Positions 1 to 40,933 of a DNA stretch of 40,933 nt are shown one piece after another. Source of the DNA: a virus. Positions within the stretch are counted from its first letter, which is position 1. Every line of letters starts with the position of its first letter. The notes beneath the pieces are model-generated. The model saw only the letters and a list, made by a program, of their open reading frames with translations. It was not told the DNA's origin and made no database searches. The translations under genes were made by a program, and so were the position numbers. The stretch lies in IMG/VR virus record IMGVR_UViG_3300031673_000170, positions 1 through 40,933 of that record; one strand, written 5' to 3'.

Positions 1-398
1 CGCTCTTCCATATAGATGAGAATCTCTTTGTTGAAACGTTCATCCTTTTCAAGCGGGGCCACCAGGGTGATTTCAGAAATGGCCCAGGCCATTTCCTGCA
101 CGGTGGCGGGGTCATAGACCTGGAAGGAAGCGCCTGACCCGGCAAGCGAATTGCAGATGTTGGTAAAGCCTTCGAAGCTGGACAGGAACAAGTCCGTGGT
201 TATGGCCGTGATCAACGCCCAGATCTTGTCCCGGTTGACCTGCGGCACTTCGACCTTCCACTTGTCTCGTATTTCAAGGTTGAGCGTGTCCGGTTCCCAG
301 TCGAACATCTCCGTTCCAAATTCGTCCAGAAGGCCCACGAGCAACACCGTTGCCGGGACCTCTGGATCGAGCAGGAAGGCGGAAAAGCTGGAACTCAT
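1..398 (-). CDS. Unknown late-type phage protein, C-terminus cut by window edge
   Basis: An open frame starts at the ATG at 398-396 and runs leftward off the window, so 132 residues are visible. The protein starts MSSSFSAFLLDPEVPATVLL and continues with an acidic and hydrophobic mix (VGLLDEFGTEMFDWEPDTLN, then KVEVPQVNRDKIWALITAI). There is no signal peptide or membrane segment. The ATG follows the TAA of the upstream gene with no gap (TAAATG), so the two are probably translationally coupled. It belongs to a minus-strand block of three genes that may be virion genes, by orientation with the terminase only. I do not recognise the family. Confidence 0.8.
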   Translation of the reverse strand, partial: MSSSFSAFLLDPEVPATVLLVGLLDEFGTEMFDWEPDTLNLEIRDKWKVEVPQVNRDKIWALITAITTDLFLSSFEGFTNICNSLAGSGASFQVYDPATVQEMAWAISEITLVAPLEKDERFNKEILIYMEE

Positions 399-878
399 TT
401 ATACGCCCTGAGGAAGGAAGGGTGACGCCATCGGAGTTTCAGGTTCAGACTCTAAAAGGGGAGATCCGAAGTGATAGCCTGCCAGGCCCGCGCCGCCGAG
501 GGTAGCCGCGCCCATGGCACGTTGGCGATCGAGCATGGTCTTGTCTCGGATGGCTTGCAGCGTGGCCTTACGCTTGGTTAGCTTGGCTACGAGCGCGTTA
601 TACTGCGCAAGTTCCGCAGGCTTGGCGGACCGGCCCAGGGCAGCTAACCCCTTTCCTTTAGCTGCGAATGCATCTATTTGTTTTTGAAGCGGGTCAAGTT
701 GCCGGGCAGCCACTTCTCCGATACGCCCGCCACCGCCAGCGCCTGAAAGCGCTGTACCCCACTGTTTCTTTGGCGCCAGCCTGTTGATAAAGCTGAACAT
801 GCTTTTCCCGATGTTTCCAAGAATCGCCTTTTTTTCCATGAGGCTATTCATGAGCCCCAGTCTTCGTGCTGGATGCAT
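399..878 (-). CDS. Small Ala/Gly/Lys-rich unknown phage protein
   Basis: A 159-residue protein. The start at 878 is supported by AGGAG about seven bases upstream; two in-frame ATGs (residues 10 and 14) lack a better site. The N-terminal third is basic (MHPARRLGLM, then KKQWGTALSGAGGGGR). The middle is a Lys/Ala-rich helix around QYNALVAKLTKRKATLQAIR. The C-terminus has a glycine-rich hydrophobic stretch (GAATLGGAGLAGYHFGSP) and an acidic/proline tail. The hydrophobic stretch is short for a membrane span. It lies between two unknown minus-strand genes and is likely part of the same transcript. No function can be assigned; a small structural or head-associated role is only inference. Confidence 0.75.
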   Translation of the reverse strand: MHPARRLGLMNSLMEKKAILGNIGKSMFSFINRLAPKKQWGTALSGAGGGGRIGEVAARQLDPLQKQIDAFAAKGKGLAALGRSAKPAELAQYNALVAKLTKRKATLQAIRDKTMLDRQRAMGAATLGGAGLAGYHFGSPLLESEPETPMASPFLPQGV

Positions 879-888
879 GGTTGTTCTC

Positions 889-2172
889 CTACTTCGTTAC
901 CGTTAATTGGAAGTCCGTTGTTGCAACGTTGCGGCCTTCGGCCTTGAACTGCTCAACGAGGTCATCTTTATCAAAGGAGCAGCGGGACATCAAGGCTGCG
1001 CGCGCGCCTTTTTCGAGCGGCTCATTGATGGCAGCTTCGATGGCCCTGTCCAACAGGGCAGCGTCGTCTCTGGGCAGGGTTGGGGCGATCTCGGCAAATT
1101 TTTCTGCATCTACGAAGAGACCGTCTTCGGCGCTGACAGCATCGGAGAATTCTTTACCGAGCACCTCCGATATTTTCTCGAGGGGCAGATTGGCAATCAC
1201 CCCGAGCGGATACACTTGACCCGTGGTTAGCCTGACGTGACTTTCAAGGATGGATTGGGCTTCCTTTTCAAGCACGTCAAAGAACAACTCTTCAGGCATG
1301 TCAACACCCTGGTGATAATACCGGTGGAGCCCGGCTTCACGATCGGTGTAATCGATCACGGCCGCGAGCTTTTGATACATCGCAGGCGTAGCCGCTTCCA
1401 GTTTGGATAGCGAGAGGGCAATGTTCGCCAGTTTCGTTGCATGATCTTTAAAGCCAGGCTGGCCTTTGAGCATGATCACTCTGCGGGCCACCTTTTCAGC
1501 GGCTTGCAGCGGATGCGTTGTTCCGAACCCAGAAGCTCGTTCAAGGTATTCAAGCGTATCGGTGTCAAAATGTGTGGTGCCCAGGGCCGCCCCGGCAATC
1601 TTTTCTCCGCGCTTGGCCTTCTCGTTGTAATAGATGGCCTCCTTCAGAATCCGGCGTGCGGCTGCCTTACGCCATTCGTAGGGGTATTTGGATCGATCGG
1701 CGTACAAGCGCTCACCAGCCATCTTTACAGCAAGCGGGTTGGGCATGGGTAAGCGTCGAACCTTGTTTCCGTCCCCGGTGGTCATGACCATGGCGAACTT
1801 TTCGTCAGGGAGGCTGTCCACGTCGAACTGAGCGGTCTTTCTGTGATTCTGGTTGAAGGTATCGACAAGACTTGCTATCTTCCAATAAGCAGCAAACTTG
1901 GTGATCCTGTCTTGAATGAAAGCAGCTTCTTTCTTATGGTAAGCGTCGCGGCATTGGGCAAAGTAGGCATTCGCAAGCCAGGTGGCCGCTTTCGTGTGGC
2001 ATGGGAATTTGCGTCTGGAGACGTCAGCGAATACATTGGAGTGCAGCTTGTCGATGGCGGCTTTTTCTTCAACGCTTGCACTCTTGACGAAGTTCGGTAG
2101 TCCGAAGAGCCGATTGATTGCGTAGAGGTGTTGCTGGTTTACGTCGTCGTTAAAGTCAACAGGATTAAACAT
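889..2172 (-). CDS. Unknown phage protein, about 427 residues, probably virion-associated
   Basis: A mostly helical, soluble protein with no signal peptide. A GTG at 2178 is in frame, but it lies inside the GGAGGA ribosome-binding site; the ATG at 2172 is seven bases from that site and is the better start (MFNPVDFNDDVNQQHLYAIN). Residues around 40-80 hold a conserved-looking patch (KFPCHTKAATWLANAYF). The C-terminal half has regular charged helices. It ends with TAG at 889-891. The start codon overlaps that of the divergent plus-strand gene at 2171 (CATG at 2170-2173). It heads a minus-strand block of three genes. I do not recognise the family; a capsid-associated or internal virion role is a guess from position. 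Confidence 0.8.
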   Translation of the reverse strand: MFNPVDFNDDVNQQHLYAINRLFGLPNFVKSASVEEKAAIDKLHSNVFADVSRRKFPCHTKAATWLANAYFAQCRDAYHKKEAAFIQDRITKFAAYWKIASLVDTFNQNHRKTAQFDVDSLPDEKFAMVMTTGDGNKVRRLPMPNPLAVKMAGERLYADRSKYPYEWRKAAARRILKEAIYYNEKAKRGEKIAGAALGTTHFDTDTLEYLERASGFGTTHPLQAAEKVARRVIMLKGQPGFKDHATKLANIALSLSKLEAATPAMYQKLAAVIDYTDREAGLHRYYHQGVDMPEELFFDVLEKEAQSILESHVRLTTGQVYPLGVIANLPLEKISEVLGKEFSDAVSAEDGLFVDAEKFAEIAPTLPRDDAALLDRAIEAAINEPLEKGARAALMSRCSFDKDDLVEQFKAEGRNVATTDFQLTVTK

Positions 2173-4849
2173 GCCCACTCCTCCAAAGGACTTAAGTCGG
2201 CACTTCGGTCATGAAGTGATCCTAGCTTCCGCCGACATAAGCGTCAAGGGTGTGCTCCCCGAGGTGACACTGTGTCCCTTCTGCCATCATGAGAGCCTCT
2301 CAATTTACATGGACCCCATTATAGGGGAATCTTCTCGTTGGTTGCACTGCGGAATTTGTGGATTTCGTGGCGACACCCTGGAAACCTTGGCCAAGTTGCG
2401 GCATTCTGAGAATCTGTATGAGGCCATCAACGTCGGGCTCCGGGAAGGGCTTTGCGACACCACAAGCGGAACGTTTGACGCTGATACGATTGATGGATAC
2501 ATACGGCATTACCCCGAACGACGCAATGAAATCAATAACGCATGGGACAAATTCAGGTCCACCATATCAGACAGGCCCTCGCCCGACATGGTAAAACGTA
2601 TCCAGGACGAAAATTTGTGGGGCGGGTGGCTGAACAATTCGCAGGATCGTTTGACGAGATTCGTGGGCGGCGGGATGCGTAGGGAAGTCAATCGAGAACT
2701 CCAAAAACTGTTCTTTGTTCGAAACAAGCAGCTCCCTCAACACGGATACCGAACCAACCTGATTCTTGGTTACCAGGATACCCCGGGCCGCATCTGCGCT
2801 TTTGAGTTTCTCGGTGAGACCGAACGAAGAATAGCCACCATTGCCCACGGAAACAATAACGACGCAGACGAGGGTGGGCTGGGGATGTTGGAAGCCCTCA
2901 TGCCCTTTGAGAGCAAGGTCTTTGCTGTGGGCGATCCAACCATGGCCCTTCAGCTTCACCGCAGGCACTTCTCAACGTTCAGAGATCCTTTGAAAGTCAT
3001 CCTCTTTAATCAAAAGACAAAGCGGTCCTGGCAATCCGTGCATGCGGACAAAGTTATTTTATGGAACAACGGGATAGACTGGAAGATCTTCGATCACGCC
3101 AGGTGCATTCCCAACCATCGTAAAACCGTATACGTTGCAGCTCTGCCAAATATTTCGAAAGAGATCTGGCAATACATGTCCAACGAGCCGCTCAGCGTGG
3201 TCTTGGAGCGCATGGAGAATTACGCGCTCCCCTGGCCTGAGGCCTTTGTGCGCTGGATCACTGATAAGGACATGCCGTCTGCTACAGTGCATGCCGCCAT
3301 CGCCAAGCTGGGGTTTGACGCCTCGGAACGGCGTTTGCTGTTTGATCGTTGTCCGCGCGAGCTGAAGCCGCGGCTGGACCACTACATGAGCGAGGATTCC
3401 TCGGTCCAGTCGGTGTTCATAGGCAATAAGAACGTGGTTGAGCACGAGGACGGCTGGTACGTGACTCATAGTCTCCGGGGCAACGAGCTTATCAGCGACG
3501 CCACCGTCCGTGTGTTCAAGGAGATCTCCGATCCCGAGCGCGGGAAGGTATTCTGGGAAGGGGAGATTCGTTATAAGGGCCGGGCCGTAGAATTTACCGA
3601 CGACATTGAGAACATCGAACGGGACAGCCTCAAGTGGTTGCGTGAGCGCATGACGCGGGCTGGCCTGGGGATGCCCATGTTCCAGCATACGTGGAAGCTT
3701 CATTTTATCCACATGGCCAAGATCTTCAGCGCGCCCAAGCCGGTGACGATTTCATCCAAGGTGGGGCCGCGCAAGGATGGCAGCATTGTATTCCCCCGCT
3801 TCAGGCTTGAGAATGGGTGCGTTGCCGACAAGCAGGAAATGGTCAATATGGAGGGTATCCCCGCTTTGAGGGTTTCGCCGCCTGAGCTGCGGCCAAAGAT
3901 TGAGGGAGATAAAGGTTCATACGTGAAGGCCACCTATGCTGCCATATCGGCTGCGGTCATCTCCAATTGGCTGAAGAGCATGCGTGGGAGCGTGATTGCC
4001 CCCATCGCCCTCGTGGGAAGCGTCCAATCGTCTGCCTGCGTGGTTGGCCGGCGTTTCGCAAAGAATGCGGGCATGAACATGTTCGTCGTATCCGATCCCA
4101 AGTACCGGCGAAGGGAGCTTGTCACCGTAAGGGAGCAGCTGCGGGACGATTACCCTTCATATATCGAATCCATATCCGCAGGCCTGTTACAGCATTACCC
4201 GACGGCGAATACAGATCTGGTCATTCTGGCCGTTGAGCCCAGCGAAGCCGCGGCGCTTGCCACCGGTGGCAATTGGATCTTTGTGCATGCCCCCAAGATG
4301 CCCGATGAAGATGTGATTCCCCCGTTTGACGATTTCCTGCTTTATCTGATGGATCTGCAAAAGCGGGATTACGATCTGCCTGGCGGCGACTGCACGGTTG
4401 GATTGGTTTTGGATGACTTTGCCGCGTGGTACAGCACAACAATGGGTTTCCCGAAGGCGGAGCTGGATAACAACCTTAAGGGCATGCTCAGGCTGCCGTT
4501 ACATGCCGGCGACCAGATGCTGGCGCTTGCCTTTTCACTTCACCGCGAGGATCTGCTTCCAGCCGAACACCAACCCTTCGTCGAGTCTCTTGAAAAGCAT
4601 GGGACGATAGGCGCTAGCCGATTTGGCATTCTCATAGATGACGAGCGTGACAAGGTGTTCATTTCATTGCCAACTATGAAGAAGGTGATTGACCGGGCAA
4701 GATATCCAATGCCTGACTTTGCCGAGGTGAGCCGCGACCTGGCGGCGCGCGGGCTTTTGCTTGAAACGGATTACCCTGGCGATGGGTGGGTGGTTGATAA
4801 ATCGTACTGGGAGGCCCAGGTAAGGGGTTGGCGGCACAACAAGTTGTAA
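2171..4849 (+). CDS. Zinc-finger primase/helicase-like protein with degenerate ATPase
   Basis: An 892-residue protein. Residues 35-63 form a primase-type zinc finger (C35-P-F-C38 ... C60-G-I-C63). Around residue 250 a TOPRIM-like strand follows (SKVFAVGDPTMALQLHRRHF). The middle, about 420-560, resembles the domain that precedes the ATPase in phage primase-helicases (WYVTHSLRGNELISDATVRV; GKVFWEGEIRYKGRAVEF). Near residue 610, where a Walker A would be expected, the sequence reads ALVGSVQSSACVVGRRFAKN and has no GK[ST], so ATPase activity looks lost or very diverged. The start has AGGA six bases upstream. A separate primase is encoded at 34690, so this is the second primase-like protein here. 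A nucleic-acid role is likely; the exact activity is unknown. Confidence 0.8.
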   Translation: MPTPPKDLSRHFGHEVILASADISVKGVLPEVTLCPFCHHESLSIYMDPIIGESSRWLHCGICGFRGDTLETLAKLRHSENLYEAINVGLREGLCDTTSGTFDADTIDGYIRHYPERRNEINNAWDKFRSTISDRPSPDMVKRIQDENLWGGWLNNSQDRLTRFVGGGMRREVNRELQKLFFVRNKQLPQHGYRTNLILGYQDTPGRICAFEFLGETERRIATIAHGNNNDADEGGLGMLEALMPFESKVFAVGDPTMALQLHRRHFSTFRDPLKVILFNQKTKRSWQSVHADKVILWNNGIDWKIFDHARCIPNHRKTVYVAALPNISKEIWQYMSNEPLSVVLERMENYALPWPEAFVRWITDKDMPSATVHAAIAKLGFDASERRLLFDRCPRELKPRLDHYMSEDSSVQSVFIGNKNVVEHEDGWYVTHSLRGNELISDATVRVFKEISDPERGKVFWEGEIRYKGRAVEFTDDIENIERDSLKWLRERMTRAGLGMPMFQHTWKLHFIHMAKIFSAPKPVTISSKVGPRKDGSIVFPRFRLENGCVADKQEMVNMEGIPALRVSPPELRPKIEGDKGSYVKATYAAISAAVISNWLKSMRGSVIAPIALVGSVQSSACVVGRRFAKNAGMNMFVVSDPKYRRRELVTVREQLRDDYPSYIESISAGLLQHYPTANTDLVILAVEPSEAAALATGGNWIFVHAPKMPDEDVIPPFDDFLLYLMDLQKRDYDLPGGDCTVGLVLDDFAAWYSTTMGFPKAELDNNLKGMLRLPLHAGDQMLALAFSLHREDLLPAEHQPFVESLEKHGTIGASRFGILIDDERDKVFISLPTMKKVIDRARYPMPDFAEVSRDLAARGLLLETDYPGDGWVVDKSYWEAQVRGWRHNKL

Positions 4850-4877
4850 AAACAGTGTTGTTGACCGCCTGTTCCCA

Positions 4878-4906
4878 CGAAATATTTTTAAAATTTCGTT
4901 TTCTTT
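4878..4906 (+). terminator. Rho-independent terminator after the 892-residue gene
   Basis: The stem CGAAAT/ATTTCG (4878-4883 with 4893-4898) has a nine-base AT loop and is followed at once by TTTTCTTT. It lies 29 bases past the stop codon of the plus-strand gene ending at 4849. The stem is AT-rich and short, so strength is uncertain, but position and T-tract fit a terminator. Confidence 0.6.
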
Positions 4907-5074
4907 GTTCCCAAACCGTCTTCTAGCTTCCGATACCTTTTGAGCAAGCAATATTGAGGATGTGGGTTGAACCAAGACGTGGTCGAACTTGGGCGTTTTG
5001 ACGTATTGAATATAGAAACGTGTTGCTAAATTAGTTGCAAAATTGTGTTAATATAACTTGATCGGTTACTCTGT

Positions 5075-5088
5075 CGTGATCGATCACG
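5075..5088. promoter_or_regulatory. Perfect 14-base palindrome, possible operator
   Basis: CGTGATCGATCACG is a perfect palindrome in a gene-free, AT-rich stretch between two terminators. It follows AT-rich sequence (TTAATATAAC at 5048-5057) that could hold a promoter -10 element. A binding site for a dimeric regulator is possible. There is no flanking evidence for which gene it would control. Confidence 0.3.
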
Positions 5089-5102
5089 ATTTAACTATAG
5101 GT

Positions 5103-5134
5103 AAAAAAAAAGCGTCCGGCGGCAACCGGACGCT
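5103..5134 (-). terminator. Strong rho-independent terminator, minus strand
   Basis: A nine-base perfect stem AGCGTCCGG/CCGGACGCT (5111-5119 with 5126-5134) has loop CGGCAA. On the minus strand it is followed by nine T residues (the A run at 5103-5111). It lies about 85 bases past the stop of the minus-strand zinc-ribbon frame at 5217-5387, which also has a promoter-like site upstream. This supports a real minus-strand transcript. Confidence 0.85.
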
Positions 5135-5216
5135 TATAAACTCACATCCCGAAACGTGAGCCACAAGCATGAACAAAAACGTTCTAGTTTAGCCGTCAAC
5201 CAAGTCAACTGAAAGT

Positions 5217-5387
5217 TTACTTGGGATCCCACCAGGGGCGTTCAATCTTTTCCACGGGTCCGCTGTGGCGTTTTACCCGACCACAGCACAGGCAATGGAA
5301 TCAGGCGCCCTTGACAGCGTGTTTGGTTGTCTTCAGGCAGGCCGTACAGTACCTGTTTTCAGTCTTTACCGGGTCTGTTTCTTCCAC
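5217..5387 (-). pseudogene. Small zinc-ribbon gene interrupted by an in-frame TGA
   Basis: The minus-strand frame from GTG at 5387 encodes 28 residues with Y-C-T-A-C (C14, C17), then TGA at 5303-5301, then 27 residues starting F-H-C-L-C-C-G-R and ending RPWWDPK before TAA at 5219-5217. The two cysteine pairs sit at normal zinc-ribbon spacing only if the TGA is read through, so the frame was clearly one gene. A single TGG to TGA change would explain it. The best ribosome-binding site (GAGGG before ATG at 5401) serves another frame that stops after 11 codons, so the start may be damaged too. A promoter-like site (5424-5452) and a strong terminator (5103-5134) flank it. Decay is the simplest reading; opal readthrough is the alternative. 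Confidence 0.6.
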
Positions 5388-5423
5388 CTGTAGATACCCA
5401 TAAATTACACCCTCAGACGCGTT

Positions 5424-5452
5424 ATTATTATCTATGGGAGGTCTTCTATCAA
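5424..5452 (-). promoter_or_regulatory. Sigma70-like promoter for the minus-strand zinc-ribbon gene
   Basis: On the minus strand TTGATA (5452-5447) is followed after 16-17 bases by TAATAA/AATAAT (5430-5424), close to the TTGACA-17-TATAAT consensus. Transcription would start near 5418, giving a short leader with GAGGG before the first ATG. Matched by eye only. Confidence 0.5.
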
Positions 5453-5532
5453 CCATTCGAAGGGCTGTCTACGCTGCCCAAATAAACGCGTAGGACGGAG
5501 CTGACCGATTTTCAGCGTTAAGGAGGTGTTGC

Positions 5533-6519
5533 ATGCGTAATGGTTTAGTGGTGCTGTTGTTGTTGTGTCCGTGGACTGGGTGGGCCGAGTTAAGTTACGA
5601 TGGCATGATTGCTATCAAATCCAACAAACCTGATACTATTATCCAAGTCCGTAAAGAAATCACTAGTGAAGGGAAAGTAACTCAACTATGGATAAACATT
5701 GGTACAACGTCTAAAGATGGATCTTACCTATTACTCAAAATGCCTGTCGGCGTACATAGAATTAAATTATCAAAGGATGGATACTTACCAATCATTACTA
5801 ATATAACTGTGGACAAAAAAATCAATAAAATTGAATATGAACTTGATAAGGAAATGAATGATATAAATATCATTTTTCTTCATGAAGGTTGGCAAGTTTA
5901 TGTAGATGGGAACCCATATCTGGATGATGATAAACCTGTTTTTGCCCCTGCTTCTATTATGGTGAGTAAGGAGAAGCATGAGATTAGGTTGGTGAAGGGT
6001 GGTTTTAATGATATTGTGAAGAGGATTAATGGTGAAGACACAGTGGAGATTAAGGATGAGCCTATTAGAGGGAAAAGTACAATAAAAAAGAAAAAAGAGA
6101 TAAAAGAAACAAAAAAAGAAAACACCACGAATTTCACGAATTCATTTGACTTTGAAAATTACTCAATAGAACAATGGAACAATATTAGTGGGATTACTGT
6201 GATAGTATCATCAAAGTCAACCTTAGACACCAAAATAAATATAGACGAAACTCACAAATTTGCTATTGTTCCTAACCCTGATGATAGATGGGCATCAAGT
6301 CCAGATCCATTGCACGAATGCAACTATAGAGGATTAAAAAACTATCCACATAATGGAAAATTTACAATGGCATTATGTTATAAAGTAAATAATTTCATAG
6401 AACAATATGGAGTAACAAAAGGAACTGGCCGTTTAATATTATTTGCTAATGACAATAAGTATGATGACAATCGTGGAAATATAAGAGTTAAATTAGTACC
6501 TATACCTTTTTCCAAATAA
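5533..6519 (+). CDS. Secreted PEGA-like protein, AT-rich probable moron
   Basis: A 328-residue protein with a strong AAGGAGG site. Residues 1-18 form a signal peptide (hydrophobic LVVLLLLCPWTGWA) with cleavage likely before ELSYDG. Two repeats resemble PEGA surface domains: about residues 75-100 (SKDGYLPIITNITV) and 120-160 (WQVYVDGNPYLDDDKPVF). A lysine-rich linker follows near 185. The C-terminus has a jelly-roll-like patch (GRLILFANDNKYDDNRGNIR) whose N-D-x4-D-N-x-G pattern recalls calcium-binding lectin folds such as LecA; this is a weak resemblance. Beyond the first 70 bases the gene is far more AT-rich than all its neighbours, which suggests recent transfer. It probably acts in the host envelope or outside the cell. 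Confidence 0.8.
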   Translation: MRNGLVVLLLLCPWTGWAELSYDGMIAIKSNKPDTIIQVRKEITSEGKVTQLWINIGTTSKDGSYLLLKMPVGVHRIKLSKDGYLPIITNITVDKKINKIEYELDKEMNDINIIFLHEGWQVYVDGNPYLDDDKPVFAPASIMVSKEKHEIRLVKGGFNDIVKRINGEDTVEIKDEPIRGKSTIKKKKEIKETKKENTTNFTNSFDFENYSIEQWNNISGITVIVSSKSTLDTKINIDETHKFAIVPNPDDRWASSPDPLHECNYRGLKNYPHNGKFTMALCYKVNNFIEQYGVTKGTGRLILFANDNKYDDNRGNIRVKLVPIPFSK

Positions 6520-6520
6520 T

Positions 6521-6670
6521 AAGAATATCATCCCGTCCCGGCCGCCATGGCTGGGGGACGACCTCAAAGACCAGTCAACTGAGGATGAAGTAGTAAGATG
6601 CGCTGGTTGTGGTAATTGCTTCGATTTACACGCGCTCGCCTTGTGGCGCGGTTCTGATGACGGAGAGTAG
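6521..6670 (+). pseudogene. Open zinc-ribbon frame without a start codon, likely gene remnant
   Basis: A plus-strand frame open from 6497 to TAG at 6668-6670 reads PPWLGDDLKDQSTEDEVVRC followed by AGCGNC, FDLHALALWRGSDDGE. The C-A-G-C-G-N-C cluster and acidic C-terminus look like coding sequence, but no ATG, GTG or TTG occurs in frame. It directly abuts the end of the AT-rich moron at 5533-6519, so it could be the 3' end of a gene disrupted by that insertion. A hairpin at 6534-6560 (CGTCCC/GGGACG outer stem, GGCC/GGCT inner stem) lies at its 5' part. Chance openness cannot be excluded. Confidence 0.35.
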
Positions 6671-6698
6671 GAATACGATACGTCAGACTGAGCAGCCG

Positions 6699-7448
6699 TT
6701 ACAACGATCGGCCGATCTCTTCGGCCTTGTTGGGTTCCAGCGAGCCCATTGCTTGCATGAGGAGCTTTGCATAATCATCCTGGCGCGCGCGGGCGTTGCG
6801 ATACCCAACCAACGAGATCGTGATTACACCCACCATGAGCAGGACCATAAACGCGCCCATCAGCCGGTAATTGCCTGTGATAACATCGACGGCTTGTTGC
6901 GGAAGCATGTTCATGTACGAGTCGCGACCCGACTTTATTTCGGCTTGCAGCGTGGACATGGTCTTTTCAATTGAGTTGCCTATCCCGGCCTGCCCGGCAA
7001 CGGTTGCATCGAGTTGACCGGACAGATTACCCAGGTGCGCGTTCATGTTGTTTGAAAGCGTGATCTGGGTCTCCATATGAACTTTCAGCGCGGCCATCAG
7101 CTGGATGGTGGACGTCAGATCAGCGCGCAGGTCAGCCACGAGCTTGTTGTCCATCTTGGCTTCGATCTTGATCAGCTCGCTCAGCGTGGCTTCGATCTTG
7201 TGAATTTGGCCGGTGATGTGGCCGGAGAGCTGGGCCTGGTTGGCGGCCATGTCGGTCTTGACGTTCTGGGATACGCGCGCGGCCGTGTCCTCCACAAGCT
7301 TGCCCGTGTCCGCCGTGTTGATTATCGGTGGCGGCACGTTAATCTGCGGCTTGTATTCGTGGACGGCCGTTTGGCGGGTCTTGTTGTCTGCGATACATCC
7401 TGTTAAAAGAAGCAAAACCAAGGTCAAACTGAGTGAACGCGCGGGCAT
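6699..7448 (-). CDS. Lipoprotein with C-terminal transmembrane segment, candidate unimolecular spanin
   Basis: A 249-residue protein. Residues 1-18 are a lipoprotein signal with lipobox LLTGC (C18). Residues about 55-190 are a long helical, coiled-coil-prone periplasmic region rich in Ala, Gln, Asn and Thr. Residues about 196-216 (LMGAFMVLLMVGVITISLVG) form a transmembrane segment, followed by a 33-residue tail. An outer-membrane lipid anchor plus one inner-membrane span in a single chain is the layout of phage u-spanins such as T1 gp11, which fuse the two membranes at lysis. It is longer than T1 gp11, and no endolysin or holin is recognised nearby, so another envelope role is possible. AGGAG precedes the ATG, and a promoter-like site lies at 7482-7510. 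Confidence 0.75.
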   Translation of the reverse strand: MPARSLSLTLVLLLLTGCIADNKTRQTAVHEYKPQINVPPPIINTADTGKLVEDTAARVSQNVKTDMAANQAQLSGHITGQIHKIEATLSELIKIEAKMDNKLVADLRADLTSTIQLMAALKVHMETQITLSNNMNAHLGNLSGQLDATVAGQAGIGNSIEKTMSTLQAEIKSGRDSYMNMLPQQAVDVITGNYRLMGAFMVLLMVGVITISLVGYRNARARQDDYAKLLMQAMGSLEPNKAEEIGRSL

Positions 7449-7481
7449 AATTGTCTCCTAAAAATTGACCCCTCGCACGTT

Positions 7482-7510
7482 ACTATACCCTGGTGTTGAC
7501 GTTGTGTCCG
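7482..7510 (-). promoter_or_regulatory. Sigma70-like promoter for the spanin-like gene
   Basis: On the minus strand CGGACA (7510-7505) and TATAGT (7487-7482) are separated by 17 bases, 35-40 bases upstream of the gene start at 7448. The -10 is good and the -35 matches only its GACA part. On the plus strand the same spot holds TTGACG (7496-7501) but no good -10 at the right distance, so a divergent promoter for the RNA at 7524 is not established. Confidence 0.4.
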
Positions 7511-7523
7511 CTTTAAACAATTG

Positions 7524-7817
7524 GATTGTGCGGGAGGTAGGCTTAGAAGCAGCCAGCCGGCTTGAGAACCGGTTACCTTTAAAGAGTGGTGATAGGCGCA
7601 AGTGACCGCAGGGAATTGATCTGCATCAATCCTGCATACCGGTGAGACTCGCCGGAATTGGAAGGCAGACCAGACCGGATAACGCTGAAGGATCTTTGCG
7701 TGAATGAACCCTGGAGTAGCGCATCGAAGAAGGCAAGCCGGTACGGAAAACGGGTTGCAAGGGCGTGGTTCCCCGAAATGACCAATAACCTCTGGCGTAA
7801 CAGCACACCGCACAATC
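7524..7817 (+). ncRNA. Structured RNA resembling the 23S rRNA GTPase-associated centre
   Basis: A perfect 10-bp long-range stem (GATTGTGCGG 7524-7533 with CCGCACAATC 7808-7817) closes the domain. Just inside, the order matches E. coli 23S rRNA 1051-1108: GA; a helix-43-like arm with GGCTTAGAAGCAGCC (7540-7554, exact match); TTTAAAGA (7578-7585); and a helix-44-like GCGTAACAGC (7795-7804; E. coli has T for the C). Equivalents of A1067 (7545) and A1095 (7799) are kept. Helix 43 carries an extra hairpin (7555-7574), and about 207 bases (7588-7794) are inserted at helix 44. The insert has its own hairpins: 7608-7635, 7639-7655 and 7682-7701. It sits 21 bases upstream of a 45-codon gene. Function is unknown; L11, elongation-factor or RelA interaction is inference. 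The strand follows the match. Confidence 0.7.
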
Positions 7818-7838
7818 TTCAAAGGAAAGGAGAAAGAC

Positions 7839-7976
7839 ATGAAAGGGCCAGTACACATTAAGGTTCCGTTGGACAAGGTCATGGCCGAAGTTGAGAAGGC
7901 CATGGCTGCGAGGCGCAAGTTGGGGCTCACGAAGAAGTCTCCGGAGGCAGCTAAAAAGGAAGTGAAAAAGAGTTAG
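7839..7976 (+). CDS. Small basic protein of 45 residues downstream of the structured RNA
   Basis: The ATG at 7839 follows GGAAAGGAGAAAGAC, a strong ribosome-binding site. The product starts MKGPVHIKVPLDKVMAEVEK and ends in a lysine-rich tail (TKKSPEAAKKEVKKS) before TAG. The middle is a short amphipathic helix (AEVEKAMAARRKLGL). There is no signal or membrane segment. It is flanked on both sides by highly structured sequence and probably shares a transcript with the 23S-like RNA upstream. A small RNA-binding protein would fit its charge, but no family is recognised. It ends with TAG, which the phage's own suppressor tRNA (24315) could in principle read. Confidence 0.7.
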   Translation: MKGPVHIKVPLDKVMAEVEKAMAARRKLGLTKKSPEAAKKEVKKS

Positions 7977-7980
7977 TATC

Positions 7981-8272
7981 TAGTGGAGTGGTACTGCTAT
8001 CACCCCCGGCCACTAAATAGAGCGAGGGTTCGCCCCCGCTCCGATTCGGCCTCCGGCTGCGCAGGTGAGCGCAGTGTAACACCTTGACGAACTTACCAAG
8101 GGGGGGAAGGTTGTGGTCTCGTCAGATTTGGCGATACCACAATCGCCCATGGTAGCCGCGTCCGGATCCGCGGCGTAATTCGCGGTGGCTGAAGGCCGGT
8201 CCGGGAAACCGGACCGGCCACTTTACAAGCTTATTTGATACCGGGGAACCCCGGCGCCTTATCGCGCCGGGG
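7981..8272 (+). other. Run of seven strong hairpins between a small gene and the terminase gene
   Basis: Seven consecutive inverted repeats fill this gene-free stretch: 7981-8014 (TAGTGG/CCACTA around GTGGTA/TATCAC), 8020-8041 (GAGCG/CGCTC with GGG-TTCG-CCC), 8057-8074 (CTGCGC/GCGCAG), 8111-8142 (TTGTGGT/ACCACAA plus TCGTCA/TGGCGA and a GATT loop), 8155-8174 (GCCGCG/CGCGGC), 8194-8219 (11-bp perfect stem with a GAAA loop) and 8249-8272 (9-bp perfect stem). A run of seven Gs lies at 8100-8106. Tetraloops of the GAAA and TTCG types suggest RNA function. It may be a second structured RNA, a 3' extension of the RNA at 7524, or include a packaging signal next to terL. The last two stems may also terminate transcription. 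The strand is uncertain. Confidence 0.5.
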
Positions 8273-8294
8273 AATCGTTCACGTTTTTATTTAG

Positions 8295-10118
8295 CTATGA
8301 CAGGGGAATGGGATTTGGTGGGCTGGCGAAGCGCAGCTGCTCTGCCGTCATTTTGATTCCCTGTACAGACGACAGATCCGGGTAGCTTTGCTCCGTGTGA
8401 TAAATAGCCATGAGCCCGTAGTTGAGGGCGTGGGCAAAGTCATCGGTTGATTTTGGCCGCTTGCGGATCAGATATATATCGGATTTGCCGGGCGCCTCAT
8501 GCTTGTCTTCGAGCAGGTTGAGCAGGTCGTGGGTGACGTTCTTGCTGCTCTCGTATTCAGGCAAAAGCACCATGCCGGTTTTGATGGTGGTGGCTTGCAA
8601 TACGAGGCTGCGGGCTTTATCCAATGAGTAAAAGCCTCGCATCTCAGCCCGGTGCGGCGGCGTGTAATAGATGATATTCCGTGTTGACGCGCTCACGTAT
8701 ACGAAGTTGATGATGAGGTTGACGGGAAATCCGGATTGAATCAGGAGGGTTTCACGGACCGACCCTGACCCGCCATAGTCATGTGCCACGAAATGACAGG
8801 CCCCCTCCCGGAACAGGTAAAGGACGCGTTTGACTTCTTCGTCGTGGGTATACCCGGCATGAAGTCGTTCGCAGTAAAAGCACTTGTAGAGCCCGTCGGC
8901 CGGATCCAGGCCTACCATGGCGACTGTGGTGAATGAGATTTCTTCTTTGCCGCCACCGCCCCAGTCTATGCCCAGAACGCGAACCTTGCAGCGGCGGAAA
9001 CCATCGATGGCTTTTTCGAGATCGTTCGGTGGAAGTTTGGAGGCGCGCTGGATGTCGGTTAAGGTGATGAGGTGGATGCCTACGTCGGCGGATTCACCCA
9101 GCACCTCGTTGAGGTATTTTTGCGGGCTATAGCCGCGTTTGCCGTCGCGCTTGGCCAACAGATCCAACCACTTGTCCTCGTTGGCATAATGCATGGGCAT
9201 GATGACCTGCGGAACGTGGTAACCGGGAAAGGTGTGACCTTTGCTGATATCGGTGTGGTACCAGTGCCCGTTTCGAGGATCCAGTGGTCGCTTACATTTG
9301 GCGCATACGACCGTATGCCGCCCTACCATGTTGTGCAGGTCCTCGTGTATGGAGGCCATGTTCCACTTGCCGCAGGCATAGCAAGGGGTGACCCATTCCG
9401 CCTTTGAGGAGTCCTGCCACAGCGCTTCGATGGTGTTATCGAGCGTTTTGGGCGTGCCCGAGTAAAAAGACAATCCCAGCGACGAGGCAGACATGCACTC
9501 GTGGATGATGGGAACGAAGTCGTAATCTATATCCTGTACCTCGTCGAAATTGATAAGGTCGCAGGAGACGCCGCGAACGCGGTCCACATCTAGAAAGGCG
9601 AAGGAAAATATCATACTGGCCTGGTTTGCAAACGTTCTTTGCAGCACGGCCTTGGATGTGTTCTCCCCGATGAGCAAGGGATTGATCAACGATTGCGTGA
9701 TGAAAGGTCGCACGTAGTTGCTGGACAATCGCTTGATCTGTTCAAAGCGGGGAGTCACAAAAAGCATTTGGAGAAAGGGGGAACCTGCGCAACGCAGAAC
9801 TCCGCTGGCGGCCAAGGACGTCGATTTGGAAACCTGACGACCGCATTTCCACAACATTTGTTTGGGCAGTTCAAGTTTGAAGATGGGCTCAAACGGGAAG
9901 TGATTCTCGAGATTATAAGCTCTACCTCTGAGGCTGAGCATTCCGAGAAGCGGTATGAAGGAAGTCAATTCGTGCGTAGCGAAGTGCTCTTGCGCAGCTT
10001 GTAAAATTTCAGTTGCCTTGAGCTGTTCACCGTTGGCGTGTCTGTGACGCAATGCCTCTATCTTCGATAAACGGGCGCCGTGGTCGGCGTCAGCAACATG
10101 TAGAGAGGAGTTAATCAT
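8295..10118 (-). CDS. terL: Terminase large subunit
   Basis: A 607-residue motor and nuclease that packages phage DNA into proheads. The ATPase half shows a Walker-A-like GRQVSKST (residues 93-100), a Walker B with catalytic acid (CDLINFDEVQD, D192-E193) and a coupling motif (YSGTPKT, about 219-225). A zinc ribbon follows (C246, C249, C272, C275). The RNase-H-like nuclease has acidic residues in GIDWGGGG (D385), AHDYGG (D447) and DDFAHALNYG near 570. The ATG at 10118 abuts the ATG of a divergent plus-strand gene (CATATG), with AAGGA about ten bases upstream. It ends in TAG at 8297-8295. No small subunit is recognised in the window. Confidence 0.93.
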   Translation of the reverse strand: MINSSLHVADADHGARLSKIEALRHRHANGEQLKATEILQAAQEHFATHELTSFIPLLGMLSLRGRAYNLENHFPFEPIFKLELPKQMLWKCGRQVSKSTSLAASGVLRCAGSPFLQMLFVTPRFEQIKRLSSNYVRPFITQSLINPLLIGENTSKAVLQRTFANQASMIFSFAFLDVDRVRGVSCDLINFDEVQDIDYDFVPIIHECMSASSLGLSFYSGTPKTLDNTIEALWQDSSKAEWVTPCYACGKWNMASIHEDLHNMVGRHTVVCAKCKRPLDPRNGHWYHTDISKGHTFPGYHVPQVIMPMHYANEDKWLDLLAKRDGKRGYSPQKYLNEVLGESADVGIHLITLTDIQRASKLPPNDLEKAIDGFRRCKVRVLGIDWGGGGKEEISFTTVAMVGLDPADGLYKCFYCERLHAGYTHDEEVKRVLYLFREGACHFVAHDYGGSGSVRETLLIQSGFPVNLIINFVYVSASTRNIIYYTPPHRAEMRGFYSLDKARSLVLQATTIKTGMVLLPEYESSKNVTHDLLNLLEDKHEAPGKSDIYLIRKRPKSTDDFAHALNYGLMAIYHTEQSYPDLSSVQGIKMTAEQLRFASPPNPIPLS

Positions 10119-10277
10119 ATGAGTCTAATCCTTGGAGTGCTGGGTGGGATGGCTGCAGCTTTGGCGATGACTTTCATGAAAGTTTTCACCACGGCGTTGA
10201 ACGTGCTTGTGGTCGTGGCAGAGATTTTGGCCAAGATCGTCGTAGCAAGAGTTCAGTCCCGCGCGATGGCATTTTAG
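10119..10277 (+). CDS. 52-residue hydrophobic membrane peptide
   Basis: The ATG at 10119 has GAGGAG eight bases upstream, inside the terL coding sequence. The product starts MSLILGVLGGMAAALAMTFM and continues with TTALNVLVVVAEILAKIVVA, then ends SRAMAF. It is one long or two short membrane segments with few charges. Size and hydrophobicity are compatible with a small holin or another membrane effector, but no charged C-terminal tail typical of many holins is present. It is divergent from the terminase with touching start codons, so expression of the two may be mutually exclusive or co-regulated. It ends with TAG. Confidence 0.65.
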   Translation: MSLILGVLGGMAAALAMTFMKVFTTALNVLVVVAEILAKIVVARVQSRAMAF

Positions 10278-10298
10278 CAGTCTCCGTGTATACTGTCT

Positions 10299-10326
10299 TT
10301 GGTGCTGGGAGAAACCTTACACCAAG
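10299..10326 (+). other. Hairpin in the leader of the 10348 gene
   Basis: TTTGGTG and CACCAAG pair over a 15-base loop just upstream of the AAGGAGG site at 10334-10340. A -10-like TATACT occurs at 10289-10294, with only a weak -35. It could be a leader structure or a weak terminator of the small membrane gene; there is no T-tract. Confidence 0.3.
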
Positions 10327-10347
10327 ACATTATAAGGAGGTTTGATA

Positions 10348-10572
10348 ATGTCATCAAGAAGCCCCATGGATTACCTGGAACGTAAACGCATCTTTGCACC
10401 GCGGACGCGACACCTTCCCCGTTTTAACACGTTGGCCCAGCATAGCCACAGAAGGCCCATCATTCATGATCCGGTTCTGATCGGGCCAGACAACGTAGCC
10501 GATCGGGTTTTCACCCAGGAAGAAAGAAAGCGCGTGCCGTACGCGCCCAACTGTTCACAATGCAAGAGTTGA
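10348..10572 (+). CDS. Small basic unknown protein (74 residues)
   Basis: AAGGAGG lies seven bases before the ATG at 10348; a TTG at 10342 is in frame but overlaps that spacing. The product starts MSSRSPMDYLERKRIFAPRT and is rich in Arg, His and Pro (RHLPRFNTLAQHSHRRPIIH). It ends NCSQCKS, a single C-x2-C pair. The end overlaps the start of the next gene by 13 bases, so they are cotranslated. No family is recognised. Confidence 0.75.
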   Translation: MSSRSPMDYLERKRIFAPRTRHLPRFNTLAQHSHRRPIIHDPVLIGPDNVADRVFTQEERKRVPYAPNCSQCKS

Positions 10573-10949
10573 TCTTAATCACCACGCTTGCTGCCGGCGC
10601 CAACTGGCAAATGGTGGAAACATTTCACCACGGATCCATATTCGAAAAATTCCGAGCACAAATGGAAGTGCGTGAAGGGTTCATCCCGGAGCTATTGTCG
10701 TGCCCGTTTTGTCTGTCCCATTGGACGGCTGCGGGGTTTACGGCCCTGGTCCTGGCATGCCACCCGGTAGAGGGGTGGATGTACCTGGCGCCAATCATAT
10801 GGCTTACCATCGTTAGAATGTCAAATGTCATGAACGACGTGGGTCACCGTTTCTGTCGTTCACCAAAAAATCCCGTTATCGAGGAGGAGCTGGCTGCGCT
10901 GGATGATATCGGGCAGCCTGAAGAAAATGGCCGAGACGAAAAATCCTGA
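10560..10949 (+). CDS. DUF1360-like membrane protein
   Basis: A 129-residue protein that begins inside the previous gene. After an N-terminal hydrophobic helix (MQELILITTLAAGANWQMVE) it carries LLSCPFCLSHWTAAGFTALV, which matches the C-P-x-C-x2-H/F-W signature of the DUF1360 family found in many phages and Firmicutes. A second hydrophobic stretch (YLAPIIWLTIVRMSNVMNDV) follows, then an acidic tail. The family is a small membrane protein of unknown function. The C-terminal coding region overlaps the next gene. Confidence 0.75.
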   Translation: MQELILITTLAAGANWQMVETFHHGSIFEKFRAQMEVREGFIPELLSCPFCLSHWTAAGFTALVLACHPVEGWMYLAPIIWLTIVRMSNVMNDVGHRFCRSPKNPVIEEELAALDDIGQPEENGRDEKS

Positions 10950-11247
10950 AGGGACGCCTGACCAATCCGAAGTGCAAACGAGGTTACGTTTTGACCGGGA
11001 AGTTGAACTTCTTGCAAAACTTGCAACAGAGACTCTATTGAAGGTTCCTGAGTTGCGCGGGGTAACCATTATTTATGACTGGGCTGTTCCCGGTGAGGGC
11101 CTTCCGTCAGGTTACTATTCACCGCGGGAGGTTTCAGTCGAATCTCTTGCCTCCATGAACAAACAGATTCCTGCATTTGCCATACAGCTCACGCGCATGT
11201 GGGCGAAGTTGGTCGAGCAGGTTGCTTCGAACCAAACATCTTCATAA
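10927..11247 (+). CDS. Unknown 106-residue protein
   Basis: An alternative ATG at 10903 would add MISGSLKK and overlap the upstream gene by 47 bases; the ATG at 10927 (MAETKNPEGTPDQSEVQTRL) has a weak GAAG site. The protein is acidic at the N-terminus, then helical (FDREVELLAKLATETLLKVP) with a beta-like patch (GVTIIYDWAVPGEGLPSGYY). There is no membrane segment or cysteine cluster. It overlaps the DUF1360-like gene, so it is likely in the same operon. No family is recognised. Confidence 0.65.
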   Translation: MAETKNPEGTPDQSEVQTRLRFDREVELLAKLATETLLKVPELRGVTIIYDWAVPGEGLPSGYYSPREVSVESLASMNKQIPAFAIQLTRMWAKLVEQVASNQTSS

Positions 11248-11316
11248 TTCCTGAACTTTGAATTCAATTGCGGGCCAGAGGCGTTGGAAGGTCTCTTTCA
11301 CGCAGAAAGGATAACC

Positions 11317-12300
11317 ATGGCTGATTGCAAATGGGGGCCGGACTTCACCTTTCGGGACAATTGTAAAACGACGAATCTCCTGAGTAAAAATTTTTCATAC
11401 GACGTCGTCCCGTTTTACAATTATATGTTGAAGTTACTGCTGGGATCCTCAGCAGGTAAGCTTGAATCGCGCAAACTCCAAATAGGTAATGGGCCGTCCG
11501 TCCTTTTTAAGGACACGGATATAGCTTCCTCGCTACGCGACGTAGTGACGGATTATCTCTACGAGATGTATGGCCGGCCCAAGTGGTTTGTAGATAAGAC
11601 GACCTTCAATCTGCTGAATACCATAAGCCTCGACAGCGACGATCTCAGTGGGATCATTTTTCCACATGACGTCTTTTCGTTGGTCTTTGAACACGGGGTC
11701 GAGTTGGAAGGATTCCCGTTGCGCAATATCCGCGTTTATCGCAGGGCTGCGAGTATGACCACCAAGTTTTTAAATCAGCTGGAGGTGGAATTTACAAAAA
11801 GCGAGGTAGAGCTGGTAAACCTCATGATCGATACAGGCGAGGTTGTAATGTCAAACAACACAAGTTGGGATACACCACCATATCTGACCCGGAAGTGGAA
11901 CTGGTCACGGCCGCTTAAAGATCCGGAATATACGTTGAACTTCGCAACAACACTAAGTGCACAAGAAAAGAATGTGGTGGCCAGAGTGAGTAAGATCGTG
12001 GCCTCTGCCTTGATGTACAAGGCAGCCCGCCCAGACCTGGTTCCAGAATACGTCCTGCCGCGCTCACAGCGTTATTCGTTCAAAGGGGATAAAAGGACCT
12101 ATCGACGGATTTTGGCCCCGCAGGCGCCGCCAGGACGAGAATACGCCCCCAATCCGACGGGGCGTGAGGTTCGTGGGCACTACCGTGGGTGGGTATTGCG
12201 CACGTTGAGGCATGAGAAATACAAGCGTAACGCCGATGGCTCGTTTAAAACTGTTTTGGTTGAACCAGTGGCTGTGAAGGGCGGCCCTTCAGAGGATTAA
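11317..12300 (+). CDS. Unknown phage protein with C-terminal GHxRxW-type domain
   Basis: A 327-residue protein. AAAGGA lies five bases before the ATG at 11317; an upstream TTG at 11284 is less likely. The N-terminal two thirds are helical and soluble. The C-terminus reads GREVRGHYRGWVLRTLRHEK with a preceding basic patch (KGDKRTYRRILAPQAPPGRE) and a following VLVEPVAV strand. This G-H-x-R-x-W plus V-x-P layout is a recurrent C-terminal module in phage and plasmid proteins of unknown role. It lies in a run of plus-strand unknown genes. No enzymatic motif is visible. Confidence 0.75.
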   Translation: MADCKWGPDFTFRDNCKTTNLLSKNFSYDVVPFYNYMLKLLLGSSAGKLESRKLQIGNGPSVLFKDTDIASSLRDVVTDYLYEMYGRPKWFVDKTTFNLLNTISLDSDDLSGIIFPHDVFSLVFEHGVELEGFPLRNIRVYRRAASMTTKFLNQLEVEFTKSEVELVNLMIDTGEVVMSNNTSWDTPPYLTRKWNWSRPLKDPEYTLNFATTLSAQEKNVVARVSKIVASALMYKAARPDLVPEYVLPRSQRYSFKGDKRTYRRILAPQAPPGREYAPNPTGREVRGHYRGWVLRTLRHEKYKRNADGSFKTVLVEPVAVKGGPSED

Positions 12301-12303
12301 GAA

Positions 12304-12891
12304 ATGTCGGCCAGATCAAGGAGATTGAGAATGAAACATGTGTCGCCAGAAGGTTTCAGTATACGTAGTACCGGAGAGACGTATGGCGCCATCAAAACGG
12401 TGCGCCGGCCTGAGGAGGTTGGGCCAGGGTGGGCGCTGATTGAAATCGTCTACGAGGACGTGTTTGAAGGCGGCTCGATTGACGTGCCTGTTTATACCGA
12501 AGGCGGCGGGTCGGGTTGTACGGGTTATTGGTCCAGTCAGAGCCTTGGCGTAAAGGCGATGGCCAGAAAACCCCTGTTTGTAATGGGGCACTTGAGGGAT
12601 AAAGAAATCGAAGAGCTTAAATCACAGCTGGAGTCTGAGCAGCATGCCCGCGGCAAAGCTGAGAGGACGGCACAGGAGTTTACAAAGATGGCCAACGACA
12701 TCCACGTCATCAATCTTAAGTTGGAGAAGCAGAGAGCCGAGCTATTGGGTGAGCTGGCAGAGGCCCGTTCGGCCTTGAGAAATACAGAAGAAAAATGCAG
12801 GCTCATGGAAAAGCACATCGGAAAAATCAGGGACGAGATTGGCGTCATGCGAATGAAGGAAATTCTGGGCATCCAGGAGCTGATGCTGTGA
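12304..12891 (+). CDS. Coiled-coil protein of unknown function
   Basis: A 195-residue protein; AGAGGA lies seven bases before the ATG, and it starts three bases after the previous stop. Residues 1-95 look like a small beta domain (KTVRRPEEVGPGWALIEIVY; SIDVPVYTEGGGSGCTGYWS). Residues 96-185 form a clear heptad coiled coil rich in Glu, Lys and Leu (EELKSQLESEQHARGKAERT; AELLGELAEARSALRNTEEK). The stop overlaps the GTG of the nucleotidyltransferase gene by four bases. It probably dimerises or trimerises; the partner is unknown. Confidence 0.75.
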   Translation: MSARSRRLRMKHVSPEGFSIRSTGETYGAIKTVRRPEEVGPGWALIEIVYEDVFEGGSIDVPVYTEGGGSGCTGYWSSQSLGVKAMARKPLFVMGHLRDKEIEELKSQLESEQHARGKAERTAQEFTKMANDIHVINLKLEKQRAELLGELAEARSALRNTEEKCRLMEKHIGKIRDEIGVMRMKEILGIQELML

Positions 12892-13361
12892 TATTACGGG
12901 GTCCAAATGACTTGCGCAGCTGGCGCTCGGCTGTAGCCGAAGCCGGGTTGCGCATTCTATTTACCAACGGCTGTTACGACATTCTCCATGCCGGCCACGT
13001 ACGCTTCTTCGAGGCGTTACGCGGCCGGTATAAGAAGATCGTGTTGTTGGTGGCGCTAAATACGGATGCTGGCATAACCCGGTTGAAGGGGCCTGCGCGT
13101 CCGCTCAACACGCTGGAAAACAGGATGTGCGTTGTAGCCGCAAACAAATACGTTGATGCTGTTACCTGGTTTGACGAGGATACCCCGGTGTCGTTAATCG
13201 AATTGATCAAACCCGAGGTTCTTGCCAAGGGCGGTGAATATTCGTCCGTGGTTGTTCCCGGGGAACCGGAGGTGTTGGCTTACGGCGGCGAAGTCTGTAA
13301 GGACTTCTTCTTCCCGGGAATCTCGACGACCGGGATTGTTGACAAAATGTTGAAAGCTTAG
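12888..13361 (+). CDS. HldE/RfaE2-like nucleotidyltransferase (heptose-1-phosphate adenylyltransferase type)
   Basis: The GTG at 12888 overlaps the previous stop (GTGA), with AGGAG eight bases upstream. An in-frame upstream extension would read through the neighbour. The 157-residue product has the cytidylyltransferase-like HxGH motif (NGCYDILHAGHVRFF, residues 27-41), ARPLNTLENRM, AKGGEY and the C-terminal GISTTGIVDK motif (ISTSS-type). This is the order found in RfaE domain II / HldE-C, which transfers AMP to heptose 1-phosphate for LPS core. Related enzymes make CDP-glycerol or FAD. In a phage it could alter host LPS or make a sugar nucleotide. The substrate is not provable from sequence. 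Confidence 0.85.
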   Translation: MILRGPNDLRSWRSAVAEAGLRILFTNGCYDILHAGHVRFFEALRGRYKKIVLLVALNTDAGITRLKGPARPLNTLENRMCVVAANKYVDAVTWFDEDTPVSLIELIKPEVLAKGGEYSSVVVPGEPEVLAYGGEVCKDFFFPGISTTGIVDKMLKA

Positions 13362-13397
13362 TTGGAAGACGGCGGGGCGAAAGAGAGCCAGGGGTAC

Positions 13398-13574
13398 GTG
13401 TCCAAGGCCCAGCCAAGAACGTGTGTGAAATGTCTACATTTTAAGAAGGACACGATTGAGGTTATTAGGTTTGAGCAGAAGTGGACAGAGGACAAAAACC
13501 TCAGATGTGGGCTTGGAGGTTTTGCCGTAAAAAAGATGGCGACGTGCAACTTATGGTCGGACGCCAGCTTTTAG
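13398..13574 (+). CDS. Small four-cysteine protein
   Basis: The frame is open from TTG at 13362, but that codon has no ribosome-binding site; GTG at 13398 (AGGGG three bases upstream) gives MSKAQPRTCVKCLHFKKDTI. Cysteines occur as C-V-K-C, then C in NLRCGLGG and C in MATCNLW, spacing that could bind one zinc ion. About 58 residues, basic. It follows the nucleotidyltransferase directly. No family is recognised, and the start is uncertain. Confidence 0.55.
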   Translation: MSKAQPRTCVKCLHFKKDTIEVIRFEQKWTEDKNLRCGLGGFAVKKMATCNLWSDASF

Positions 13575-13591
13575 TAACAAGTTACAAATGT

Positions 13592-13631
13592 AGCACCTTG
13601 TTGGACGTTCCGTAAGAAAAGGAGAAATACG
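13592..13631 (+). repeat. Repeated 5' leader element (copy 1 of 3)
   Basis: AGCACCTTGTTGGACGTTC, then an AAAGGAGAAATA-type ribosome-binding site. Similar sequence stands before two other genes: 13868-13906 (AGCGCCTTGTTGGGAGTTCC) and 15211-15247 (CCGCCTTGTTCGCAGTTTGA). In all three the CCTTG begins 34-36 bases before the start codon. A weaker relative precedes the caspase-like gene (23449-23483). The conserved distance suggests a promoter, a processing site or a leader structure rather than leftover homology. Confidence 0.5.
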
Positions 13632-13862
13632 ATGGACCATTTGTTGCGAATTCACATGGACGGTAACAAATTATATGTGTTCGGCGAGTGTTCGACCGAC
13701 GAGCACGAGATGTATCTCCCGGATTGCACCGAAGAGAAAATCAAGAAGTTTCTTTCGAAGCACGTAGATCATGTGGCACAAGTGCTCACCGAAGTCCGCC
13801 CGTGGAACGAGCGGCAGGATACCGCCAACGACCAAGCTCAGCTTCGGAGCGAAGCGGAGTAA
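13632..13862 (+). CDS. Unknown acidic protein (76 residues)
   Basis: AAAAGGAGAAATACG precedes the ATG. The product starts MDHLLRIHMDGNKLYVFGEC, continues with a strand-helix pattern (HEMYLPDCTEEKIKKFLSKH) and ends in a polar tail. No membrane segment is seen. It has its own copy of the repeated leader element, so it is probably a separately expressed small gene. No family is recognised. Confidence 0.75.
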   Translation: MDHLLRIHMDGNKLYVFGECSTDEHEMYLPDCTEEKIKKFLSKHVDHVAQVLTEVRPWNERQDTANDQAQLRSEAE

Positions 13863-13906
13863 GCTGGAGCGCCTTGTTGGGAGTTCCTTAACAATAGGAG
13901 AAATCA

Positions 13907-14221
13907 ATGGCAAAGATACTGACGGACAAGGAACTAGGCGAGATAGTCTGGAAGGCCACACATGACGAGGGCGTGATCGATTGCGCCGATTCCTACGAGC
14001 ATTTCCTGGAAGAGCTGGCAGACCTGGTGTGCAACCACTTTGGCGGGACACGGGGTTCTGTCGGGCAACCGGATGAGGACCTTTCGTGGACGGTGGGCAT
14101 ACACGTCAACGAGTGCGTACCCGATGACGGCGGCGTGTTTAAGGATTACGATACCGACGTACAGTGGCGAGACGGGGAAGAACAAAATACGCCCAACGTG
14201 GAGGTGAGCCGTGAGCGATAG
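13907..14221 (+). CDS. Unknown acidic protein (104 residues)
   Basis: AATAGGAGAAATCA precedes the ATG, following leader-element copy 2. The product starts MAKILTDKELGEIVWKATHD and is helical in its first half (HFLEELADLVCNHFGG). The second half has strands (LSWTVGIHVNECVPDDGG) and a strongly acidic composition, and it ends NVEVSRER. This last segment resembles the NKEVSVER end of the gene at 14645-14935, and both are followed by near-identical junction sequence (see findings). The stop overlaps the next GTG. Confidence 0.75.
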   Translation: MAKILTDKELGEIVWKATHDEGVIDCADSYEHFLEELADLVCNHFGGTRGSVGQPDEDLSWTVGIHVNECVPDDGGVFKDYDTDVQWRDGEEQNTPNVEVSRER

Positions 14222-14648
14222 CGAATCGCGCTCCACCGACTTGTTGGCCTTCTGGCTCGACAAGGGGTTTACGGAGATTCACATCTTCAAGGGTGAGTAC
14301 ACGTTGCTGATTCATCCACGCACACTTGACAAGGTGCGACTGTACGAGAATGGCGACGTATGGGTTAGCAACCCCAAGACGGGTGAATACGAGAAGGCCA
14401 ACGGAAAGGATGACCGGACAGAGCAGAGCGAGGTGCGCCCCGTCATCGGAGACGTGCTACAATTTGAGGATGAGGACAACGGCAGGCTGGTTGTCACGAT
14501 ACAACTAAAAGGGACGATGGCGTCACGATTTCGCCAAGCTGACCCCGCGATTGTGCAACTGGCCTTTAGTACACCGAACGCTGCCATCACCGGCATCAGT
14601 CCGGTGGATGGCGAGGTTGGCGGTGCTAACAAGGAGGTCGAGGGATGA
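14211..14648 (+). CDS. Unknown protein (145 residues)
   Basis: The GTG start at 14211 has GGAGGTGAGCC upstream and overlaps the previous gene by 11 bases. The first half is a small alpha/beta domain (LLAFWLDKGFTEIHIFKGEY; YENGDVWVSNPKTGEYEKAN). The second half is beta-rich (DVLQFEDEDNGRLVVTIQLK). The C-terminus is a Gly/Val-rich tail. It ends four bases into the next ATG. No family is recognised. Confidence 0.75.
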   Translation: MSDSESRSTDLLAFWLDKGFTEIHIFKGEYTLLIHPRTLDKVRLYENGDVWVSNPKTGEYEKANGKDDRTEQSEVRPVIGDVLQFEDEDNGRLVVTIQLKGTMASRFRQADPAIVQLAFSTPNAAITGISPVDGEVGGANKEVEG

Positions 14649-14935
14649 AAGAACTAAAAATAGAACAACTCGGCGGACTCTGCCCGGTGCAAGCGGAGGG
14701 GACTGTTAATTGTGTTCCATTCTATTTTCGCGCTCGATATGGGTACTGGAGCATGGGTATCGGGAAAGACCCCGTGGGCGCAGGATTTAAAGATAATGAC
14801 GCATGGTATTACGCCGAGGACTGGCCACACGGGGAATATCAGGCTGGATACATGAGCAAAGAAGATGCGGTGGAGTGCATTCACAAGGCGGCAAAACTGT
14901 ATTTAGAGAACAAGGAGGTGTCCGTTGAGCGGTAG
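14645..14935 (+). CDS. Unknown protein (96 residues)
   Basis: AAGGAGG lies seven bases before the ATG, which overlaps the previous stop (ATGA). It has a compact sequence with many aromatic residues (VPFYFRARYGYWSMGIGKDP; AWYYAEDWPHGEYQAGYMSK), then a helix (DAVECIHKAAKLYLENKE). It may be a small phage accessory protein. No motif is recognised. Confidence 0.75.
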   Translation: MKELKIEQLGGLCPVQAEGTVNCVPFYFRARYGYWSMGIGKDPVGAGFKDNDAWYYAEDWPHGEYQAGYMSKEDAVECIHKAAKLYLENKEVSVER

Positions 14936-15173
14936 CGAATACGGACCACCGTCTGGTTCGGCTTTTGTCCGGGTGGCGGCAATCATGCCGTTCTTCCGGT
15001 ATGCGGTCGGGCCAATATCGCAACATTCACCGGCGATACCGTACTTCACGCGGAAGGGCGCGGAGGTGTGCTTTGCCGACATGGTGCGCGAACTTCCGTG
15101 GGCGGGTGCGATCATGTACCGGCGAACCTGGCGCGGACTGGTGACGGTGCGCGAGCATAGGCCGAAATACTGA
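14925..15173 (+). CDS. Unknown protein (82 residues), TTG start
   Basis: AAGGAGGTGTCCG precedes a TTG at 14925, inside the end of the previous gene. The product starts MSGSEYGPPSGSAFVRVAAI. It contains AIPYFTRKGAEVCFADMVRE and a basic C-terminus (RRTWRGLVTVREHRPKY). The TTG start and the strong site suggest coupled translation. The junction repeats that at 14211. No family is recognised. Confidence 0.65.
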   Translation: MSGSEYGPPSGSAFVRVAAIMPFFRYAVGPISQHSPAIPYFTRKGAEVCFADMVRELPWAGAIMYRRTWRGLVTVREHRPKY

Positions 15174-15247
15174 CGGTTAGAGGCCGTCCGCTTCGGGCGG
15201 TACTTCTGCACCGCCTTGTTCGCAGTTTGAATCGAAAGGAGAGGACC

Positions 15248-15466
15248 ATGATTGAGGGTCTACTTGCGGGAATCGCGTTTATTACCATCTTTATCCTTGG
15301 CGGGTCGTGGCAGCGCAACAATGAAAGGCGGGTATGGAACGGCGGAGTGTGCGCCGAGTCCGGTCAGCCGTGGAAGTGCTTCGACATGGATTCACAGGGT
15401 GGACGCGGCTACGAAGACGGTTGCGGGCATACGACGTGGATCAGCTACGCAGTGGACGTACTGTGA
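15248..15466 (+). CDS. Single-span membrane protein with Cys/Gly-rich ectodomain
   Basis: GGAGAGGACC precedes the ATG at 15248 (an upstream TTG at 15227 lies within the leader). Residues 3-22 (EGLLAGIAFITIFILGGSW) form a membrane segment. The rest (ERRVWNGGVCAESGQPWKCF, then GYEDGCGHTTWISYAVDVL) has three cysteines and resembles a small zinc-ribbon-like fold. It is 72 residues long and uses the third copy of the leader element. It is the last gene before the 560-base repeat region. Confidence 0.65.
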   Translation: MIEGLLAGIAFITIFILGGSWQRNNERRVWNGGVCAESGQPWKCFDMDSQGGRGYEDGCGHTTWISYAVDVL

Positions 15467-15528
15467 AACGGCCAAGCTTTAAAAAGTATCAAACCGGGTA
15501 CGACCACGTTCAATATGTCAAAATTAGC

Positions 15529-15630
15529 AAGACAAGGAAATGCAAAAGGTGGAATTTTGCACAAAGTTTTTAAGACAAGGAAATGCAAAAGGTGGAATTT
15601 TGCACAAAGTTTTTAAGACAAGGAAATGCA
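15529..15630. repeat. 43-bp direct tandem repeat, 2.4 copies, each with an internal dyad
   Basis: Two identical 43-bp units (15529-15571 and 15572-15614) and a 16-bp partial third (15615-15630). Each unit holds TGCAAAA-7-TTTTGCA, a seven-base inverted repeat. The perfect identity suggests recent duplication or active homogenisation. They could be iterons or binding sites of a dimeric protein. Confidence 0.85.
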
Positions 15631-15920
15631 ATGTGAATTTGTTGTGATTTCGGTTCACATCTTGATTTAGTAACGTGTTTCAACTTCTTTTTGTCCAAAA
15701 ATGACACAGCGCGGGCCACTCCCGTTGTGCTGCGGATACTGCGTTATGTAGCATACGGAAACCGATCGGACAAAAAAGTCTTAAAGCAGGTTAAAACAGC
15801 CACAAGCCAAAATCAACGCACATGTGAAATGGAGCTTAAACAGGGGTTAAACTCCAGTTTCATACAAACCTAGCGCCGCAAAGAAGTTAAGGCGGCCGGT
15901 ATCAAAACCGCCTACCTCTT

Positions 15921-15981
15921 CGTAGACTATAGTCTCTATGTAGGTCAATATTATGGACCTATGTAAAGACTATAGTCTACG
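15921..15981. promoter_or_regulatory. Large nested dyad upstream of the 16027 gene, operator-like
   Basis: CGTAGACTATAGTCT (15921-15935) is repeated inverted and perfectly as AGACTATAGTCTACG (15967-15981). Between them TAGGTC (15941-15946) pairs with GACCTA (15956-15961). Each outer arm also contains the self-palindrome GACTATAGTC, so two identical dimer sites may lie 46 bases apart, about four helical turns. Cooperative repressor binding or a cruciform is plausible. It ends 45 bases before the ATG at 16027. Confidence 0.6.
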
Positions 15982-16026
15982 TGCCGTTAGGACTATAAGC
16001 ACAATGTAAACATACTGGAGATACCA

Positions 16027-16953
16027 ATGCCGCGAATCAACTGGAAGTTGAAGAAGATTCACCCGCTACAAGCGGATCTGTTTGAAACCTTTAAAAAATG
16101 GAAATCCACTGAGTCGGCAATTCTTGCCTACGGCTATCAATCAGCTAGTCGTACGCACTTCGGAGAACTTAAGTATTTCAGGAAAGCTGACGAGCCCAGT
16201 GGTGTTAAAACATGGGAATATTTGGCACGGAAGTTGTTCTCCTTCAGACATGCTATGGTTGCTGTAGCGGCCAAGCTGAAGAAGGCCGGTTACGATGAGA
16301 AACGCACCTGGTTATTGGCTAACTGTCGGCCACACGGCGGTACGTGGGAACCGGATTTTTGGCCGGATGGTTATGCCGGATCACAGTGTGGCCTTCAGAT
16401 CTGTGTATGGTGTTGGATGCGGCGGTATGAGACGCTTAAAAAGATTATCATGACGCCGCATAATGAACCACTACGTGACAATCATAACCACAAGACAAAG
16501 GGATTGGGTCTGTCAGAACCACTCAGCATAACCCGGTTTGTGTCCACGGCTGATGTTTTAAAGAGCCGCGGGATGTACGTGCATTTTACACTCGGAGTGG
16601 AACGTGCCATAAAGCGCCGGCTTGAACGTAATGGAAGCATTTATGACCGGGGCAAGCGGCCAGAGTTCAAACGTGCCCTGAAATTGTTGGGGATCAATCA
16701 AACAGATAGCGTGCCTGGGTTGACGATCTCGTATTTGCACAACGAGCCAATCGGCGACATAGGCAGCAAATGCAACATCAATGATGTCGCGGGCGTTATC
16801 CAAATGACCCGGCATGCGCACGTGTCGATACCGGATGCGCTTCATTTTTGCCAGCCGTATCCGATATGGTTATTGGATTGTGACGAAACCATTATTCGTT
16901 TTATATTGGAGGGCGTGACGGACTTACCCACTTACAACAGGAGGCATTTATGA
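16027..16953 (+). CDS. Unknown 308-residue protein next to iteron-like repeats
   Basis: GGAG lies six bases before the ATG. The N-terminus is basic (MPRINWKLKKIHPLQADLFE). The middle holds a Cys/Trp-rich patch (SQCGLQICVWCWMRRYETLK) that could bind zinc. The C-terminus includes HAHVSIPDALHFCQPYPIWL and an acidic end. The stop overlaps the next start (ATGA). Its position right behind tandem repeats and an operator-like dyad suggests a DNA-binding or replication-initiation role, but none of the HUH, helicase or primase motifs is seen. Function unknown. Confidence 0.7.
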   Translation: MPRINWKLKKIHPLQADLFETFKKWKSTESAILAYGYQSASRTHFGELKYFRKADEPSGVKTWEYLARKLFSFRHAMVAVAAKLKKAGYDEKRTWLLANCRPHGGTWEPDFWPDGYAGSQCGLQICVWCWMRRYETLKKIIMTPHNEPLRDNHNHKTKGLGLSEPLSITRFVSTADVLKSRGMYVHFTLGVERAIKRRLERNGSIYDRGKRPEFKRALKLLGINQTDSVPGLTISYLHNEPIGDIGSKCNINDVAGVIQMTRHAHVSIPDALHFCQPYPIWLLDCDETIIRFILEGVTDLPTYNRRHL

Positions 16954-17267
16954 GCGCGGACGTAACGTATCTGGTGGGCGGTCCGTACGACGGGTCGATT
17001 ATTCGTGAAGATCTTATGCGGACGGAGGTGTGGTTTGAGTTTGCGCCGTGGGATGGCGAATCGCCTGGACTCAAGGGGGTTTATCTACGGCCAAAAGTGG
17101 GTAGCCCGATCTTCCACTTATACATACGCGGCAGATGTCTTCAGGTTGACGTTCCCGAGTACAAGGAGGTGTCGGCGCGCTATTACTATTACGGTGGGCG
17201 CATGCCGTGGGACAAGGACAAGTACGACGTTCATGGTGTTTTACTCAAAAAAGAAAGCGAGGGATGA
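16950..17267 (+). CDS. Small GGPYDG-type protein (105 residues)
   Basis: AGGAGG lies six bases before the ATG, which overlaps the previous stop. The N-terminus VTYLVGGPYDGSIIREDLMR matches a motif seen in many small phage and actinobacterial proteins of unknown function. The rest is beta-rich and aromatic (SPIFHLYIRGRCLQVDVPEY; SARYYYYGGRMPWDKDKYDV). There is no membrane segment. Likely in an operon with the next two genes. Confidence 0.7.
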   Translation: MSADVTYLVGGPYDGSIIREDLMRTEVWFEFAPWDGESPGLKGVYLRPKVGSPIFHLYIRGRCLQVDVPEYKEVSARYYYYGGRMPWDKDKYDVHGVLLKKESEG

Positions 17268-17791
17268 TGTCTGACATAACATTGCACCCAGAGTTGGGGG
17301 TCAACCCGCGGTTGACCTTTTGTCCAGGTTGCGGCGGGGCCGGGCAGGATTTGATGTTGTTTGGGAATCGCAATTACGTGGATGAGTGCCGCGAGTGCGG
17401 GATGAAACATTATGGCGGGGCGAATCGGCGGCGTACGCGCAAGAAGTGTCAAAGGTGCGGCCACGACTGTTTTGACCGGCGCATTCTGACCGACCAGGAA
17501 AAGGTTCCATCATCAGAGTTGTGTGAGTGCTGTAAGAAGAAGAACGAAGTTTTTCAAAATGAGTTGAAAGAGCTGTACGAGGAATACAAGCCGGCGTTTG
17601 AGGCCGGCGCCGTTTTTTCAACCTGTGAGAAGTGTAATAGCCTGATGATTGTGAACGGGGAGGCAGAACTCGCGAAGCACATGCGTGAATGCCATGGAAT
17701 CGCGCCGCCTAAGCCATTTGTGGTTTCTGTTCCCGGTTGCCCGAACTGCTACGCACCTGAGAATGAGGAGTTTAACCGTGGAAAAGATTAA
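17264..17791 (+). CDS. Multi-zinc-ribbon protein
   Basis: Tandem ATG codons at 17264 and 17267 follow GCGAGGG and overlap the previous stop. About 175 residues with five or more cysteine pairs: FCPGCGG, ECRECGM, KCQRCGHDC, CECCKKK, TCEKCNS with H-M-x2-C-H, and GCPNCY. A short helix lies between the third and fourth pairs (NELKELYEEYKPAFE). Such multi-ribbon proteins usually bind nucleic acids or other proteins. The end overlaps the next gene by 14 bases. Confidence 0.75.
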   Translation: MMSDITLHPELGVNPRLTFCPGCGGAGQDLMLFGNRNYVDECRECGMKHYGGANRRRTRKKCQRCGHDCFDRRILTDQEKVPSSELCECCKKKNEVFQNELKELYEEYKPAFEAGAVFSTCEKCNSLMIVNGEAELAKHMRECHGIAPPKPFVVSVPGCPNCYAPENEEFNRGKD

Positions 17792-18137
17792 GCTGCCGGA
17801 GGTGATTTCACAGCTGCAGAATACGGCCCATAAACTGAAGCTTCGCAACGGCGCGGAGGAAGCGGATTACGAGTTGTGGCTGAACAAGCTCAAGGTGGTG
17901 TTGTCGGAAAATGGGATTGAATATGACGATATTGGTTACAGGGCCACTGGTTGTTTTGAGATTGGCTGCACCACGTTGGTTCGCCTCGACTCGTTGCTCT
18001 GTAAGCTTCAGTATTCGTTGTATCTGTACCCGTTTTCAGGTTCTAAAATAGCGGATCAGATCGCTGGTTTCAAAATCAAACAGCGCATGGCGGAGACATG
18101 CCAATTCATCTCGGGCGCTCTTCCTAAACTATCCTGA
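17778..18137 (+). CDS. Unknown protein (119 residues), GTG start
   Basis: GAGGAG lies seven bases before GTG 17778. The product starts MEKIKLPEVISQLQNTAHKL, is helical, and ends with a strand-rich part (TTLVRLDSLLCKLQYSLYLY). The following 180 bases hold no convincing gene. No family is recognised. Confidence 0.65.
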   Translation: MEKIKLPEVISQLQNTAHKLKLRNGAEEADYELWLNKLKVVLSENGIEYDDIGYRATGCFEIGCTTLVRLDSLLCKLQYSLYLYPFSGSKIADQIAGFKIKQRMAETCQFISGALPKLS

Positions 18138-18318
18138 TCTTTGCGGTAGTATTCCACGTGCACGTCGGCATTACAGTTGATACCTTTCTGCATAGGATAA
18201 GGATATACAAACAACTTCGAGGTGGGCAAAAACCGACGATGGTCTGAGCGGATGATGTAGAGGCTGAGGCGATTATCAGCGGAAAGGCTGAGACGCCATT
18301 TTAGGGGAGATGAGACAC
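18138..18318. other. Gap with no firm feature
   Basis: A plus-strand leader of about 180 bases. AGGCTGAG occurs twice (18259-18266, 18284-18291). A minus-strand frame without a start is open across it and reads like protein (KLFVYPYPMQKGINCNADVH), but it continues antisense into genes on both sides. I do not call it a gene. Confidence 0.3.
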
Positions 18319-18540
18319 ATGCCTGAACTACCGACCGCTCAAGTGGCTGGTTCGGCCATTTGCGATAATTGCGGGGATCCGTGTTCCGGTTACAAAGAGG
18401 ACTCGACGCTGATCGCTATGGTTGTTTGTGGGGATAGAAGGTTCCGCTGGGGACTGGATTGCTCGTGCGGAAAACGTCGGTGGCCGAACAACATGCTCAC
18501 TGTTTCGGGTGAGCGCCAGAAAGGACAGACAGCACCCTAA
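18319..18540 (+). CDS. Small zinc-ribbon protein (73 residues)
   Basis: AGGGGAG is ten bases from ATG 18319; the ATG at 18310 lies too close to it. The product has AICDNCGDPCSGYK near the start and LDCSCGKRRW later, giving two cysteine clusters. A basic C-terminus follows (NNMLTVSGERQKGQTAP). It ends just before a strong terminator, so it closes the transcription unit. Function unknown. Confidence 0.65.
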   Translation: MPELPTAQVAGSAICDNCGDPCSGYKEDSTLIAMVVCGDRRFRWGLDCSCGKRRWPNNMLTVSGERQKGQTAP

Positions 18541-18563
18541 TATTACCATGTTTAAACTTTAAT

Positions 18564-18620
18564 CCGGGTGGCCTTGCCCCCGGCGTCATTCACGCCGGGG
18601 GCTGCCCGGTGTTTTCCTTT
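18564..18620 (+). terminator. Strong rho-independent terminator before sbcD
   Basis: An 11-bp perfect stem GCCCCCGGCGT/ACGCCGGGGGC (18576-18586 with 18592-18602), loop CATTC, is extended by CCGGG (18564-18568) with CCCGG (18605-18609) and followed by TGTTTTCCTTT. It separates the small-gene block from the nuclease operon. Confidence 0.85.
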
Positions 18621-18640
18621 ACCTATTGGGGGACATTCCC

Positions 18641-19765
18641 ATGTTGGTCGTTGTTGGCGACGCGCATTTGCATCCATACGTTTGGGCCTCGTTGCCCAGG
18701 CGGCGTGGCGATTCATATGATTCGTTTCGGCAGGCCACTCAGTTTGCTGCCGATAACAGGGTTGATGGCCTTGTGCTTGCAGGCGACATAGTAAACTCGA
18801 ACAATCCACCGATGGAGTCCGTGGCGCAGCTGCTTCAGGGCGTCCGATCGCTTTGTGAGTTGCGCATTCCTGTATACGCCATTGCCGGGAATCACGATCC
18901 GGATTTTTGGGCGGGTGTTTCATCCGATGCCTTTGACCTGGATAAGTTCGATGCGGGCTACTTAAACATCCATATAGATGGTGTGCCGCATAACCTTGCC
19001 GGCATCAGATCGCTTCCACCTGACGAGTTGAAGCAGCGGTTGAAGACGCTACCCAGGCAGGTGGATATCCTGATTCTGCACCAGTTGATGAAAGGCCTTG
19101 TTCCTGACGTGGGGGAGCACCAGGTTTGGAATCTGGATCCAGAATGGGTGCCTGAGTCCGTGCGGCTGGTGCTCATGGGCGATTTGCATGCGGCCACGTC
19201 GCTTGAGCTGAAGAGATCGCAACATGTTACTAAATTCTTTTATACGGGTTCCACTTGCCTGCAGAAGGTGGATGAACCGGTTGAGAAGTCATTCATCACC
19301 GTGGATGGTGACCTCAACGTCACGCGCGTTCCGTTCAAGACCCGCCCGTTTCTGCGGACGACCTTGTTTCACAACGCAGATGGAAATCAGTTGAATGTGC
19401 TGGTTGAAAAGGTAAAGGCGTTGCCTGCAGGCGCGCTTGTGTCGCTCAAGTATCACCCATGCATTCCGGACGTGGAGGAGGTGCTCAAGAAGGCCAATGC
19501 AGATGTTGATTTTCTGCTCAAGCCTGTGTCTGTAAAGACGGTTGATCCCGAGCAACAGGGTATCAACCTGGACAACGTTACGCTGGAGAGTTGTTTGGGC
19601 ATCATGGTCAAGCGGGAGACGGATCCGCTTTTCTATGATTTCGTGTTATCACTCCTGCGGTCCAAGGACCCCAAGGAGGCACTGACCCATTTCAGGGAGA
19701 AGGTACTGAGCAATGAGAATACGCAGGGTGAAGATCAGCAACTTCTGTCAGCACAAGAAGCGTGA
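18641..19765 (+). CDS. sbcD: SbcD/Mre11-type nuclease subunit (T4 gp47-like)
   Basis: A 374-residue calcineurin-like phosphoesterase. The ATG at 18641 follows GGGGG at eight bases; an upstream TTG is less likely. Motifs in order: GDAHLHP (residues 6-12), GDIVNSN (about 48), GNHD (about 84), H-Q in LILHQ and GDLHA (about 178), the metal-binding set of Mre11 nucleases. The C-terminal part is the capping and ATPase-contact region. Its partner SbcC follows with a 53-base overlap. In T4, gp46/gp47 resect DNA ends for recombination-dependent replication and degrade host DNA; the same role is likely here. Confidence 0.9.
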   Translation: MLVVVGDAHLHPYVWASLPRRRGDSYDSFRQATQFAADNRVDGLVLAGDIVNSNNPPMESVAQLLQGVRSLCELRIPVYAIAGNHDPDFWAGVSSDAFDLDKFDAGYLNIHIDGVPHNLAGIRSLPPDELKQRLKTLPRQVDILILHQLMKGLVPDVGEHQVWNLDPEWVPESVRLVLMGDLHAATSLELKRSQHVTKFFYTGSTCLQKVDEPVEKSFITVDGDLNVTRVPFKTRPFLRTTLFHNADGNQLNVLVEKVKALPAGALVSLKYHPCIPDVEEVLKKANADVDFLLKPVSVKTVDPEQQGINLDNVTLESCLGIMVKRETDPLFYDFVLSLLRSKDPKEALTHFREKVLSNENTQGEDQQLLSAQEA

Positions 19766-21818
19766 CGATGCATTTGAGGCCGGCGTTATCGGCATCATGG
19801 GGCGCAATGGGTCTGGGAAATCAAATTATCTCAAGGCCATTCGAAAGGCGTTGACGGGCGCATCCGGAAACGCTGGGAAAACAGAAGAGGACGTTTCGTG
19901 GGGTGAGGACAAAGGTGCGGTCGAAGTTGCCTTCACTTCCAGCGGCGTTGATGGTTCGATCAAGCGCCAGTTGAAATCGTCCAGTTGTTCCATGAAGTTT
20001 GGTGAGGACAATTATCGCACCGCTTCAACCATTGAGGCAGCGATATACGACATCCTTGGAATCAGAGCCCGGGTGCTTACGGAGATGGTTTTCGTGGAGC
20101 AGGGCAAGATTGAGGGAATCCTGTTTGCCAGGCCCGCTGACCGAGCCAAGGCGCTTCAAAGTCTTTTTGGGACTGAGGAGGCGGAGAAGATTCGGGAGTT
20201 GCTGCGGCAGGAAACAACGCAGTGCACGGTCGAATCTTACAAAGAAGTCATTGAACGTTTCAAATATCAGCTCTCAAGCGACGTGATGGCGCCGTGGCAG
20301 ATGTTACGTAACGAATACGACGTCGTTGTAAACTCGGTTTGCTCTGACGAAGACGTGATTAAGCATAAGGCGCGCATAAGCGGTTACGAGCGGCACCAGG
20401 ACATGCTCGTGCGTGCTAGAAAGGCGCGCGCTGCGGCAGAGGAACATACCGCGGCGCTTACTGCGGCCCAGGCGCAGGCGGCCATGTTACAGACCAATAC
20501 AGACGTGCTTGGCATGGCGCTCGACGAGGAGCGTGAAGCCGTTTACCAGGCGCGCCTCCGGATTGAAAAATACGATACGGCCGTGGCTCAGCTCAGTAGG
20601 GCGCGATCGTTTGCGGCGGAGCTGGCCAAATACGAAGCAGTGCTTAATGCGTCAGAGCCGGAGGATCCGGGCATTGATTTGAAGGCGCACGAGGAACGAG
20701 CAGCCACCATGCGCGACATGGAAATGGCGATTTGTACAAGTGAGAAGGTGTTGGCGCAGGTAGGCAGTGTAAAGGAATGTCCAACCTGTCATCAGCCCAT
20801 CACGGCTTTACATATAGAAGAACATCGGGACATCGTGGAGAGGTTGAAGCCCGTATACAAGTTGACCTTCAACCGCGTGGCTGATGACATTGTCCGATTG
20901 TCGAATCACAAACGCCATATCGACACGTTTAACTACAAACAGGAAATGGCGGAGCGCCAAGTTAGCTTTCTGAAGAGCGAACTGGCAAAGATTCCACCTG
21001 TACCTGACGTATCGCCGCAGCAGATTGAGATTGACCGTTCGGACGTGCTCGTTTTTGACAGTTGTTTGGAGGAGCATAAAAAGAAGCTGGATGAGCTTAA
21101 GACAGCCAAGGCCAGCGTGACGGCCAGACAGGCTGCTTACGATGCGGCGCTTGGCATGGTTGAGGGCATCAGTGAATCCGAGTGCGACGTAACCGCGGAG
21201 GAGTACGAATCGCTCAAGGTGACGTTGGAGAAGGACGGCAAGGCGCGATTGCGCATAGCCGAGTTGAAGGGCCGTATTTCTGCTTTGGCCCAACGCTACG
21301 AGGATCTGACGGCTCAGATCAAGGATTTCACGGCCAAGGAGGCCCTGAGCGAGAAGATGCGGCAATGGCGTGACATGGTTGAGCGCGCCAGGATTCTGCT
21401 TCACCACGACGAGCTTCCGAACACGGTGGCGCAGACCTATTTCAAGGTGATCAATAATCGCCTTGGGCATTACATGGAGATGTTTGAGGCGCCGTACTCT
21501 GCGACCATTCTTCCAGGCAACGAAATCAAATGCATGTTTGGCGGCGGGCATGAGGTTCCGGCTGAGCGACTTTCCGGTGGTCAGCGCGTCATTCTTGGTG
21601 TTGCCTTCCGTTTTGCTGTTTACGACATATTCGTTGGGGAATTGGGCATACTGATTCTTGACGAGCCTACTGTATTTCTAGATGATGACAACGTTGAGGG
21701 TGTCCGCCAGTTGCTTGAACGCGTTCGTTCATATTCCAAGTCAGCTGGGCTGCAGTTGATCGTGGTCACGCATGAGAAGAGTCTTGCTGGCGTTTTTGAT
21801 CAGGTGATCGAATTATGA
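19713..21818 (+). CDS. sbcC: SbcC/Rad50-type ATPase subunit (T4 gp46-like)
   Basis: A 701-residue SMC-like ATPase. Walker A is MGRNGSGKSNYL (about residues 29-40). Two coiled-coil arms flank a zinc hook ECPTCHQP near residue 355. The ABC signature ERLSGGQR (about 619), Walker B ILILDEPT (about 647), D-loop FLDDDN and the switch histidine in VVTHEKS complete the head. Its start lies inside sbcD, so the pair is coupled. The stop overlaps the next ATG (ATGA). Confidence 0.93.
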   Translation: MRIRRVKISNFCQHKKRDDAFEAGVIGIMGRNGSGKSNYLKAIRKALTGASGNAGKTEEDVSWGEDKGAVEVAFTSSGVDGSIKRQLKSSSCSMKFGEDNYRTASTIEAAIYDILGIRARVLTEMVFVEQGKIEGILFARPADRAKALQSLFGTEEAEKIRELLRQETTQCTVESYKEVIERFKYQLSSDVMAPWQMLRNEYDVVVNSVCSDEDVIKHKARISGYERHQDMLVRARKARAAAEEHTAALTAAQAQAAMLQTNTDVLGMALDEEREAVYQARLRIEKYDTAVAQLSRARSFAAELAKYEAVLNASEPEDPGIDLKAHEERAATMRDMEMAICTSEKVLAQVGSVKECPTCHQPITALHIEEHRDIVERLKPVYKLTFNRVADDIVRLSNHKRHIDTFNYKQEMAERQVSFLKSELAKIPPVPDVSPQQIEIDRSDVLVFDSCLEEHKKKLDELKTAKASVTARQAAYDAALGMVEGISESECDVTAEEYESLKVTLEKDGKARLRIAELKGRISALAQRYEDLTAQIKDFTAKEALSEKMRQWRDMVERARILLHHDELPNTVAQTYFKVINNRLGHYMEMFEAPYSATILPGNEIKCMFGGGHEVPAERLSGGQRVILGVAFRFAVYDIFVGELGILILDEPTVFLDDDNVEGVRQLLERVRSYSKSAGLQLIVVTHEKSLAGVFDQVIEL

Positions 21819-22702
21819 TTTGTGCTTTTGTCAGAAACGGTCATGAGCATTACCGGATACAGGGGGAGAAAGGACCAAGAGTGGAAACACGCGTGGTCCT
21901 TCATCCTTCTCAGATGAAGCTTATTGAACGCTTCGTGGCTGGTAACGTCAATTTGAGATGTTGCAGTATCACGGCAATTCCTGAGACGGAAGATCCGGAG
22001 ACTGTCCTGGATGCGTTGTCAGCTGTACACGAGCGCAGTGATGTAGACGGCTTGCGAAAACCGATTGAGGCAGAGCTGTTTGCGCTCAAAATGGCAGAGC
22101 TCGGCGTGGAAGGTATAATCAAGCTCGACAGCATTGCACTTAGCGTGTTGGAGAATCACCCGGCCGTTACCGGTGGTTGTGGGTTTGCCTTTCCACATGG
22201 TATTCCATTGTCATTCTTTTTGCTGTTGCGTGAGATCTACGATATACGGAGGTTTGTCGATTCAGATAATCCGTTCAGGCTAAATCGGATGAAGCGTTAC
22301 TTCAGGCTTCTGGATACCAGCGCATTGGCATGTACGGACGCTTTTACTGACACGAATTATCGCTCGCGCCTTGCCTTTCAAGGTTGGTACATGCAGCCGT
22401 TGTCATTGGCGATGTCGTTGCAGAAGAGCGTCGTGGACGTGCCCAGGGCATTCTTGTTTAGAGATTACCTTCGTTACCGTACCAAGCTTTCGGATAAGCC
22501 GGACAACAACGTGGACATTTTGGCCGCGTGGCATGTAACGATCCGGTTCCTGTTTTTTCTCAAAGCCGTGTGGTACTCGGCGGTGGGCGGACCGGAGTTC
22601 ATCCCGGAGAAGTTTTTCAGTCGCCGGGATGAGTCAGATAGTTTTCGCGCATATATCAATCCAGTTGATAATCAACTTGACAACCACAAGTTCAACACGT
22701 AA
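21815..22702 (+). CDS. Unknown 295-residue protein downstream of SbcCD
   Basis: Starts in the sbcC stop (ATGA). The N-terminus reads MICAFVRNGHEHYRIQGEKG, a short beta domain. The centre is acidic and helical (ETVLDALSAVHERSDVDGLR). The C-terminal half is rich in aromatic and basic residues (NPFRLNRMKRYFRLLDTSAL; YLRYRTKLSDKPDNNVDILA). No catalytic motif or membrane span is certain; AWHVTIRFLFFLKAVWY is a buried-helix candidate. Coupling to SbcCD suggests a role in recombination or end processing, but this is context only. Confidence 0.7.
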   Translation: MICAFVRNGHEHYRIQGEKGPRVETRVVLHPSQMKLIERFVAGNVNLRCCSITAIPETEDPETVLDALSAVHERSDVDGLRKPIEAELFALKMAELGVEGIIKLDSIALSVLENHPAVTGGCGFAFPHGIPLSFFLLLREIYDIRRFVDSDNPFRLNRMKRYFRLLDTSALACTDAFTDTNYRSRLAFQGWYMQPLSLAMSLQKSVVDVPRAFLFRDYLRYRTKLSDKPDNNVDILAAWHVTIRFLFFLKAVWYSAVGGPEFIPEKFFSRRDESDSFRAYINPVDNQLDNHKFNT

Positions 22703-22725
22703 GAGAGCCTTACAAGGAGCCGTTC

Positions 22726-23082
22726 ATGAACCGATTTAAAACACGTCCACTGTTTTTCCCCGTGTATCTTGGTGCGCTCATACTTTTAGCCTGCATGCTC
22801 GGCGGTTGCGCCAAGGACGCGCGTATCCGGCGTTCGTCCTCCTTGCTCAACGTAAAAACGCAGACGGCGACTCGGGAGTGGAATGCAGCGTTAACAGCCG
22901 AAGAGAAGATCAAAGTTGGTGAAGAGTATTTCCGTAACGCTTACCAATTTACAGAGACGCTTGATGATTACCTGCACGGGCGCGAAACCAGGCCGCCGGG
23001 CAGCGTTCCGCGTGGTCCTACGCCGCCAGAGAAGATTGAGAAAGAGAAGGAACAATCACGTTCCGAGGAGTTGGAAAGATGA
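22726..23082 (+). CDS. Small lipoprotein
   Basis: A 118-residue protein; AAGGAG lies about seven bases before the ATG. Residues 1-28 are a lipoprotein signal ending LGGC (C28). The mature part is charged and helical (TREWNAALTAEEKIKVGEEY), then proline-rich, then a Glu/Lys-rich tail. Lipobox and composition fit an outer-membrane lipoprotein of a Gram-negative host. Superinfection exclusion or lysis roles are common for such phage lipoproteins; nothing here decides. The stop overlaps the next ATG. Confidence 0.75.
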   Translation: MNRFKTRPLFFPVYLGALILLACMLGGCAKDARIRRSSSLLNVKTQTATREWNAALTAEEKIKVGEEYFRNAYQFTETLDDYLHGRETRPPGSVPRGPTPPEKIEKEKEQSRSEELER

Positions 23083-23408
23083 CGTTGACCGATTACCAGG
23101 TGCGGGCGTCGCGCACGGCAGTTTATCCGCACAGGGGCCATAACATCGAGTACACGGTGCTTGGCTTGTGCGGCGAGGTTGGAGAGATAGCCAACCAGGT
23201 AAAAAAGATAAGTCGTGATGACGACGACGTTATCACGGAGAAGCGGCGTATGGCGCTCAAGAAGGAACTCGATGTGCTTTGGTACGTTGCCGCAACGGCC
23301 TTGGCTGAGTTGAATCTGGGCTTGGACGGAATAGCAGAAATGAATCTAGATAAATTGGCTTCGCGCGAGGATCGCGGGCAGCTTACTGGAGACGGAGACA
23401 ATAGATAA
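23079..23408 (+). CDS. MazG-like nucleotide pyrophosphohydrolase
   Basis: A 109-residue protein with the MazG/dUTPase-like helical core: YTVLGLCGEVGEIANQVKK (E-x2-E) and ELDVLWYVAATALAELN (E-x2-D). This is the EExxE-12-28-ExxD metal-binding pattern in shortened form. The family hydrolyses NTPs or dNTPs to monophosphates; phage versions may clear modified nucleotides or lower ppGpp. It overlaps the lipoprotein gene by four bases and precedes the caspase-like gene. Confidence 0.85.
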   Translation: MTLTDYQVRASRTAVYPHRGHNIEYTVLGLCGEVGEIANQVKKISRDDDDVITEKRRMALKKELDVLWYVAATALAELNLGLDGIAEMNLDKLASREDRGQLTGDGDNR

Positions 23409-23483
23409 GTGCTTGGACGTGGGCGCGCTGTACCGCTCATCCCGGATTTCGCGCCTACGTTCCGGCACCAAAGGAGAAATAGC

Positions 23484-24314
23484 ATGGGAGACAAAGCATT
23501 ACTGGTGGGAATCAACGCCTATTCCGGCGCGCCTTTGAGTGGGTGCGTTAACGATTCCTCGGATTTTGCCGAATACCTCGCGAGCCCGTATGTAAAGTTC
23601 AAATATGATAACGTGCGTATGCTCTGCGACGAGCGGGCCACGACGCAGGCTATCCTGGAAAGGCTTGAGTGGCTTGTGGACGTCGGCCCAGGTGATCGCT
23701 GCTTCTTCCATTACAGTGGGCATGGCGCGCAATATCCGTCCAGGGATTACAAGCAGGAGCTGGACAACATGTTGGAGGTTATTTGCCCGGTTGACTTCGA
23801 TTGGACGCCTGAGCATCTGATCACCGACAAGCAGTTTGTGGATATCTTTTCTAGAATCCCAAAAGGTGTACGGTTCAACTGGGTTAGCGACAGCTGTCAT
23901 TCAGGTGATCTTACGCGCGATATTGGCACGGCCCCTGCATTGTTGTTGGAAGGGGTTAAGGCAGAGCCATGCCCGAAGCCACGTAGGCATCCAGTGCCTG
24001 CTGACATCGCCTGGCGCATGCGCGGGGCCAAGAGCCGTAATCTCGCTGCTACAGACCGCGGCATGGTCTGCGGTAAGTTGGATGTTGGATTCATCTCTGG
24101 TTGCCGTTCCGACCAGACCTCCATGGATGCCTGGTTTAACGGCCGGCCTGGTGGGGCTCTGACGCAGAACTTGCTTAGGGTGCTTAAGGCCAACAAGACG
24201 TCAATGCCGCTTCTTCGAGTTGTGGCGCTGACGTCAAAAGCGTTGAAGACGGGTGGGTTCTCCCAGACTCCTCAGTGCGAGGGTGCCCGGGCTAAGAAGG
24301 CGTTTTTGGGTTGA
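23484..24314 (+). CDS. Caspase-like cysteine protease (metacaspase family, C14)
   Basis: A 276-residue protein; AAAGGAGAAATAGC precedes the ATG at 23484. It opens with the family start GDKALLVGINAY and SGCVNDSSDFAEYL. The catalytic pair is His80 (FFHYSGHG) and Cys138 (VSDSCHSGD). The substrate-pocket acid region DFDWTPE is present, and the C-terminus has GGALTQNLL. All key residues of an active metacaspase are kept, and there is no signal peptide or prodomain. Bacterial caspase-like proteases act in defence and cell-death pathways. A phage copy could cleave a host effector, mature a phage protein or be a decoy. The tRNA gene begins two bases after its stop codon begins to be followed (24315). 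Confidence 0.88.
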   Translation: MGDKALLVGINAYSGAPLSGCVNDSSDFAEYLASPYVKFKYDNVRMLCDERATTQAILERLEWLVDVGPGDRCFFHYSGHGAQYPSRDYKQELDNMLEVICPVDFDWTPEHLITDKQFVDIFSRIPKGVRFNWVSDSCHSGDLTRDIGTAPALLLEGVKAEPCPKPRRHPVPADIAWRMRGAKSRNLAATDRGMVCGKLDVGFISGCRSDQTSMDAWFNGRPGGALTQNLLRVLKANKTSMPLLRVVALTSKALKTGGFSQTPQCEGARAKKAFLG

Positions 24315-24387
24315 GTCTCCGTAGCTCAATTTGGCAGAGCAGCGGATTCTAAATCCGTGGTTGCGGGTTCAATTCCTGTCGGAGACA
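24315..24387 (+). tRNA. tRNA with anticodon CTA (amber suppressor)
   Basis: A full cloverleaf: acceptor GTCTCCG/CGGAGAC (perfect), D stem GCTC/GAGC, anticodon stem GCGGA/TCCGT, loop TTCTAAA (24347-24353), variable GGTT, T stem GCGGG/CCTGT with loop TTCAATT, discriminator A. The 34-36 bases are C-T-A, which reads UAG. The sequence resembles phage arginine tRNAs whose loop is TTTCTAA; a one-base shift would turn TCT into CTA. CCA is not fully encoded (ACAT follows). The charged amino acid cannot be read from sequence; G1-C72 and A73 do not match the E. coli glutamine set. It lies directly after the caspase-like gene. Confidence 0.9.
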
Positions 24388-24391
24388 CATA

Positions 24392-24919
24392 ATGTCAATC
24401 AGAGCAGAGACTGAATGTGCGCTCATACATCTTTGTCACCTGGTACTGGCACATCCTGGTGGCCCGCCCGATGAAAAAGACTGGGATGTTGTATTTGACA
24501 AGGCGTCTGCTGCGCTTTCCCTTCTTCAGGCCGAAGAGCGAAGAAAGGAAAATGGCGGCGGCCATTTTGATGGCGAAACCTATAACCCGGCGCTCGACTA
24601 CGATCGTTTGAAGAAGCAGCTTGGCCGTGTGTTCAATTTGATGGCCGACGGCAAATGGCGGACGCTTGGTGAGATAGCAGCTGCGCTGGCGGACCCGGAG
24701 GCCTCCGTGTCTGCCAGGTTGAGGGATTTAAGGAAGCCGAAATTTGGAAATTACAAAGTACCGCGCAGGCGCCGGGGTTCCGTTAAAGCGGGCTTGTGGG
24801 AGTATTGTCTGTTATCCCCATCCGGTGATGGGGTTGCCGCACTGGCGCCAGCCCAGGAAACAGAAAAAGGGGTAACGCATGGCGAATTTAGAAAAAGTAA
24901 TGTTGTCAATTTCGATTGA
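24392..24919 (+). CDS. Winged-helix DNA-binding protein
   Basis: A 175-residue protein starting five bases after the tRNA. The N-terminal helix bundle (LIHLCHLVLAHPGGPPDEKD) is followed from about residue 85 by a winged helix: LMADGKWRTLGEIAAALADP, then EASVSARLRDLRKPKFGNYK and a basic wing (PRRRRGSVKAGLWEYCL). This type occurs in phage regulators and replication proteins. The C-terminus overlaps the next gene by 41 bases. It may regulate the RNA/anti-defence cluster. Confidence 0.7.
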   Translation: MSIRAETECALIHLCHLVLAHPGGPPDEKDWDVVFDKASAALSLLQAEERRKENGGGHFDGETYNPALDYDRLKKQLGRVFNLMADGKWRTLGEIAAALADPEASVSARLRDLRKPKFGNYKVPRRRRGSVKAGLWEYCLLSPSGDGVAALAPAQETEKGVTHGEFRKSNVVNFD

Positions 24920-25382
24920 TCAGTGGTTCGAATATCACGCCCCGCATGGCGATCAGGCTGTGCGTTACGAAAAGCTCAGGGCGAAGGGGAAGGAGCTGGC
25001 GGAGATGATCCAGGAGTTGTGCCCGGAGTCTGAAGATCGGCTTGTTGCGATCCGGAAGGTGCGTGAGGCAATCATGACGGCGAATGCAGCTATCGCTTGT
25101 TCTGATCCCGCTGATGTGGGGGTCGGTCCCACGGGTACGTTCGGCGTCGTTGTTAAGCCCGAAAATGATGTAACGGACATTGAAAATACTCCGTACGTGG
25201 CCGTTGGTGCAGATGAACTCGGCAAAGCTGGGTCGTTGGGGGATGTCTTTGACTGCCCTAAATGTAAGTGTGCGCACAAGATCACATCTTCAAAATCTGA
25301 GAATGGGTCGAGTTCGCTTGAGACATACGATTGCAGCGGTAAGACCTACATGATTGGCATCGACGGGAAAAAGATAAAATAA
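24879..25382 (+). CDS. Acb2-like anti-CBASS domain fused to a C-terminal zinc ribbon
   Basis: A 167-residue protein. Residues about 12-75 match the Acb2/Tad1-type helical hairpin domain: QWFEYHAPHGDQAVRYEKLR, then LAEMIQELCPESEDRLVAIR and KVREAIMTANAAIAC. In known phages Acb2 is a hexamer that binds cyclic oligonucleotides and blocks CBASS immunity. The remainder is longer than usual: a linker and a cysteine cluster (DCPKCKCAH, C126-C131; later YDCSGK), probably a zinc ribbon. An added nucleic-acid or protein contact is possible. It sits between the wHTH gene and the tmRNA. The assignment is from pattern memory. Confidence 0.72.
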   Translation: MANLEKVMLSISIDQWFEYHAPHGDQAVRYEKLRAKGKELAEMIQELCPESEDRLVAIRKVREAIMTANAAIACSDPADVGVGPTGTFGVVVKPENDVTDIENTPYVAVGADELGKAGSLGDVFDCPKCKCAHKITSSKSENGSSSLETYDCSGKTYMIGIDGKKIK

Positions 25383-25432
25383 GCGACCCGTCTGGAAGAC
25401 AGGCCGTGAATGATGTAGATTAAGCAAGGTGT

Positions 25433-25799
25433 GGGGCCGACTTAGATTCGACGTTGTGTGCGGAGGATACAGGGGCAGATCGCGGTTGGGTAGTTGGCCG
25501 CGTTAACAAGCTACCCAAACAACAAGTGCCAACAACAAAGTTGTTGCCGGCAACTTCGGCGCAAGCCGGATTGCCCTCGCAGCCTAACCAGCTGCGGGTA
25601 AAATCGCCAGCGCGCCACTGATTCCCGGCAAACGCTGGAAGGTCCAAAGGGGATCGGACTGATGGATAGACATCTGACGGCGGCCAAAGGCCGTTGACAC
25701 GAGCGTCATCTCGGCGGAAAGACGAAACGATGACTAAATCTGTAGGCCCTGTGTTTTAAGCCATAGCGGACTTGGGGGCAGATCCCAACGGCTCCACCA
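25433..25799 (+). ncRNA. ssrA: tmRNA (transfer-messenger RNA)
   Basis: The 5' end GGGGCCGACTTAGATTCGAC carries the conserved ATTCGAC, and the 3' end CGGCTCCACCA pairs with it: GGGGCCG/CGGCTCC with the G3-U70 wobble typical of alanine charging. The T arm is TTGGG/CCCAA with an unusual loop GGCAGAT. Pseudoknot 1 is clear (GCGG/CCGC and GGGTAG/CTACCC, about 25476-25516). The tag frame starts at the resume codon GCC (25528) and ends at TAA (25585-25587): ANNKVVAGNFGASRIALAA. The ALAA end is the usual protease signal. tmRNA rescues stalled ribosomes. The phage copy encodes CCA. Confidence 0.93.
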
Positions 25800-25820
25800 A
25801 ACTTACTTAGGAGGTCAATC

Positions 25821-25829
25821 ATGTCTTAG
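25821..25829 (+). CDS. Two-codon minigene ATG-TCT-TAG with strong ribosome-binding site
   Basis: AGGAGG (25809-25814) lies six bases before ATG-TCT-TAG, 22 bases past the tmRNA end. Reading past the TAG gives NKWDHPP and TGA at 25851-25853. That TGA overlaps a GTG (25850) opening a 10-residue frame SFLAGLQIT. In phage lambda, two-codon bar minigenes cause peptidyl-tRNA drop-off that is toxic without peptidyl-tRNA hydrolase. Here a Pth2-like gene lies 0.8 kb away, and the stop is UAG, which the phage suppressor tRNA could read. It may be a leader or a decayed gene instead. Confidence 0.4.
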   Translation: MS

Positions 25830-25906
25830 AACAAATGGGATCATCCGCCGTGAGCTTCCTGGCTGGCCTTCAGATCACTTAAACCAACTTCAAGGAGAGA
25901 TTAATC

Positions 25907-26416
25907 ATGGCGAATGTTCAAGACGTTTTGCGGTACAGTATTGCGAAGTTGTCAGACAAAATCCGTGCAGTAAAGCTGGATGCGCTTAAGTCGGAGGCTT
26001 CTGAGCAGCGTGCATACCGGAACATAAAGACCGGTGAAGAGATCTCGGAAGCGGTCTTTCTCAAGCAGTATTCCTTATCCCCTGACAAAAAGATCGACGG
26101 TGAGTATTGGTGGCGTAGTTGGGTGGCATTTAAGCGGCCCTGTATCAAATCCGTCTGTCACATAAATCCGAAGCATAGTAACTGGAACACGTACCTCGGC
26201 CTAAAGCGCGCGGTTACGGCCAATCTGGTCGCGTTGAGGCGAACCCGATCTCGAAGTGTTGCTGCCTGGAGTGAGAAATACAACGAGCTGGGCAGGCGCA
26301 TGTGTTTGCGAATCATCGTGCAGCTTCAGGAAGGCAAGCGTGATTTTTCTGATGTGGACAAGTGGGTTGAAGAAAGGAAACGAGAGCGTGCTGAAGTTAC
26401 GACGAGCTGCGGATGA
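25907..26416 (+). CDS. Unknown basic protein (169 residues)
   Basis: CAAGGAG lies nine bases before the ATG. The product starts MANVQDVLRYSIAKLSDKIR and is basic and helical, with a Trp-rich centre (GEYWWRSWVAFKRPCIKSVC) and Arg-rich helices (LVALRRTRSRSVAAWSEKYN). The C-terminus is charged. It is the first full gene after the tmRNA and overlaps the next by 29 bases. RNA binding is possible from charge only. No family is recognised. Confidence 0.7.
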   Translation: MANVQDVLRYSIAKLSDKIRAVKLDALKSEASEQRAYRNIKTGEEISEAVFLKQYSLSPDKKIDGEYWWRSWVAFKRPCIKSVCHINPKHSNWNTYLGLKRAVTANLVALRRTRSRSVAAWSEKYNELGRRMCLRIIVQLQEGKRDFSDVDKWVEERKRERAEVTTSCG

Positions 26417-26699
26417 GCAGGTTAGCTTCCATGGCCAGAAACCACATGACAAATGGGATGATGCCGTCTATATCGCGGAGACCGAGATCATCGCGATTGA
26501 AGTTTGCATTTATCGTATCAACGATTCATTTACCCGCGGTTCTTCTGTTCGTTTGCGTAACGGGCAGCGTTACCGCGTTTGTGAGAAGGTTGAGCAGGTG
26601 GCCCAGATGATGGAGAAGTTTAATGAAAGTCTATGTGATTGTAAGAAAGGATCTGGAACCTGCTCAACAGATCGTGCAGGCATGTCATGCCGTTGCTGA
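26388..26699 (+). CDS. Small FlbD-like unknown protein (103 residues)
   Basis: GTG 26388 with AGGA about ten bases upstream. The core reads ETEIIAIEVCIYRINDSFTR followed by GSSVRLRNGQRYRVCEKVEQ, a two-strand pattern like the FlbD/YlzI family of small proteins. The C-terminus (CDCKKGSGTCS, GMSCRC) runs 77 bases into the next gene, so part of it may be dispensable. A competing ATG at 26413 in another frame is less protein-like. Function unknown. Confidence 0.55.
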   Translation: MLKLRRAADEQVSFHGQKPHDKWDDAVYIAETEIIAIEVCIYRINDSFTRGSSVRLRNGQRYRVCEKVEQVAQMMEKFNESLCDCKKGSGTCSTDRAGMSCRC

Positions 26700-26952
26700 G
26701 TTGTTCATGCTGCTTGGCCCCCATTCATGGTGGCAGTCGCTGCCTGAATGGGGGCGCGAGCACAAAACGATAGTCGTGTTGGGTGTCAAGAACGAGGTGA
26801 CGTTGGCTCGGTTTTGTCATTTCAAGCCTGAGTGGCTGGCGGTTGCAACGTTCAAGGAACCTGACATGGACAATCAGCTCACGGCCGCGGCCTGCGGGCC
26901 TGTACCTGACGAGTTGGCAGACGAGGTGTTTGGCAAGTTCAATCTTTTGTAG
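26623..26952 (+). CDS. Peptidyl-tRNA hydrolase 2 (Pth2)-like protein
   Basis: GGAG lies about seven bases before the ATG. The 109-residue product starts MKVYVIVRKDLEPAQQIVQA followed by CHAVAEL, the Pth2 pattern (V-V-R-x-D-L ... Q-x2-H-A). It continues with TIVVLGVKNEVTLARF, and the end AACGPVPDELADEVFGKFNL matches the Pth2 end IGPAP-x2-LIDEVTGHLKLL. The family frees tRNA from peptidyl-tRNA that drops off ribosomes. The active-site lysine of archaeal/eukaryotic Pth2 (K in KMxxGK) is not at its usual place (EPAQQ), as in other phage forms I recall. Adjacent tmRNA and minigene make a translation role likely. Confidence 0.72.
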   Translation: MKVYVIVRKDLEPAQQIVQACHAVAELFMLLGPHSWWQSLPEWGREHKTIVVLGVKNEVTLARFCHFKPEWLAVATFKEPDMDNQLTAAACGPVPDELADEVFGKFNLL

Positions 26953-26962
26953 GGAGTTTACC

Positions 26963-27175
26963 ATGCCGGTAGAAATTACCCAGGAGCAACAGGCAGAGTT
27001 AGACAAGATTAACACCATGTCGCGGGAAGATATGTGTCGTCTTTGGCGCAACGCCAAAAGCGGGCATCCATACTTCGATTCAGCAAAACCATACTACGCT
27101 GTGTTCAAGGCCCGGTTCGACCAACTGGGTGGTTTCAATGCTGTCATCAGTAAGAAAATAGGGTGGGATGGATAA
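26963..27175 (+). CDS. Small unknown protein (70 residues)
   Basis: GGGAG lies six bases before ATG 26963, ten bases after the Pth2-like stop. The product starts MPVEITQEQQAELDKINTMS and continues with SREDMCRLWRNAKSGHPYFD and YYAVFKARFDQLGGFNAVIS. This is a compact helical protein typical of phage small genes. It is followed by an inserted HNH endonuclease gene. No function is assigned. Confidence 0.7.
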   Translation: MPVEITQEQQAELDKINTMSREDMCRLWRNAKSGHPYFDSAKPYYAVFKARFDQLGGFNAVISKKIGWDG

Positions 27176-27208
27176 CGCTGGTTTGAGGATCGGTTGAGGG
27201 TGATCGTA

Positions 27209-27730
27209 ATGCCTGACGAGATTTGGAAGCCTGTTACCGAACCAGGATACGAAGAGTTTTATTCGGTATCTAACTTGGGAAGAGTGCGACGAGAAGCCCC
27301 TGGTCGAAACACCTACAAAGGAAGAATTCGTAAACATTATAAAAATCCTAACGGGTATCTAGTCGTAAATCTAAAGGTGCGCAACAAAGCCAGCAAGCAG
27401 AAAGTGCATAGACTTGTAGCGAAAGCCTTTCTCTCTCAACCTACACCAAAACACGAAGTTAATCATAAAAACAGCAACCGCCAAGACAACACGGTACAAA
27501 ACCTTGAGTGGGTTACGCACAGTGAAAATATGCTACACGGATTTGTTTACGGATTTAACAGTCAGGTTGGGGTGCGCAATTCACGAGCAAAGCTAACGGA
27601 GGAAGACGTTAAAGAAATACGTCGCCTAGCTGGGCGTGTTTCCCAGAAAGAACTTGCAACCAGGTTTGGTGTATCCTGTCGAACGATCCGTCACGTTGTA
27701 GTCCGAAGCGGGTGGAAGCACGTGGAGTAA
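27209..27730 (+). CDS. HNH homing endonuclease (NUMOD4-HNH-HTH)
   Basis: A 173-residue free-standing homing endonuclease. It starts MPDEIWKPVTEPGYEEFYSV followed by SNLGRVRRE, the NUMOD4 DNA-binding module. The HNH core is KHEVNHKNSNRQDNTVQNLE plus WVTHSENM. The C-terminus is a helix-turn-helix (KLTEEDVKEIRRLAGRVSQK; FGVSCRTIRHVV). It is more AT-rich than its neighbours, as usual for mobile genes. Such genes spread into related phage genomes lacking them. It sits between two small genes and may have split an operon. Confidence 0.9.
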   Translation: MPDEIWKPVTEPGYEEFYSVSNLGRVRREAPGRNTYKGRIRKHYKNPNGYLVVNLKVRNKASKQKVHRLVAKAFLSQPTPKHEVNHKNSNRQDNTVQNLEWVTHSENMLHGFVYGFNSQVGVRNSRAKLTEEDVKEIRRLAGRVSQKELATRFGVSCRTIRHVVVRSGWKHVE

Positions 27731-27771
27731 CGAATGAGCGCCAAACGGCGTGTCCGAGGAGAAGAGAACGT

Positions 27772-28113
27772 ATGGGGAATCAAAAGTCCTTCCAAATCTC
27801 AAGAATACGGCACGGTAAAACAACCCTGGTTGTCGATCCAATCCTTTCCGTAAATGTTCAAGTAAGTAGTGACGATTCGAGTTTACTCATAGCTGATGAG
27901 CCCGTGTTCGGAATGCATTTATACGGTAATTCGGTTTCTGAAATTCGTGAAAATGCGAAAGAGGAAATCATATTTATATGGAAAGAGTTCGCGTTGGGGG
28001 ATCCAAAGAACTTTTCCAAGGGCGCTAAAAAGCTGCGAAGAGTGTTGTTGAAAAGAATCAGTGTAGTTCCACATCGGGTTCGGGTGAAACCTGACGAGGA
28101 GGTTTGCAAGTGA
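27772..28113 (+). CDS. Unknown protein (113 residues)
   Basis: GAGGAG is ten bases before ATG 27772. The product starts MGNQKSFQISRIRHGKTTLV, then VVDPILSVNVQVSSDDSSLL and GNSVSEIRENAKEEIIFIWK, a strand-strand-helix pattern that loosely resembles HicB/RelB-type small domains. The C-terminus is basic (KKLRRVLLKRISVVPHRVRV). The last four codons overlap the next start. There is no partner toxin; function unknown. Confidence 0.65.
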   Translation: MGNQKSFQISRIRHGKTTLVVDPILSVNVQVSSDDSSLLIADEPVFGMHLYGNSVSEIRENAKEEIIFIWKEFALGDPKNFSKGAKKLRRVLLKRISVVPHRVRVKPDEEVCK

Positions 28114-28424
28114 ACGAGGGTCATCTGCCGGCGCCCGTCGAACCGATTCCTGCGGTATTCGAACTTAGAGATGTGACGGACGATGAGCATTACTTTTCTC
28201 TGGGTTACTGGCCTACGTTGGCTGCCGCGGTCGCGGAGCTCGATAGATGTACGGAACCTGACGATCTTGACTCGGACGGGTTTCACGAAGATTACTGCAA
28301 GGTGGAGATTCGCGAACATAAGTTTGGCTGGTCCGGCCACGGCAAGATTGTGTACAAGCGTGATTGGTTGCTGCAGCTTAACAAGTCCAGGGATGATTAC
28401 GAATGGGTGATGCGGAAACTTTGA
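28110..28424 (+). CDS. Unknown acidic protein (104 residues)
   Basis: GAGGAGG lies seven bases before GTG 28110 and overlaps the previous stop. The product has VFELRDVTDDEHYFSLGYWP and TLAAAVAELDRCTEPDDLDS, then CKVEIREHKFGWSGHGKIVY. It looks like a small alpha/beta protein of a kind frequent in phages. No catalytic motif is seen. Confidence 0.65.
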   Translation: MNEGHLPAPVEPIPAVFELRDVTDDEHYFSLGYWPTLAAAVAELDRCTEPDDLDSDGFHEDYCKVEIREHKFGWSGHGKIVYKRDWLLQLNKSRDDYEWVMRKL

Positions 28425-28451
28425 ACAGCTTGCAAGCGAGGGAAGAGAACA

Positions 28452-29348
28452 ATGAGTAGCAGTGTACAGGTGTTAGCAGATAAAAATCTCATACAACCGC
28501 CAAAATGGTTACCGTTAAACGTACACTACGAAACCATCATGGGGTCCGTTGCTTACGGCGTGTCGAGTGATACATCCGACATGGATGTCTACGGTTTCTG
28601 CATCCCGCCGAAGGAAATCATCTTTCCGCATCTGGCCGGTGAAATACAGGACTTCGGCAGGCAGAAGAAGAGGTTCGAGGAGTTTCAGCAACATAGGGTA
28701 GTTTATGGGGATAAGACCTACGATCTGTTAATTTACAGCATCGTAAAGTATTTTTCGTTGTGTATGGAAAATAACCCTAACATGATCGATTCCCTTTTCA
28801 CGCCTGACAGCTGTGTTCTCCACATCAGTTCGGTAGGGCTTATGGTGCGGGAACAACGGCAGCTGTTCTTGCACAAGGGGGCCTGGCATAAGTTCAAGGG
28901 TTATGCCTACAGCCAGATACACAAACTGAAGAATAAGAACCCGGCCGGAAAACGTTTGGAGTTGGTTGAGAAGTACGGGTATGACACAAAATTCGCTTAT
29001 CATACGGTTCGACTGCTAAACGAGATTGAGATGATATTGTCTGAGGGTACTTTGGATTTGCAGCGTAATCGGGAGCAGCTTAAATCGATTCGGCGTGGCG
29101 ATTGGAGTGAACAGGCTGTTCTTGATTATTTCAGTCAGAAGGAATTAAGTTTGGAGGGACTATATCAGTCCAGCAAACTGAGACATGGTCCTGATGAGGA
29201 GGCGATTAAGGCCTTGTTGCTTAATTGCCTGGAGCACCATTACGGCAGCCTTGACAAGTGTGTGGTCAAGGTTGGTGTAGCCGAGTCTTACTTAAATGAG
29301 ATCACCGCGGTTGTTGACAGGTGGAGAAATACGGGGAGATCAACGTGA
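28452..29348 (+). CDS. RlaP-type nucleotidyltransferase
   Basis: A 298-residue protein. The nucleotidyltransferase active site is MGSVAYGVSSDTSDMDVYG (about residues 30-48, GS plus D-x-D). It continues with YDLLIYSIVKYFSLCMENNP and NMIDSLFTP, the pattern of family RlaP (PF10127), often near RNA ligases in phages and bacteria. The C-terminal helical part reads YHTVRLLNEIEMILSEGTLD. The substrate is unknown; RNA end modification or repair is plausible given the tRNA and tmRNA of this phage. It ends in GTGA overlap with the next gene. Confidence 0.82.
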   Translation: MSSSVQVLADKNLIQPPKWLPLNVHYETIMGSVAYGVSSDTSDMDVYGFCIPPKEIIFPHLAGEIQDFGRQKKRFEEFQQHRVVYGDKTYDLLIYSIVKYFSLCMENNPNMIDSLFTPDSCVLHISSVGLMVREQRQLFLHKGAWHKFKGYAYSQIHKLKNKNPAGKRLELVEKYGYDTKFAYHTVRLLNEIEMILSEGTLDLQRNREQLKSIRRGDWSEQAVLDYFSQKELSLEGLYQSSKLRHGPDEEAIKALLLNCLEHHYGSLDKCVVKVGVAESYLNEITAVVDRWRNTGRST

Positions 29349-29917
29349 AATATCATTGCGGTCATTTGGGCTGTGACATATGCGGGGCGCGTCATTGTTC
29401 TGATGTTACGCTGATGCTAATCAATTTCAATGAATTCGAGGTGTGTGAAGCCTGCGCGAGGCTTGCCGTAAAGATTGCCGTTGACATGGCTGAGACTTTT
29501 GGCGGTACAATAATTGATCCCGCGAAGCCGTGTGGGAATATAACAACGAAAGGACATGGAGATAACATGGCTGAAAAACCTAAGAACGAAAAGATGGCGT
29601 TGGATTGGAACAAGATTGGGGACGTGGCCGACGAGGTTGGTGAGGACATCCTTGCCATCATCAAGCCGTTCCTGCCTGCGCTCAAGCGGGAGGGCGAGGA
29701 GTTGTTTGAGGGGTTCATCAAGCACCTGCTGGATAAGGATTACGACAAGATAGATCGGATGATGTACGAGAAGATGACGATCGAGGAGCGGCGTGAGCTG
29801 GAAGATGCCGTGCTCAGGGATGCGCGTGATGCAGTCCGTGCACGTTTCAGGCGCAAGGAGCTTACCAAGCAGATTTTGACCAAGGCGTTGATACGGATTG
29901 CCTTGGCGCTTCTTTAA
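29345..29917 (+). CDS. Zinc-finger protein with a probable internal second start
   Basis: GTG 29345 has GGGGAG six bases upstream and overlaps the previous stop. Residues 1-45 hold cysteines (YHCGHLGCDICGARHC; VCEACARLAV). An in-frame ATG at 29568 has its own strong site (GGAGATAAC), so a 116-residue shorter product (MAEKPKNEKMALDWNKIGDV) may also be made. The C-terminal part is charged and helical (RELEDAVLRDARDAVRARFR) with a hydrophobic end (QILTKALIRIALALL). Either one gene with two products or a fusion of two genes by loss of a stop. Confidence 0.65.
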   Translation: MKYHCGHLGCDICGARHCSDVTLMLINFNEFEVCEACARLAVKIAVDMAETFGGTIIDPAKPCGNITTKGHGDNMAEKPKNEKMALDWNKIGDVADEVGEDILAIIKPFLPALKREGEELFEGFIKHLLDKDYDKIDRMMYEKMTIEERRELEDAVLRDARDAVRARFRRKELTKQILTKALIRIALALL

Positions 29918-29927
29918 GGAGGTTCGT

Positions 29928-30638
29928 GTGGCTCGTGTTTGTTGTGATAAACCGCTCGAGTTCAGGTTTTGCCCGACTTGCGGAAAAGACAGCCTGGAGT
30001 TCGAGTGCCTGGTGGAAATCCTGACGTACTTACGCCACAAGCTGACCCGTGAGCGAAAGAACGTGGCAGAAATAAAGGTCGCTGCTGAGTGCGATGACAA
30101 AACTACTAACCTCTGGCGGCGTTCAATCTTGGCCAAGCGTGAACGTGCTGAGGCCAAGCTGGTTGGCTGGATTGTACGAATAGAGACGCTTCTTCACGAG
30201 TTGGCGCTGACTGAGCAAAATAGCGACGGTCTCAAACAGTCTGAAACAGTTTGCACGGCTGTCACTTGTTGCGGTAAAACAATCGAGGTCAGATTTTGTC
30301 CGGTCTGCGGTGAGGATTGCATGAGACCTGACTGTTTGGTGGACATCTTGAAGTATTTCCGCAGTGTATTGAAAGGTTTCAGAGTTCGCTTGGCGAATAC
30401 AAATGAGACAATTGAGAAGGCAGGTCATAAAGTTCGTAGTTCTGATTCTGCGCATGATAAACGCGTTCGCAAGGGTTCACTCGACCTGGAGTATTCGCGT
30501 TTCCTATATGCCAAGGAGAACCAGCTTCATCTTAAGCGTGTAGTGGAGAAGTGGGGCAACTGGGCTGCACGTCTGGAGGGGATTGTCCGCGACTTGAAGT
30601 TGGAAACGCAACTGGCCGAGGTTTGCAAAAAGAAATAA
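29928..30638 (+). CDS. Protein with duplicated zinc-ribbon plus helix module
   Basis: AAGGAGG lies five bases before GTG 29928. The 236-residue product contains the same unit twice: VCCDKPLEFRFCPTCGKDSL (near residue 5) and TCCGKTIEVRFCPVCGEDCM (near 120). Each is followed by a leucine/arginine-rich helical region (VEILTYLRHKLTRERKN; VDILKYFRSVLKGFRVR). Internal duplication is obvious. Zinc binding by C-C-x(n)-C-P-x-C-G is likely. It may contact nucleic acids; function unknown. Confidence 0.75.
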   Translation: MARVCCDKPLEFRFCPTCGKDSLEFECLVEILTYLRHKLTRERKNVAEIKVAAECDDKTTNLWRRSILAKRERAEAKLVGWIVRIETLLHELALTEQNSDGLKQSETVCTAVTCCGKTIEVRFCPVCGEDCMRPDCLVDILKYFRSVLKGFRVRLANTNETIEKAGHKVRSSDSAHDKRVRKGSLDLEYSRFLYAKENQLHLKRVVEKWGNWAARLEGIVRDLKLETQLAEVCKKK

Positions 30639-30648
30639 GGGGGTTGCG

Positions 30649-30855
30649 GTGAAACAGTACGAGGAGAACGGTGACATTCTTACGACCCCCGTCTACGTTG
30701 GGTCGATCGAGGATGTTGAGAAGGCCAGTAAGTGTGAACACAAGCGCTGGATTCAGAGTGAGGTAAAGCTTTCGCCGAAATACGCGGAAGCGATTATGGA
30801 GCGGTGTGCGGGTTGTGTAGCTACACGGCTCCGTGTTCCGAGAAAGCGCAGATAA
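30649..30855 (+). CDS. Small basic protein (68 residues), GTG start
   Basis: AAGGGGG lies six bases before GTG. The product starts MKQYEENGDILTTPVYVGSI, then CEHKRWIQSEVKLSPKYAEA, then ERCAGCVATRLRVPRKRR. Cysteines C-E-H and C-A-G-C may form one metal site, and the end is strongly basic. No family is recognised. Confidence 0.65.
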   Translation: MKQYEENGDILTTPVYVGSIEDVEKASKCEHKRWIQSEVKLSPKYAEAIMERCAGCVATRLRVPRKRR

Positions 30856-30856
30856 A

Positions 30857-31465
30857 ATGGAAGTCGTCGCCCACATAAGGTTCACAACCCCGTCGTTGGG
30901 GAATGCGCGAAACGAGCGCTGTGACAAGATGTTGCGCAACAGCACAGGTGAAGTCATTTATCTGCAATCCTGGTGGCGTGCTGGATTTCGCTATGCGGCC
31001 CAGGCACGGGGATTGCCCGTTAAAATCGTTGACATGGTTCAAGCTGATCCCGTTGTGAAAGGAACGACAACCATCCATCGTCGCTTCTACTCGGCGCAAG
31101 ACTTCAAGGAGCATGAGGCCTTTGAAGCTGGCGCCGAGTTGGAGGTACGGTTTTGTTTACCGCAGCGCATGAGCGTCACCCAGTTTCGTGATTTGTTGGA
31201 GATGGCTGGGTGTTTTGTAGGCATCAGCCCTTACGGTTACAGACAGGATTATGGACGATTCGTTGTACTTAGCGTTGAGCCGTTGTCTCGTGCGAGGAGG
31301 AAGCATGAATGCTGTAATCAGGCGGAGCGGGAATCTCATCCACGTGTTTCCCGCGCTGAAGGAGCAGTTGGCGCCCCAGTTGACCTACACCAAGCGCATC
31401 CAGGAGGGGGGAAACGCGAGGGAGGCGAAGTATCAGACAATCGAGTTATGGAGCCTGGTGGATGA
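30857..31465 (+). CDS. Unknown protein overlapping the SF2 helicase start by 162 bases
   Basis: ATG 30857 follows GCGCAGATAAA directly after the previous stop. Residues 1-150 look genuine: MEVVAHIRFTTPSLGNARNE, then VIYLQSWWRAGFRYAAQARG and QFRDLLEMAGCFVGISPYGY. This resembles a family of phage proteins of unknown function. The last about 54 residues read through the helicase start in another frame (VSRAEGAVGAPVDLHQAHPG) and look like noise; a stop codon may have been lost. The true functional end is probably near 31303. Confidence 0.6.
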   Translation: MEVVAHIRFTTPSLGNARNERCDKMLRNSTGEVIYLQSWWRAGFRYAAQARGLPVKIVDMVQADPVVKGTTTIHRRFYSAQDFKEHEAFEAGAELEVRFCLPQRMSVTQFRDLLEMAGCFVGISPYGYRQDYGRFVVLSVEPLSRARRKHECCNQAERESHPRVSRAEGAVGAPVDLHQAHPGGGKREGGEVSDNRVMEPGG

Positions 31466-32738
31466 AGGCTTGCTTTGCCCCGCTGGTTTTACCTGTCGTG
31501 TGTCGTCCATTCTAAGAAAGCTTGGTTACGCCATACGGTTTGAGGATTACCGCGAGCGTAGACTTGCGGAGCCGGACCTGTCGTTGTTGGATCCGCTGCG
31601 TGATGGCCAGGAAGAGATCATCGTTTCCATTGTGGCTTCCGATTGTGGCGTTATAGAAGCGCCCACAGGCAGCGGCAAAAGTTTTATCATACGACAGGTG
31701 TGCAAGATCTGGCCCACGGCAAACATCATCATCTGTTCTCCATACACTGATCTTATTCGTCAAACCTATTCAGAGCTTAAAGAGCTGATTCAGTTTGAGC
31801 AGATCGGCATGATTGGCGGCGGCAAGAGTGAGACGGGTCGGCGCGTCAGCTGTGTGGTGGATCGCAGCCTGATGAAGTGTGACCTTTCCAAGTGCGACAT
31901 CTTTATATTTGATGAGGTTCATCGTGCAGCTGCGCCCAAGACGGCTGAGGCGCTTGTAAAGGTTCGCAACGCCCGCATGTTTGGGTTCAGCGCATCGCCA
32001 TACGGCCGGGCTGACCGGGCGGACTTGGAGATGGAAGGATTCTTTGGGCAACGCGTATGTGAGCTGTCATATCAGGATGTGCAGAAGACGGGGTCTATCG
32101 TTCCGATCCAGGTCTGCATTTATGACACGGCACATTTTGACCCGGTGCAGGCCGACACCACCAGCGCATTAGAGCGGAGAGGGGTATGGCGCAATGCGCA
32201 GCGCAACATCTTGATTGAGCAAGTGGTACGTCAATTGCAGCAAAAAATCGAGGATCCACAGATCCTCATTTCCGTAAAAACAGTTGAGCACGCGGTCTTC
32301 CTCGGAAAGCAACTTCCTGACTTCAAGCTGTGTTACGGTTCCATGGGGGCTGATAAGCGAAAGAGGTGGGAGAAGTGGGGGCTCATTCAAGAGAACACGC
32401 ATCCCATAAGCGCGCGGCAGCGGGAAGAGCTGTACAACGATTTTCGTTCCGGTGCAGTCCGGCGGGTTATTGCAACCGGGGTATGGTCTACAGGCGTGGA
32501 CTTCCCGGCATTGAACGTACTGATTCGCGCCGACGGTCAATCGGGCGATATTGCAAACACTCAGATACCTGGTCGTGTAACGCGTTACAGTGAGGGGAAG
32601 GACGTCGGCATCATAATCGATTTTGACGATGCCTATAACGAGACGTTGAAGAAGCGGGCCGAGCGGAGGATCAAGGCCTACGGGAGAAAGGGATGGAGCG
32701 TAACGCTGGCGTCAACAACGAATTACCGCGCGCAATGA
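31304..32738 (+). CDS. SF2 DNA helicase (UvsW-like)
   Basis: GAGGAGG lies five bases before ATG 31304. The 477-residue product has Walker A APTGSGKSF (about 118-126), motif Ia, DEVH box FIFDEVHRAA (about 200), motif III GFSASPYGR, motif V TGVWSTGVDFPALNVLIRAD and motif VI QIPGRVTR (about 420). The N-terminal domain resembles the DNA-binding part of phage UvsW-type helicases. UvsW in T4 drives recombination-dependent replication and fork regression. It stands at the head of the replication operon and overlaps the next gene by 46 bases. Confidence 0.87.
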
Positions 32739-33274
32739 CCAGAGATGACAAGGTCGCCATTTACGTGGAGGCGTTGCGGGATGCTTACTATCGTTTACGT
32801 AAGCGCATTGACCCGCGGTTCATGGGGCTTTCCGTTAGTTACAACGAACGGCTCGAGCCCATTGCGGAGGCGCTTATAGACCACAATGGGGATCCTTACT
32901 CTTATCTGCTGTTTGTGTTTGATCGTTTACTTGAATATGGAGATGCGGTTTATCCAAACATGTTCATAAGTCAGAAGATGCTCAATCGTTTTTTCGAATG
33001 GCGGCCTGTTCGAATTGAACAATTGAGGCGTATTGTTCATACTCAAGAGGTGCTTGTGAAGGCCGCGTTGCGTGATGGTCTTGGTTTGCCTGAGATACTT
33101 CTGGACATGAATTTTCAAATGGGCGCACCGTTTCGTTATGCGCTGGCATACTCCAACGGTCTGCCTGAAATCGCTGAACGTTTCAGGGAGGAAACGGAGC
33201 GTATGCTCATTTTTGAGCCGTACTACAAAGAGCTTCTGGGTAATTGGTTGCCGGAAAGGATGAAGAATGTCTAA
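32693..33274 (+). CDS. Unknown protein between the two helicases (193 residues)
   Basis: GGAGAAAGGG precedes ATG 32693 within the helicase gene. The product is helical and soluble: DDKVAIYVEALRDAYYRLRK, NGDPYSYLLFVFDRLLEYGD, PVRIEQLRRIVHTQEVLVKA. No Walker motifs or zinc sites. Placed between an SF2 helicase and a DnaB-type helicase, with overlaps on both sides, it could be a helicase loader or accessory factor; that is from position only. Confidence 0.7.
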   Translation: MERNAGVNNELPRAMTRDDKVAIYVEALRDAYYRLRKRIDPRFMGLSVSYNERLEPIAEALIDHNGDPYSYLLFVFDRLLEYGDAVYPNMFISQKMLNRFFEWRPVRIEQLRRIVHTQEVLVKAALRDGLGLPEILLDMNFQMGAPFRYALAYSNGLPEIAERFREETERMLIFEPYYKELLGNWLPERMKNV

Positions 33275-34718
33275 GTTCATGACGCAGCTTGGGCGTGCAG
33301 ACTTGGACCTGCTAACCGCATACCTGGTCAGGTGTGAACGCGTGCTGCGCATTGCCGTACACAAGTTGAACGTTGAGGACTTCAATGAATCGGACGAGTT
33401 CAAGCATCAGCTTGTGTGGGATGTAAACAAGTCGTACTTCAGCAGGTTTGGCAAGCTGATACCGAAGAACATCCTGCGCAGCATGATTGACACGCGGTTG
33501 GCCAATGCGTCTTCCATATCGCCAGAACGTATTCGCGATACGTATGATCTGGTCGAGGAGATCTACACGGTCAGGCCTGAGGAAGATCTTGTTCCTGAGT
33601 ATGGCGAGCACATTCTTGGCATTTTCTTGATGCGCAGGCGTGTGCACGATTACCTGGTTGAAACAGTTGAGTCCGGGGTTACGCCGCAGGACGTGGCGAT
33701 GCAGCTTGCCATTCGGCAGCGGCAGGCCACGGTGGCTACAGCCTCGTTGCATATACCCACCGTGGATAACATGGATGACACGGTTGGGGCCATACCGCGT
33801 GAACCCACGGGCATTGGCTTTTTGGATGAGTTGATGGGCGGTTTCAGACCCAATGAGTTGTATGGGTTGTTGGCGCCGTCCGGTGGCGGAAAGACGACGT
33901 TGACGCATCAGTTGGCTGCGTCATACGCCATGGCTCACGGCAAGTACGTTCTCGTGTTGTCTTACGAGGAGGCCATCAACCGGGAATACTATACGCCCTT
34001 CAATGCTTTCATTTCCCAGGTTCCGCGTTCACGGCTTGACGCCGTTGCGGACTTTTCTCAGTTGTTGCCGGAGGATAAGGAGAAGTTGGCGGCGGGGCGG
34101 CGGCGCGTGAACGGCCGCGTGTTGTACATGGATCATTCCGGTTCTGGCGACAGTCGTGCTGGTTTCGGTGGCGTGGCTGAAGTGGATGCGGCCATTTTGC
34201 GTTGTCGGGACATGGGGGTTCCCATATCCGGCGTGATCATTGACTGGTTTTATCCGTTGATGTCACGGGCCTGGGCTTTGTATTCCGGGCTTCAGCGCAT
34301 AGAGCAGCGTGCGTTCGCCTTGCAGCTTGTGGACGAGATGAAGATGGTGGCCGGCACGCATAAGTGTTGGGTGTGGGTCAACCATCAAATAGCTTCTGCC
34401 GAGGCTAAGAAGAAGCGTGCGTTGGAGTGGAATGACTCGGCTGAATTCAAGAGTTTGGCCTGGTTCATGAACGGTTGCTTTACCATCAGCGCCATGGATA
34501 CGGTGGGCATTTGCAAGATCAAATACTCGAAGGCTCGAAACGTGAAGGTTGGAGAATACACGATCATGTTGAAAGGTGATGTAGCCACCTTTGAGTCTTT
34601 AAGCGGAGACTGGGTGCCTGATCGTAATGGCGAGTACAAGCGGGCAGGTGAAGAGGGGCTGGTGCCTGGGGTACGCCTTGGAGATGACGATGATGAAGCC
34701 GGAAGCACAGCGAGTTGA
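33267..34718 (+). CDS. Replicative DnaB-type helicase
   Basis: A 483-residue protein. The N-terminal domain is helical. The RecA core begins at FLDELMGGFRPNELYGLLAP, with Walker A APSGGGKTTLTHQ (about 203-215), Walker B SGVIIDWFYPL (about 320-330) and a sensor WVNHQIA (about 370). A C-terminal acidic tail (GDDDDEAGS) is typical of proteins contacting polymerase or SSB. It unwinds the fork 5' to 3' in DnaB/gp41 relatives. It overlaps the primase start by 29 bases, as expected for a primosome pair. Confidence 0.88.
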   Translation: MSKFMTQLGRADLDLLTAYLVRCERVLRIAVHKLNVEDFNESDEFKHQLVWDVNKSYFSRFGKLIPKNILRSMIDTRLANASSISPERIRDTYDLVEEIYTVRPEEDLVPEYGEHILGIFLMRRRVHDYLVETVESGVTPQDVAMQLAIRQRQATVATASLHIPTVDNMDDTVGAIPREPTGIGFLDELMGGFRPNELYGLLAPSGGGKTTLTHQLAASYAMAHGKYVLVLSYEEAINREYYTPFNAFISQVPRSRLDAVADFSQLLPEDKEKLAAGRRRVNGRVLYMDHSGSGDSRAGFGGVAEVDAAILRCRDMGVPISGVIIDWFYPLMSRAWALYSGLQRIEQRAFALQLVDEMKMVAGTHKCWVWVNHQIASAEAKKKRALEWNDSAEFKSLAWFMNGCFTISAMDTVGICKIKYSKARNVKVGEYTIMLKGDVATFESLSGDWVPDRNGEYKRAGEEGLVPGVRLGDDDDEAGSTAS

Positions 34719-35784
34719 GTTTGTCGCTAAGCCGTTGAATACGAAGTTGTACGAGGCGCTGCTGCGCCGGTTCGGAATTGTCAAGATCTCCAACGAAGGG
34801 CAGCGTTGGCTTTCTCGCGTAAGGCTTGGCATGCTTGAAACAGCCGTTAAACATTCTTCAGAGGAGGTGGTTGATAGCGGCGAGCATTACAGGGTCAACT
34901 GCCCTTACTGCAACGATAAGCGTTACCGTCTTTACATCAATTATCGTTGGAATACCTACAGTCTGGAGGGGAAACCTTTTGGCAGGTATCTCATATACTG
35001 TTTCAATGAAAACTGTAACATGTCCAATTTTGAAGAGGAGCTTAAGCCTTACGTGACGCAGCGGCCCACCATTGGCAGACCGCACGAGCTTGAACTGGAT
35101 AAGACGGAGAACTTCAAGGAGGTTACGTTGCCGGGCCAGTGTGTTCCGGTGTGCAGTCTTCCAGACGGGCATCCGGCGCTTCAATACATAAAGGCGCGTA
35201 AATTTGATCCTGGTGAGTTGTCGGTTGAGTGGGGTTTGCACTACTGCGCCACGGCGCCTGTCAGCGATGATTATCACGCGGGCCTGGTGCGTGGTCGGTT
35301 GATCATTCCCGTCTTTTGGCACGGCAAGATGGTTGGCTGGCAGACGCGAGCCATCGACGAGAAGTCTTCACCGAAATACTACACGATGCCCGGGTTGAAA
35401 AAGACCAAGATGTTGTTCAACGGGGATCGAGCGAGTCAGTACAAGTTTGGTGTGGTTGTTGAGGGTGTGTTTGACGCGTTCAGGGTTGGTCCGCGCGCTG
35501 TAGCCGTTCTTGGTTGTGAATTGTCCTACAAGCACCGCGAGCTGATCCTGGATTACTGGAGCACGGGCGCGGTGTGTATCGTTCTTGATCCGGAGGCCTT
35601 GGATGATCTTGAGCGCATGGAGCGGATAAGCGCCATGCTCAATCCAACCAACTTCCGGTGGGGATCCTTCACGTTGATGCTTCCATACGGTGAAGATCCG
35701 GGATCCATGGATCGCGATACGTTGTGGAACATGATCATTGCTTATGCGCACAACCGTAACATCCCGCTGGCTTCGATGAGGTAA
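34690..35784 (+). CDS. DNA primase with zinc finger and TOPRIM
   Basis: GGAG is six bases before ATG 34690 (a second ATG at 34693). The 364-residue product has a primase zinc finger (NCPYCNDKRYRLYIN near 71; CFNENCNMSNFEE near 104), then a catalytic TOPRIM: VVVEGVFDAFRVG (about 257) and VCIVLDPEALDDLERM (about 297). It is shorter than bacterial DnaG and lacks the helicase-binding domain. It makes RNA primers for lagging-strand synthesis with the helicase encoded just upstream. Confidence 0.87.
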   Translation: MMKPEAQRVEFVAKPLNTKLYEALLRRFGIVKISNEGQRWLSRVRLGMLETAVKHSSEEVVDSGEHYRVNCPYCNDKRYRLYINYRWNTYSLEGKPFGRYLIYCFNENCNMSNFEEELKPYVTQRPTIGRPHELELDKTENFKEVTLPGQCVPVCSLPDGHPALQYIKARKFDPGELSVEWGLHYCATAPVSDDYHAGLVRGRLIIPVFWHGKMVGWQTRAIDEKSSPKYYTMPGLKKTKMLFNGDRASQYKFGVVVEGVFDAFRVGPRAVAVLGCELSYKHRELILDYWSTGAVCIVLDPEALDDLERMERISAMLNPTNFRWGSFTLMLPYGEDPGSMDRDTLWNMIIAYAHNRNIPLASMR

Positions 35785-35789
35785 GTTCA

Positions 35790-38700
35790 ATGTTCTTTCC
35801 ACAAATGTTTTCAAGAGAGCTGCCTGCGGATGCAAGTTGGAGTCCGGAGGCGGAGTCATTTTACCCACTGACACACACATATGAATATGCTGCCAACGAG
35901 CTTGGCTTTTCAGATGCGCATGAGTTGGCGCAGGTTCTTCTTTATCAGCCAACGGAGATGCCGGTGCCGGACGGGACGGGGCTCGGGTTTCGCAACGTGA
36001 CATGGTTGCCGGCCAACCATTACGGCTCCGGGGCCTTTGGGCCGCGGGCTCGGCCTGAGGTGATGGTGATTGGCAAGATGCCCGGCACAGAGGAAATACA
36101 GCAGAAGCGCAACTTCGTGGGAAGGTCCGGGGAGCTGTTGCGCAAAGTTGCCGAGGATGTGGGGTTGAACGTAAATGATTGGCATTGCACGAACACCGTC
36201 AGGTTTCTTCCCGCTGACGGCGGCAAGTCGCTGAAGCCGTTTCATGTTCGAGACTGCATGTCTTTGCTTGCGCAAGAGATCAGCCTGTCCCGGCCCAAGA
36301 CGATACTGCTTACCGGCGCCGATGCGGTTAAGGCTGTTTTTGGAAAACATGCCACGCTCAGCAAGGTGCGAAGTTGTGTATTCGGGATGCCGGGCGTCGC
36401 GGGCCTGGGACACATGCCCTTGGAGATGCAGCGGCTTCCGGCTGATTTCGACGGGATCATGGTGCTGGCTACGATACATCCGGCGGCGGTATTGCGGGAG
36501 GCCGGATATCTCAATGGTTTCATCAAGGACCTGGAGTTGTTCCGTACCGTGCTGGGCGGCCAGACGGATTTCAAAGAGGTTGATCCGGATATGGCGGTGC
36601 TGGACACGGCTGAAGATGTTGAAGCGTTGGTTGAACTGATTTTGAGTGAGGGATACTCCAAGATAGCCGTAGACTGTGAATGGGGCGGCAAGTCTTATTT
36701 GGATGGGGTGTTACGTTCCATCCAGTTGTGCTGGCGTCCGGACGAGACGGCTGTGATTGTCTTTACCAGGGCCGGGAACGTGCCCGCGCAGGACGGGCCT
36801 GGCACGATCCGGATAAAGGAAGCGCTCAGATATCTTTTTGGGCATCCCCACATCAAGCTTATCGGCCACAACATGCGGGCTGACGCCAAGTGGTTGGGTG
36901 ATCAAGTGGCCAACGTAATCGAGAAGACTTGTTTCGATACGATGCTGGCTGACCACATTTTGAATGAGAACGCCGAGCACGGCTTGGACGCGTGCGCCAT
37001 ACGGTTTGCCGGCAAGGGCCGGTATGACCGGGCGTTGACGCGTTGGATGGATGAGGTGGGTTCTGAGGAGATAAGCAAGAACGGGTTCTTGAATGTGCCT
37101 GATGACATTCTTCATCCATACGGGGCCAACGACGTGGATGCTACGTTAAAGTTGGCAACCGTGATGGAAAGCATGTTGGCGCATCCCGGCAACCACCCGG
37201 TTTCGCGTTGCTTTTACGAGATCGTGATGCCGTGCATGATGCCCATTCACGAGATTGAGACCACGGGGATTGTGGCCGATCGTGAACGTATGGAGATGCT
37301 GGTGAACAAATATGCAGCCAAGCGCGACGAGCTGCTGGATAAGATAAGGACGGAGCTTACCCATATTTTTGGCGGTAATGCCGCGGTTGTAGCTGATTTC
37401 GAGCTTGGGGGTTCTGAGGACGATGCAGTCTGCGAGATAAGTCCTGAGCAGGTTGAACGCGCCAAGGCTTCGTCAGCTGCGCTTGCGGCTTTCAATCCGC
37501 GCAGTTACTTGCAGATGGAGAAGTTGTTGTTTGCCAAGCCGCCGGAAGGGTTTGGGCTCACGCCTTTGAAGACCACGGAGAAGCCGGCCCGGATGTGGGT
37601 CGATCTGGATCGTTTGTCCGAGGAGGAGATGCGGTTTATCAGCCCGTCCACGGATGCAGAGTCCATGGAGTTCATTGCGTCGCAGACGGATGAGCCTGTG
37701 GTCAAGTTGATTCAGGACTTCAAGATCATTGACCAGATGATCAAGATGTTTTTGCGTTTGCCGGAGGAAGTGGACGGTCGGCTTGAATATGTGGACGGGT
37801 TGATTGGCAAGATCGATCTGGATGGCAGGATTCGAACCACGATATCCCAGATGAGTGAGACAGGGCGATGGAAATCGTCCAATCCGAATTGTTTCGATCC
37901 GGAAGTCGAGTTGTTGACTTCTCACGGTTGGATCAGCGTTTGTGAGATTTATGAAGGCAGGCACAACCCGGTTGCCGTAGCTCAGATGGATGTCAATACG
38001 GGTGAAATCACGTTTGAGCTGCCGTTGGAATATCAACGAGTTGAAACAACAGTGATGGTTCGGGTTTTCACGGATAAGCAAATAGACCTGGTCATGACGC
38101 CGGATCACAGATGTCTGGTTTATACGCGCGAAATGGAACCGTGTTTTGTTTCCGCAGGCAATTATCCGGAAGATCACAAACAGCTCAATGCAGGTAGATA
38201 TGTGGGTGGAAACGTATCAATGCCTGAGAGTCAAATTGCGCTGATTTGTGCGCTTCAAGCCGATGTGCATGTAACGAAATGGGGAAGTTATGATTTCGGA
38301 TTCAAGAAAGCCAGAAAGATAGAGCGTTTGGAATGGGCTTTGAAAAGTCAGGGCATACACTTCAAGCGTTATGCCGGCAAGACTCGAACAAGATTTTACA
38401 TTTTCAGGGAGGATATACCTGACTGGTTCAAGCTTGTACCTCCTTGGTATCCAGGAAATCGACAGTTTGGTAGTTGGTTGTTGTCTTTGGATCGTGAGTC
38501 TTTATCCATGTTTTCAAGGGAGGTGTGGTTCTGGGGTGGTTGTTACAGACTTCAAAGCATGTTTGCTTCGAAAGACAGGATCAATGTTGATTGGGTTCAG
38601 ATAGTTTCCATCCTGTCTGGCAGACGCGCGAAGATCAGGAAGTACACGTACGGTGAGAATCTTGTTTTGTGGCAAGTGGACGCAACTGATCAGCGTTTCA

Positions 38701-39806
38701 GCATGACTACAAATAGGACGATTGAGTCTATACGCATGCCTGATGGCTACGCAGCATACTGCGTTACAATGTCTAAAGGAACAGTCATTGCTCGTTACAA
38801 TGGCCGGGTTCACATAACTGGGCAGTGTCAGAACATCCCAAAGAAGCAGGACAAACACATGAAGCGGATCATGGGCAAGGACACGCCCACGATCCGTTCA
38901 TGCTTTACGGTTCCAAAAGGCCACGTGATGATTGAAGCGGATTACAAGTCTGCTGAGATTTTTACGCTTGGTTATCTTTCGAATTGTATGAAGCTGGTGG
39001 AAGATGCCAAGAGCGATTTGCATGCGCGTGGTGCTGTGACGCGTCTGGGTGCGCCCAAGTGGGACGGGTTTGACGAGGGCTTGCCGCCTGATGACTTGTG
39101 GAAGGATACCTACAAGGCGCTTCGGGTGGCTTCCAAGACCATATCATTTGGCATTCCGTATCAGCGGGGCGCCAAGGCAATTGCGCGCGAGATTGTTAAG
39201 TCAACTGAGGGTAAGATGGAGTGCGATACGCAGCGAGCGCAGCTCTTCATCGACGGTTTCTACGAGCAGTATCCGGAAGTTCGTGATTACGTGGAAATGT
39301 GCAAGCGCGCGGTGACGTCGCCTGGATATCTCGAAAATCCTTTCGGAAGAAGGAGGAGAGCCTATGTAAACGCTCAAACAGACGAGAAACTCAAGGCAGG
39401 CTTGGAGCGGGAGTTTGTGAACTTCCCGATTCAGGCCACGGTTGCTGACGCGCTTAACAGAGCCGTTTTTAACCTGTGGGGTTACCGGAGACTGTATCCG
39501 GGTCAGACCCAATATAAGATTTTGTTGGCCATCCATGATGCTGTTTTGATTGAGGCGCCAGGTAGCGAGCTTGAGGTGCTTACAGAGAATATTATACCTC
39601 GTTGCATGGTTGAAGAGGCGCGTGTTCCATCCTGGGCCTGTACAGGATCTCAGTCGTTTTCGTTGGACATCGACATCGAGGTGGGTACTCGATGGGGTGA
39701 GTCGTGTACGGCGGCCGAGTTGAGCGGAGCAGGTGTTCCCGATTACCTCGTTGACAAGTTCACGTTGAAAAAAGGAGACGTACCGTGGGTTACAAAGAAG
39801 ATGTGA
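35790..39806 (+). CDS. UDG-like domain + 3'-5' exonuclease + family A DNA polymerase, interrupted by an intein
   Basis: A 1338-residue precursor. Residues about 90-250 resemble family 4 uracil-DNA glycosylase (GKMPGTEEIQQKRNFVGRSG; TIHPAAVLREAG). Residues about 290-460 are the exonuclease (IAVDCEWGG; LIGHNMRADAKW; YGANDVDATLKL). The polymerase part is split by an intein at 701-1012 within the conserved SSNPN/CQNIP motif. Motif A is EADYKSAEIF (about 1048), motif B KTISFGIPYQRGAKA (about 1115), motif C AIHDAVLIE (about 1248; HDA where HDE is usual). The spliced protein would be 1026 residues. A UDG-polymerase fusion is also known in SPO1-like phages. It is the replicative polymerase. Confidence 0.9.
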   Translation: MFFPQMFSRELPADASWSPEAESFYPLTHTYEYAANELGFSDAHELAQVLLYQPTEMPVPDGTGLGFRNVTWLPANHYGSGAFGPRARPEVMVIGKMPGTEEIQQKRNFVGRSGELLRKVAEDVGLNVNDWHCTNTVRFLPADGGKSLKPFHVRDCMSLLAQEISLSRPKTILLTGADAVKAVFGKHATLSKVRSCVFGMPGVAGLGHMPLEMQRLPADFDGIMVLATIHPAAVLREAGYLNGFIKDLELFRTVLGGQTDFKEVDPDMAVLDTAEDVEALVELILSEGYSKIAVDCEWGGKSYLDGVLRSIQLCWRPDETAVIVFTRAGNVPAQDGPGTIRIKEALRYLFGHPHIKLIGHNMRADAKWLGDQVANVIEKTCFDTMLADHILNENAEHGLDACAIRFAGKGRYDRALTRWMDEVGSEEISKNGFLNVPDDILHPYGANDVDATLKLATVMESMLAHPGNHPVSRCFYEIVMPCMMPIHEIETTGIVADRERMEMLVNKYAAKRDELLDKIRTELTHIFGGNAAVVADFELGGSEDDAVCEISPEQVERAKASSAALAAFNPRSYLQMEKLLFAKPPEGFGLTPLKTTEKPARMWVDLDRLSEEEMRFISPSTDAESMEFIASQTDEPVVKLIQDFKIIDQMIKMFLRLPEEVDGRLEYVDGLIGKIDLDGRIRTTISQMSETGRWKSSNPNCFDPEVELLTSHGWISVCEIYEGRHNPVAVAQMDVNTGEITFELPLEYQRVETTVMVRVFTDKQIDLVMTPDHRCLVYTREMEPCFVSAGNYPEDHKQLNAGRYVGGNVSMPESQIALICALQADVHVTKWGSYDFGFKKARKIERLEWALKSQGIHFKRYAGKTRTRFYIFREDIPDWFKLVPPWYPGNRQFGSWLLSLDRESLSMFSREVWFWGGCYRLQSMFASKDRINVDWVQIVSILSGRRAKIRKYTYGENLVLWQVDATDQRFSMTTNRTIESIRMPDGYAAYCVTMSKGTVIARYNGRVHITGQCQNIPKKQDKHMKRIMGKDTPTIRSCFTVPKGHVMIEADYKSAEIFTLGYLSNCMKLVEDAKSDLHARGAVTRLGAPKWDGFDEGLPPDDLWKDTYKALRVASKTISFGIPYQRGAKAIAREIVKSTEGKMECDTQRAQLFIDGFYEQYPEVRDYVEMCKRAVTSPGYLENPFGRRRRAYVNAQTDEKLKAGLEREFVNFPIQATVADALNRAVFNLWGYRRLYPGQTQYKILLAIHDAVLIEAPGSELEVLTENIIPRCMVEEARVPSWACTGSQSFSLDIDIEVGTRWGESCTAAELSGAGVPDYLVDKFTLKKGDVPWVTKKM
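37890..38825 (+). mobile_element. Intein in the polymerase gene (312 residues)
   Basis: Block A begins CFDPEVELLTSHGW (Cys1, residue 701). Block B is LVMTPDHRCLVYT (T-x2-H). Block F/G is TVIARYNGRVHITGQ followed by Cys+1 (extein CQNIPKK). The last intein residue is Gln and the penultimate Gly, rather than the usual His-Asn, a rare variant. The middle carries LICALQADVHVTKWGSYDF, resembling the first LAGLIDADG motif in degenerate form, so the homing endonuclease may be inactive. The insertion is inside the PNLQNIP motif of family A polymerases; precise splicing is needed for activity. Confidence 0.9.
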
Positions 39807-40933
39807 AGACGGAGAAGGGTCAGGGGCTTGAGCGTTTTGCCGGGGTGGAGTTTTTGCTTCCCGGGAATGACAGGTACATCGTAGAGGGGCTTAGCGGCGA
39901 AAAGGGCGTGACGGTATTCCGGATCTACCCTGAGATCGATGCCAACGGCGTTGAACTGCCCCTGCGCAATTCTCCGAATCCAGATGACTTTACGTATTGG
40001 ATGCGGCCTGAGAAAGCCATGCGGCGTTGTGGCGTCAACCAGCACTTTTCCGTGTTTGTCCGGCCCTACGGCAAGGAGCACAATTACGTGGGACCGATCG
40101 AGCGGTTTTCAAACACCCTTTACAAGGTGTTCAAAGACAACGCCAATGCCGCTGTCTTTCCTCCGGCATACAGGTCGTGGACTGGACGGGGTGGTGCTTT
40201 GCCACGGATTGAGTATTTGGGGTTGGTTCAAGGCATGTTGTTTGAGTCCAGGGGGCGCAAGTATGCAAAAGGCGCCCAGGCCACGCCGCTTCATCCGACG
40301 ATTCTTTTGGTGAATAAGAGCGCTCGTAATGCGCTTGAGAGAATTGTTAACGATGATCATACGCTGGATCTTGTCAGCACACAGGGTGGGCGGGCTGTGT
40401 TCTTGCAGTATGTTCCACAACAAGGAACAACGCTTTCCCATTACGAGGTTTCGCCTTCTCATGTGCCAACGGCGGTTGACCTGGAGACGGTTAGAGCGGA
40501 CTGGAAGCCCTGGGAAGAGTTGCTCAAGTTTCATACTGAGGAAGAGCAGATGGGCTTGTTGATCAATCATTTCCCGCCCGACATCCTGGACTACGTATTT
40601 GGCACGTCACCCATGGCGGCGTTGCTTCCGCCTTCTGCGCGCGGAGCGTGGGCCAGGCGAATGCATATGGCTGCGGCAGCGCAACAGCCGCAGCCGGGTC
40701 ACTATAGCGAGCCCGTTTATGCGGATGGGAGCGCGCCCACGGTTGGGCATTGGGCACAGGCGCCGATGGCGCCGGCAGCGCCGGTTGTTTCTACGCCGGC
40801 GCCGCAGGCTCCGGGTTCATATACGCCAGCCCCGGCAGCACCGGTTGTTTCTGCCCCGGCTCCGGTCGTGATGAGACAGCCGCAGGCGCCGGTGATGCAG
40901 TCGCCAGCACCAGCGCCGCAGGCTCCGGTCGCT
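39785..40933 (+). CDS. Candidate single-stranded DNA-binding protein, cut by window edge
   Basis: GTG 39785 has AAAGGAG seven bases upstream and overlaps the polymerase end by 22 bases. It is open to the right edge, with 383 residues visible. The N-terminal 270 residues are a mixed beta/helical domain (LERFAGVEFLLPGNDRYIVE; FTYWMRPEKAMRRCGVNQHF; PTILLVNKSARNALERIVND). From about residue 300 the chain is low-complexity Pro/Ala/Gln-rich (AQAPMAPAAPVVSTPAPQAP). A folded domain plus a disordered tail next to the polymerase fits phage SSB or a replication accessory factor. No catalytic motif is seen. Confidence 0.65.
   Translation, partial: MGYKEDVKTEKGQGLERFAGVEFLLPGNDRYIVEGLSGEKGVTVFRIYPEIDANGVELPLRNSPNPDDFTYWMRPEKAMRRCGVNQHFSVFVRPYGKEHNYVGPIERFSNTLYKVFKDNANAAVFPPAYRSWTGRGGALPRIEYLGLVQGMLFESRGRKYAKGAQATPLHPTILLVNKSARNALERIVNDDHTLDLVSTQGGRAVFLQYVPQQGTTLSHYEVSPSHVPTAVDLETVRADWKPWEELLKFHTEEEQMGLLINHFPPDILDYVFGTSPMAALLPPSARGAWARRMHMAAAAQQPQPGHYSEPVYADGSAPTVGHWAQAPMAPAAPVVSTPAPQAPGSYTPAPAAPVVSAPAPVVMRQPQAPVMQSPAPAPQAPVA

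Follow-up and report, generated by a model that had tools for sequence, protein, structure and literature searches.

The window analysed here (IMG/VR record IMGVR_UViG_3300031673_000170, a viral stretch of 40,933 nt taken whole) carries at 7524-7817, on the plus strand, one member of a large family of non-coding RNAs borne by many unrelated phages. Each RNA holds a complete copy of the GTPase-associated centre of 23S rRNA (GAC; E. coli 1055-1104) inside a covarying closing stem of its own, and across the family a variable domain of 25-346 nt is inserted between 1090 and 1091. The family, with its GAC core, is real and widely distributed, and it is new to Rfam 15 and to the open literature searched. 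We explain it, with moderate confidence, as a GAC-copy RNA that may act in trans on host uL11 and the partners of uL11, serving them as a decoy or platform.

Members and layout of the family

The curated set holds 140 non-identical members from IMG/VR, a few bacterial contigs (mostly MAG contigs) and named phages, which after de-duplication were placed in one ungapped frame. The exact 15-mer GGCTTAGAAGCAGCC is found in at least 119 IMG/VR stretches, about half of which have the same extended architecture, the others being members that have diverged further, coding sequence or chance matches. The phage-specific 3' element TTTGGCGTAAYAGCACACC occurs in 106 stretches among 2.9 million viral contigs, and the slightly shorter TTTGGCGTAAYAGCACAC in 18 stretches of 257 Gb of bacterial and archaeal genomes, 13 of them members that lie mostly on MAG contigs. 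Cultured carriers include GAP32, CBB, BF, six pEa_SNUABM phages, Kaldavass, XbC2, XaC1 and XacN1, and also pf16, UNO-G1W1, 4_4572, Milchi and Astolliot; in the complete cultured genomes whose regions were opened, the RNA lies in unannotated gaps or beneath small spurious ORFs, and it goes unmentioned in the papers on CBB and XacN1. No Rfam 15 family scores above its gathering score over the RNA in any member tested. A search of the open literature, with preprints and most subscription journals outside its scope, found neither a phage GAC or L11 mimic nor any description of a phage-encoded RNA copying a functional centre of the ribosome.

A covariance model from which the window, pf16, GAP32, CBB, Milchi and 4_4572 had been withheld gives 82 bits for Milchi and 80 bits for Astolliot. 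Its sole matches in the 41 kb of the window are two half-matches, at 7521-7617 and 7734-7819 (E 4e-5 and 6e-4), the match being split in two because long inserts break it. The family model has no match in T4, T5, phage G, phiKZ, RaK2 or the uL11-encoding cyanophage PhiMa05, and the one 15-bit match in KVP40 is without the GAC core. T4 rnaC and rnaD were rejected as members, since neither has a GAC core by eye and T4 gives no match to the model.

The three rRNA-like blocks reported in the initial annotation, GGCTTAGAAGCAGCC at 7540-7554 (the sole copy in the window, where 5.7e-5 are expected on both strands), TTTAAAGA at 7578-7585 and GCGTAACAGC at 7795-7804, lie where they had been placed, as does the perfect 10-bp closing stem, and the equivalents of A1067 and A1095 are kept as it had stated (Table 1). 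Helix 43 (H43) with a 9-nt loop and helix 44 (H44) with a 6-nt loop follow in order within the closing helix. The long insert that had been put at H44 is present, but its site needs correction: it is outside the H44 loop and interrupts the 5' side of that helix between 1090 and 1091, so that the GUAACA hairpin loop is whole. Because the P1 pair 7533-7808 corresponds to G1055-C1104 of the rRNA, the private stem extends H42 in register, and this register is constant among relatives whose stem sequences are unrelated. The extra hairpin between 1077 and 1078 is shared by 20 of the 140 relatives. By alignment, the nearest insert types to that of the window are those of L212 and L022, and a DNA pattern describing the insert type of the window itself gave zero matches in IMG/VR.

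Table 1. Coordinates of the GAC-mimic RNA and the adjoining reading frame in the window
Feature	Position	Strand	Remarks
Whole GAC-mimic RNA	7524..7817	+	Ends defined by closing stem
P1 closing stem, 5' strand GATTGTGCGG	7524..7533	+	7533 = G1055, 7532 = 1054; 10 bp with 7808-7817
Helix 43 equivalent (1056-1077), loop UUAGAAGCA	7534..7555	+	A1067 = 7545; alignment to 23S and 140 relatives
Extra 19-nt hairpin, 3' side of H43, between 1077 and 1078	7556..7574	+	
1078-1090	7575..7587	+	H43 3' strand, UUUAA junction (tertiary pair 1082-1086), G1087, A1088, U1090
Variable insert domain, 203 nt, basal stem GGU/ACC	7588..7790	+	
Linker UCUG	7791..7794	+	Family consensus UUUG
Helix 44 hairpin (1091-1100), GC-GUAACA-GC	7795..7804	+	A1095 = 7799
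A1101 C1102 A1103	7805..7807	+	A1101 pairs with U1090
P1 closing stem, 3' strand CCGCACAATC	7808..7817	+	7808 = C1104
45-aa basic ORF with ribosome site, directly after RNA	7839..7976	+	

Counting against the proposed reading, the window copy taken alone has a minimum free energy (MFE) fold just 1.2 sd better than shuffles, and its GAC-constrained fold lies 16 kcal/mol above the MFE in an energy model without tertiary contacts. The Rfam model of LSU rRNA, which had been proposed as a check, does match the window, over just 23 nt and with 9.4 bits. Because this model alone is weak on the window, the claim depends on relatives, which abound. Scans for promoters and terminators at the window locus gave nothing useful.

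Covariation, inserts and retention of the loops

Absence of covariation in related phages had been named at the outset as grounds for giving up the idea; the covariation found is strong. Among 52 diverse members, 92.9% of cells pair, compared with 67.0±0.9 in shuffles, and both sides have changed in 359 cells (115±10 in shuffles), while sliding the partners by one column lowers pairing to 34-41%. Over all 140 members, the P1 pairs from 1054-1105 to 1048-1111 are 70-97% paired against 38-81% expected from column composition, H43 1058-1080 is 97% paired against 42%, and the basal stem of the insert (i1-i3) is 95-100% paired against 41-57%; the P1 sequences at 1053 and beyond are unrelated between members. 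An unsupervised mutual-information scan to which no structure was supplied placed P1, H43, the insert basal stem and 1082-1086 at the top. The last of these, a tertiary pair of the GAC, covaries (UA 64, CG 48, AU 17) and ranks 7 among all pairs, and the tertiary pair U1060/A1088 is UA in 140 of 140. The linker reads UUUG in 130 of the 140 members, and A1101, which pairs with U1090, is present in 99% of members and is a phage hallmark, the Paenibacillus, Bacillota and Bacteroidota rRNAs examined having U1101. RNAalifold offers an alternative in which the UG of the linker pairs with C1102-A1103; these columns are nearly invariant and fit either fold. Judged from these alignments, a GAC-like fold is almost certain. 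It is also evident that the RNA is no stray rRNA fragment, as had been held at the start; it is a widespread folded mimic of the GAC whose stems covary and whose relatives are abundant.

Because the main set of 140 members was seeded by GAC loops, loop conservation within it is biased, and searches with insert motifs only were used instead; C1072 and C1092, for instance, are invariant in a set that was partly selected by the C1072 and C1092 motifs. The type-A insert motif (CACCCC..GGUAAGG) retrieves about 29 distinct members, essentially all with the GAC hairpin of H44; three of them have changed the 1092-1099 pair from C-G to U-A in a compensating manner, and A1067 is found in 24 of the 24 with a readable H43. 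The type-B motif gives 28 members with an intact junction, all 28 of which keep H44, and H43 lies within 2 mismatches in 25 of them. Both GAC loops are gone in the type-C relatives L228 and L241, in which P1, the junction and the linker are kept, H43 is shortened and H44 is replaced by a GNRA-like hairpin. The GAC is thus retained in most lineages and not in all, and the loops are not always needed, which counts against the proposed reading. L228 (4400-4860) and L241 (1-420, reverse strand) form a branch from which the mimicry was lost or in which it never arose.

A sarcin-ricin-like stretch in long type-C inserts (L044, L162, L178 and others) has 5 near-exact copies, compared with 0.04 expected. 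We rejected a mimic of the sarcin-ricin loop because the copies belong to one homologous subfamily and because the UAGUACG strand pairs, with covarying extensions, with an invariant upstream CGUACUA in an H-type pseudoknot. This apparent pseudoknot, CGUACUA(n) / (n)UAGUACG, is seen in the long type-C inserts of L044, L073, L090, L140, L162, L178 and L228, where a second stem lies beside it, as does a conserved stretch, AGAGGA, resembling the sarcin-ricin loop.

Genomic neighbourhood and the host

A tRNA or tmRNA gene lies at most 500 bp from the RNA in 75 of the 140 members and at most 15 bp away in 43, and all 439 tRNA and tmRNA genes within 2 kb share its strand; in L117 and L090 a tmRNA adjoins it. 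Two copies per phage are found in L061 (318 bp apart), in L252 and in the records of L028, L137 and L129, and L155 bears two copies about 300 bp apart with clearly different inserts. Clustering of the neighbouring proteins found no partner shared across the family and otherwise clade-specific genes; the widest cluster, with 11 loci, is homing-endonuclease-like by eye. No phage-encoded L11 gene was found in 40 phage records. The absence of a conserved partner protein and of a phage L11 gene points to a host target. L12-like domains occur in 4 of 40 carrier records, mostly partial and two of them over the cut-off, which is too few to argue for a link with the RNA. In L276 (UNO-G1W1), L278 and G030:C1:122884, ORFs of 127-232 aa contain a partial L12 C-terminal segment (PF00542 positions 9-37).

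The window represents part of the genome of a tailed phage and includes genes for terminase, DnaB-type helicase, primase and polymerase, a tmRNA and a tRNA with a CUA anticodon. Its GAC-mimic RNA is flanked by a divergent gene and the 45-aa ORF, whose ribosome site follows about 20 nt after the RNA; this ORF is probably co-transcribed with the RNA and is not a conserved partner. The CUA tRNA (24315-24388; tRNA-Pyl according to ARAGORN), possibly an amber suppressor, and the tmRNA (25433-25799) are about 1 kb apart. A caspase-like peptidase C14 gene (23409-24314; PF00656, E 2e-27) stops right before the CUA tRNA, and at 28452-29348 this phage, a carrier of structured RNAs, has a gene of the RlaP family (PF10127), which is linked with RNA repair.

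A at 1067 is usual in most bacterial GAC sequences, and a lack of Shine-Dalgarno (SD) sites before genes is a known trait of Bacteroidota. In some members A1067 is changed to G or C, and G1067 makes up 11% of the main set. Among the genomes scored, the 23S rRNA of 16 of 36 Bacteroidota has G1067 (with C1097), compared with 0 of 11 Bacillota. With one phage taken per insert cluster and SD use serving as a proxy for the host, SD-poor phages account for 8 of 10 G1067 clusters and 16 of 86 A1067 clusters (P = 1.8e-4, Fisher's exact test). These results suggest, as supportive evidence only, that the GAC copy is kept in tune with the rRNA variant of the host, which is expected if a host protein must recognise the RNA. 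The natural G1067 and C1097 of Bacteroidota may also bear on their response to thiostrepton-type drugs.

Proposed function, alternatives and known systems

Few RNA-protein sites are understood as well as the GAC, for which crystal structures, affinities and drug probes exist, and RelA is known to need L11. The phage RNA folds as an authentic copy of the 23S GAC, its private stem standing for H42 and its variable extra domain being grafted into the 5' strand of H44, and we propose that it is free-standing and acts in trans. To judge from its neighbourhood, it would most likely be made together with the phage tRNAs during infection. A 58-nt GAC RNA folds even in isolation and provides the site to which L11 and thiostrepton bind (PMC4409310). 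The phage copy would bind host uL11, which we consider fairly probable, and through or beside uL11 the other GAC ligands, namely the L10/L12 stalk, EF-G/EF-Tu and RelA. As a decoy or docking platform, a role to which we give an even chance, it could shift host translation or the stringent response in favour of the phage: ribosomes may be starved of L11, RelA may be blocked, a GAC-directed enzyme may be baited or the phage may use the platform for itself. Any exact role in the stringent response is unlikely. The wider proposition, that many phage lineages possess a host-matched class of RNA that rebuilds a ribosomal centre and captures uL11 and translation GTPases or RelA in trans, stands in our view evenly poised.

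Because A1101 (in 99% of members), the UUUG and the insert site characterise the members and are absent from the rRNAs examined, and because the stems covary, complete cultured genomes carry the RNA and the flanks are unrelated to those of an LSU rRNA gene, accidental capture of host rRNA or contamination of assemblies is refuted and its probability negligible, even though one phage record, Pd_22F, does hold a true piece of rRNA; an LSU rRNA gene or fragment was rejected for the same features. Control in cis, in which the RNA would mimic rRNA as a leader and regulate a downstream gene as ribosomal-protein leaders do, finds an example in the window, where the RNA stops just short of the ribosome site of the 45-aa ORF; elsewhere tRNAs directly follow and no gene is consistently downstream, so that these contexts largely refute it for the family and leave it highly improbable. 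It is also conceivable that the RNA works as a counter-defence bait by sequestering a toxin, nuclease or modifying enzyme of the host whose target during infection is the 23S GAC. The host-matched sequence and the loops conserved in the loop-blind samples would fit an enzyme that reads the GAC, and methyltransferases such as NHR bind isolated GAC RNA (PMC4409310). Such a bait is nevertheless improbable, since A1067 has become G or C in some members. No anti-phage system directed at the GAC is known to us, which argues against it too.

A possible reading, if on the unlikely side, is that the RNA, uL11 and the host stalk form a platform for taking over translation, gathering elongation factors or tRNAs for the phage, or that the RNA aids the function of phage tRNAs. 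It draws on the position in tRNA arrays and beside tmRNA in L117 and L090, on the tmRNA and CUA tRNA of the window phage and on the L12-like segments of 4 of 40 carriers; but phage tRNA arrays contain many unrelated genes, no partner gene is conserved, and the L12-like matches are rare and mostly partial. In our ranking, a decoy or platform for uL11 is placed first, a bait for a defence enzyme next and regulation in cis last.

The phage RNA resembles the 23S GAC (the L11-binding domain, E. coli 1051-1108, H42-H44) in H43 and H44, both loops, the UUUAA junction, the tertiary pairs 1060-1088 and 1082-1086 and the register of the H42 end pairs, but it is free-standing, encoded by the phage and closed by a private stem, has the pair U1090-A1101 where rRNA has U1101, and carries the 25-346-nt domain and UUUG between 1090 and 1091. 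The rRNA-mimic leaders of r-protein operons, such as the uL1 leader of the L11-L1 operon, likewise imitate the site of an r-protein on rRNA; theirs, however, act in cis on bacterial r-protein mRNAs, whereas the phage RNA lies in tRNA arrays, and no r-protein gene was found beside it in the annotated contexts or the neighbour clustering. With phage tRNA arrays, tmRNA and the stable RNAs C and D of T4 it has its genomic surroundings, and probably also its transcripts, in common. GOLLD, ROOL and other ornate RNAs of phages and prophages are also large, structured, non-coding and near phage tRNAs; in contrast to them, the core of the present RNA is a known ribosomal domain, and it has no Rfam match in the members tested.

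Huge and large phages carry genes for translation, including tRNAs, tmRNA, factors and ribosomal proteins (PMC7162821), and the RNA suggests a new means by which phages might manage the translation of their hosts. If it does capture uL11, translation GTPases or RelA in trans, this would be an RNA-based hijacking of the translation GTPase cycle; if it is a decoy, uL11 or the GAC would be exposed as a phage target, and the RNA could serve as a naturally occurring inhibitor of translation factor recruitment, or as a reporter for it. The variable inserts may be taken as a natural library of scaffolds on a known RNA fold. Because the GAC is so well characterised, cultured phages such as pf16, GAP32 and UNO-G1W1 offer an immediate way of testing the idea.

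In L001, a 77-kb viral contig that also has a GAC mimic, a dense cluster of more than 30 tRNAs (5062-11327) encloses a full-length RNase P RNA of class A. L095 bears a borderline match to the type-P5 twister ribozyme (12687-12763), 0.8 kb after its GAC mimic, and a tmRNA at 13276-13663. A 507-aa protein that is Ro60/TROVE-like by eye lies about 1.2 kb downstream of the RNA in L212, and such a protein is near the RNA in four loci in total.

Follow-up and report, generated by a model that had tools for sequence, protein, structure and literature searches.

The tRNA gene at the centre of this study lies in the window, by which we mean the whole stretch of viral DNA analysed (40,933 nucleotides), and probably encodes a working amber suppressor that belongs to a widespread phage module, accompanied by a diverged PTH2-like protein and in several phages joined by a tmRNA; we put the probability of this reading at roughly 0.6. 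The original prediction was right that an intact suppressor resides in a phage using the standard genetic code, whereas its suggestion that the tRNA extends proteins past TAG found no support, and the tmRNA and PTH2-like genes, which it missed, are better clues to function than readthrough. Amber suppressors have repeatedly been reported in standard-code phages and left unexplained, and a conserved protein partner together with a frequent tmRNA offers a lead, open to testing, as to why a stop-reading tRNA is retained under a normal code. The tRNA-PTH2 pair is carried by the cultured phages Myrna, ME3, BF and Arash. Its study would give context to an uncharacterised phage family which the PTH2-like proteins match (phrog_1866 and phrog_3668), and would show how a virus may handle the side effects of reading stop codons.

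ARAGORN calls a single tRNA in the window, a plus-strand tRNA(CTA) at 24315-24388, for which its designation "Pyl" is a mere label for the CTA anticodon. The Rfam tRNA model matches 24315-24387 at 64.4 bits (E 7e-12) with zero broken pairs, and the stems of the cloverleaf appear in the predicted fold, whose energy is -27.6 kcal/mol (z -3.0 relative to dinucleotide-shuffled sequences). In the sequence, the acceptor stem (GTCTCCG/CGGAGAC), D-arm (GCTC/GAGC), anticodon stem (GCGGA/TCCGT) and T-arm (GCGGG/CCTGT) all pair when G-T pairs are allowed. The anticodon stem flanks the seven-nucleotide loop TTCTAAA and thereby places C-T-A at positions 34-36, as had been proposed. The Arg anticodon TCT, which had been named as the finding that would overturn this assignment, fails, since the one-base shift needs the stem AGCGG/ATCCG, which is unpaired. 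Moreover, the 16-nt anticodon arm, GCGGATTCTAAATCCG, is present in 12 viral contigs and forms part of a real CTA tRNA in one of them, a 195-kb phage (L011/G008, hereafter G008) whose terminase is only 28% identical to that of the window. This recurrence in a distant phage disfavours chance or decay and, with the near-perfect stems, upholds the view of an intact amber suppressor that is neither decayed nor a misread tRNA-Arg.

The nearest isotype of the window tRNA is tRNA-Lys by blastn, and anticodon-masked isotype profiles give Lys 47.4 bits against 38.6 for His, an 8.8-bit lead from a classifier that is only 69% accurate on known tRNAs. Insertion of Lys, with charging by the host LysRS, is thus probable on sequence grounds. 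Lys identity was rejected as a general rule: it applied to 16/31 tRNAs of the first set, yet the 58 groups of the PTH2-linked set include 19 of Lys and 17 of Arg type. The gene does not encode a 3' CCA (the discriminator A24387 is followed by CATAATG) and begins at the base directly after the TGA of a phage-encoded metacaspase gene (23409-24314; Peptidase_C14, 96.6 bits). The next ATG lies at 24392, five bases past the discriminator, and the sole good ribosome-binding site of the ORF starting there, GGAG at 24381-24384, sits within the 3' acceptor strand, so that excision of the mature tRNA and translation of this ORF appear to be mutually exclusive.

Table 1. Features of the window at and downstream of the suppressor tRNA gene.
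Feature	Positions	Strand	Basis
tRNA, anticodon CTA (amber suppressor), Lys-like body	24315..24387	+	ARAGORN, Rfam, RNA folding
tmRNA (ssrA-type)	25433..25799	+	Rfam RF00023, 123.4 bits, E 6e-48; aligned to five other viral tmRNAs
Predicted tmRNA tag ANNKVVAGNFGASRIALAA, then TAA (not TAG)	25528..25587	+	Sequence reading; position by analogy with other tmRNAs
PTH2-like protein, 109 aa, "EPD..TA" subfamily, ends TAG	26623..26952	+	Pfam PTH2, 44 bits; AF2; Foldseek
RlaP-type nucleotidyltransferase (RNA-repair-associated)	28452..29348	+	Pfam RlaP, 60.5 bits

The PTH2-like gene lies 2.2 kb downstream of the tRNA. The AF2 model of its product (pLDDT 89.8, built on a 10-sequence alignment of the window and viral loci) matches archaeal Pth2 (2zv3; TM 0.82, E 1e-8) and human 1q7s in Foldseek, with TM of about 0.8 and E of 1e-8 to 1e-6 across these matches. 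Together with a Pfam PTH2 score above the cut-off, this places the predicted structure in the PTH2 fold and the protein in the family. Although the fold is common to the ordinary enzymes and the window protein, alignments show that the active-site lysine and the DxGxT motif are absent from the latter, the lysine of GKxxAQ being replaced with a 2-residue deletion and EPD, with 5 residues deleted, standing in for DxGxT..PT. Nearly all PTH2-like proteins linked to suppressor tRNAs likewise carry the EPD..TA motif without the lysine and DxGxT, with the exception of one (G063), which is of the ordinary type. Since both elements are missing from the linked proteins, they may lack peptidyl-tRNA hydrolysis. 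Of six ordinary PTH2 genes (about 100 bits), five have no suppressor tRNA linked to them.

Linkage between the suppressor tRNA and the PTH2-like gene was observed across phages. All viral contigs were scanned with a DNA pattern of the EPD..TA motif alone, blind to tRNAs and not covering the window's own variant (EPDMDNQLTA), and a stop-suppressor tRNA was found by ARAGORN within 3.2 kb in 72 of the 94 resulting loci (71 CTA, 1 TTA). The tRNA is on the strand of the gene in 72/72 cases, at a median distance of 429 bp, and is the lone tRNA in 27 loci; the next commonest anticodon, CAT, occurs near 17/94. Clustering at 70% protein identity left 49 positive clusters among 56 informative ones. At 85% identity, the linked tRNAs divide into 58 groups that nonetheless retain CTA, so that a constant anticodon is combined with changing tRNA bodies. 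A broader CTA-tRNA pattern led to 26 contigs in which ARAGORN calls a CTA tRNA; ten of them contain a PTH2-like match, and in 10/10 cases a match lies no more than 3 kb from that tRNA, in many no more than 0.2 kb (combined p 5e-10, with some matches below the Pfam cut-off); the 16 contigs that have no such match count against the module reading. Six of ten reference phages picked by PTH2 similarity carry the pair, namely Arash, ME3, BF, LR756500 (an uncultured 462-kb phage), Lak-B7 and Myrna (also a member of the first CTA-selected set), and the flanks examined in XacN1, RAS14, AS-zj and EniLVp02 showed no suppressor tRNA near the PTH2-like gene. The two genes are 1.1 kb apart in G008. In the window alone, a spacing of 2.2 kb within 41 kb does not reach significance (p 0.13), and the case for linkage rests on the relatives.

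Some of these loci have features of their own. Two CTA suppressors are deposited under other names, that of Mycobacterium phage Myrna (L536, 5463-5534) as tRNA-Ser and that of Salmonella phage Arash (L007, 9298-9372) as tRNA-Phe. In one locus (L515, in G054), two distinct CTA tRNAs (177-254 and 1398-1474) lie within 1.3 kb of sequence, both to one side of a single PTH2-like gene, and Prevotella phage Lak-B7 (L534) has an ochre (TTA) suppressor tRNA (4341-4413) at 0.6 kb from a PTH2-like gene of the EPD type.

The window tmRNA, which ARAGORN did not detect, lies 1.0 kb downstream of the tRNA; it scores above the curated RF00023 cut-off, its acceptor has the G3-U70 pair and CCA, and its tag frame is open and terminates in ALAA-stop. 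Its T-loop (GGCAGAT), however, departs from the canonical type and is unlike the TTC-type loop of the five other viral tmRNAs, so that a functional tmRNA is likely but not certain and an altered or decaying one is possible. Directly after it, at 25821-25853, a ten-codon frame with a perfect AGGAGG (25809-25814) has an amber third codon (ATG TCT TAG AAC...) and could be a UAG-sensing leader or a product of chance.

A tRNA-CTA and a tmRNA are the sole tRNA-like genes in the window and in six other contigs (G008, G062, G044, G046, G052 and G039), the two being all that ARAGORN calls in the whole genome of G008 (tmRNA, 154 bits). Because RF00023 by itself overlooks permuted tmRNAs, the models RF01849, RF01850 and RF04321 were added. 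On this basis, tmRNAs above Rfam cut-offs were present in 12/26 CTA contigs versus 3/20 contigs of the same scan with no visible CTA tRNA (p 0.03), and inside the fetched locus in 4/25 versus 0/95 (p 0.0015). Some supposedly CTA-negative contigs (G084 and G080) carried CTA tRNAs, and ARAGORN overlooked CTA-like tRNAs in L211, L269, L271, L280 and L283; given CTA tRNAs among the initial tmRNA controls, the whole-contig association is only modest, and PTH2 linkage is much stronger. None of seven phage contigs chosen by tmRNA alone had a CTA tRNA, and the tmRNA is not an obligatory partner, since cultured phage DLP5 has a tRNA-Sup-CTA and no tmRNA. SmpB was absent from the 39 related viral records searched. 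Four of the contigs (G044, G046, G039 and G052; loci L195, L217, L228 and L255) carry a permuted tmRNA (RF04321, mostly also beta-type RF01850) and a single CTA tRNA, and very few of their genes end in TAG.

The mechanism that we infer for the module starts from its layout, a stop-suppressor tRNA on the same strand as a PTH2-like gene and in most cases no more than about 1 kb away. Probably charged with Lys by the host LysRS, the window tRNA would let ribosomes decode UAG during infection, and part of them would pass UAG at phage and host stops alike, leaving ribosomes at mRNA ends and dropped-off peptidyl-tRNAs. The former could be rescued by the tmRNA with host SmpB, and the PTH2-like protein may have peptidyl-tRNA as its target, perhaps the suppressor tRNA itself. 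The non-stop readthrough that nonsense suppressor tRNAs bring about is known to be dealt with by tmRNA (Ueda 2002, cited in PMC3985003), and peptidyl-tRNA is recycled by PTH enzymes (PMC10192219); in this light the tRNA, the PTH fold and the tmRNA form a coherent set for UAG reading plus clean-up. Candidate reasons for reading UAG are host take-over, independence from release factors and evasion of defences. More tentatively, at somewhat less than even odds, the module may represent an undescribed phage system that takes control of UAG in many standard-code lineages by means of a suppressor tRNA and a dedicated PTH2-derived protein (sometimes with a tmRNA), either through management of suppressor peptidyl-tRNA or through replacement of RF1-dependent termination.

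Parts of this arrangement have been seen elsewhere. In TAG-recoded phages (code 15; crAss-like and Lak phages), as in the window phage, a CTA tRNA is phage-encoded in a standard-code host, but neither the window nor its checked CTA- and tmRNA-bearing relatives are recoded, and the tRNA here is accompanied by a tmRNA and a PTH2-like gene. Closer parallels are Summit/DLP5 (Stenotrophomonas) and XacN1 (Xanthomonas), which combine a CTA tRNA with the standard code; the authors who described the cultured phages Summit and XacN1 could identify no target genes and left the amber suppressors unexplained (PMC9022506; PMC5852040). A partner of the suppressor is not named in either paper, in contrast to the tmRNA and PTH2-like neighbours in the window; the same PTH2-like subfamily does have a member in XacN1, with no tRNA called in the 10-kb stretch surrounding that gene. 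The ssrA-type RNAs of other large phages (Mycobacterium cluster C, Streptomyces Samistivirus, Stenotrophomonas Marzo) occur alone or among tRNAs, and the examples examined sit in large sets of sense tRNAs, whereas that of the window accompanies a lone suppressor. In the open-access literature, we found no paper linking a phage suppressor tRNA with tmRNA or with PTH.

With regard to the genetic code, the view that the window uses the standard one held, as long genes gain no length under TAG readthrough (mean ORF 280 versus 293 aa in a TAG-as-sense test of this 41-kb record of the genome, which does not qualify it as code 15), and treating TAG as sense brought no clear gain in any of 23 contigs. 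The TAG stops listed in the original prediction are real (889-2178, minus strand; 7839-7976; terL, 8295-10118, minus strand; 10119-10277). They are almost gone in some CTA lineages (raw counts, unadjusted for host background, of 1/124 in G044, 2/152 in G053 and 0/32 in G046), and TAG:TGA is 5:75 in the CTA lineages with permuted tmRNAs versus 13:32 in two CTA-negative contigs with permuted tmRNAs (p 0.001). Such scarcity agrees with real suppression in some lineages and is not proof of it. TAG stops are kept in G008 (38/184) and in the window (9/45 genes by heuristic gene calls), and with this many of them strong suppression is not evident in the window phage.

These counts bear directly on the proposal that the suppressor makes C-terminally extended or fused phage proteins, or recodes late genes as in code-15 phages. 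Such programmed readthrough is suggested by the TAG stops themselves, that of terL included, and by a coding-like extension of 70 codons that continues in frame after 13361; nevertheless, window extensions after TAG are no longer than those after TGA or TAA, and an all-frame search of the window and G008 for genes that are coding both before and after a TAG gave no convincing extended protein and no domain gained across TAG. The 70-codon extension, a Cys-rich frame that follows the TAG of a cytidylyltransferase gene (12795-13361) and ends in TAG-TAA at 13574, is probably a separate downstream gene. In G008 an in-frame gene follows 10/32 TAG genes versus 18/182 TGA genes, an enrichment that we rejected as readthrough because most of the downstream halves are adjacent cistrons that can start from a codon of their own close to the TAG. 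With ORF lengths unchanged, targets not found in Summit and XacN1 either, and lineages that have nearly lost their TAG stops, the opposite of using them, we regard this explanation as unlikely. About equally improbable is a form of alternative termination, whereby the suppressor enters at UAG and takes the peptide, and the PTH2-like protein then releases it, making host RF1 dispensable for UAG. It would require no target gene and would suit the tight, co-oriented pairing of a PTH2 fold with tRNAs whose common feature is a stop anticodon, yet the catalytic motif of the protein is altered, RF1 is normally present in hosts, and we know of no precedent for termination by a suppressor tRNA and PTH2.

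A role in counter-defence, in which the tRNA, tmRNA, RlaP and PTH2-like protein restore translation after attack by anticodon nucleases or other RNA-damaging defences and the Lys-like tRNA serves as decoy or spare part, seems slightly less probable again. The Lys-like body, the adjoining Acb2/Tad1-type gene and RlaP, an RNA-repair protein whose homologue in G008 lies about 1 kb from the tmRNA, fit this idea, and membership of RlaP in the suppressor module is itself uncertain. However, a CUA tRNA could not substitute for tRNA-Lys at Lys codons, the linked suppressors resemble several isotypes rather than Lys only, and it is the CTA anticodon that is conserved. The least probable explanation, and to our minds a very doubtful one, is that the tRNA is a passenger, a mutated host tRNA-Lys acquired by the phage and devoid of a role. 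While a single tRNA with no encoded CCA in a window that keeps its TAG stops is compatible with such an origin, the stems are near perfect, the same anticodon arm occurs in a phage with 28% TerL identity, and 58 diverged groups of tRNAs, all neighbours of a single gene family, have retained CTA.

For the window phage, blastn and single-protein scans returned no close relatives, and the nearest cultured TerL, that of Salmonella phage Arash, is 28% identical. The presence of a terminase, a DnaB-type helicase, a primase and a DNA polymerase identifies a tailed phage, and since phages of 180-187 kb are among its best terminase matches, the 40.9-kb record may be a fragment. The Acb2/Tad1 hairpin-domain protein (24879-25382; 50.7 bits) has a C-terminal extension of about 90 residues with a CPKC motif, and related genes are present in five other loci (L002-L006). 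The DNA polymerase gene (35790-39806) contains an intein-like insertion at about residues 700-1013.

Follow-up and report, generated by a model that had tools for sequence, protein, structure and literature searches.

A phage-borne one-piece tmRNA with matched D-loop and T-loop changes, close to an amber suppressor tRNA and a peptidyl-tRNA hydrolase gene

Introduction

Is a viral tmRNA still functional when its T-loop departs from the TTCRANT form? This question is raised by a 40,933-base viral contig record (the whole stretch analyzed, here called the window), which is linear and probably an incomplete fragment. The original prediction of a phage-encoded tmRNA is borne out by the terminase large subunit (TerL), PolA, and other phage genes in the record. 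Phage tmRNAs had been described there as rare and known in some mycobacteriophages. They do occur in these phages, but the statement is too narrow, since ARAGORN tmRNAs are present in 402 of 18,146 phage genomes (PMC9004378) and huge phages with both tmRNA and SmpB have been described (PMC7162821). In addition, a Sinorhizobium jumbo phage has a tmRNA, 66 tRNAs, and peptidyl-tRNA hydrolases (PMC11242549), and the co-occurrence of tmRNA and Pth has already been published for mycobacteriophage tRNA arrays (PMC5966550). We report here an analysis of the tmRNA gene, its loops, and its gene neighborhood.

Results

Checked against the covariance model of one-piece tmRNA (ssrA; RF00023), the gene matched from model position 1 to 374, covering the whole model, with 123.4 bits (E = 6e-48) against a gathering score of 47. 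Its parts and neighbors are listed in Table 1. The original prediction had stated that all landmarks are present, and this was confirmed by reading them from the sequence. (i) The acceptor stem GGGGCCG/CGGCTCC (25433-25439 with 25789-25799) forms 7 of 7 pairs, including G3-U70, so that the alanine identity landmarks are present; A73 and CCA follow. (ii) Pseudoknot 1 (PK1) is formed. (iii) The tag frame begins 11 bases downstream of PK1, at 25528, and its TAA is at 25585-25587. The tag, ANNKVVAGNFGASRIALAA, comprises 19 amino acids and ends in ALAA directly before the TAA, a hydrophobic, degron-like end. It had been called long, and it is indeed longer than usual, but the tags of tmRNAs found in other viral contigs have 8 to 32 amino acids, and 19 lies on the long side of this range. 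A two-piece (permuted) tmRNA was ruled out, since the 5' and 3' ends follow the usual order across the full-length RF00023 match. The element is thus a real tmRNA. An ARAGORN run on the window did not report it; the program misses the GGCAG class of one-piece tmRNAs, and phage tmRNAs are therefore undercounted.

Table 1. Features of the tmRNA locus and its surroundings in the window
Feature	Position	Strand	Basis or remark
One-piece tmRNA (ssrA), CCA encoded	25433..25799	+	RF00023, full model
D-loop region ACTTAGATTCGAC	25440..25452	+	Sequence; comparison with 257 tmRNAs
Pseudoknot 1 stem GGGTAGT / GCTACCC	25488-25494 with 25510-25516	+	RF00023 alignment
Tag reading frame ANNKVVAGNFGASRIALAA + TAA, resume codon GCC	25528..25587	+	Sequence and RF00023 alignment
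T-arm TTGGG-GGCAGAT-CCCAA (G54 G55 C56 A57 G58)	25772..25788	+	Sequence; covariation survey
3' acceptor strand CGGCTCC (U70 opposite G3), A73, CCA	25789..25799	+	Sequence
AGGAGG and short frame ATG TCT TAG AAC AAA TGG GAT CAT CCG CCG TGA	25809..25853	+	Amber at codon 3
Caspase-domain protein, upstream of tRNA	23484..24314	+	PF00656 1.7e-27; longest frame from 23409, start position provisional
tRNA, anticodon CUA (amber suppressor type)	24315..24388	+	ARAGORN; RF00005 64.4 bits
Protein with Acb2/Tad1 hairpin domain (anti-CBASS type)	24879..25382	+	PF24729 2e-13
169-aa protein between tmRNA and PTH2, no Pfam or PHROG match	25907..26416	+	Pfam and PHROG searches
PTH2-type peptidyl-tRNA hydrolase, ordinary ATG start, ends in TAG	26623..26952	+	PF01981 3e-11
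RlaP, RNA-repair nucleotidyltransferase family	28452..29348	+	PF10127 2.6e-16

A number of features would fit a decaying copy, in which the T-loop has drifted and function has been weakened or lost. The T-loop departs from TTCRANT, the alignment to RF00023 is poor in the second half (PK2-PK4 region), and no close relative of this tmRNA was found in a tree and comparison of parsed tmRNAs, where the best identity was about 55%. However, the acceptor pairs, G3-U70, A73, CCA, and PK1 are intact, as is the tag including its ALAA end, and the T-loop change is matched in the D-loop. There, a deviation overlooked in the original prediction was found: positions 25443-25452 read TAGATTCGAC where TGGATTCGAC is usual (UAG for UGG). 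An A at 25444 replaces the conserved G18, and G19 is retained at 25445. In tRNA numbering, the elbow partners are changed from G18 to A and from U55 to G, and the T-loop partners from U54 to G and from A58 to G; G19 and C56 are unchanged. The commonest form of the D-loop/T-loop elbow (18 with 55, 54 with 58) is thus absent, and a recurrent matched form, A18/G55 plus G54/G58, is present.

The recurrence of this form was assessed in a survey in which A18 D-loops were sought in viral contigs and genomes, G18 D-loops were sought in viral contigs, and five bacterial phyla were sampled. In the unselected sample of the five phyla, 114 of 116 parsed tmRNAs had G18/U55, two had A18/G55, and none was mixed. 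The full set of 257 parsed one-piece tmRNAs, in which some rows repeat one another, contained 211 with G18/U55/U54-A58, 19 with A18/G55/U54-A58, and 25, the window included, with A18/G55/G54-G58. The G54/G58 pair was seen in these 25 only, always with A18/G55. Two odd rows remained: in L137, a two-piece gene was mistaken for a one-piece gene, and L311 has A at position 18 with U55. In a quick tree, which is weak at depth and was used solely for the scatter of A18/G55 members, these fell into separate groups (Planctomycetota, Acidobacteriota, Gemmatimonadota, Chloroflexota, Bacillota, and viral contigs), suggesting that the coordinated change arose repeatedly. Furthermore, the GGCAG loop belongs to the sole full-length tmRNA of a Sulfobacillus-like (Bacillota) genome and of Anaerolineae (Chloroflexi) genomes (around L115, L082, and L149). 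The A18 loci that lack a one-piece 3' end include 95 two-piece tmRNAs with the T-loop GGCAGTA, mostly from SAR11 bacteria and marine viral contigs, and GGCAG loops are found in most A18 two-piece tmRNAs of SAR11 relatives. Since sole chromosomal and two-piece tmRNAs carry such loops, these comparisons identify the GGCAGAT loop as a coordinated variant and an established alternative rather than decay or a mark of weak function, and tmRNAs of this kind presumably work with ordinary host factors. The matched D-loop change and the chromosomal occurrence also speak against the earlier proposal that the T-loop could weaken SmpB or EF-Tu handling or create a need for a phage factor. We consider a decaying copy most unlikely.

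We assign a probability of roughly 78% to the following reading: the window carries an intact one-piece tmRNA of the A18-G55/G54-G58 form, in a tailed phage with a probably alphaproteobacterial host, that performs ordinary trans-translation with host partners and is part of a translation-maintenance island. We infer from sequence the expression, charging, and tagging of the phage tmRNA, its host, and the joint action of the island. The host AlaRS would alanylate the phage tmRNA through G3-U70, and host SmpB and EF-Tu would bring it to ribosomes stalled on messages that are broken or have no stop. The tag would then be added and the product destroyed by ClpXP-type proteases. The T-loop and D-loop changes would compensate each other, so that the elbow is kept. 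SmpB was sought in the window and in 18 related viral records whose one-piece tmRNAs are of the variant type, and none was found; the host SmpB would therefore have to serve. The lack of a phage SmpB would also suit a decoy role, in which the phage RNA occupies host SmpB or competes with the host tmRNA, as proposed for phage DS6A, which encodes an RNA with only the tRNA-like domain (PMC4131195). A tag frame is superfluous for a decoy, yet the tag frame, its degron-like end, and PK1 have all been retained here, and we regard this alternative as quite improbable.

The tmRNA gene lies within about 6 kb of same-strand genes for a caspase-domain protein, tRNA-CUA, an Acb2/Tad1-hairpin protein, PTH2, and RlaP. 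The tRNA-CUA would permit readthrough of UAG stops, the tmRNA would rescue over-reading ribosomes that reach the message end, peptidyl-tRNA would be recycled by PTH2, and the repair of cut RNA may fall to RlaP. Together, the tmRNA and PTH2 would mitigate any harm that UAG over-reading by the amber tRNA may cause. The direct functional link between tmRNA and amber tRNA is one that we infer from position only. The PTH2 domain scored 44 bits against a cut-off of 23 for PF01981, and a profile built from the phage PTH2 proteins matched PTH2 chains of solved structure. In the alignment of phage PTH2 proteins, the lysine that we take to be that of the archaeal GKxxxQ motif is replaced, and catalysis by phage PTH2 is only predicted.

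This neighborhood also bears on whether the tmRNA is a passenger picked up by chance, for example, after integration at a host ssrA. The ssrA gene is the attachment site of many phages and genomic islands, and in many of the viral contigs with a canonical ssrA motif, the motif is near a contig end, as expected of prophages. The tmRNA of the window, in contrast, is full-length, very diverged, and embedded in a cluster of phage genes next to tRNA-CUA, PTH2, and RlaP, and a similar linkage is found in several diverged phage contigs. A passenger therefore seems very unlikely.

Several further observations were made in the window. The caspase-domain gene, an unusual phage cargo, ends at the base immediately before tRNA-CUA. 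The Acb2/Tad1 hairpin domain is fused to a further C-terminal part, and the product is likely anti-CBASS, as judged from its domain match. Suppression of the TAG that ends PTH2 would add 20 residues, up to a TAA (26950-27012). One frame of 1338 amino acids (35790-39806) combines a UDG-like domain, a 3'-5' exonuclease, and DNA polymerase A, and by eye it contains an intein-like insert (CFDPEVELLTSHGW ... VHITGQC) between the exonuclease and polymerase parts. A genome-wide recoding of TAG was rejected, because coding density rose only from 0.90 to 0.93 with TAG as sense and several genes, including that for TerL, end in TAG.

Searches of viral contigs with the helicase or TerL, and of sequenced phages with the helicase or the tmRNA DNA, found no close relatives of the phage. 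The closest matches of RlaP are Caulobacter and Rhizobium phage proteins (50 to 54% identity), and several viral one-piece tmRNAs of the GGCAG loop class have tags starting with ANDN. The likeness of RlaP, the SAR11-type GGCAG/UAG loop pair, and the ANDN tags make an alphaproteobacterial host likely; this assignment draws mainly on one protein and the loop type, and GGCAG loops occur in Bacillota and Chloroflexota as well.

The link between tmRNA and PTH2 extends to other phages. Of 19 viral records whose one-piece tmRNA is of the variant type, 11 contain PTH2, as against none of 26 with canonical or permuted tmRNAs (Fisher p = 7e-6, uncorrected for the kinship of records). In eight or nine of these 11 records, PTH2 lies within about 2 kb of the tmRNA. 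Two other arrangements were seen around phage tmRNAs. In four records (L030, L043, L052, and L054), at least four tRNA-Thr genes with differing anticodons are directly upstream of the tmRNA, a strong amino-acid bias. A small CxxC...C zinc-ribbon-like protein was found in L005, L030, L033, L041, L043, L045, L054, and L056, and in several of them it starts within about 60 bases 3' of the tmRNA.

In cultured and metagenomic phages, PTH2 also adjoins suppressor tRNA genes, namely, tRNA-CUA in phages Arash, Myrna, Cane17, and ME3 and in two huge-phage records, and tRNA-UUA in a third huge-phage record and in Lak-B7. In Salmonella phage Arash, this tRNA (L471, 3298-3372) is annotated as Phe, whereas ARAGORN reads its anticodon as CUA. 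Many of these PTH2 genes have an in-frame TAG one to three codons after the start, with leaders such as ATG CTG TAG (Arash), ATG ACT TAG (ME3), ATG ACG CAC TAG (an Erwinia phage), and ATG TGT CTA TAG (L052), and annotation pipelines truncate or miss such genes, for example, in Arash and the Erwinia phage. Interrupted PTH2 genes, most of them next to a matching suppressor tRNA, are found in L489-L553, L555, L559-L561, and L563 and, for cultured phages, in L471, L482, and L483. We then collected 80 viral PTH2 loci by likeness to three interrupted genes. In 69 of them, the first in-frame stop is 2 to 11 codons before the PTH2 domain, with no ATG, GTG, or TTG between. This stop is TAG in 68 cases and TAA in one (L555), and the latter has a tRNA-UUA nearby. 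An ATG is found within eight codons before the TAG in 66 of the 68, usually with one to three codons between; given the way in which the loci were collected, 66/80 does not indicate how common such leaders are among phage PTH2 genes in general. Of the 68 TAG-interrupted genes, 61 have a tRNA-CUA within 4 kb. In a control set of 80 RlaP loci from viral contigs, ATG-TAG leaders were found in none and suppressor tRNAs in one (Fisher p about 4e-31 and 9e-34, uncorrected for kinship). In each of the 57 distinct contexts, the TAG is followed by a purine, and a purine at this position favors suppression. Ordinary PTH2 starts were observed in about ten of the 80 loci and in XacN1.

Many of the interrupted loci are not recoded overall: eight (L494, L496, L518, L530, L540, L549, L561, and L563) have a high coding density with the standard code and no gain with TAG as sense. 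Others may be recoded. Alternatively, translation could begin at a rare start codon after the TAG, such as ATT, so that no suppression is needed. ATT directly follows the TAG in 25 of the 57 distinct contexts, and in mycobacteriophages Myrna and Cane17 a GTG with good Shine-Dalgarno spacing does so, which may be an ordinary start. However, GTT, GTA, ACA, ACT, AGC, GGC, AGA, and AAC are also found directly after the TAG, a Shine-Dalgarno-like motif precedes the ATG upstream of the TAG by 6 to 9 nt in 12 of 55 distinct leaders, and matching suppressor tRNAs are nearby; we thus hold rare starts to be unlikely. The balance tips slightly toward an arrangement in which many large phages make PTH2 only when their own suppressor tRNA reads the early amber (in one case ochre) codon. 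The tRNA would then act as an autoregulated switch, and the tmRNA would have been recruited in some phages, such as that of the window, for over-reading ribosomes.

The PTH2 gene of the window itself has no start-TAG interruption. Its ordinary ATG is 3' of a TGA, and it is therefore not gated by an interrupting stop. A matching leader without PTH2 is nevertheless present shortly 3' of the tmRNA, where an AGGAGG Shine-Dalgarno sequence (25809-25814) precedes, by six bases, an ATG that is soon followed by TAG. This is the only site in the window with a Shine-Dalgarno sequence, a start, 0 to 4 codons, and TAG; for a stricter form (ATG, 0 to 3 codons, purine), a second-order Markov model predicts 0.075 sites. 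The leader reads MS-amber-NKW, and the start of the Arash PTH2 reads ML-amber-NKHW. It could be a relic, a regulatory leader, or a chance likeness over three residues. Other amber leaders in the window, such as GTG TAG at 30815, were dismissed, as ordinary starts follow.

Discussion

The tmRNA of the window shares with bacterial one-piece tmRNAs (RF00023) the gene order, the G3-U70 acceptor, PK1, the tag frame, CCA, and the landmarks of trans-translation. It differs in having A18/G55 and G54/G58 instead of G18/U55 and U54/A58, in its 19-amino-acid tag, and in being phage-borne. Its UAG D-loop and GGCAG T-loop are those of alphaproteobacterial two-piece tmRNAs (RF01849/RF04321), but the gene is one-piece and not permuted. 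The tmRNAs of the mycobacteriophage Bxz1 group, Bacillus phage G, huge phages, Melnitz, and Bradyrhizobium phages (PMC4131195, PMC7162821, PMC9004378, PMC12656738) are likewise full tmRNAs, often accompanied by tRNAs, and differ from that of the window in loop class. In this literature, together with PMC5966550, we did not find a linkage to PTH2 and a suppressor tRNA stated. Our literature search also retrieved no description of the 18-55/54-58 covariation in tmRNA, which does not by itself establish its absence from the literature. An apparent loop defect has thus become an example of a coordinated change in the tRNA elbow (18-55 plus 54-58), seemingly of several origins. If the host is alphaproteobacterial, the phage brings a one-piece tmRNA into a lineage whose own tmRNA is two-piece.

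Phage tRNAs with stop anticodons are known from code 15 recoded phages and theta-ribozyme-linked suppressor tRNAs (PMC9523058, PMC10879173) and from XacN1 (PMC5852040). The PTH2 loci share this type of tRNA but differ in that a single gene has a stop near its start, also in loci not recoded overall. In dozens of viral contigs, the PTH2 family carries a stop right after the start, beside the matching suppressor tRNA. The authors of the XacN1 study found no gene read by the amber suppressor tRNAs of that phage (PMC5852040), and PTH2 offers a testable answer to the question of their target.
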